Source: Cyclobacteriaceae bacterium
GTDB taxonomy: Bacteria; Bacteroidota; Bacteroidia; Cytophagales; Cyclobacteriaceae
Assembly: GCA_029881895.1 (NCBI GenBank)
Contig: JAOULS010000006.1
Coordinates: 1-35,236, forward strand
Direction: 5' to 3'
Length of the DNA: 35,236 bases
Shown: in pieces, positions 1-35,236 of the stretch
Numbering within the stretch: the stretch's first letter is position 1
Layout of the letters: each line of letters starts with the position of its first letter
Program-made: the position numbers and the translations under genes
Notes under the pieces: model-generated
What the model saw: only the letters and a program-made list of their open reading frames with translations
The model's database searches: none
Told to the model about the DNA's origin: nothing

Positions 1-63
1 GAGTATTGCTCTCCCCATCAGAGTCCTCTGCGAGAGACTCTGATGGGGAGCAAGAGACTCTGA
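1..63. repeat. Imperfect palindrome / large hairpin
   Basis: A perfect 15-bp inverted repeat (CTCCCCATCAGAGTC at 11-25, its complement at 36-50) encloses a 10-nt centre in which TCT/AGA can add three more pairs. The arms continue imperfectly outward (GAGTATTGCT at 1-10 against GCAAGAGACTC at 50-60), so the element may begin before the window. The string GAGACTCTGA occurs at 34-43 and again at 54-63. It lies just past the stop of the nuclease gene that ends at 120. No T-run follows the stem on the minus strand within this window, so a simple intrinsic terminator is not clearly supported. A dispersed REP-like palindrome is the alternative. Confidence 0.6.
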
Positions 64-119
64 GAAGGGAAAGAAAGAACCAATCAACCTATTTATATTT
101 ATGAACTACTACCCTTCTA

Positions 120-2963
120 TCACCTTCCACAAATACCTTTATACGGACAGTTTTCGCATTTTTTTTCGTCTTCTGTCTGATCAAAAGGAACAAAGGGAGA
201 ATACATTTCCGACAACAAATCCTTGAGGTAACCTTCAAACTCAGCTAATATGGGCTTTACATTTACTACCTGTTCTTTTTCTATTTCCAAATGATAATCA
301 AATTTTTTACTAAACGCTTCCTTCGTGTTAAAAACGCCAGGTAGAACAGCTCCTTTAAACGCTTGGTTATTCCGAACATAAAGTAAAGAATAGAGTATGG
401 TTTGCATCGCTGCCTTATTTCTTTTAGAAGCGTCTCGATCAAATAGTGATTGAACACTTTCCACTTTTCGATTGTCTTTGCCTGTTTTATAATCAATAAC
501 ACGAATCCGTTCTCCCTTTAAATCGATACGGTCAATAATTCCTTTCAAACCAATTAAAATTGTCCCCTCTCCCCATTCAACATCAACATTAATCGTGTAA
601 TCCTTCGATTCTAATCCTACAATTTCGAATGGTGCATAATCAGAATCTCGTTTTAAAACCTGGGCTACATATTTTTTGATTACTTCAAAAGCAAGTATTC
701 TCTTCCCTTCCAATTCCATGTTATGGATGTCTTCTGTATAATGTGTAGCGAATGCTTCTTTTACCGCATCATCTATTAACAACTTCAATTCTTTGAAATC
801 CTCCTTCTCAATTACAACATTGCGCTTTTGTGTATAGAGGTTTTCCATAGCATGGTGCAACAAATTTCCAAACACCATCGGGTCTATCTGATCCTGTAAT
901 TCATTATATTCATATATTTCAGCCACATAACGAAAATAAAATCGCAATCGACAATCAAGGTAGAGGTTTAATGCCGAAGGAGTTAAACGTTTCTGAGAAG
1001 CATCATCTGGAGATACTTGGTATTTTTTTAAGGCCTCAAAAACACTCTCCGATTTTTCTATTACAATAGGTTTTTGAGTTTTAATAGCTATTGTGTGAGA
1101 CAACGTAGTGAGTTCAACAGGTCTTTTACTTTCATATTTTAGTTGCTGGACAAACCTACTCAACTCGCCTCCACCAGTCACACCTCCTTCTGTAGTATAA
1201 AACAAATGTACAATTTCAGCCTTATGCAGCAGTCTATAAAACAAATACGCATAGATAGCGTCTTGTTGATCGAAAGTGGGTAAACCATATCCCTTTCTGA
1301 TATTATAAGGAACAAAGGAATGTCCTTTACCAGCAGAAGGAAAAGACCCTTCGTTCATCGAGAGAATGAACACATTTTCAAAATCAAGGTTTCGGGTTTC
1401 CAAAACCCCCATGATTTGAAGCCCATTTAGCGGCTCTCCTGTAAATGGAAGTCGCAACGATTGCATCATTTGACTAAACAAACGTATAAATGCGGCTAAA
1501 TCTAAATCGAGTCTAAATTGTTCAACAACTTCTTTAATTCTGTTTAACTGTGTGTAAAACTGATACGCATACTCTTTTTCAATTAAACTAACTTCATCAG
1601 TAACTGTCACCAAACCGATCACCTTTTGTAGGTATACAATAATATCACTAGTGTTTTCAACTTTCTGAAATACTGTCGGAATTATTAATTCGTCTGCCTG
1701 TAACTGATCAACGTTTATACGTATCCAGTTGTGTGATTCTATGTTTTTAATATTGGCAAGTGCTTGCTGGGGGATATACTGCTGAATAAGAGGATGCTTA
1801 AAGACACGGAGCGTATTTTTATAATAAAAAGTGCAGCGCCCTTTTGATTGTTCTTTTGATTGCTGCTGTAACTCTAAAAGAAGCTCTACTAGACTGTATA
1901 TAGGGGTGTTAACTAGTGGAAACCCCATTGTCACATTTATTTTTTTGATCGATTCGGGTAATGAATTTAACACAGGAAACAGTAAGTTTTCATCTGGAAG
2001 TACAATTACTGTTTTTTCAGGATTGAAATTTCCTTGTTTTTGGATCTCACTAATAATAGTACCAAGTAGCTTTACCTGTCCCGTTTTTTGGGCTACGGCA
2101 TTCAAATAGATAGGCGTGCTATTCTTGTCCTCAATATTAGTAGGATATGGCTCTTCTAAGCTTTTTGCAAATACCTTTTTCTTTTTGTACTCCCTCAAAA
2201 AACTACCAGCTTCTTGCCTCTCATCATACATATAATAGGCATCTACATCCCATTTTATCTCTGCTCCTTCCTCAATGAAATGAGTGATTATTCTTTCTTC
2301 ACTTGTTGTAAGGGCATTAAAACCAGCGAAAATAATGGGTTGATTTTTGTTGATTTTTGGTAAATTATTGGCTACCTCTTTATACACCAAGCCTGTGTAA
2401 GCACTATTTTTATTTTTTAGAGTAGTCGTAAATTCACTATAAATATCATAAAGTTTTCCCCATATCATTTGAAAATTCTTCTTCTCTTCAGAAGACTGAT
2501 CTGAAAATGTACTCCAAAACTCTACAATTATTTTTTTCTGCTCGTGGGTTAAATAATCAAAATAATCATCCAAAGCTTTTTGATTACTCAAGTCAGTAAA
2601 TAAATATTTAGCATCAATCAAATACTTGTCTATGTCTTCGAAATCTCCCAATAGCATTTCTCCCCAGTAATAGAAACGTTCAAAGCTTTCTGCACCACTT
2701 ATGTGCTTCCTATACACTTGGTACAACTCTACAATTAAGGTGAATTTATCTGTCGCTTGCAATCGACAATATTGTCGAACGAAATCCTCCATACTTAAAA
2801 TTGCAGGAGACCAAATTGGGACGCTCAATTCTTCGGCTAAATATTTTCTAAAAAACAGCCCCGCTCTTTGGTTGGGAAAAACCAACGTCACCTCATCTAT
2901 ACGATCGTCATATTTTGATTGAACGTGTTGTGCGATTTGCTTTAAAAACGGAAGTACTGTCAT
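120..2963 (-). CDS. AddB-like PD-(D/E)XK nuclease subunit of a helicase-nuclease
   Basis: This 947-aa protein is the likely partner of the UvrD-type helicase encoded 12 bp upstream; together they would resect DNA double-strand ends for RecA-dependent repair. The C-terminal RecB-family nuclease domain is clear: GNLLHHAMEN with H703, D811 in GIIDRID, the IDYKTG core with D824 and K826, and a QxxxY motif (Q854, Y858). C671 in YLDCRLRFYF together with C936-x2-C939-x5-C945 at the extreme C-terminus reproduces the four-cysteine iron-sulfur arrangement known in AddB. The N-terminus has FPNQRAG at 29-35 but no Walker A, so the helicase-like part is probably inactive. Length and both ends look complete. 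The family assignment is strong; equivalence to AddB rather than another RecBCD-like subunit is inferred from the cysteines and the neighbour. Confidence 0.9.
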   Translation of the reverse strand: MTVLPFLKQIAQHVQSKYDDRIDEVTLVFPNQRAGLFFRKYLAEELSVPIWSPAILSMEDFVRQYCRLQATDKFTLIVELYQVYRKHISGAESFERFYYWGEMLLGDFEDIDKYLIDAKYLFTDLSNQKALDDYFDYLTHEQKKIIVEFWSTFSDQSSEEKKNFQMIWGKLYDIYSEFTTTLKNKNSAYTGLVYKEVANNLPKINKNQPIIFAGFNALTTSEERIITHFIEEGAEIKWDVDAYYMYDERQEAGSFLREYKKKKVFAKSLEEPYPTNIEDKNSTPIYLNAVAQKTGQVKLLGTIISEIQKQGNFNPEKTVIVLPDENLLFPVLNSLPESIKKINVTMGFPLVNTPIYSLVELLLELQQQSKEQSKGRCTFYYKNTLRVFKHPLIQQYIPQQALANIKNIESHNWIRINVDQLQADELIIPTVFQKVENTSDIIVYLQKVIGLVTVTDEVSLIEKEYAYQFYTQLNRIKEVVEQFRLDLDLAAFIRLFSQMMQSLRLPFTGEPLNGLQIMGVLETRNLDFENVFILSMNEGSFPSAGKGHSFVPYNIRKGYGLPTFDQQDAIYAYLFYRLLHKAEIVHLFYTTEGGVTGGGELSRFVQQLKYESKRPVELTTLSHTIAIKTQKPIVIEKSESVFEALKKYQVSPDDASQKRLTPSALNLYLDCRLRFYFRYVAEIYEYNELQDQIDPMVFGNLLHHAMENLYTQKRNVVIEKEDFKELKLLIDDAVKEAFATHYTEDIHNMELEGKRILAFEVIKKYVAQVLKRDSDYAPFEIVGLESKDYTINVDVEWGEGTILIGLKGIIDRIDLKGERIRVIDYKTGKDNRKVESVQSLFDRDASKRNKAAMQTILYSLLYVRNNQAFKGAVLPGVFNTKEAFSKKFDYHLEIEKEQVVNVKPILAEFEGYLKDLLSEMYSPFVPFDQTEDEKKCENCPYKGICGR

Positions 2964-2974
2964 ATTTTATTTTA

Positions 2975-5900
2975 TTAAACGGATACTACTTCTGCCTTTT
3001 CCACATAAAACAAATAACCACTTACCTGTGAATACCCCATTTCTGTTAACAAACGAATGTATCTTTTCACTTGCTCTTTATCCTTTTCTCTAGGAACACC
3101 TGTTTTATAGTCAACAACTACCGCTTTTTCGTCAGAGATCATCACCCGATCCATTCTATACATTTCTCCAGACTTTGGTAATACGGGTACTTCTGTTTTT
3201 ACTTGCCATTTTTTATCAAACCAATTCAATACTTCTTCGTTTTTAAACATTTTTATAACAGCACTACTTAATTCCACTTTATCCTTTTCCGTAATCATCC
3301 CCTCAAACTTCATTGCATCTAATGCTTTGGGTAGTTGATCAGTAGTAATGATCCTCGCCATCAAGTCATGAATAAGATTTCCGTAATTTATACTAGATTG
3401 TTGCTGATCGGCTGTGGTATTAAAAAAAGTTTCAGAACTAAATTTGACCGCCATTTTATTTTGCCATGAATTGGAAATATATTGAAAAGGAATTTCATCT
3501 TTAACTATAATAGCTTCTACCTCTTCCTTCTCTCCTAATTGACCAAATCTGAAAACATTTGATTCTTCATTCCAACTACCATTAAGCGCCTTGTAGTTAT
3601 GCTTCAATACTTCAAACATTAAATCCGAAACACAAGTAATCTCTTTTCCTTGTTCTCCACTAAATGTAAAAAGATAATCTTCGGCCCTAGTAAGTGCTAC
3701 GTACAATAAATTAAAATTATCCATATACGCTTGTAACATTTCGTTGTAATAGGCTTTCTCAAACTCTGTTTTTTTCAAATTAGCACCATAATTAATAGGC
3801 AAAAATGGAATAGCATTAAAAGGAGGGCTGTCACTATCAATCCACATCCTTGTTTCTTTTAATCCTCTACTATCATGATCAATATCCCAATTGCAAAAAG
3901 GAACAATTACTGCTTTAAACTGTAATCCTTTAGATTTATGAATGGTCATTACCCTAGCGGCATTGGCTTGTTCGGGCAGTTTCACAAATTGCTTATGGTT
4001 AAATTCATCCCACCATTGTAAAAAAGAAGTGGTATCTCCCGTATGATTCATTCCGTACTCTAGCACAACATCTTGAAATGATTGAATATACGTGTACTCT
4101 CCTTCTTGTTTTTGTAGACCAAATATTCGGATTAACATCTCTATTAAATCGACAAGCGGAAGCTTTTTCAAATGCAACTGCTGTAAAAAAAAATCATTTG
4201 GTAAAAAATGTTCTATAGCATGAGCATTAAATATTTTATCAGGAACAGTAATATCACCTTTACTTGCCTGATAAAAATAGACCAAATTAGCCAGTGCTAT
4301 TTGGTCGTTATTGTTATTGAGGTATTGTAGCGTATGAATTAAGAGCTGAACAGCATGAGAGGCACCCAACATAAGGGATTCATTACTTACAATATTATAT
4401 GAATAGCCTTTTTTTGCTTTATCAGAATTTTTATAATCAATTAAATAATCAGCGATTAATTTTTCATGCTTCCCTCCTCGCACTAAAAAAGCGATCTCAT
4501 TCACCTTCACTCCACGATCTTGTAAATTTTCTAGCAACAAAGGGATTCTATCTAGGACTATGTCACTCCATTTTTTTTCTTCTTCTACATTATCTTTCAC
4601 AAAAGAAAAGGAAAGATAACCTTCATATTTTTCTTTATTAAGCTCAGGTTGTAACTGTGCTACATCTTCATACGCCTGTTCTATTAGCAATGCGTTTTTT
4701 TCCACCTCTTCCTTTTCTTCTCCTTCTAATTCTATTTTATCAATAAACAATTCCGACAACAATTTTGCACCCTTATTAAACAGGGTATTGTTTACCTCAA
4801 TTACGTTTTTTGCACTCCTAAAATTATTATTCAACCTTCTAATATCAGCATATTCACTTCCTATTTGGTCTTCGACTTTATGCTGAAGTAATTGCCAATC
4901 TCCTCCTCGCCACCTGTAAATAGATTGCTTCACATCCCCTACCAACAAGTTTTTATACCCCTCAGATAAGCTATTCTGTACTAAGGGAAAGAAGTTTCCC
5001 CATTGAAAACCGGATGTATCCTGAAATTCATCAATTAGATAATTTTTGTAAAACGCTCCTGTCTTTTCATATATAAAAGGGGTGTCGTTATCTTCAACAA
5101 TCTTCTTTAAAAAGGTATTAGCATCAGAAATTAACATTATTCCTTCTCGCTCTTTATATTCTATTAATTTCGAAGTCACATCTAACAAAATCCCAAAGGC
5201 ATACATGTTTTTTTGAGCCACTTGGGCGGTCGCATAGGCTCTCAATCCATCATTTACAAATTGTACCGACTCATTAAGAAGTAGCATCAACTTGTCTTCT
5301 ACTACTGCTGCAATACGTTCTTTTATATTGCTTTTTTTAGTATACCAGGCCTCTACGGTGTCTAAAGCTGGACGTTGATAACTATTCAACTGTAGTTTAG
5401 TGACATCAAAAGGAGGGTTTTGCAACTTTTGAAAATAACCAGCAGGTCCCTGTATTTTTCTAAAAAAATCTCCCACATTGAGCTCATGCTCATCCATAAT
5501 CGCAAAAGCTTCTTGCCCATACTTTTTAACGGAAAACTCAAAATCAGATGTGATTTTATTTAACTCAGCAAGAAACGATTTGAAAAACACTTTATCAGAG
5601 GCTATAGCAACCAATTCCTTTTCTTTCCCCTTATATCCTTCACTAAATAGTTCTTTGGCAAAACGGACGATGTCTTGTTTTATATCCCATGATTTACTGT
5701 CCTCTACTTTTTTTGAAGCAAAATTTATGAGCCATTTGGTTAGTACCTCATCCTTACCAACCTCTTCAAACATATCATCCACTACTTTATCAAGTACTTC
5801 ATTTTGATCGAGCTCCAGTTGAAAGCCACCATGAAGGCCTACTTCTTTGGAAAATGAACGAATTACCTTCTGAAAAAAGGCATCTATTGTAGCTATTGAG

Positions 5901-6211
5901 AATTGACTATAATTGTGCAATATCATTGAAAGAACCTCACCACACTGTTTTTGAAAATCCTCTTCACTTAGGTTCAGCTCGTTCATGAGTTCGTGTCCCA
6001 TACTATGGCTTTCACCCTTCGAAAAAATACTTAGATAGTCAACGATACGACTCTTCATTTCAGCAGTAGCCTTATTAGTAAAGGTAACCGCCAAAATGTG
6101 CTTAAAATAAGTCGGTCGTGTTAATGCCAACTTCAAATATTCTTTGGCCAGCGTGTACGTTTTCCCCGATCCTGCGGAAGATCTATATACAACAAAAGAT
6201 TTGTTATCCAT
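2975..6211 (-). CDS. AddA/RecB-like UvrD-family helicase with C-terminal nuclease
   Basis: A 1078-aa superfamily 1A helicase-nuclease. The motifs appear in order: Walker A AGSGKT (13-18), motif Ia TFTNKATAEMK, motif II DEFQDT (394-399), motif III GDVKQSIYRWRGGD, motif IV NNNFRS, motif V TIHKSKGLQF and motif VI YVALTRAED. The C-terminus carries a RecB-like nuclease with D1021, VDYKTG (D1034, K1036) and QxxxY (Q1047, Y1051). It would unwind and degrade broken DNA ends with the product of the gene 12 bp downstream, so the two form an operon. I start at the ATG at 6211; the frame can be extended by one TTG codon to 6214, but ATG gives MDNKSFVVYRSSAGSGKT, the usual N-terminus of this family. No Shine-Dalgarno is visible. 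Confidence 0.93.
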   Translation of the reverse strand: MDNKSFVVYRSSAGSGKTYTLAKEYLKLALTRPTYFKHILAVTFTNKATAEMKSRIVDYLSIFSKGESHSMGHELMNELNLSEEDFQKQCGEVLSMILHNYSQFSIATIDAFFQKVIRSFSKEVGLHGGFQLELDQNEVLDKVVDDMFEEVGKDEVLTKWLINFASKKVEDSKSWDIKQDIVRFAKELFSEGYKGKEKELVAIASDKVFFKSFLAELNKITSDFEFSVKKYGQEAFAIMDEHELNVGDFFRKIQGPAGYFQKLQNPPFDVTKLQLNSYQRPALDTVEAWYTKKSNIKERIAAVVEDKLMLLLNESVQFVNDGLRAYATAQVAQKNMYAFGILLDVTSKLIEYKEREGIMLISDANTFLKKIVEDNDTPFIYEKTGAFYKNYLIDEFQDTSGFQWGNFFPLVQNSLSEGYKNLLVGDVKQSIYRWRGGDWQLLQHKVEDQIGSEYADIRRLNNNFRSAKNVIEVNNTLFNKGAKLLSELFIDKIELEGEEKEEVEKNALLIEQAYEDVAQLQPELNKEKYEGYLSFSFVKDNVEEEKKWSDIVLDRIPLLLENLQDRGVKVNEIAFLVRGGKHEKLIADYLIDYKNSDKAKKGYSYNIVSNESLMLGASHAVQLLIHTLQYLNNNNDQIALANLVYFYQASKGDITVPDKIFNAHAIEHFLPNDFFLQQLHLKKLPLVDLIEMLIRIFGLQKQEGEYTYIQSFQDVVLEYGMNHTGDTTSFLQWWDEFNHKQFVKLPEQANAARVMTIHKSKGLQFKAVIVPFCNWDIDHDSRGLKETRMWIDSDSPPFNAIPFLPINYGANLKKTEFEKAYYNEMLQAYMDNFNLLYVALTRAEDYLFTFSGEQGKEITCVSDLMFEVLKHNYKALNGSWNEESNVFRFGQLGEKEEVEAIIVKDEIPFQYISNSWQNKMAVKFSSETFFNTTADQQQSSINYGNLIHDLMARIITTDQLPKALDAMKFEGMITEKDKVELSSAVIKMFKNEEVLNWFDKKWQVKTEVPVLPKSGEMYRMDRVMISDEKAVVVDYKTGVPREKDKEQVKRYIRLLTEMGYSQVSGYLFYVEKAEVVSV

Positions 6212-6377
6212 CAATTACAATATGGAGAAGATTGACATAAGAACAAAGAAGAAGTATTAAGAAAACTTCACCTCTTATAATCAACGTGAAATAAATAGTA
6301 GTGTAAATTTCATACTCCCTCACTTCTCTACTCCAAGAAGTCAATAATAATAAGGTCACTCCAGAAAATTAAAATAA

Positions 6378-6584
6378 AATCTCATCCAAACTTGTCTTAT
6401 TAATGTGCACAAACTTCGATCTCCATTAGCAAATATTCTTGGTTTAGTAAACCTTATTAACACCAGCAAAGAACCAGCCGATCAACGAGAGGCAGTCGGT
6501 CGGTTGAAAATAGCTGCCGATGAGTTAAACAATGTGGTTATCGATATTAGAAAAACACTAGAAAAAACAAATCCAAATCCATAG
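6378..6584 (+). pseudogene. Sensor histidine kinase remnant (HisKA dimerisation domain only)
   Basis: Between the helicase gene and rny (6212-6606, about 395 bp, both neighbours on the minus strand) a plus-strand frame open from 6378 to the TAG at 6582-6584 encodes an H-box, VHKLRSPLANILGLVNLI, followed by a second helix (LKIAADELNNVVIDIRKTL). This is the two-helix HisKA domain of Bacteroidota histidine kinases, with the phospho-acceptor histidine in HKLRSP. There is no sensor domain upstream (a TAA sits at 6375-6377), no HATPase domain downstream and no ATG; a GTG at 6405 would give 59 aa. It is best read as a gene fragment left by deletion. A tiny expressed standalone HisKA protein is possible but less likely. 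The rest of the gap (6212-6377, 6585-6606) shows nothing recognisable. Confidence 0.65.
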
Positions 6585-6606
6585 AAAAACACACCTTCAA
6601 TAAGTC

Positions 6607-8172
6607 TTATTTTGCAAAACTTACTGAACGCATTTCTCGAATTACGGTAACTTTAATTTGGCCTGGGTATTGCATGTCCTTCTCAATTTTTTGAGAGATA
6701 TCAAAGGATAGCATTCCTGCTCTATCATCCGTTACGGAATCGGCATCTACCATTACTCTCAATTCTCTACCTGCTTGAATAGCGTAACATTTATTCACCC
6801 CATCAAAGCTCAATGCCAACTCTTCTAATTCTTTCAGTCGTTTAATGTACGACTCCATCACCTCTCTTCTTGCCCCAGGTCTAGCGCCCGATATGGCATC
6901 ACACGCCTGTACAATTGGGGAAAGTAGATTTGTCATTTCGATCTCATCATGGTGAGCACCTATTGCGTTACAAATCTTTGGATGTTCTTTGTACTTTTCT
7001 GCCAACTCCATACCTATAAGCGCGTGAGGCTTTTCTGCTTCCTCTGGCCACACTTTACCAATATCATGTAATAGTCCTGCCCGTTTTGCTTGTTTGGGGT
7101 TAAGTCCTAATTCTGATGCCATAATAGCACAAAGATTCGCTACTTCTCGCGAGTGTTGTAATAGATTCTGTCCATAAGACGAACGGAATCGCATACGACC
7201 TACCATTTTGATTAACTCAGGGTGTACTCCGTGTATTCCCAAATCAATCACTGTTCTTTCACCAATCTCAACTATTTCTTCTTCAATGTTCTTTTTCGTT
7301 TTGGCAACGATCTCCTCTATTCTAGCGGGGTGTATTCTCCCATCTGTCACTAATCTATGTAGCGATAATCGAGCGATCTCTCTTCGAACTGGATCAAATC
7401 CTGAAATAATGATGGCCTCTGGAGTATCATCGACAATAATTTCCACTCCTGTAACAGCTTCTAAAGCCCTAATATTACGCCCTTCTCGGCCAATGATTTT
7501 GCCTTTAATATCATCACTCTCTATATTAAATATGGAGACACAGTTTTCAATAGCATGTTCGGTTGCCGTTCGTTGTATCGTATCTAAGACTATTTTTTTA
7601 GCGTCTTTAGTCGCCTTCAATTTCGCTTCTTCCAAGATATCTTTGATCACTGATGACGCCTTTGTTTCCGCTTCATTTTTCAACGTATCCATCAGTTGCT
7701 CTCTAGCGTCATCTGCCGTCAGACTTGATACTTTTTCTAATATTTGTACCTTCTGATCATTAAATTTATCAAGTTCAATTTTTTTCTTGTTCACTATATC
7801 AAGCTGAGCAGAAAGGTTTTCTTTCATGCTTTCAATTTCTTCCTTCCTTCGCTTGTTCTGTTCTATTTCTTTTGAAAGTGATTGTTCTCGTTGTTTTATC
7901 TTATTTTCATTCGAAATAATTTGATTCTTCTTTCTGTTTGACTCCTCCTCAAATTCAGTTTTTAGCTTCAAGAATTTCTCTTTCGCTTCTATTATTTTAT
8001 CTTTCTTAATGTTTTCGGCAGAAATTTCAGCTTCTTTCAAAATGAGCTTTGATTGCTCTTTCACTTTATTTTCTTCTTCTTTATTCGATTTTGCTAACGC
8101 AATTTTACCGATTACAAACCCAAGAACTGTACCTACAATCCCCGTAATTATGATATATAGTGGTTCACCCAT
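6607..8172 (-). CDS. rny: Ribonuclease Y
   Basis: A membrane-anchored endoribonuclease that starts decay of many mRNAs. The 521-aa protein is the usual length and has the usual order: N-terminal transmembrane helix (about 5-26), long charged coiled coil (about 30-150), KH domain with the GxxG loop in IIGREGRN (227-234), and an HD metal-dependent phosphohydrolase domain with H340, the H369-D370 pair in GLLHDIGK and H407-H408-D409. It lies downstream of zapA in the same direction with a 108-bp gap that contains its own -7-like element, so it may be transcribed both with pheT-zapA and independently. Confidence 0.97.
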
Positions 8173-8218
8173 TTCTTTACTATTATAATAGTTAAATCAC
8201 CTATGGTTTCATAGGCTT

Positions 8219-8226
8219 CAAAATTA
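8219..8226 (-). promoter_or_regulatory. Putative -7 element and leader hairpin upstream of rny
   Basis: The minus strand reads TAATTTTG, a match to the Bacteroidota -7 consensus TAnnTTTG, about 46 nt before the rny ATG. No good TTTG box is found 19-20 nt further upstream. Between the element and the gene is a perfect 6-bp stem with a 4-nt loop (CCTATG at 8200-8205, CATAGG at 8210-8215) that would lie in the rny leader. Confidence 0.4.
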
Positions 8227-8280
8227 GGAGGGGATAATCCTTAGAAATAGATAAGAGAAAATATATTTAGGAATATAAAC

Positions 8281-8565
8281 TTAAAGTGCCTTAGAAACGA
8301 GTTCGTTTAATTCATTCACTTTTTTAAAAACATCTTCGCTTATGTTTGCATTTTCGCCATCGGCTTGAAGTTTATCTACTAAACTATCAAATGCAACCAT
8401 TGCTAAAAGGTCTTGTTTATCGTCTATTCCAAATTGTTCACGGTACGATTTTATTCTTTCGTTTATAATTTTACCTGCTCTTCTCACATTCTCTTCATCT
8501 TCAGGCTTTACTTTCATAGGATACTCTCTATCTGCAATCCTAATTTTTATCGAAAGTTGATCCAT
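8281..8565 (-). CDS. zapA: Cell division protein ZapA
   Basis: A 94-aa protein with the ZapA layout: a short beta N-terminal globular part (LSIKIRIADREYPMKV), the conserved EDEENVRRAGKIINERI segment, then a helix with LLAMVAFDSLVDKL ending in a coiled-coil C-terminus. ZapA binds and cross-links FtsZ filaments at the division ring. It is preceded 18 bp upstream by a small coiled-coil gene and pheT and followed by rny, an order conserved in Bacteroidota. The ATG at 8565 gives a full-length family N-terminus. Confidence 0.93.
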   Translation of the reverse strand: MDQLSIKIRIADREYPMKVKPEDEENVRRAGKIINERIKSYREQFGIDDKQDLLAMVAFDSLVDKLQADGENANISEDVFKKVNELNELVSKAL

Positions 8566-8583
8566 TGTCGTACGCTTACTATT

Positions 8584-8877
8584 TTATTTGCTTAAGTGCT
8601 CTATACACCTATCAATTTCTCTTATATATTCATCTATTCTCTCTTTCAGTTCAGATGAATCTCCTCCAACATCAATACTCTCTACAATCTTACCAATTTT
8701 AATTTGATTTTGAAAATTAACTAATTGATCTTCTTTGGTTTTGAGTAGGTTTTTTAATTCAGTCTTTTCATTACGCAATTGTTGAATTTCATTCGTAGCT
8801 GTTTCATACGCTATCACTAACAACTTTAGCTTGCGTTCCAACGATGACAATTGCATTTTTAATCGATCCTGACTCAT
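8584..8877 (-). CDS. Small coiled-coil protein between pheT and zapA (ZapB-like candidate)
   Basis: A 97-aa, charged, almost wholly helical protein without signal peptide or membrane segment. Residues about 3-60 carry heptad-like leucines (LKMQLSSLERKLKLL, then NEIQQLRNEKTELKNLL), with a second helix after a glycine-containing break (VGGDSS). Its ATG at 8877 is one base after the pheT stop (TAATATG), which suggests translational coupling, and zapA follows 18 bp later. I do not recognise a named family. The size, coiled coil and coupling to zapA suggest a division-ring accessory protein comparable to ZapB, but this rests on context only. Confidence 0.8.
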   Translation of the reverse strand: MSQDRLKMQLSSLERKLKLLVIAYETATNEIQQLRNEKTELKNLLKTKEDQLVNFQNQIKIGKIVESIDVGGDSSELKERIDEYIREIDRCIEHLSK

Positions 8878-8878
8878 A

Positions 8879-11296
8879 TTATTTTCTAATGATAGCGTCT
8901 AATTCTAGTTCAAACCTCACCATTAATCTATTCATTGTTTTATCAATCACCTTATCTGTAAGCGTTTTATGTTTGTCTTCTAATAAAAAACTCATCGCAT
9001 AGGCTTTTTTACCTTCATCTATTTTTTCACCTTCATAAACATCAAATACATTTATTTGTTTCAATAAATTTCTTTCTGTTGCCAAAGCCACCTTCCTCAC
9101 TTGTTCAAAAGTAATGTTTTTATCGATTACCAAAGACAAATCTCTTCGTACTTCTGGAAATTTAGATACTTCTTCGAACACTATATTATCACTTACTTGT
9201 TTCAAAAGCAAATCCCAATGAATATCTCCAAAAAATATTTCTTGTTTTATGCCAATTTCCTTAGTGATTTTACTTGCTACTTTTCCAACATTTGCCACCA
9301 ACACGTTGTCGATCATCAAGCCTATTCCATATTCAAACAACGAACTTTCTAGTTGTTGATACGCTACATTTGCAGGTGTTATTTTTTTGATAATTGACAA
9401 TACATCTGACAATACATCATAATAATCGGCTTTTTTAGTTTTTGTACTCCAATGTTCTTGTACAATATTTCCAGATAAAAAGATAGCCATTCTCTCCTCT
9501 TCCAAGTAAGTATTTCTTACTTTTTTATATGTGTTTCCAAACTCTAAAAGTTTTATATCTTTTTGCTTTCGATTGATGTTATGTGCTAAAACTTCTAGTC
9601 CCGTAAACAAAAGCGATTGGCGCATTACGCCCAAGTCTTCACTTAGTTTATTGAGAATCACTACATTTTCCTCTACGTTGTATCCCCCTAACTCAGCATA
9701 TCCTGGCTTTGTTAATGAGTTGGTCATTATTTCAAAATACCCCTTACTATTGAGTAACTGAGTTACTTTATTACGTGTTTTATGTTTATCTTTTTTAGGA
9801 AAATCAGCTAAAAAATCGGCACTATTGTAAGGAGGTGTTTCCACATTATTAAACCCATAAATTCGCAGAATTTCTTCAATTATATCCGCCTCACGAGTAA
9901 CATCTACACGATATGGAGGGACGGAAACAGTAAATGTGGTTTCACTATCTTCTACTATTTCAATATCAAGAGAGGTGAGAATACGATGAATTCGTTCCTT
10001 TTCTATCTCTTTTCCTATTAAACGGGTAATATTTCTATATTTCACCTCGAAGGTGAAATTATCAATCGGATTTGGGTATACATCAATTACTTCACCACAT
10101 ATTTCCCCACCAGCAACTTGCTTTATAAGCATTGCTGCCCGTTTTAAGGCATATACAGTAATATTGGGATCTGTTCCTCGTTCATACCTGAACGAAGCAT
10201 CTGTTTTAAGTCCATGTACTCGTGCTGTTTTTCTAATATAATCTGGGGAAAAATAAGCACACTCTAAAAACACATTTTTAGTGCTATCCGACACCCCTGA
10301 TTTTACTCCTCCAAAAACACCTCCGATACACATTCCTGTGTTTTCACCGTCACAAATCATTAAATCAGTTGACGCAAGCTTTCTTTTTTCTTCATCAAGG
10401 GTAATAAACTCCGTATTTTCTTGTAGCGTTTTCACCACTACTTTATTGCCTTTTATTTGATCTGCATCAAAGGCATGAAGTGGCTGACCTACCTCGTGTA
10501 AAACAAAGTTCGTAACATCGACAATATTATTTATCGGTGATAAGCCAATTGATCTTAATTTCATTTTCAACCAATCGGGCGATTCTTTAACTTCAACATC
10601 TACAATCGATACTCCCGAATAGCGTGGACATCCTTTTTGATCTTCAACTACCACCTCTATAGCAGCATTACGGTTATCAATTTTAAACGCATCTACTGAC
10701 GGCCACTTTACCTCTACTCCCAATACCGCTTTTAGATCGCGTGCCACTCCTATATGTCCCGTTGCATCAGCACGGTTTGGCGTAAGCCCTATTTCTAAGA
10801 TAGTGTCATTTTCTATATCAAAATACTTACTAGCAGGGGTGCCATTCAACAAATCAGTAGCTAGCACTAAAATTCCATCATGATCATCACCAAGACCTAA
10901 CTCGTCTTCTGCGCAAATCATCCCCATAGAAACCTCTCCTCTAATTTTAGCTTTCTTGATTTTAAATGCATTTTCACCATCGGGGTATAGCGTACACCCT
11001 ACTGTAGCGACTGCTACTTTTTGACCAGCTGCCACATTGGGAGCTCCACAAACAATTGGTACAGGATTATCTTCACCGATATCAACTGTGGTAATGTTTA
11101 ATTTGTCGGCACCAGGGTGTTTCTCACAAGTCAACACTTCTCCAATTACTACTCCTTCTAACCCACCTTTTATTTGTTCAAAAGGCGCTACACCTTCTAC
11201 TTCTAGCCCCGTATCGGTTAATAATTTACTTATCGTTTCAGCTGACTTATTATCAACTTCTATATATTCTTTTAACCAGTTAAGCGATATTTTCAT
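8879..11296 (-). CDS. pheT: Phenylalanyl-tRNA synthetase beta subunit
   Basis: 805 aa, normal for bacterial PheT. It charges tRNA-Phe as an alpha2beta2 enzyme; pheS is not in the window. The order of domains is standard: N-terminal helix MKISLNWLKEYIEV, EMAP-like tRNA-binding OB domain (about 39-150, with CEKHPGADKL and VCGAPNVAAGQ), B3/B4 editing domain (LTPNRADATGHIGVARDL, NNIVDVTNFVLHEVGQP), B5 domain, a catalytic-like core and the C-terminal FDX-ACB anticodon-binding domain (VSKFPEVRRDLSLV). It is the first gene of the apparent pheT - coiled coil - zapA - rny unit, with a -7-like element about 55 nt upstream. Confidence 0.97.
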   Translation of the reverse strand: MKISLNWLKEYIEVDNKSAETISKLLTDTGLEVEGVAPFEQIKGGLEGVVIGEVLTCEKHPGADKLNITTVDIGEDNPVPIVCGAPNVAAGQKVAVATVGCTLYPDGENAFKIKKAKIRGEVSMGMICAEDELGLGDDHDGILVLATDLLNGTPASKYFDIENDTILEIGLTPNRADATGHIGVARDLKAVLGVEVKWPSVDAFKIDNRNAAIEVVVEDQKGCPRYSGVSIVDVEVKESPDWLKMKLRSIGLSPINNIVDVTNFVLHEVGQPLHAFDADQIKGNKVVVKTLQENTEFITLDEEKRKLASTDLMICDGENTGMCIGGVFGGVKSGVSDSTKNVFLECAYFSPDYIRKTARVHGLKTDASFRYERGTDPNITVYALKRAAMLIKQVAGGEICGEVIDVYPNPIDNFTFEVKYRNITRLIGKEIEKERIHRILTSLDIEIVEDSETTFTVSVPPYRVDVTREADIIEEILRIYGFNNVETPPYNSADFLADFPKKDKHKTRNKVTQLLNSKGYFEIMTNSLTKPGYAELGGYNVEENVVILNKLSEDLGVMRQSLLFTGLEVLAHNINRKQKDIKLLEFGNTYKKVRNTYLEEERMAIFLSGNIVQEHWSTKTKKADYYDVLSDVLSIIKKITPANVAYQQLESSLFEYGIGLMIDNVLVANVGKVASKITKEIGIKQEIFFGDIHWDLLLKQVSDNIVFEEVSKFPEVRRDLSLVIDKNITFEQVRKVALATERNLLKQINVFDVYEGEKIDEGKKAYAMSFLLEDKHKTLTDKVIDKTMNRLMVRFELELDAIIRK

Positions 11297-11351
11297 AAAT
11301 CACGTTTTTACCTGAAAAACAGGTTGTATTTCATAAATGAGAATTAACTAA

Positions 11352-11359
11352 CAAAATTA
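11352..11359 (-). promoter_or_regulatory. Putative -7 element of the pheT promoter
   Basis: The minus strand reads TAATTTTG, matching the Bacteroidota -7 consensus TAnnTTTG, 55 nt before the pheT ATG. No TTTG or TTG box is visible at the expected distance upstream, so the assignment rests on one element and position. Confidence 0.4.
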
Positions 11360-11396
11360 ATAATTTCGTGCTAGGGAATGCTTTATGACTTATTTT

Positions 11397-12008
11397 TTAT
11401 TCAAAATTCTTTTCCCCCGCCTCAATTGCAACCATTAACAGATTTTCTTTGGGAGGAAACGGACAACTAAAATCTTCTGAATAAGCACAATAAGGGTTGT
11501 AAGCATAATTAAAATCGAGTGTCATGAACGAACCTCCATCATGTTCTACTTCCAGGTATCGCCCAGCTCCATACGTATCAATCGCACTAGTCCCGTCTCC
11601 AAAAGCTAAAAACAAGGATCCATCAAAGTCATCTCCGACCATTTCTAATATCACCAATCGATACATTTCGTTATCAATTTCGAACGCTACATAACCATAC
11701 TCCAAATACTGTTTATGTAATGCATCACTAGTTGATAATGTTATTATTTTTTTATCTTCAATATCAATGAATTCAGCTCTTACTTTAAACTTCAAGTCGG
11801 GAGCATAATATTTTAACCCATCAAACTTCGAGAAATCATTGGCAAAAGGAGAGTCGTCTGCTGTTTGAAAATCAATGTTTTTTTTGCGTCTGTGTTCAGT
11901 AAGTGCTTTAATATACGCTTCATCGGTTTCACCGTTATTAAAACTATTGACTACTACAGCCAACATTACGCCAACTACTACCAATAAGATGATGTTATTC
12001 CTTTTCAT
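11397..12008 (-). CDS. DUF1684 domain-containing exported protein
   Basis: A protein of unknown function with the DUF1684 signature: SPFANDFSKFDGLKYY near the start of the domain, FGDGTSAIDTYGAGRYLEV, LDFNYAYNPYCAYSEDF, and the closing CPFPPKENLLMVAIEAGEK. I use the ATG at 12008 (203 aa), which puts MKRNNIILLVVVGVMLAVVV directly at the N-terminus as a signal or membrane anchor. A longer frame exists from 12035, but that start falls inside a good -7 promoter element. The protein is probably periplasmic or membrane-anchored; its reaction is unknown. Confidence 0.88.
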   Translation of the reverse strand: MKRNNIILLVVVGVMLAVVVNSFNNGETDEAYIKALTEHRRKKNIDFQTADDSPFANDFSKFDGLKYYAPDLKFKVRAEFIDIEDKKIITLSTSDALHKQYLEYGYVAFEIDNEMYRLVILEMVGDDFDGSLFLAFGDGTSAIDTYGAGRYLEVEHDGGSFMTLDFNYAYNPYCAYSEDFSCPFPPKENLLMVAIEAGEKNFE

Positions 12009-12032
12009 TGTGGACAAATCGTTGTTCTTTAA

Positions 12033-12040
12033 CAAAGATA
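12033..12040 (-). promoter_or_regulatory. Putative -7 element for the DUF1684 gene
   Basis: TATCTTTG on the minus strand fits TAnnTTTG and ends 24 nt before the ATG at 12008. It overlaps the alternative longer start at 12035 and so argues for the shorter protein. No clear -33 box was seen. Confidence 0.4.
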
Positions 12041-12081
12041 AAGGATGAAACCCAGTTATCTACCACAGAATTGAATGATTT

Positions 12082-12777
12082 CTACAATATTCCCTCATCG
12101 GCAAAGCTGTAATAACCATTGTCGGTGAAAATAAGATGATCGAGTACTAAAATATCCAATGCTTGCCCTGCCTTTTTTATTTTTTCGGTCAGTGATTTAT
12201 CCGCTTCACTAGGCTTTAAATTACCTGACGGATGATTATGTGTTAATATTATTCCGCTCGACAATTCTTCTAGTGCTACTTTGAAAATTATTTTAGGGTC
12301 AACCACAGTACCCGAAACACCCCCCGAACTTATTTGTTGTTTCTTCAAAACCGTATTATTTCTACTCAACAGAATTACCCAAAATTCTTCATGGGATAAA
12401 TCTGTTAAATGAGGCTTCATAATTGTATACACCTCTTCAGAAGACGAAATTTTAGCTTTTGTTTTTGATTCTGAATCTCTTTTTCGTCTGCCTAATTCCA
12501 ATGCACTTATGATATTAATTGCTTTGGCTTCTCCAATCCCCTTAAATTTCATTAACTCTTTTACAGAAAGTTTCGCAAGTGCATTAAGGTCATTCTCTAC
12601 ACCATTTAATATTTGTTTCGCCACCTCCACAGCAGTTAATGAGGTTGTTCCTGAACCAATTATTATCGCAATTAATTCTGCATCAGACAATGATGCTTTG
12701 CCTTTGAGCATCAATTTCTCTCTAGGACGATCTTCCTCCGCCCAATTTTTAATGGTTAAGTTTGGGTATTCATTCAT
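12082..12777 (-). CDS. radC: RadC family protein (JAB/MPN+ domain)
   Basis: 231 aa, the normal RadC length. The N-terminal part has REKLMLKGKASLSDAELIAI and a helix-hairpin-helix (FKGIGEAKAINI, 78-89). The C-terminal MPN+/JAMM metalloprotease-like domain carries the zinc motif HNHPSGNLKPSEAD with H180, H182 and D193. RadC proteins are annotated as DNA repair factors, but their biochemical activity remains uncertain. The gene stands alone between the DUF1684 gene and a beta-barrel gene, all on the minus strand with short gaps. Confidence 0.95.
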   Translation of the reverse strand: MNEYPNLTIKNWAEEDRPREKLMLKGKASLSDAELIAIIIGSGTTSLTAVEVAKQILNGVENDLNALAKLSVKELMKFKGIGEAKAINIISALELGRRKRDSESKTKAKISSSEEVYTIMKPHLTDLSHEEFWVILLSRNNTVLKKQQISSGGVSGTVVDPKIIFKVALEELSSGIILTHNHPSGNLKPSEADKSLTEKIKKAGQALDILVLDHLIFTDNGYYSFADEGIL

Positions 12778-12816
12778 CTAAATTGCTTTAAAAACTCAAA
12801 ATATTCACTTTATTGT

Positions 12817-13440
12817 TTAAAATCTGTAGGAAAGGGTTAATAGCACCGAAGAATTTGACAAACCATAACTTACTCCTGATACATCTTTTTTATCATCAAA
12901 TGTATCATAAATCCCATTTGAATAAAATGTAGTAGTTTGTATTGAATTACCTTTTATATATGTTAAATGAGGCATTAATTCTGCCCCAATAATAAAATCG
13001 TTACTTATCAAATAATTTAATCCAACTAATAAATTAATCCCTGACTCAAAAGTTTCTCTACTTCGTTTCCAATCTTGATCAATACTTGTTCTATCATTAT
13101 TTTCATATTTCGATAATCTATAGTTAAAAGAAACATCAGTGCCATATCGAAATTCTAATTTCTCAAAAATTTCCTTCCTGAATTCTTTTCCAAACTTAAA
13201 ACCTACTGCCAATGAATTATCCTCAAAACTACTACTGTCGGATTCTTCAGACAAATTACCCCCAGAAACAAAAAGTGTATTAAATCTCCATAAAGATTTA
13301 TTCGTTCCTGTTTTATAGGTCAATCCGAAACCATTCAAACTCTGGAAAGCCAAACCCACTTCTTTTTGCTGTGCTTTTTGTTGAGAAAATAATTGAACTG
13401 ATGTTGCTAGTACAAGAGAAAGTAAAATAGTTTTTTTCAT
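12817..13440 (-). CDS. Predicted small outer-membrane beta-barrel protein
   Basis: From the ATG at 13440 the product is 207 aa with an obvious signal peptide (MKKTILLSLVLATSVQLFSQ). The frame can be extended to a TTG at 13458, but this would push the signal peptide inward. The mature part has alternating strands rich in aromatic residues (VGLAFQSLNGFGLTYKTG, FRYGTDVSFNYRLSKY, INLLVGLNYLIS) and ends SVLLTLSYRF, a terminal phenylalanine typical of outer-membrane barrels recognised by BAM. The size suggests eight to ten strands. No function can be assigned. Confidence 0.82.
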   Translation of the reverse strand: MKKTILLSLVLATSVQLFSQQKAQQKEVGLAFQSLNGFGLTYKTGTNKSLWRFNTLFVSGGNLSEESDSSSFEDNSLAVGFKFGKEFRKEIFEKLEFRYGTDVSFNYRLSKYENNDRTSIDQDWKRSRETFESGINLLVGLNYLISNDFIIGAELMPHLTYIKGNSIQTTTFYSNGIYDTFDDKKDVSGVSYGLSNSSVLLTLSYRF

Positions 13441-13720
13441 GATTTTATATTTAGACAATTAATGTTAAAACTTGTACTAAGCAATTATAAAGCCAATTAT
13501 ATATTATACTAACTGGTTAAACTTAAAAAAAGTGAATTTTGCGAGTGTAATTGGAGAGGTTGACAAACCATGATAATAATTATTACTCAAACTACCTTTA
13601 ATAGTACTTAGTTAGAAATTAAATAACCGACTTTTAAGAAGCTAGAATTATGAATTTACTCATAAACGAATTGGATAATATCAACTCAACAAATTCATCA
13701 GTATAAAACTTTGTAAACGC
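13441..13720. other. Intergenic stretch without recognised gene
   Basis: This AT-rich stretch lies between the beta-barrel gene and the rpsT terminator. All frames give only tiny ORFs without recognisable similarity (for example an 18-aa frame starting near 13650). A short palindrome TAATAATTATTA lies at 13574-13585. No tRNA cloverleaf or clear promoter pair was found. Confidence 0.6.
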
Positions 13721-13751
13721 AAAAAGTCCTTCACCATACGATGAAGGACTT
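13721..13751 (-). terminator. Intrinsic terminator of rpsT
   Basis: On the minus strand a perfect 10-bp stem AAGTCCTTCA/TGAAGGACTT (arms 13742-13751 and 13724-13733) with an 8-nt loop is followed directly by a T-run, about 23 nt after the rpsT stop. Confidence 0.85.
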
Positions 13752-13773
13752 CTTAATAATTTTGAATCAGCTA

Positions 13774-14025
13774 TTACAGCGCGTTAACGAACTTCTGTAA
13801 ACTTGATTTGTTATGAGCGGCTTTATTCTTATGAATAATGTTTTTCTTCGCTAGTTTATCAATCATACCCGCTACTGTTTTGAAAAGCTCTTGCGCTTCA
13901 ACCTTATCAGTAGTACCTCTTAATCTTTTGATAAAAGTACGAGTAGTTTTGTGCTGATACTTGTTTCTAAGTCTTTTAGCGTTATTCGATCTTATTCTTT
14001 TTAATGCCGATTTGTGATTTGCCAT
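13774..14025 (-). CDS. rpsT: 30S ribosomal protein S20
   Basis: 83 aa with the S20 pattern: basic N-terminus MANHKSALKRIRSNNAKRLRN, a helical middle, and KKNIIHKNKAAHNKSSLQKF at the C-terminus. S20 is a primary 16S rRNA-binding protein of the small subunit. It is a single-gene unit with a textbook Bacteroidota promoter upstream and a strong terminator downstream. Confidence 0.97.
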   Translation of the reverse strand: MANHKSALKRIRSNNAKRLRNKYQHKTTRTFIKRLRGTTDKVEAQELFKTVAGMIDKLAKKNIIHKNKAAHNKSSLQKFVNAL

Positions 14026-14063
14026 ATCCTTTATTCAATCTTTCCTTTTCAATTTTGAGTGTG

Positions 14064-14094
14064 CAAAGGTAACTCTAAAATATTTATTTACAAA
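14064..14094 (-). promoter_or_regulatory. rpsT promoter, Bacteroidota consensus
   Basis: The minus strand reads TTTG (14094-14091), a 19-nt spacer, then TACCTTTG (14071-14064). This matches the primary-sigma consensus of the phylum (TTTG around -33, TAnnTTTG around -7) at both boxes and in spacing. The rpsT ATG follows 38 nt downstream of the -7 box. It is the best promoter in the window. Confidence 0.85.
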
Positions 14095-14178
14095 CTACAC
14101 GTATATTATTTTGTAACAAATATAGAATTACTTTCTCTTTTCTATATTTTTATAGTCACTTGTCTCAATTCGCTATAA

Positions 14179-15156
14179 ATGAAAGTAAATAAATATCTTG
14201 TTCAAATAATAATCGTGTTTTTATGCAGCTCATTTATGACAATGAAATGGGGATTTTATGCTCACAAATTCATAAATCGAATAGCAATATTCACATTACC
14301 TGAAGAAATGATTGGTTTTTACAAACACCACATTCATTACTTAACGGAAAATGCCGTAAATCCCGATCGTAGAAGATATGCGGTAGAAGGAGAAGCACCC
14401 AAGCATTATATTGATATTGATGTGTATGGAGATAGTGCTATTTACACACTACCACGCTATTGGGATGAGGCTGTTGAAACCTATACGGAAGACACATTAA
14501 TGGCTTATGGCATTGTTCCATGGCAAATAAATTTCATTCACTATCAACTTACCGATGCCTTTTCCATAGGCGATGTGGATCAAATAGTACGAATTTCGGC
14601 TGACCTAGGACATTATGTTGCCGATAGCAATGTACCTCTTCATACCACAAAGAACTACAACGGGCAATTAACAGACCAAAAAGGAATTCACGGTTTCTGG
14701 GAATCTAGACTTCCCGAATTGTATCATTCGAGCTACAATGTGTTTACGGGTAAGGCAAAATACATTGATAACGTACAACTCGAAGCTTGGAAAGGAGTAA
14801 TTCAAGCGCACTTGGCATTGGACTCAGTCTTACTATTCGAAAAAGAACTCTCGGAACGAATAAGTGAAGATAAAAAATATACGTTTGAACAACGAGGGCA
14901 AAATACTATAAAAACCTATTCCAAAAATTTCAGTAATCACTACCACAAAGCACTAAACGGGATGGTAGAACGCCAAATGAAACGATCTATAAAAATGGTG
15001 GGCGACATTTGGTACACGTGTTGGGTCAATGCTGGCCAACCTGATTTAAACAAACTCATCGATATCCCATTTACAGAAGAAGAACTCGCTCAACGAAAAC
15101 AACTATTGGAGGAATGGAAAAAACAAAAATATGAATCGAGGAGTCATGAGCATTAA
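14179..15156 (+). CDS. Zinc-dependent phospholipase C / S1-P1 nuclease superfamily protein
   Basis: A 325-aa exported protein with a hydrophobic N-terminus (about 8-20). The trinuclear zinc ligand pattern of the superfamily is visible in order: W24 and H29 in KWGFYAHKFINR, D63 in NPDRRR, H76 in PKHYIDID, H145 and D149 in DLGHYVADSNVPLH with H155, and H171 and E175 in GIHGFWESRL. Members hydrolyse phosphodiester bonds in phospholipids or single-stranded nucleic acids; the substrate here cannot be read from sequence. It is convergent with the WG-repeat gene, and the two stop codons overlap within TTAA at 15153-15156. Confidence 0.85.
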   Translation: MKVNKYLVQIIIVFLCSSFMTMKWGFYAHKFINRIAIFTLPEEMIGFYKHHIHYLTENAVNPDRRRYAVEGEAPKHYIDIDVYGDSAIYTLPRYWDEAVETYTEDTLMAYGIVPWQINFIHYQLTDAFSIGDVDQIVRISADLGHYVADSNVPLHTTKNYNGQLTDQKGIHGFWESRLPELYHSSYNVFTGKAKYIDNVQLEAWKGVIQAHLALDSVLLFEKELSERISEDKKYTFEQRGQNTIKTYSKNFSNHYHKALNGMVERQMKRSIKMVGDIWYTCWVNAGQPDLNKLIDIPFTEEELAQRKQLLEEWKKQKYESRSHEH

Positions 15157-16208
15157 TCAGAAACATTCACCAACTCCATATCTTTAACAACCGCATATTT
15201 TGGTTCAATCACCCACTCTCCCTTTTTGTTTATAACCCCCCATTTATTGCTTTTTTTCGCTGCTGCATAACCATTTTTAAAATCTCTAACTGCATCAAAT
15301 TTCAAATCAATAACCGTTTCTCCTTTACTATTGATAAAACCGACCAAATAATTTTCTTTAACGATACAAAGACCTTCATGAAATTCATGACTTAATTGAC
15401 TTTTATAAACATCCAATATTTCTCCATTTTTATTTACAAATTTCCATGTCGATCCTATTTTTACTTTTGCAAGCTCTGATTCTTTATCGAAATTTTTAGC
15501 GGAACTAAAAATAGGATTAATTAACCATCCTCCATTTTTGTCAATATAACCTATGTTACCTGATTTACTCCTAGCCCAAGCTAATCCATTTGAAAAATAC
15601 CCAACCGTTTTAAATTTAGCTTCTATAACTATTTCTCCATATACATTTACAAAGCCATACATTTTGTTTTTCATCCTTATAGGTGCCAATCCTTCAGAAA
15701 AAGGCTTCACTTCAATTACATCTGAATCTAATTCAATTACGTTTCCTGTTACATCAACTATGCCAAATGTTTTCTTTAACCTTACTAATCCATACCCTTT
15801 CTCATATTGAGATGCATAATCATATATTGTTTCAACGACTATTTCACCTTTCACATTCAAATATCCCCACTTCCCTCTTATCTCAATTGGTAAAAATCCA
15901 TCTTTAAATCCCCATACATACATATCTTTATACCCTCTTTTTATATTAAAATAATGCTCAGTTTTAAGTGGCATTCCATCTAAATCAACCATATAATATG
16001 CATCTGAGTTTGGGCTATACGTTGGTGCAAAGCCATCCTCACTAAATTCAAAGGCTTTAATATATTTTGCTGGTATTATTTCTTTCCCATCTATATTTAC
16101 AAAACCCCACAATTTTGATTCGGCAGATTTGAATTGAGCAACATAAGTCTGCGATATAACTGGATAGTTAAATGCCAGAAGAAAAAATATTAATATAAAA
16201 ATTCTCAT
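15153..16208 (-). CDS. WG-repeat exported protein
   Basis: A 351-aa protein with signal peptide MRIFILIFFLLAFNYPVIS and about eight or nine consecutive WG-type repeats of roughly 35-45 aa. Examples are KLWGFVNIDGKEIIPAKY, KWGYLNVKGEIVVETIYD, KMYGFVNVYGEIVIEAKF, NIGYIDKNGGWLINPIF, LVGFINSKGETVIDLKFD and KWGVINKKGEWVIEPKY. WG repeats form beta-hairpin modules of unknown role. The ATG at 16208 is followed directly by the signal peptide. The promoter region is shared, divergently, with guaA. Confidence 0.9.
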   Translation of the reverse strand: MRIFILIFFLLAFNYPVISQTYVAQFKSAESKLWGFVNIDGKEIIPAKYIKAFEFSEDGFAPTYSPNSDAYYMVDLDGMPLKTEHYFNIKRGYKDMYVWGFKDGFLPIEIRGKWGYLNVKGEIVVETIYDYASQYEKGYGLVRLKKTFGIVDVTGNVIELDSDVIEVKPFSEGLAPIRMKNKMYGFVNVYGEIVIEAKFKTVGYFSNGLAWARSKSGNIGYIDKNGGWLINPIFSSAKNFDKESELAKVKIGSTWKFVNKNGEILDVYKSQLSHEFHEGLCIVKENYLVGFINSKGETVIDLKFDAVRDFKNGYAAAKKSNKWGVINKKGEWVIEPKYAVVKDMELVNVSD

Positions 16209-16246
16209 TTTAGTAATGATTTAAATATGATTAATGACAATGGTAG

Positions 16247-16254
16247 CAAAAATA
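16247..16254 (-). promoter_or_regulatory. Putative -7 element for the WG-repeat gene
   Basis: TATTTTTG on the minus strand fits TAnnTTTG and lies 38 nt upstream of the ATG at 16208. No TTG or TTTG box was found at the expected spacing. Confidence 0.4.
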
Positions 16255-16307
16255 ATCTTTTACAATAGATTTTCTAGATTTTAACTAAATAAAACCTTAA
16301 CTCCTGC

Positions 16308-16315
16308 TATTTTTG
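16308..16315 (+). promoter_or_regulatory. Putative -7 element of guaA, nearly leaderless
   Basis: TATTTTTG fits TAnnTTTG and ends only 4 nt before the guaA ATG at 16320. If this is the true -7 box, transcription starts at or within a base or two of the AUG. The -33 box is not obvious (the sequence 19-20 nt upstream is AT-rich without TTG). Confidence 0.5.
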
Positions 16316-16319
16316 CAAC

Positions 16320-17849
16320 ATGGCGGAAAAGATACTTATACTCGATTTTGGTTCTCAATACACACAGCTTATTGCACGTAGGGTACGTGAACTCAATGTG
16401 TATTGTGAAATTCATCCCTTTAATCATGCTCCTGAGCTCACAGAGGATGTAAAGGGCGTTATATTTTCAGGTAGTCCTTGTTCAGTACGTGAGGAAGATG
16501 CTCCTGAAATAAACATGGCAAAGTACCGTGAAAAAGTCCCTGTTTTAGGAGTATGCTATGGCGCACAATATATGGCGCAACATGGAGGTGGAAATGTAGT
16601 ACCTTCTGAAATTCGCGAGTACGGACGTGCTAAGCTCAGCAAAGTGGATCATCACAATGAGTTGATGAAAGAGATTTCTCTAGACTCTCAAGTATGGATG
16701 TCGCATGGCGACACCATTTCAGAAATACCTTCAAATTTTGAAATCATAGCAAGTACTGATTCCGTTAATGTTGCCGCCTTTAAAGTGAAAAACGAAAATA
16801 CGTATGGTATTCAGTTTCACCCTGAGGTAACTCACTCATTAGAAGGAAAGACACTATTACGGAATTTTGTGGTTCATATTTGCCAATGTAGTCAAGACTG
16901 GACTCCAGAGCAGTTTGCTGAACAAACCATTGCCAACTTGAAAGAGCAATTAGGTGATGACAAGGTAGTACTTGGGTTATCTGGCGGAGTTGACTCTTCC
17001 GTTGCTGCTGTATTGATTCACAAAGCTATCGGAAAAAACCTCTACTGTATTTTTGTTGATAATGGATTACTTCGGAAAAATGAATTTGAAGAAGTATTAA
17101 CCTCCTACAAAGGAATGGGGCTGAATGTGAAAGGCGTGGATGCCAAAGAGCTATTCTACACCGCCCTTAAAGGGTTAACTGATCCTGAAGCAAAGCGAAA
17201 AGCTATTGGAAAAGTATTTATTGATGTGTTTGACTCAGAATCACACAAAATTGAAGACGTAAAGTGGTTAGGACAAGGCACAATTTACCCAGATGTAATT
17301 GAATCTGTCTCGGTCAAAGGGCCTTCAGCTACCATCAAGTCGCACCACAACGTTGGGGGCTTACCTGATTACATGAAATTAAAAGTGGTTGAGCCTCTTA
17401 ATACGCTATTTAAAGATGAAGTACGACTAGTGGGACGAGAATTAGGCATTGACCCTACTATTTTAGGAAGACATCCTTTCCCTGGGCCAGGATTAGGAAT
17501 TCGAATATTGGGTGATATTACCGAAGAAAAAGTGCATATCCTACAAGAGGTAGACTATCTATTTATTAATGGACTGAAGAAAAGTGGGCTATATAATGAC
17601 GTTTGGCAAGCGGGTGCTATTTTACTACCAATACAATCGGTTGGTGTAATGGGCGATGAACGCACCTACGAACAGGTAGTTGCGCTTCGAGCAGTAGCTA
17701 GCGTGGATGGTATGACCGCAGACTGGTGCCACCTTCCCTATTCTTTTTTGGCGGATATATCCAACGATATAATAAATAAGGTAAAAGGCGTTAACCGTGT
17801 GGTGTATGACATTAGTTCTAAACCACCCGCCACAATAGAATGGGAATAA
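16320..17849 (+). CDS. guaA: GMP synthase (glutamine-hydrolysing)
   Basis: Converts XMP to GMP using glutamine and ATP. The 509-aa protein has an N-terminal class I glutamine amidotransferase domain with catalytic C79 (GVCYGAQ) and H167/E169 (QFHPEV). The ATP-pyrophosphatase domain follows with the PP-loop LSGGVDSS (about 220-227), and the GuaA C-terminal dimerisation domain ends KPPATIEWE. All key residues are present. It heads a plus-strand run guaA - binding-fold protein - hemL. Confidence 0.98.
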
Positions 17850-17907
17850 TTTTCGTATCTTTTCTGAAAAATAAAGCTTAAAAAAATTGACACACTTTCA
17901 ATTAACC

Positions 17908-19659
17908 ATGAAAAAGCAACATTTACTATTTATTATATTACTAGGCATTAGTCCGTTTGTTATTTCACAAACCAACTACCAACAGGAATATTTAAAAGCA
18001 AAAACTTTTTTTAATGAAGGAAATTATAATTTAGCAATGGAGGCTTTTAAGCCTGTCATCCAAAAGGATGAAGAAAACCATTTCTCAGAATACGCTTCAT
18101 ATTTTTATGCGATATCTGCTTATCAAAATGGATTTTCCGCTCTTTCACGAGACATGTTCCTCCAAATCAAACAGCTTTTCCCTAAATGGGATAAAATAGA
18201 AGAAGTACACATTTGGCTTGCCAAAATATACTTTGAAGAAAATGATTTTATTAACGGTTTAAAATATTCTAACGGAGTAGTAATCGGCTATGAGCTAAGC
18301 AAGCGCCAACAATCCTATCATTTAGCTAAAATTGACAGTCTGGAACTCATGAGCAATTTGTTTGACGCTTTTAATAATGATAAAGAAGTGGCCTACCGCT
18401 ATGCACAGCTCATCAACAAACAACCTTTGCATCTTCAAGATCGCACCTTTTTATCAGAGTTAGTGGAAGGTTTCAACCTTGACAAAGAAGAATTTAACAT
18501 CGTTACTTCTGAAGAATCTATCAAAAAAAACAATTACAATGTAGCAGTTATGCTTCCTTTCATGACCGATAAATTACAACCCAAGCTCTATAAGAAAGGA
18601 AATCAATTTGTGATTGATCTATATGAAGGGCTAGTAAAGGCACAGCATGACTTACGTGAAAAAGGTGTAAACATCACCCTTTATGCCTATGACACAAAAA
18701 CAAATAGCAACACCACGCTCGAAATATTGTCGCAACCAGAAATACATGGAATGGATTTAATTATTGGCCCACTCTACCCTGGCCCAAGTCGAGAGGTTTC
18801 TAATTACAGTATTCGTAACAAAATCAACATGTTCAATCCTATTTCTTCTAACCAAGCTGTGATTGGCGAAAATCCCTTTTCATTTTTATACCACCCTACT
18901 GATGCCACACAAGCAAAAGCTGCAGCACAATATGTAATCGAGAGTGAGACCAACAAAAACACCATGATTTTTTATGGAGGCTCTGAAAAAGACTCAATAA
19001 AAGCCTTTACTTTCAGGGATTTAATCGTACAAGATTCTTTTAACATTGTGCACATGCAAAAAATGGAAAAGGACACTACAGGGCATGTGCGAAAACTATT
19101 AACAACAACCTTAGAAGATATAGAGGAAACACTAGAAGAAGAATTAACAGAAGAAGAAAGAGGGATTTTCCTAATTGCACCCGATAGTATCGGGACTATT
19201 TATGTCGCTTCAGACAATAAATTATTAGCATCGAGTGTGGTAAGTGCTATTGAAATACGACCCGATACCATACAAGTAATCGGGTCTACAGAATGGCTAA
19301 AATATCGCTTCATTGATTTTGAAGCATATGAACGATTGGGCATTATACTCACTTCTTCCAACTACTTCAATACTAACAGCTATGGTTGTCGTCAACTTAA
19401 CCATTACTCCATTGCTCGATTCGGAAAACCTGCCAGCACTTATTTTTACAAAGCATATGACATGATGATGTTTTTAGGAGCAAATATGAATGAATACGGC
19501 ACTCTTTTTCAGAATGAATTATATAGCAAACCAGTAGTACCATCAATACTAACGTCAAACATTAGTTTTTTTAAAGCTAATGATAACCAGTATGTGCCAC
19601 TTGTGTATTTTAAAAACAACGAACTCATCACCATAGAACCTACCAATAGCAATGAATAA
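17908..19659 (+). CDS. TPR plus type 1 periplasmic-binding-fold exported protein (LpoA-like)
   Basis: From the ATG at 17908 the product is 583 aa with a signal peptide ([20 protein letters not shown]); the frame reaches a TTG at 17887, which would bury that peptide. Residues about 25-170 look like TPR helices ([40 protein letters not shown]). From about 210 a Leu/Ile/Val-binding type 1 periplasmic fold begins ([13 protein letters not shown], then [15 protein letters not shown]). No permease or ATPase gene is nearby, so a transporter role is unlikely. The same TPR plus binding-fold layout occurs in E. coli LpoA, an activator of a peptidoglycan synthase, but that similarity is architectural only. 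The last 8 bp overlap hemL. Confidence 0.85.
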
Positions 19660-20944
19660 AAGTACAAGTAAATCTCTTTTTGATAACGCCAAAAAACACA
19701 TCCCAGGTGGAGTAAATTCTCCCGTAAGAGCATTTAAAGCGGTAGGTGGTGAACCATTATTTATCGCTGCTGCTAAAGGAGCATACATGTATGATGTAGA
19801 TGGTAATCGATTTATCGACATGATCAACTCTTGGGGACCTATGGTATTAGGGCATACTCACGAAAAAATTGAGAAAGCTGTTGAAAAAGCAATAAAAACA
19901 TCGCTTTCATTTGGTGCTCCATCTGCTGCGGAAGTTGAAATCGCAGAACTAATTTGTTCCATGATGCCTAGCATTGAAAAAGTGCGCATGGTAAACTCTG
20001 GTACTGAGGCGACCATGTCTGCTATACGGGTAGCACGTGGTTTTACTGGACGTGATAAAATTATTAAAATGGAAGGCTGCTACCATGGGCATGGTGATTC
20101 CTTTCTTATTGCTGCTGGTAGTGGTGCTATTACCATGGGAACTCCCGACAGCCCTGGTGTAACTGAGGGAACTGCAAAAGACACTCTTCTCGCACCTTAC
20201 AATAACTTAACTGTTGTTCAAGAACTTATCAATAATAACAAAGACGAGATAGCTGCTATTATTTTAGAGCCTGTAGCTGGGAACATGGGATGTGTACTCC
20301 CAAAAGAAGGCTATTTGGAAGGATTGCGAAACTTATGCGATGCGCATGGTATCATTTTAATTTTTGACGAAGTAATGACTGGGTTTCGACTGGCGAAAGG
20401 TGGAGCGCAAGAACGATTTGGTGTTACCCCCGACCTTACCACCATGGGGAAAATAATTGGTGGAGGTATGCCTGTAGGTGCATATGGTGGGAAACAGGAA
20501 ATTATGGATTTCGTTTCCCCACAAGGCCCTGTTTATCAGGCAGGAACTTTGTCGGGTAATCCAATAGCCATGGCAGCAGGACTAGCCATGCTGCACGAAC
20601 TAAACGACAACCCAAGTATCTACGAACAACTTGAAAAAACTACTACTAAATTAGTAGCGGGATATAAAAAATCGTTGGATGAATTAGAACTTGACTATAC
20701 TATCAATCAGGTAGGGTCAATGTACAGCTTGTTTTTCACCAAGGAGAAAGTAACCGATTTTGAATCGGCAAAAACGTGTGATACTGAATTATTTGGCAAG
20801 TATTTCAATGAAATGCTAGAAAGAGGCATATATTTAGCACCTTCTCAATACGAAACGCTTTTCGTTTCTACTGCTATTACAGATGAATTGGCAGATGAGA
20901 TTATCAATGCGAATCATGAGGCGTTGAAAGTAGTTGGTGGATAA
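19652..20944 (+). CDS. hemL: Glutamate-1-semialdehyde 2,1-aminomutase
   Basis: Forms 5-aminolevulinate in the C5 route to haem. The 430-aa class III aminotransferase-fold protein has the family's [13 protein letters not shown]-terminus, [15 protein letters not shown], the ECxYHGH-type segment ([10 protein letters not shown]), FDEVMTGFR (D239) and the PLP lysine K267 in [18 protein letters not shown]. The gene starts inside the end of the preceding gene (ATGAATAA overlap, 8 bp), which points to translational coupling. Confidence 0.97.
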
Positions 20945-21044
20945 AAACATTATACATCTTTCATCTGGATCACTTTATTCATTAAGCAATAATGTAGACA
21001 AAAAGAAGTGTTTCTGAATACAACTTAAACAAGGCACATTCAAC

Positions 21045-23315
21045 ATGAAAGATTCATTACAAGGACAATTTGAATTCCAAATAGTAGAGATTAAAAAACT
21101 GAATGGGTATGATAATGCAAATTATCTTATTAGAACGAGTGACACCAAGTATATTTTTAAGACCTACCGCTATACGAGTGACTCGATGTCGTTGGTTGAA
21201 GCTGAAAACAACACCCTTTTATCCCTACAAAACAATCATCAAAACAAACTACCTAAACCAATTCCATTTAAAGATGGCTCGTATGTAAAAATTCTGAAAC
21301 TAAATGGGGAAGAAACCATTTGCAGATTACTCTCTTATTTGGAAGGTAAATTCTTGGGAGATGTAACACTTACGCCCAACCTACTCAACTCCTTAGGTCG
21401 TTTTCTTGCATCGTTAGATTTAAATCTTCAAACATTAAGTAGTTATAGGATTAAGGCAAGAGTATGGGAATGGGATCTTCAATATTTTAATCTTAACAAA
21501 AAATATATTGAGGATATTCCTACTATAAAAGACAGAAACATTGTACGCTATTTTTTTCAACAATTCGAAGAAAACGTTATTCCAGTCATTCCTGAATTAC
21601 GAAAATCCATTATCCATAATGATGCTAATGAGTGGAATATATTAGTCGATGGTGAGGAAATAACTGGGCTTATTGATTTTGGAGATTTAGCCCATTCTCC
21701 ACTTATTAATGAGTTAGCGATCGCAATAACTTATGCATGTTTCGATAAAGAAGATCCTCTGGAGTGGGCTTCTATCATTCTAAAATCTTATCATGAGCTA
21801 TTGCCATTAGAAGAAAAAGAATTAGACATTCTGTATTATCTCATAGCAGCAAGGCTCTGTACAAGTGTATGTAACTCTGCCAATTCTAAAAAACTTAATC
21901 CCACCAATAAATACGCTTCTGTAAGTGAAAAATCAGCTTGGAAAATGCTCTATCGCTGGCTAAGTATTAACCCCATAAAAGCTAAGAACAGCTTTTATTC
22001 TTCTGTTGGTTTTGAAACACACAAACCAGAATCTATTAAAAAAGTAGTTGAACGAAGACACAATGTAGTTAGTCCAATTCTTTCTTTGAGTTACGATACA
22101 CCTATTTACATGGAAAGATCAGCATTTCAATATATGTATGACGCCTATGGAAATACGTTTTTGGATGCCTATAACAACATTCCTCATGTGGGGCACTCTC
22201 ATCCTAAAGTGGTAGAGGCAGGCAGAAAGCAAATGTCAAAACTCAACACTAACACTCGATATACTTATGATTTATTGACTGAATATTCGGAGAAATTACT
22301 ATCAAAATTTCCTAGTTCTTTAAACAAAGTATATTTCGTTAATTCTGGAAGTGCAGCGAGTGACTTAGCCATAAGAATTGCATATGCGCATACCCAACAT
22401 AAAAAAGTAATGGTAATGGAGCATGGCTATCATGGTCATACGCAAACCGCTATAGATATTAGTGATTATAAATTCAGTAACAAAAAAGGGCAAGGTAAAA
22501 AGGACTATATTCTTAAAACACCCATTCCCGACACCTATAGAGGAAAGTACCGTTCAACTGTTGATGATTCAGGTAAACTATATGCCAAAGAAGCTATTGA
22601 AAGTATAGAAAATTCAGAGTCACCAATAGCTGCATTTATTAGTGAACCAATAGTAGGTTGTGGAGGACAAGTACCCTTAGCAGATGGCTATTTACAAGAA
22701 ATATATCCTGCTATTAGAAAGCAAGGTGGTGTATGTATAAGTGATGAGGTGCAAACAGGTTTTGGTCGTTTAGGGGATTATTTTTGGGGGTTTGAAGCAC
22801 AGGGTGTTGTTCCTGATATTGTGATTATTGGAAAACCGATGGCAAATGGTCATCCGATGGGAGCCGTAATCACCACAACCAAAATAGCCGAATCGTTTAG
22901 TGAAGGGGTTGAATTTTTCAGTTCGTTTGGAGGAAATCCTGTTTCTTGTGCTATGGGATTATCAGTATTGGAAATAATAGAAGAGGAAAAACTACAAGAA
23001 AATGCAAAAATGGTAGGTGATTTTTATAAATCACTTTTTATCAATTTACAAAAAAAATATGCATGTATTGGAGATGTAAGAGGAAATGGATTATTTCTTG
23101 GAATTGAAATAATAAAGAACGATAGCTTGGAACCTGCCCCTAAATTAGCCAGTACAATCAAAAATGAACTTAGAAATAATGGCATCCTTATTAGTACAGA
23201 TGGTCCATGGGATAATGTGCTAAAAACGAAACCTCCATTATGTTTCACTAAAGAAAATGCAGATTTTGTGGTGAAGAGTATCGAAAAAGTGTTAGAAAAT
23301 ACCATCGCACCATAA
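21045..23315 (+). CDS. Fused APH-type kinase and class III aminotransferase-fold phospho-lyase
   Basis: A 756-aa two-domain enzyme. Residues 1-310 are an aminoglycoside-phosphotransferase/choline-kinase fold with the catalytic loop [10 protein letters not shown] (H191, D193, N198) and DFGD (D211, D214). Residues about 340-756 are a PLP class III aminotransferase fold with [35 protein letters not shown] (D567) and the PLP lysine K597 in [14 protein letters not shown]. Known families pair these activities: a kinase phosphorylates an amino alcohol such as ethanolamine or 5-hydroxylysine, and a lyase eliminates phosphate and ammonia (ETNPPL, PHYKPL). Fusion in one chain suggests kinase then lyase on one substrate; the substrate is not determined. 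The M23 peptidase domain found between the two parts in some longer bacterial fusions is absent. Confidence 0.88.
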
Positions 23316-23332
23316 CCCTCAATTAAAAAGGA

Positions 23333-23358
23333 ATTATTTTGATCTCTATCAAAATAAT
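23333..23358. repeat. AT-rich perfect hairpin after the kinase-lyase gene
   Basis: ATTATTTTGAT and its exact complement ATCAAAATAAT flank a 4-nt loop (CTCT), an 11-bp stem 18 nt after the stop codon. There is no T-run beyond the stem on the plus strand. It may act as a weak terminator or a 3' end stabiliser, or be an operator-like palindrome. Confidence 0.5.
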
Positions 23359-23390
23359 ACATAACCCATCAGGTTTTTATCAGTAGAATT

Positions 23391-23403
23391 TGTTACTTGT
23401 TAT
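23391..23403 (+). repeat. Copy 1 of a 13-bp motif upstream of the DUF2911 gene
   Basis: TGTTACTTGTTAT is identical to 24309-24321 upstream of the M14 peptidase gene. In both places ATACTACT follows and ends 1-3 nt before the start codon, after 25 nt here and 10 nt in the other copy. This suggests a shared regulatory or promoter element. Confidence 0.4.
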
Positions 23404-23439
23404 AAATACCATGATACAGGACATTTATATACTACTGAA

Positions 23440-24300
23440 ATGAAAAATATATTTACGTTTATCAGCTACCTCCTATGGTCTTCTATTTGTTTTAGTCAAA
23501 CATTACAAACCCCTACATTAAGTCCTTTTGCTAAAATTTCGCAGGAAATAGGGCTTACAACGATAGAATTAGAATACTCACGACCTTCAGCAAAAGGAAG
23601 AACCATTTTTGGTGCGCTAGTTCCTTATGATATCATTTGGCGAACAGGAGCAAATCAAGGCTCCAAAATCAGTTTTGCAGAACCTGCCCGTATCGGTGGA
23701 AAACCTATTCCATCGGGTGAATATGCTATTTACACCATTCCAGGAAAAGAGGTATGGACGATCATCATTCATTCCAACACCAAATTAAGAAGCTTGGCTG
23801 GTGACAACTACAATCAAGCAGATGATCTCTTTCGATTTGAGGTAAAGCCCCAGAGGATAAATCGCTATGTAGAAACCTTTACCATGCAGTTTTCTGATTT
23901 AAAAACGAATACGGTGAATCTTCAGCTATTATGGGCGAACACATCAGTGAATATCCCCATAGAGGTGGAAGTCGATCAAAAGATTGAGCAACAAATGAGT
24001 GAATTATTGAAAAATCCAGGTAGTATCCCTCACCGAACCTATTTTGAAGCGGCACAATATTACCTCAACAACCAAAAAGATGTAAAAGATGCCCTTTCAT
24101 TTATTAATACAGCACTTGAAAAAAGTCCAAAAAACTTTCGTTATGGGTTATTAAAAGCAAAAATACAAGACAAAGCTGGTGATAGAAAAGCTGCCCTAAA
24201 AACTATTAACACAGCTAACTCATGGGCAAAAGAGGCTAATAATGCCAATTACATTGGTCAAACCGAGTTGTTTAAACAATCTTTGTTAAAAAGGAAATAA
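23440..24300 (+). CDS. DUF2911 domain-containing exported protein
   Basis: A 286-aa protein with signal peptide MKNIFTFISYLLWSSICFSQ. Residues about 25-165 are a DUF2911 domain: LSPFAKISQEIGLTTIELEY, SRPSAKGRTIFG, the signature IWRTGANQGSKISF, and IPSGEYAIYTIPG. The remaining C-terminal part is helical and TPR-like (YFEAAQYYLNNQKDVKDALS, then ALEKSPKNFRYGLLKAKI). The family has no known activity. It sits before a secreted M14 peptidase and shares a 13-bp upstream motif with it. Confidence 0.9.
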   Translation: MKNIFTFISYLLWSSICFSQTLQTPTLSPFAKISQEIGLTTIELEYSRPSAKGRTIFGALVPYDIIWRTGANQGSKISFAEPARIGGKPIPSGEYAIYTIPGKEVWTIIIHSNTKLRSLAGDNYNQADDLFRFEVKPQRINRYVETFTMQFSDLKTNTVNLQLLWANTSVNIPIEVEVDQKIEQQMSELLKNPGSIPHRTYFEAAQYYLNNQKDVKDALSFINTALEKSPKNFRYGLLKAKIQDKAGDRKAALKTINTANSWAKEANNANYIGQTELFKQSLLKRK

Positions 24301-24308
24301 TATTATCC

Positions 24309-24321
24309 TGTTACTTGTTAT
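24309..24321 (+). repeat. Copy 2 of the 13-bp motif, upstream of the M14 peptidase gene
   Basis: TGTTACTTGTTAT, identical to 23391-23403, followed 10 nt later by ATACTACT and then the ATG. See the copy upstream of the DUF2911 gene. Confidence 0.4.
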
Positions 24322-24340
24322 TACATAAACGATACTACTA

Positions 24341-26047
24341 ATGAAATCTTCTCTTTCTTTTACTCACTTTTTCTCTATTGCGCTATTTTTATTTATTAGT
24401 TCTATTTGTTCAGGACAAAATAATGATCCAATGAATCCTAAATGGGACAAATATCATTCTACAGCAGAAACAAACACCCTCCTTGAAGGATGGGCAAAGG
24501 CTTTTCCCAATCTCACCAAATTATATTCCATTGGCGAAACACTAAAAGGCACTCCGCTAATGGTGCTTGAAATATCAAATAAAAATACTGGCGCATCTGC
24601 TACCAAACCCGCCTATTATTATGATGGAAATATTCATGCAGGAGAGTTAACAGGAGCAGAAGTAGCTTTGCATTATGCTTGGCATTTACTTTCTAACTAT
24701 AACAAAAACGAAAGAATTAAGCAACTAGTTGACACTAGGGTAGTATATATCCGCCCAAAATTTAATCCTGACGGTGCTGACTTAGCACTACTTACCCCTA
24801 CGGTGTTACGAAGCACCCCACGTCCTTATGATGAGGATTTTGATGGGCTTATTGATGAAGACCCTAGTAATGATCTTGACGGTAACGGCATCATTACCAA
24901 AATGCGTGTGAAAAATACGAATGGCAAATTTAAGATTAGTGACAAAGATTCTCGGATAATGGAACCTAGAGAAATAGGTGAAATGGGTGGCACTTATTAT
25001 GATATCTATACTGAAGGAACTGATGATGATAAAGATGGTACTTACAATGAAGATGGTGTTGGAGGAATAGATATGAATAGAAATTTTCCAAGAAATTGGG
25101 GATTAGAATTTGAGCAAAAGGGTGCAGGCCCATATCCACTTTCCGAACCAGAAACCAGGGCAACGATTGAATTTATTAATGCTAAAAAACACATTACGGG
25201 TGTATTCCACGGACATACTTCTGGAGGTTTTCTGTTTAGACTTCCTTCTACTACTAACTGGGATAATTATAATATGGCGGATCAAAAGTTGATTATTGAA
25301 TTATCAAGCATGTACACTACAACTACTGGACAACGAGTGATTCCAAGCTATAGCAATCCACGATTGCACCGCCATGGTACATTGATTAGCTGGTCGTATT
25401 GGGACTTTGGAGTAGTGGCCTATGTGCCAGAGTTCTGGGGTGGTTTTGTGGAGGATTATGACGGAGATGGCAACATTACTGAACATGATAAACTTACTTG
25501 GAATGACAAAAATATTAAAGGAGAAGGTTTTATTAATTGGAAAACTTATGAACATCCCGACCTTGGAACTGTAGAAATTGGTGGCTGGAACAGGAAATTC
25601 ACCTTCCAAAATCCTCCTGTTAAATACCTTAAATCAGAAATTGAAAAATACGTGGAATGGATGCTTTGGCTCGCTGAAACTAGCCCGCTACTAACCATCA
25701 ATACTACTGAGGTGACTACCGTTGAAAAGAATAAAGTGGTAATACTTGCCGCTGAAATACAAAATAGTGGCTATTTACCTACTAATATTACCCAAAGAGC
25801 TATTGAAGCAAATCTAAACCAGCCCGTAAGAGCTGTTTTGGAACTAAAAAATGCTGCACTGATTTCAGGTAAGTTAAGTACTGACTTGGGACATATTGTA
25901 GGGTCAAGGGATAGCGATGATGCTTCTTCTGATAGTAAAAGAAATGTAACCTATGGCATTAGAATCGATGGCAGTAATGCCACCGCCACGCTAACCATTT
26001 ACTCCGACAAAGGAGGAGTAGTGAGTGAAGTGATTAAGTTGAATTAA
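24341..26047 (+). CDS. Secreted M14-family zinc carboxypeptidase
   Basis: A 568-aa protein with a signal peptide (about 1-25). The M14 catalytic set is present: zinc ligands H99 and E102 in GNIHAGE, substrate-binding N246-R247 in DMNRNFP, a third zinc histidine in VFHGHTSGG (H292, or H290), and the catalytic glutamate E364 in VPEFWGG. Three acidic, calcium-loop-like segments interrupt or flank the domain (around 164-183, 228-238 and 372-381, for example YDGDGNITEHDK). The last about 110 residues form a separate beta domain. It removes C-terminal residues or amide-linked groups from an unknown, probably extracellular, substrate. The stop lies about 10 bp from the 3' end of a group II intron relic on the other strand. 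Confidence 0.9.
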   Translation: MKSSLSFTHFFSIALFLFISSICSGQNNDPMNPKWDKYHSTAETNTLLEGWAKAFPNLTKLYSIGETLKGTPLMVLEISNKNTGASATKPAYYYDGNIHAGELTGAEVALHYAWHLLSNYNKNERIKQLVDTRVVYIRPKFNPDGADLALLTPTVLRSTPRPYDEDFDGLIDEDPSNDLDGNGIITKMRVKNTNGKFKISDKDSRIMEPREIGEMGGTYYDIYTEGTDDDKDGTYNEDGVGGIDMNRNFPRNWGLEFEQKGAGPYPLSEPETRATIEFINAKKHITGVFHGHTSGGFLFRLPSTTNWDNYNMADQKLIIELSSMYTTTTGQRVIPSYSNPRLHRHGTLISWSYWDFGVVAYVPEFWGGFVEDYDGDGNITEHDKLTWNDKNIKGEGFINWKTYEHPDLGTVEIGGWNRKFTFQNPPVKYLKSEIEKYVEWMLWLAETSPLLTINTTEVTTVEKNKVVILAAEIQNSGYLPTNITQRAIEANLNQPVRAVLELKNAALISGKLSTDLGHIVGSRDSDDASSDSKRNVTYGIRIDGSNATATLTIYSDKGGVVSEVIKLN

Positions 26048-26103
26048 CAGTTTCTAGGTCGAGTAGGTAAAGGGGGGGGGGTATCACCCCTTTACCTCTC
26101 TCA

Positions 26104-26137
26104 GAACCGTACGTGAGCCTCTCGACTCATACGGCTC
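26104..26137 (-). ncRNA. Group II intron domain V, with domain VI just downstream
   Basis: The 34 nt fold as GAGCCGTA paired with TACGGTTC, a one-base and three-base (T and ACG) internal bulge, then GAGTC/GGCTC closed by a GAGA tetraloop. This is the standard domain V with the AGC catalytic triad in the first strand. Domain VI follows at about 26061-26100 as a long stem with an unpaired A in CCTACTC that would be the lariat branch point, although its loop holds a run of ten C on this strand. Confidence 0.9.
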
Positions 26138-26147
26138 TTCTTATGCA

Positions 26148-26429
26148 TCAACTTACTCTTAGTGAACGTATTCTCCTCTGCCAATGGGTAAAAAGATTTG
26201 GGCTTTTATAAGAAAATATTTTTAGCTTTTCTATAATTTCACCTATACTTTCTCTGAGTTTATGGCGCTATCTTACCCATTTGGACAGCCCTTATGTTCA
26301 ATAGGTGAAATTCATTATCAAACTTTCTTCCCCATACTTTCCATAGTAGTTTATCCAATCCCGTAATTTAGGGTTCAACTCTTCCGCCAGTCCGTGTAGG
26401 GTTGTTCTTGTTTTCCTATATAGTTGCAT
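26148..26429 (-). pseudogene. Group II intron maturase (LtrA-type) C-terminal fragment, frameshifted
   Basis: From an ATG at 26429 one frame reads MQLYRKTRTTLHGLAEELNP and on to LRDWINYYGKYGEESL, the start of the maturase-specific C-terminal domain, then hits a stop after NFTY. A shifted frame continues HLLNIRAVQMGKIAP. A third frame gives RHKLRESIGEIIEKLK and SPNLFTHWQRR, the hallmark PxLFxHW ending of LtrA proteins. At least two frame changes plus loss of the entire reverse transcriptase part make it a pseudogene. Confidence 0.88.
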
Positions 26430-27003
26430 TTTTCACAACTCTAAAACTATTTACTTTGCTGCCATTTCCCCTATTTGTGGATCAAAAGACAAAAATTATT
26501 CCCCTGTTCTTGTCCTCGCTTTATAAGGACGGAATCCTCTCTATGCCGACCACCCTGTAACCAATATTCAGGCAACCATTACAGTCTTCTTCGAATAAAC
26601 GATACCGATGGTTTTGATGTTATCTACGCATTTTTCGACACTTCATTCAAGGGTTCAATCATTCATCTCTCTTACTATTACCTTTCCTCATCGCTCACTA
26701 CCGCTTCGTTAAAATTGGCAGCATGAGGTGATTTGGCAACTCTCCCTGACGAGCGTTGCCGAAGGGTTATCCTACTTACAGAACTCCTTCATCTTAATTA
26801 CAGCATTCATCAGTATTGCTTACTAATGATTCAGGATACACCGTTAAAAATGCTCCTCGTAACTATGCTATGATTGCGCTTTTTGCCTTTCTCAAAATCA
26901 AATTCCTTACAAAATCTTTTGCGCCCTTATAAACCTTAATTGGTATTACTAGAAAACCCTGAATCTAAATCACATTAAAGATTTTTCAGTAGTTTAAATT
27001 TTC

Positions 27004-27038
27004 AAAAAAAAATCCCCAGCCATTTATGGTCGGGGATT
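27004..27038 (-). terminator. Intrinsic terminator of the thrS-infC-rpmI-rplT operon
   Basis: On the minus strand AATCCCC (27038-27032) pairs with GGGGATT (27017-27011), with a further CCAT/ATGG inner stem after a G-T pair and one mismatch. A run of nine T follows (27012-27004). It lies about 28 nt after the rplT stop. Confidence 0.88.
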
Positions 27039-27066
27039 ATTAATAAATATAGATCGTAGGTTTTAC

Positions 27067-27414
27067 TTATTTACTTACTTTTTTTACGACAGCTTCAAAT
27101 GCTGCTGGGTGATTCATCGCTAAATCTGCTAATACTTTCCTGTTCAATTCAATATTAGATTTTTTAACATTCCCCATAAATTGAGAGTAAGACATGCCTT
27201 GCAATCTTGCACCAGCATTAATTCTTTGTATCCAAAGTTTTCTAAAATCTCTCTTTTTTACTTTTCTATCACGATAAGCATAAGTTAACCCTTTTTCAAC
27301 TGCATTTTTTGCTACAGTCCAAACATTTTTTCTTCGACCAAAGTATCCTTTGGCTAATTTCATTACTCTTTTTCTTCTTGCTTTTGACGCTACTGCGTTT
27401 ACTGATCTTGGCAT
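27067..27414 (-). CDS. rplT: 50S ribosomal protein L20
   Basis: 115 aa with the L20 pattern: [59 protein letters not shown] and a C-terminal helical domain ending FEAVVKKV. It binds 23S rRNA early in large-subunit assembly. It is the last gene of thrS-infC-rpmI-rplT, 125 bp after rpmI and just before a strong terminator. Confidence 0.98.
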
Positions 27415-27539
27415 ATTAATATAATTTTTTGGTGGTTGGCGTTACTTTTTACAGCACTCTTATCTTAAAATGACCAATTACCCGGTGAATAATTAAACCT
27501 TCCAATTCCTTTTCTGATAAATAGAAAAGAAAATTGAAA

Positions 27540-27734
27540 TTAAATATTAAGCATAGCTTTTATGTTTGGCTCATCGGACTTATGTACTTGTCCCATTTTA
27601 GTCAAATTACGCTTTTGCTTAGTTTCTTTTTTAGTCAGGATATGGCTTTTAAAAGCATGCTTTCTTTTAATCTTGCCTGTTCCAGTAAGCTTAAATCGCT
27701 TTTTTGCTCCTGATTTCGTTTTAACTTTTGGCAT
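27540..27734 (-). CDS. rpmI: 50S ribosomal protein L35
   Basis: 64 aa, very basic, with the L35 signature [20 protein letters not shown] and [20 protein letters not shown]. It lies 25 bp after infC and upstream of rplT in the conserved infC-rpmI-rplT order. Confidence 0.97.
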
Positions 27735-27759
27735 TTTTTATCTATTTATTAACCTATAT

Positions 27760-28320
27760 TTATTTCTTACTAGCTTTTGGAGAAAGCATAACATACATAC
27801 GTTTCCCCTCCAATTTTGGTAGCTGTTCTACCTTTGCATATTCTTCAACCGCTTGAGCAAATTTTAATAATAAAATCTCTCCCCGCTCTTTGAATACAAT
27901 CGTTCTTCCAATAAAATGCACATACGCTTTCACTTTTGCACCTTCTTGCAAGAAATTAATCGCATGTTTTAATTTAAAATTAAAATCATGGTCGTCCGTA
28001 TTAGGACCAAATCGAATTTCTTTAATCACTGTTTTTGCAGCTTTCGATTTAATCTCTTTTTGCTTTTTCTTCTGTTCGTATTTAAATTTAGAATAATCTA
28101 TAATTTTACAAACAGGCGGCTCAGCTTTAGGTGATATTTCAACCAAATCAAGGCTTTGTCCTACAGCAAGCTCCAATGCTTGCGAAATAGGATATACTCC
28201 TACTTCTACATTTTCACCTACCACGCGTACTTCTCGGGCAGTAATTTTATCGTTTACCTTATAGGGCTCCTCAACTCTTCCTCTAAATGGGCGCCTCCTA
28301 TTAAATCGTTGTTTACTAAT
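27760..28320 (-). CDS. infC: Translation initiation factor IF-3, ATT start
   Basis: The conserved IF-3 sequence runs unbroken upstream of the first conventional start (a GTG at 28224, inside the domain): [20 protein letters not shown], then [20 protein letters not shown] and the usual linker and C-terminal domain ([20 protein letters not shown]). In frame, the only plausible start before an upstream TAA is ATT at 28320, preceded by AAGGAGG with a 5-nt spacer. ATT is the known discriminated start codon of infC and allows IF-3 to repress its own translation. From there the protein is 186 aa. It lies 102 bp after thrS and 25 bp before rpmI. Confidence 0.93.
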
Positions 28321-28325
28321 TTTAA

Positions 28326-28332
28326 CCTCCTT
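28326..28332 (-). promoter_or_regulatory. Strong Shine-Dalgarno of infC
   Basis: AAGGAGG on the minus strand, 5 nt before the ATT start codon of infC. It stands out because other genes in the window show little or no Shine-Dalgarno, and it decides the infC start. Confidence 0.85.
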
Positions 28333-28422
28333 GTTTTGTTAATTGCTGAAAAACAGGATGCAAATATCGTTAATATTTCTAATTATTAAAATACTTACAC
28401 CATTTATTAATATTCATAATGT

Positions 28423-30357
28423 TTAACCTAGTGATTTATTGATTTCAACTGTAAAATAGTTTACATATTCGTCTACCCCCATACTCCCCACATCTCCTTC
28501 TCCATGCTTCCTTACCGACACTTTTTGTTCATCCCTTTCCTTCTCCCCAACTATAATCATATACGGCACTTTTTTTACTTCTGCATCTCTGATTTTACGT
28601 CCAATTTTCTCATCTCTATGATCTATAAAGCCAGTAATTTCCTTTTCTGCTAACTTATCGTATACTTCTTGTGCATAAGAAGCATATTTTTCTGAGATGG
28701 GTAGTACCGCCACTTGATCTGGCGATAGCCATAATGGGAAATTGCCTGCACAATGCTCGATAAGCACCGCTACAAACCGTTCCATTGACCCAAATGGAGC
28801 TCTATGAATCATCACGGGTCTATGTTTTTGATTGTCCGAACCTACATATTCTAATTCAAATCGGTTAGGTAAATTGTAATCTACCTGTATTGTTCCTAAT
28901 TGCCAGCTTCTTCCCAATGCATCTTTTACCATAAAATCTAACTTTGGACCATAAAATGCAGCCTCACCCAACTCTGTTATAGTAGTAAGCCCACGTTCAT
29001 CTGCCGCTTCTTGTATTTGCCTTTCTGCCTTATCCCAAAGTTCATCTTCTCCAATATATTTTGTTTTATTTTCAGGGTCTCTAAGCGATACCTGTGCAGT
29101 ATAATCTTCGAACCCTAATGCCTTAAATACATGCAACACCAAATCAATAACCTTGATAAATTCTTCTTTTACTTGATCTGGTCGGCAAAATATATGAGCA
29201 TCATCCTGTGTAAACCCCCTTACTCTCGTAAGTCCATGTAGTTCTCCAGATTGCTCATAGCGATATACTGTACCAAACTCTGCCAATCGCAAGGGTAAAT
29301 CCTTATATGATCGTGGCTTTGTTTTATAAATTTCACAGTGATGAGGGCAATTCATAGGCTTCAACAAAAACTCTTCCCCTTCATTAGGGGTGTGGATAGA
29401 TTGAAATGAATCTTCCCCATACTTATCATAATGCCCTGAAGTGATATATAAATTTTTATTTCCGATATGAGGTGTAATTACAGGGCTGTAACCTGCCTTT
29501 ATTTGTGCTTTTCTTAAAAATTGCTCTAATCGTTCTCGAAGCATTGCTCCTTTTGGCAACCAAAGAGGTAGCCCAATTCCTACTTTCTCAGAAAAAGCAA
29601 ATAATTCTAGTTCCTTCCCTAACTTTCTATGGTCTCTTTTCTTCGCTTCTTCTAATAAGAGTAAATACTCTTTTAGCTCTTTTTGTTTCGGGAATGTTAT
29701 ACCATATATACGTGTAAGCTGTTTTCTTTTTTCATCTCCTCTCCAATAGGCACCCGCTACACTCATTAATTTAATTGCCTTTATAAATCCTGTACTTGGG
29801 ATATGAGGCCCTCTACACAAATCTGTAAAATTTCCTTGTTGATAAAAGGTAATAGTCCCATCATCTAAACCCTCAATTAGTTCAAGTTTATATTCGTCAT
29901 TCCTCTCTGTGAAGTAGTTAATAGCATCACTTTTACTTACCTCTGTTCTTACATAAGTATTTTTACTCCTGGCCAACTCGGTCATTTTCTTCTCCACATT
30001 CTCTAAATCATCTTCTCCGAATTCCACATCGCCAAGATCAATGTCGTAATAAAATCCATTTTCTATCGCTGGACCAATACCGAATTTAGTGCCTGGGTAA
30101 AGTGCTTCAATCGCTTCAGCCATAAGGTGTGCGGAGGAATGCCAAAAAGTTGATTTCCCTTCAACATCATTCCAGGTGAGCAATTGTACCGTAGAATCTT
30201 CTGAAATTGCACGCATAGCATCCCATACTTCTCCATTCACTTTAGCAGCCAACACATTCCGAGCCAACCCTTCACTTATGCTCATTGCTATATCAAAGCC
30301 TGTAACTCCTTTGTCATACTCTTTTTGAGTACCATCCGGCAATGTAATCTTCACCAT
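28423..30357 (-). CDS. thrS: Threonyl-tRNA synthetase
   Basis: Charges tRNA-Thr and edits Ser-tRNA-Thr. The 644-aa protein has the full domain order: TGS (about 1-60), editing domain with HSSAH (H73, H77) and CRGPH (C181, H185), class II catalytic core with zinc ligands C337 (KPMNCPHH), H388 (DDAHIF) and H518 ([14 protein letters not shown]), and the C-terminal anticodon-binding domain from about 545. It is the first gene of the thrS-infC-rpmI-rplT operon. The 190-bp upstream gap (30358-30547), shared with a divergent TPR gene, shows no clear T-box or consensus promoter. Confidence 0.98.
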
Positions 30358-30547
30358 CTTTCTAAATTATTTTAATATCATACCCAACGCCTTTGTTGGA
30401 TTAGCCACAAATATGCAACTTTTCTTTTTAGTTTTTATAATAGATCAACCCTTAAAAATGAAGTAATAAGAATAAATATTTTCTTCATCTACGCTCATCT
30501 ATTATTATATTGCGAACTAATTGAAATAACCACTCCAAAACCTCATT

Positions 30548-31480
30548 GTGAAAATATCATTTTCAAGCCAGTTCGCATTAATTTTTTCATTCGTTATCTC
30601 AATAAATTATTCTACTGCTCAAAACAATGCTAAACTTTCATTTCACAAAGGGTTTCATTTATTAACTATCGACAAACAAGAAGCGTTAAAGCACCTGACT
30701 AATGCGATACAACTTGACTCAACTAATGCGGAGTCCTATTATTACAGAGGATTAGTGCACTATAAATTAGAGGAGAATAAAAAAGCACTTGATGATTTCA
30801 GCAAAGCACTTTATTATGACTCATCCCTAAATATCGTGTATATTTACAAAGGATTCACCTATCGAAATTTAGGAGACATTAATCAAGCTGTGACAGAATT
30901 CAACACCTATCTAGATAAAAATCCATCAGACACCTCTGCCTATTCTTTTATACTTCGAGGGAAATGGAAACAACAATTGGGGAACTATTCTGGTGCAATT
31001 GAGGATTATAATATGGCAGTAGCTTTAAAACCTATTGAAGAGAAATATTACTATTATCGATTTCTGACCATGTATAACAAGCAAAACTATAAAATGGCTC
31101 TACAGGAAATAAATAAAGTTATTGCATTAAATTCCGAGTTCTATGGCTATCATTATTACAAAGGAAACACTCTTTTTTTTCTTCATCGTTTCAAAGAATC
31201 CATAGCCGTATACAATAAATCATTAACACTAAACGACTATAATTCTGATGCCTATTTTCAACGAGGTTTGGCTTATGAGCAACTTCACAGTTTCGATGAA
31301 GCTACAGAAAGTTATAATATGGCAATAATCATGAACCCCAATGATGGGGCATACTATTCTAAAAGAGGAAATAGTAAATATGCACATGGGGATAAAGTTG
31401 GAGCATGTGATGATTGGGATCAAGCCAACACATTAGGATATTATGAAGATTACGAAAAAATGAAAAAACTATGCGAATAG
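30548..31480 (+). CDS. Exported tetratricopeptide-repeat protein
   Basis: 310 aa starting at GTG (30548), which places a signal peptide (MKISFSSQFALIFSFVISIN, cleavage near TAQ) at the N-terminus; no in-frame ATG is nearby. Seven or so TPR units follow, for example AESYYYRGLVHYKLEENKKA, NIVYIYKGFTYRNLGDINQA, YYYYRFLTMYNKQNYKMA, DAYFQRGLAYEQLHSFDEAT and GAYYSKRGNSKYAHGDKVGA. It is probably a periplasmic or lipid-free exported scaffold; no partner can be named. It is divergent from thrS. Confidence 0.85.
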   Translation: MKISFSSQFALIFSFVISINYSTAQNNAKLSFHKGFHLLTIDKQEALKHLTNAIQLDSTNAESYYYRGLVHYKLEENKKALDDFSKALYYDSSLNIVYIYKGFTYRNLGDINQAVTEFNTYLDKNPSDTSAYSFILRGKWKQQLGNYSGAIEDYNMAVALKPIEEKYYYYRFLTMYNKQNYKMALQEINKVIALNSEFYGYHYYKGNTLFFLHRFKESIAVYNKSLTLNDYNSDAYFQRGLAYEQLHSFDEATESYNMAIIMNPNDGAYYSKRGNSKYAHGDKVGACDDWDQANTLGYYEDYEKMKKLCE

Positions 31481-31547
31481 CTTTCATACGACAAAAAAAC
31501 ATTTGAATTTGCAGCATAACTAAACAACAATATAAATAAAAAACACA

Positions 31548-32366
31548 ATGGATAATAAAAAATTTTTACCAGTAGTAATCGTAACTGTCATCAGTTTATT
31601 TATACTGATTGCCTTTTCTTCTAGTATATTTTATACGGTAGAGGCTACCGAAAGAGCTGTAATCTTTTATAAATTTTCAGGGGGATTAGACAAAGATGAT
31701 GTTAAAATGCCTGGATTACATGCTAAAGCACCTTGGAACGAAGCCTATGTATATGATGTTTCAGAAAATAAACAAGAAGAAGGAATGGATGTTTTGGATA
31801 AAAACGGACTATCAATAAAGGTAGATGTTACCTTACGATTTTATCCATTATTCGATAAAATCGGATATATTCATGAAAAATTCAACGTTTCTTATGTTGA
31901 GAAATTAGTAATTCCTGAAGTAAGATCGTCAGTTAGACAAGTAATGGGTAGATATTCAGCCGAAGAAATATACTCAACAAAAAGAGCCGAGGTAGAAACA
32001 GCAATCATCACTGAAACAAGTGAAGTGTTGATTACAAATAATATTCAAATGAGAGCATTGCTTATACGCTCCATTAATTTGCCCGCTCAAATTAAGCAAG
32101 CTATCGAAAATAAATTGGAACAAGAGCAAGAGGCGTTGGCTTACCAATTTAAGTTAGATAAAGAAAAAAGTGAGGCTGAAAGAAAAAGAATAGCTGCAGA
32201 TGGCGAGGCCATTGCCAACAAAATAATCAACAGTAGTTTAACTCCTGAATTATTAAAAATGAGAGGTATAGAAGCCACTTTAGAGCTTGCTAAATCACCC
32301 AACACAAAAGTGGTTGTCGTAGGAAGCGGTAAAGACGGAATGCCTTTGATATTAGGGAATAATTAA
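31548..32366 (+). CDS. Prohibitin-like SPFH/Band 7 membrane protein
   Basis: 272 aa with one N-terminal transmembrane helix (about 8-27) and an SPFH domain: YTVEATERAVIFYKFSGGL, LSIKVDVTLRFYPLFDKI, YVEKLVIPEVRSSVRQVMGR, YSAEEIYSTKRAEVE. A charged helix follows (EQEQEALAYQFKLDKEKSEA) and ends in a short tail. Proteins of this type form large membrane-bound ring or cage assemblies and often partner with FtsH-type proteases; no protease gene is adjacent. It stands upstream of gltA and shares a 12-bp upstream motif with it. Confidence 0.9.
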   Translation: MDNKKFLPVVIVTVISLFILIAFSSSIFYTVEATERAVIFYKFSGGLDKDDVKMPGLHAKAPWNEAYVYDVSENKQEEGMDVLDKNGLSIKVDVTLRFYPLFDKIGYIHEKFNVSYVEKLVIPEVRSSVRQVMGRYSAEEIYSTKRAEVETAIITETSEVLITNNIQMRALLIRSINLPAQIKQAIENKLEQEQEALAYQFKLDKEKSEAERKRIAADGEAIANKIINSSLTPELLKMRGIEATLELAKSPNTKVVVVGSGKDGMPLILGNN

Positions 32367-32391
32367 GTAACTTATTAGCATTACAAAATGC

Positions 32392-32422
32392 TTTACTTTC
32401 GCTTAAATTATAAGTATTTTTG
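32392..32422 (+). promoter_or_regulatory. gltA promoter, Bacteroidota type
   Basis: TTTA (32392-32395), a 19-nt spacer and TATTTTTG (32415-32422) match the TTTG-N19-TAnnTTTG layout with one mismatch at the -33 box. The gltA ATG is 34 nt downstream. The sequence TTTGCAGCATAA (32419-32430) recurs exactly at 31508-31519 upstream of the SPFH gene, where the -7 box would be the weaker TGAATTTG. Confidence 0.6.
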
Positions 32423-32455
32423 CAGCATAATTGATAATCAAATAAACTAACGAAT

Positions 32456-33742
32456 ATGTCTGATACAGCCTTTATTAAATACAAAGATCAATCATACGAA
32501 TTACCTGTAGTAGAAGGTAATGAAAATGAAAAAGCCATAGATATTAGTAAACTCAGGGGAGAAAGTGGATTAATCACAATTGACCCTGGTTTTAAAAATA
32601 CTGGCTCTACAAGAAGTGCAATTACTTTTCTGGACGGAGAGAAAGGTATCTTACGGTATAGAGGGTATTCAATAGAAGATCTTGCTGAAAAGTCGAGTTT
32701 TATTGAAGTTTCTTATCTATTAATTTATGGAGAACTGCCTACAGCAGATCAACTTAAAATTTATAAGGATGAGATAACAAAGCACACATTAGTTCATGAG
32801 GATATAAAAAAGATTCTTGAAGGTTTTCCTTCAAATGCACACCCAATGGGTGTATTATCCTCTTTAGTAACTTCACTTACTGCTTTTTACCCTAAATCTT
32901 TAGACCCCAATAGGTCGTCAGAGGCTGTAGACAAAAGTATTATTAGAATATTAGCAAAAATGCCAACTTTTGCCGCATGGGCTTTTAAAAATGAAGCTGG
33001 GCATCCTGTAAATTACCCTGACAATAAATTAGACTACTGCTCTAATTTTTTAAAAATGATGTTTTCATTACCTACAGAGGATTACGAAGTTGACCCTGTT
33101 GTTGCCAATGCTCTCGACAAGTTATTAATACTTCATGCTGATCATGAGCAAAACTGTTCGACATCAACCGTTCGAATTGTTGGTTCATCACAAGCAAGTA
33201 TGTACGTCTCTATCTCTGCGGGAATAAATGCACTATGGGGACCTTTACATGGAGGAGCAAACCAAGCCGTAATAGAGATGCTTGAGGCAATAAGAAAAGA
33301 CGGTGGAGACACTAAAAAATGGATGGCTAAAGCTAAGGATAAAAATGATCCTTTCCGTTTGATGGGATTTGGACACAGAGTATATAAAAACTTTGATCCT
33401 AGAGCTAAAATAATAAAAAAAGCAGCCGATGATGTATTAGAGAAATTAGGTGTAAATGATCCAATACTTGACATTGCAAAAGGACTTGAAGAAGAAGCTT
33501 TACGAGATCAATATTTCGTGGAACGCAAGTTATATCCAAACGTAGATTTTTATTCTGGCATCATTTACAGAGCATTAGGCATACCTGTAGATATGTTTAC
33601 GGTAATGTTTGCCATAGGAAGGCTTCCAGGGTGGATAGCACAATGGAAAGAAATGAGAGAAAATAATGAACCTATCGGAAGACCTAGACAAGTTTATACA
33701 GGGCATACTCAACGTCCTTACCCTGAAATAAACAAACGATAA
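32456..33742 (+). CDS. gltA: Citrate synthase, type II
   Basis: Condenses acetyl-CoA and oxaloacetate to citrate at entry to the TCA cycle. The 428-aa protein is the usual length of the type II hexameric form with its N-terminal beta domain (FIKYKDQSYELPVVEG). Catalytic residues are present: H265 in WGPLHGGANQ, H307 in GFGHRVYKNFDPRA and D364 in PNVDFYSG. HADHEQNCSTSTVRIVGSS is also typical. It is monocistronic, judging from its own promoter and a strong terminator. Confidence 0.97.
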   Translation: MSDTAFIKYKDQSYELPVVEGNENEKAIDISKLRGESGLITIDPGFKNTGSTRSAITFLDGEKGILRYRGYSIEDLAEKSSFIEVSYLLIYGELPTADQLKIYKDEITKHTLVHEDIKKILEGFPSNAHPMGVLSSLVTSLTAFYPKSLDPNRSSEAVDKSIIRILAKMPTFAAWAFKNEAGHPVNYPDNKLDYCSNFLKMMFSLPTEDYEVDPVVANALDKLLILHADHEQNCSTSTVRIVGSSQASMYVSISAGINALWGPLHGGANQAVIEMLEAIRKDGGDTKKWMAKAKDKNDPFRLMGFGHRVYKNFDPRAKIIKKAADDVLEKLGVNDPILDIAKGLEEEALRDQYFVERKLYPNVDFYSGIIYRALGIPVDMFTVMFAIGRLPGWIAQWKEMRENNEPIGRPRQVYTGHTQRPYPEINKR

Positions 33743-33764
33743 TTTTTTAAACCAACATGTCATT

Positions 33765-33794
33765 AAGACCACGTTTTGAGACGTGGTCTTTTTT
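33765..33794 (+). terminator. Intrinsic terminator of gltA
   Basis: AAGACCACGT (33765-33774) and ACGTGGTCTT (33781-33790) form a perfect 10-bp stem with a 6-nt loop, followed by a T-run to 33794. It sits 22 nt after the gltA stop and only 16 nt before the next start codon. Confidence 0.9.
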
Positions 33795-33810
33795 ATATCA
33801 TTATACTAAA

Positions 33811-34068
33811 ATGGAATTACAAGACAAATTTCAAAACGCTGTAAGTCTATCAAAACAACTTACAGAACGACCTTCGAACGAAGAGCTACTTCAACTATAT
33901 GCCTTATACAAACAGGCTTTAGAGGGAGACAATAAAGGAGACCGACCAGGAGGATTTGATTTTAAAGGAGCGGCTAAACATGATGCATGGGACAAGATCA
34001 AAGGGATGTCGTTAGAAGAAGCAATGAATCAATACATTCGCTTAGTGGATAAATTACATAAGAAATAA
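33811..34068 (+). CDS. Acyl-CoA-binding protein
   Basis: 85 aa with the four-helix ACBP pattern: LQDKFQNAVSLSKQL, ELLQLYALYKQALEGDN (the conserved YxLYKQA acyl-CoA contact), AAKHDAWDKIKGMSLEEAM and QYIRLVDKL. It binds long-chain acyl-CoA esters as a cytosolic carrier or buffer. I start at the ATG at 33811; the frame is open further up to 33757, but that part is the gltA terminator and the extra residues are not ACBP-like. It is followed 5 bp later by rsmE. Confidence 0.93.
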   Translation: MELQDKFQNAVSLSKQLTERPSNEELLQLYALYKQALEGDNKGDRPGGFDFKGAAKHDAWDKIKGMSLEEAMNQYIRLVDKLHKK

Positions 34069-34073
34069 AATAA

Positions 34074-34772
34074 TTGAATCTTTTTTATCAACCTGACATT
34101 ATTAACAATACGCTTCACTTAACGAGTGAAGAATCTCGTCATGCAATTAAAGTTTTACGCTATAAGATGGGTGATGAAATTGATATCATCGATGGAAAAG
34201 GCTCGTTTTACACAGCAAACATCACAGACCCAAATGCAAGAAAATGTGGCTTTGAGATTAAAACAAAAAAAACGGCACCACAACGATCTCACTATATTCA
34301 TATTGCCATTGCCCCAACAAAAAACATAGACCGAATAGAGTGGTTTATTGAAAAATCCGTAGAGTTTGGAGTAGACGAAATTAGCCTGGTTATCTGTGAC
34401 AATTCGGAAAGGAAAATAGTGAAAACTGACCGACTAGAGCGTAAAGCAATAAGTGCTATGAAGCAATCAATCAAAGCTACATTACCAGTAATTAATGAGC
34501 CAATTGTTTTAAAAACCCTTATTAACTCAGTGACACAAGAAGAAAAGTACATTGCCTTTGTTGATTACTCTAATCCTATTCATTTAATGAACCTCTGTTC
34601 AAAAGAGTCGAATTATTGTGTTCTAATTGGTCCTGAAGGTGATTTTTCCGAAAAAGAGCTAGAAATGGCCATAAATCATGACTTCAAGAAAGTAAGCTTA
34701 GGGAATAGTCGTTTAAGAACTGAAACTGCTGGGATATCAGCTTGTCACATTTTGAATTTGATAAATGGATAA
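34074..34772 (+). CDS. rsmE: 16S rRNA (uracil-1498-N3)-methyltransferase, TTG start
   Basis: 232 aa. It methylates U1498 of 16S rRNA using S-adenosylmethionine. The N-terminus MNLFYQPDI, HAIKVLRYKMGDEIDIIDG (PUA-like domain), IAIAPTKNIDRIEWFIEKSVEFGVD written here in part as KNIDRIEWFIEKS, and the SPOUT knot IGPEGDFSEKE plus LGNSRLRTETAGISA identify it. A TAA codon directly precedes the TTG at 34074 in frame, and the family N-terminus begins exactly there, so TTG is the start. It lies 5 bp after the acyl-CoA-binding protein gene and is probably cotranscribed with it. Confidence 0.94.
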   Translation: MNLFYQPDIINNTLHLTSEESRHAIKVLRYKMGDEIDIIDGKGSFYTANITDPNARKCGFEIKTKKTAPQRSHYIHIAIAPTKNIDRIEWFIEKSVEFGVDEISLVICDNSERKIVKTDRLERKAISAMKQSIKATLPVINEPIVLKTLINSVTQEEKYIAFVDYSNPIHLMNLCSKESNYCVLIGPEGDFSEKELEMAINHDFKKVSLGNSRLRTETAGISACHILNLING

Positions 34773-34811
34773 TAGCCTATATCTTGTCAAGATGTTCATT
34801 AATATTTTCCT

Positions 34812-35236
34812 ATGGTTCTAAATTATATCTGGATAGGTTTTTTTCTTATCGCCTTTGTAGTCGCACTTATTCGACTTATTTTTTTTCAGGATTACCAAGT
34901 GTTTACTGACATGTTAAACTCTACATTCAGTATGTCAAAAACTGGATTTGAGCTATCCATCGGTCTAACAGGATTAATGACCCTCTGGCTAGGAATAATG
35001 AAAGTTGGAGAAAAGGGAGGAATGGTAGCAATTCTCGCTAAACTGGTTGGTCCATTTTTTAATAAGTTATTTCCTGAAATACCAAAAGATCACCCAGCCA
35101 CCGGATCAATGATCATGAATTTTTCTGCCAATCTACTCGGCCTAGATAATGCAGCAACCCCTCTTGGTCTTAAAACAATGAAGGAAATGCAAGAGCTTAA
35201 CCCAGTTAAGGATACTGCCTCCAATGCGCAGATTAT
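34812..35236 (+). CDS. Nucleoside-recognition / spore maturation protein A/B-type membrane protein, 5' part
   Basis: The frame starts at ATG 34812 and runs off the window after 141 codons. It begins with a transmembrane helix (IWIGFFLIAFVVALIRLIFF), then GFELSIGLTGLMTLWLGIMK, KVGEKGGMVAILAKLVGPFF, KDHPATGSMIMNFSANLLGL and DNAATPLGLKTMKEMQELNP. The last two are the Gate/nucleoside-recognition signature shared with SpmA. Bacteroidota usually carry an SpmA-SpmB fusion of about 400 aa or more, so roughly two-thirds of the gene should lie beyond the edge. The transport substrate is unknown. It starts 39 bp after rsmE. Confidence 0.88.
   Translation, partial: MVLNYIWIGFFLIAFVVALIRLIFFQDYQVFTDMLNSTFSMSKTGFELSIGLTGLMTLWLGIMKVGEKGGMVAILAKLVGPFFNKLFPEIPKDHPATGSMIMNFSANLLGLDNAATPLGLKTMKEMQELNPVKDTASNAQI

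Follow-up and report, generated by a model that had tools for sequence, protein, structure and literature searches.

On the minus strand of the 35,236-nt stretch of Cyclobacteriaceae DNA analyzed here (the window), positions 26058..26841 hold a degenerate group II intron of 784 nt in which both ends are present (5' GTGTATCC..., 3' ...CCTACTCGAC). With high confidence, we regard it as the relic of an ordinary bacterial group II intron that once carried an ORF, now able neither to splice nor to move. A full intron of about 1.9 kb, with domains D1 to D6 and a reverse transcriptase (RT)/maturase encoded in D4, would first have inserted between AACG and TATC of a dispersed repeat that lies beyond the rplT terminator. 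A single internal deletion of about 1.1 kb, with one end inside D1 and the other at the codons for the C-terminal part of the intron-encoded protein (IEP), would then have taken place, and nonsense and frameshift mutations would have accumulated. The intron ends may thus have survived because the deletion was internal. We infer that these events followed in this order, and that recombination or deletion at the intron 3' end removed the repeat's right half. Judging from its sequence, the intron would by now have lost both splicing and mobility.

A search with Rfam models returns two group II pieces on the minus strand and in the expected order: a domain I part at 26659..26775 (D1D4-2, RF01999, 71.1 bits, E 1.6e-12), then domains V/VI at 26139..26058 (RF00029, 60.6 bits, E 1.1e-9). 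That the resemblance arose by chance, or belongs to an RNA other than an intron, is practically inconceivable, since two independent families are ordered on one strand with maturase homology between them. The nearest relative is an intron of genome G168, from the same family as the window genome, which lies in two contig pieces (loci L089 and L088). It can be aligned with the window copy along the whole intron, terminal bases included (intron nucleotides 1-306 and 338-784, 76% identity), and encodes an RT (YADD motif, RVT_1 E 2.8e-34) as well as a maturase (GIIM). Both ends of the two introns are 76% identical, with the same 5' and 3' boundaries and the same IEP C-terminus; where they differ, the G168 intron keeps D3, the 3' strand of D1 and both the RT and the maturase domain of its IEP, and the window copy is without about 1.1 kb including these parts.

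The alignment with G168 fixes the 5' end at 26841: homology starts exactly there, where GTGTGTCC of the relative is aligned to GTGTATCC of the window, and none is found beyond. The first bases are GTGTA in the window copy versus GTGTG in the nearest relative, and introns of other relatives open with GTGTGCC or similar. At the other boundary, ...CCTACTCGAC is common to further introns of the family, and flanking sequences diverge past it. Set against the boundary consensus 5' GUGYG / 3' AY, the window copy reads GUGUA and ...GAC, so that G5 of the 5' splice-site consensus is an A. A first-pass annotation of this DNA had placed the intron at 26058-26926. Its 3' end stands; its 5' end lies 85 nt too far out, in the dispersed repeat, and was rejected, as intron homology starts at 26841. 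With the repeat stretch running up to 26842 and the homology starting at 26841, the intron is 26841..26058 and the repeat is its 5' exon.

The surviving 5' part of the intron (26536..26841, intron nucleotides 1-306, minus strand) contains the D1 5' strand and is 76% identical to L089, of which a 22-nt hairpin is missing. Another 5' hairpin, GCCG...CGGC of other introns, was considered as a loss by decay in this copy and rejected, L089 being without it as well. When loops were compared with the 5' exons, no confident position emerged for EBS1 or EBS2. Domain V (26104..26137, minus strand) is intact, with 34 nt, the AGC triad and the GAGA loop. It is followed by domain VI (26058..26101, minus strand), whose arms 26065-26075 and 26087-26097 are fully complementary and whose bulged A, at 26064, lies 7 nt from the intron 3' end. 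The first-pass annotation had already described the 34-nt domain V with its triad and loop and the bulged A of domain VI, and the covariance search it proposed does return the domain V match. Domain I, whose complete absence it had named as a refuting outcome, proved to be half there: the 5' part is matched by RF01999, and the 3' part is gone. A point against the relic reading is that the retained parts score like those of full relatives (D1, 71.1 bits versus 63.3 in L089, within the 63-107 bits that RF01999 gives among relatives; D5, 60.6 versus 60.2 in L088), which suggests either that the window copy is not old or that its decay has not been uniform. Domain V may look perfect because it is short and was strongly conserved in the parent lineage, rather than because this copy is active.

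The junction of the internal deletion lies at 26535..26536 (minus strand), where intron nucleotide 306 directly adjoins the codons for FRPYKARTRTGE, a C-terminal segment of the IEP. The deletion took out the 3' strand of D1, the D2/D3 region, the 5' part of D4 and the RT domain. Compared with G168, about 1122 nt are missing; the figure is an estimate, as the contig break in the G168 copy falls at this same point of the IEP. In the relatives examined, this interval contains the 3' strand of D1. That strand pairs with the D1 5' part in the consensus fold, and the other D1-bearing relatives carry it except L049, equally deleted. Further along, relatives have a conserved core (GGCGGAU..CCGUAGUAG...) that we take to be D3, given its position between D1 and D4 and what is generally known of group II introns; on the same grounds, D2 and J2/3 presumably belong to the same lost interval. 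A covariance model of the D3 core, built from seven copies with L089 left out, gives 41-91 bits in every other D1-matching locus except L049, which is deleted much like the window copy; L089 scores 53 bits. Run unfiltered on 25900-27100 of the window, the same model finds nothing above 5.4 bits, and its top score falls outside the intron. The missing D3 escapes both Rfam models that match at this locus. Domain III has been described as a catalytic effector (PMC9275481).

Between the deletion junction and domain V lies a C-terminal scrap of the IEP, from the maturase/X domain (26148..26534, minus strand), supported by tblastn (E 2e-14), by alignment to L088 and by a Pfam GIIM match (E 3.2e-6, read with X at stops). 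It is interrupted by in-frame nonsense codons and by two compensating frameshifts. The first-pass annotation had likewise described a frameshifted C-terminal scrap; the RT that was reported there as deleted falls within the roughly 1.1 kb missing relative to G168. In full-length mobile introns, D4 encodes an IEP that has an RT and a maturase domain. Only the broken GIIM scrap and no RT is found in the intron, and we therefore file it as a relic and not as a mobile intron.

The 5' exon (26842..26949, minus strand) is the left part of a dispersed repeat of about 160 bp with terminal inverted repeats (TAATACCAATTAA). When the whole genome was searched with the locus, several places matched only 26949..26842, stopping there or just before. 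The repeat has the termini TAATACCAATTAA ... TTAATTGGTATTA, and its other copies continue as AACG|TATCACAAAATTAAATTCATAGGAAG...; this right half (TATCACAAAATTAAATTCATAGGAAG...) is absent beyond the intron 3' end. Complete and truncated copies occur in the window genome (G000: C294, C234, C195, C102, C190, C176, C47 and C100), and the repeat, which is MITE-like, also has copies in a genome of the same genus (G001). Instead of the right half of the repeat, the 3' exon is the terminal region of a gene for an M14 carboxypeptidase, a neighbor outside the intron (24341..26047, plus strand); 10 nt separate its stop codon from the intron 3' end. Excision of 26841..26058 would create the exon junction AACG|CTAG (AACG|CTAGAAAC).

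G001, the only genome of the same genus, has a different sequence beyond the rplT terminator. Neither the intron nor a full carboxypeptidase gene is present next to rplT there, and the carboxypeptidase gene is unmatched in that genome apart from its last 114 nt. To judge by its translation, the gene following rplT in G001 is a putative sugar phosphorylase; a search for it in the window genome matched only a second repeat family. In G001, a copy of this roughly 190-bp family immediately follows the rplT terminator (L108:3130-3320); about ten places in the window genome match it, including C297, C305, C214, C218 and C234. Elsewhere in the window, an infC-like gene (listed ORF 27760..28224) is probably longer than the listed frame, with a candidate AUU start at 28320 (28318..28320, minus strand) behind a GGAGG. 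AUU is the well-known unusual start codon of IF3.

The search for full-length copies proposed in the first-pass annotation was made in the window genome, a 312-contig draft that is 90% complete and could have missed an RT or a full copy in assembly. It gave no RVT_1 match and no second D1. Two further D5-like sites were found, a good one at C1:5468-5543, where D5/D6 stops 25 nt short of a contig edge, and a weak one on C309; a scan of the genome contigs with the exact D5 pattern had no matches. The IEP lineage itself is widespread, with at least 545 loci, the best 80 of which span many bacterial phyla with Bacteroidetes well represented.

Genomes of the same family offer intron copies in several other states. 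Two loci, L104 (G261, 2560-3191) and L053 (G031, 1007-1645), have D1, D3 and D5/D6 with only about 80-130 nt from D3 to D5, and either is more likely than the window copy to be a genuine ORF-less intron. In L099 (near 2031-2106) and L092 (near 2835-2910), an intron 5' end abuts the 3' end of another group II intron (...CTACTCGAT|GTGTGCTG...); these are tandem introns, one apparently inserted at the end of the other. Domain V of L047:964-1090 (G019) carries about 50 nt of inserted sequence in its stem and is otherwise intact. L049 (G032:C44, 1006-1503) and L082 (G183, about 1760-1864) are relics in which similar deletions join D1 or D3 to the IEP C-terminus. Finally, D5/D6 matches that have no D1 or D3 match within several kb (L041, L043, L051, L090, L093, L094, L096, L097, L098, L100-L103, L105 and L106) are probably, for the most part, 3' fragments.

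Besides a dead copy, the first-pass annotation had allowed for an ORF-less intron that still splices or moves with a maturase from another copy. Thermosynechococcus elongatus offers an example of such introns. The intact D5 and D6 and the presence of both intron ends would fit such an intron, and ORF-less introns mobilized in trans are documented (PMC2882425). The T. elongatus deletion, however, lies within subdomain DIVb (PMC2882425), whereas here the deletion reaches beyond D4, taking with it the 3' strand of D1 and the D2/D3 region. This extent contradicts a functional ORF-less intron: of the six domains that such an intron would keep, no D3 was detected in 25900-27100 and the 3' strand of D1 is absent. 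Also against it are the loss of the 22-nt D1 hairpin, the A in place of G5 at the 5' splice site and the lack of any RT domain among the 312 contigs of the 90%-complete draft. Furthermore, the downstream flank is unlike the right half of the repeat, so that splicing would not restore the repeat. Taken together, these points make a working ORF-less intron very improbable. One may also imagine a split intron, in which an RNA from this locus with the D1 5' part and D5/D6 would be completed in trans by an RNA bearing D2/D3. The tripartite psaA intron of Chlamydomonas chloroplasts offers a parallel; we consider such an arrangement extremely improbable here. The best explanation is a dead copy that has lost its RT, its D2/D3 region and the 3' strand of D1, and whose IEP is broken.

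A further hypothesis is compatible with a dead relic and concerns only the origin of its 3' flank. Homologous recombination between two intron copies may have produced a chimera, its left part deriving from a copy in the repeat and its right part from a copy adjoining the carboxypeptidase gene. This would explain why two precise intron ends are found with unrelated exons: the 5' exon is the left part of the repeat, exact to the splice site, and the 3' exon is not its right half. The divergence of G001 after the rplT terminator, together with the lack of any match there to the carboxypeptidase gene beyond its last 114 nt, is also compatible with it, and the same kind of exon shuffling was proposed for TeI4f/TeI4g (PMC2882425). 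However, no reciprocal product, that is, the other half of the repeat beside an intron 3' end, is seen among the repeat copies of the draft genome, and the same picture would result if a deletion happened to begin at the intron 3' end. We regard a chimeric origin as a real possibility, at somewhat less than even chances.

The window intron, taken as a relic, is an ordinary one, another copy of a known kind, and its significance goes little beyond annotation. For the Cyclobacteriaceae, it contributes a clear example of a group II intron that decayed through an internal deletion, with a possible scar of exon shuffling. It also illustrates that intact domains V and VI, even when accompanied by both intron ends, are no evidence of a working ribozyme. 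Truncated copies make up the majority of bacterial group II introns (PMC4028801), and a parallel to the window copy is TeI3n of T. elongatus, where an internal deletion runs from D1 into D4 and the ends are kept (PMC2882425). The two share this large D1-to-D4 deletion between preserved ends; TeI3n differs in belonging to lineage CL/IIB1 and in residing in a genome that has active donor copies, whereas none is seen in the draft genome of the window. The decay of RmInt1 into fragments such as FRE652 has been described in Sinorhizobium meliloti (PMC5894124). Like FRE652, the window copy is a long-lived inactive intron fragment without IEP function; unlike FRE652, which keeps DI-DIII and loses the 3' end, it keeps its ends and loses its middle. 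The mobile ORF-less introns of T. elongatus retain all six RNA domains, their deletions lying in D4 (PMC2882425). These introns of the TeI3 family resemble the window copy in the missing RT ORF and in the presence of D5/D6, but their six domains remain, whereas the window copy is without the D1 3' strand and the D2/D3 region.
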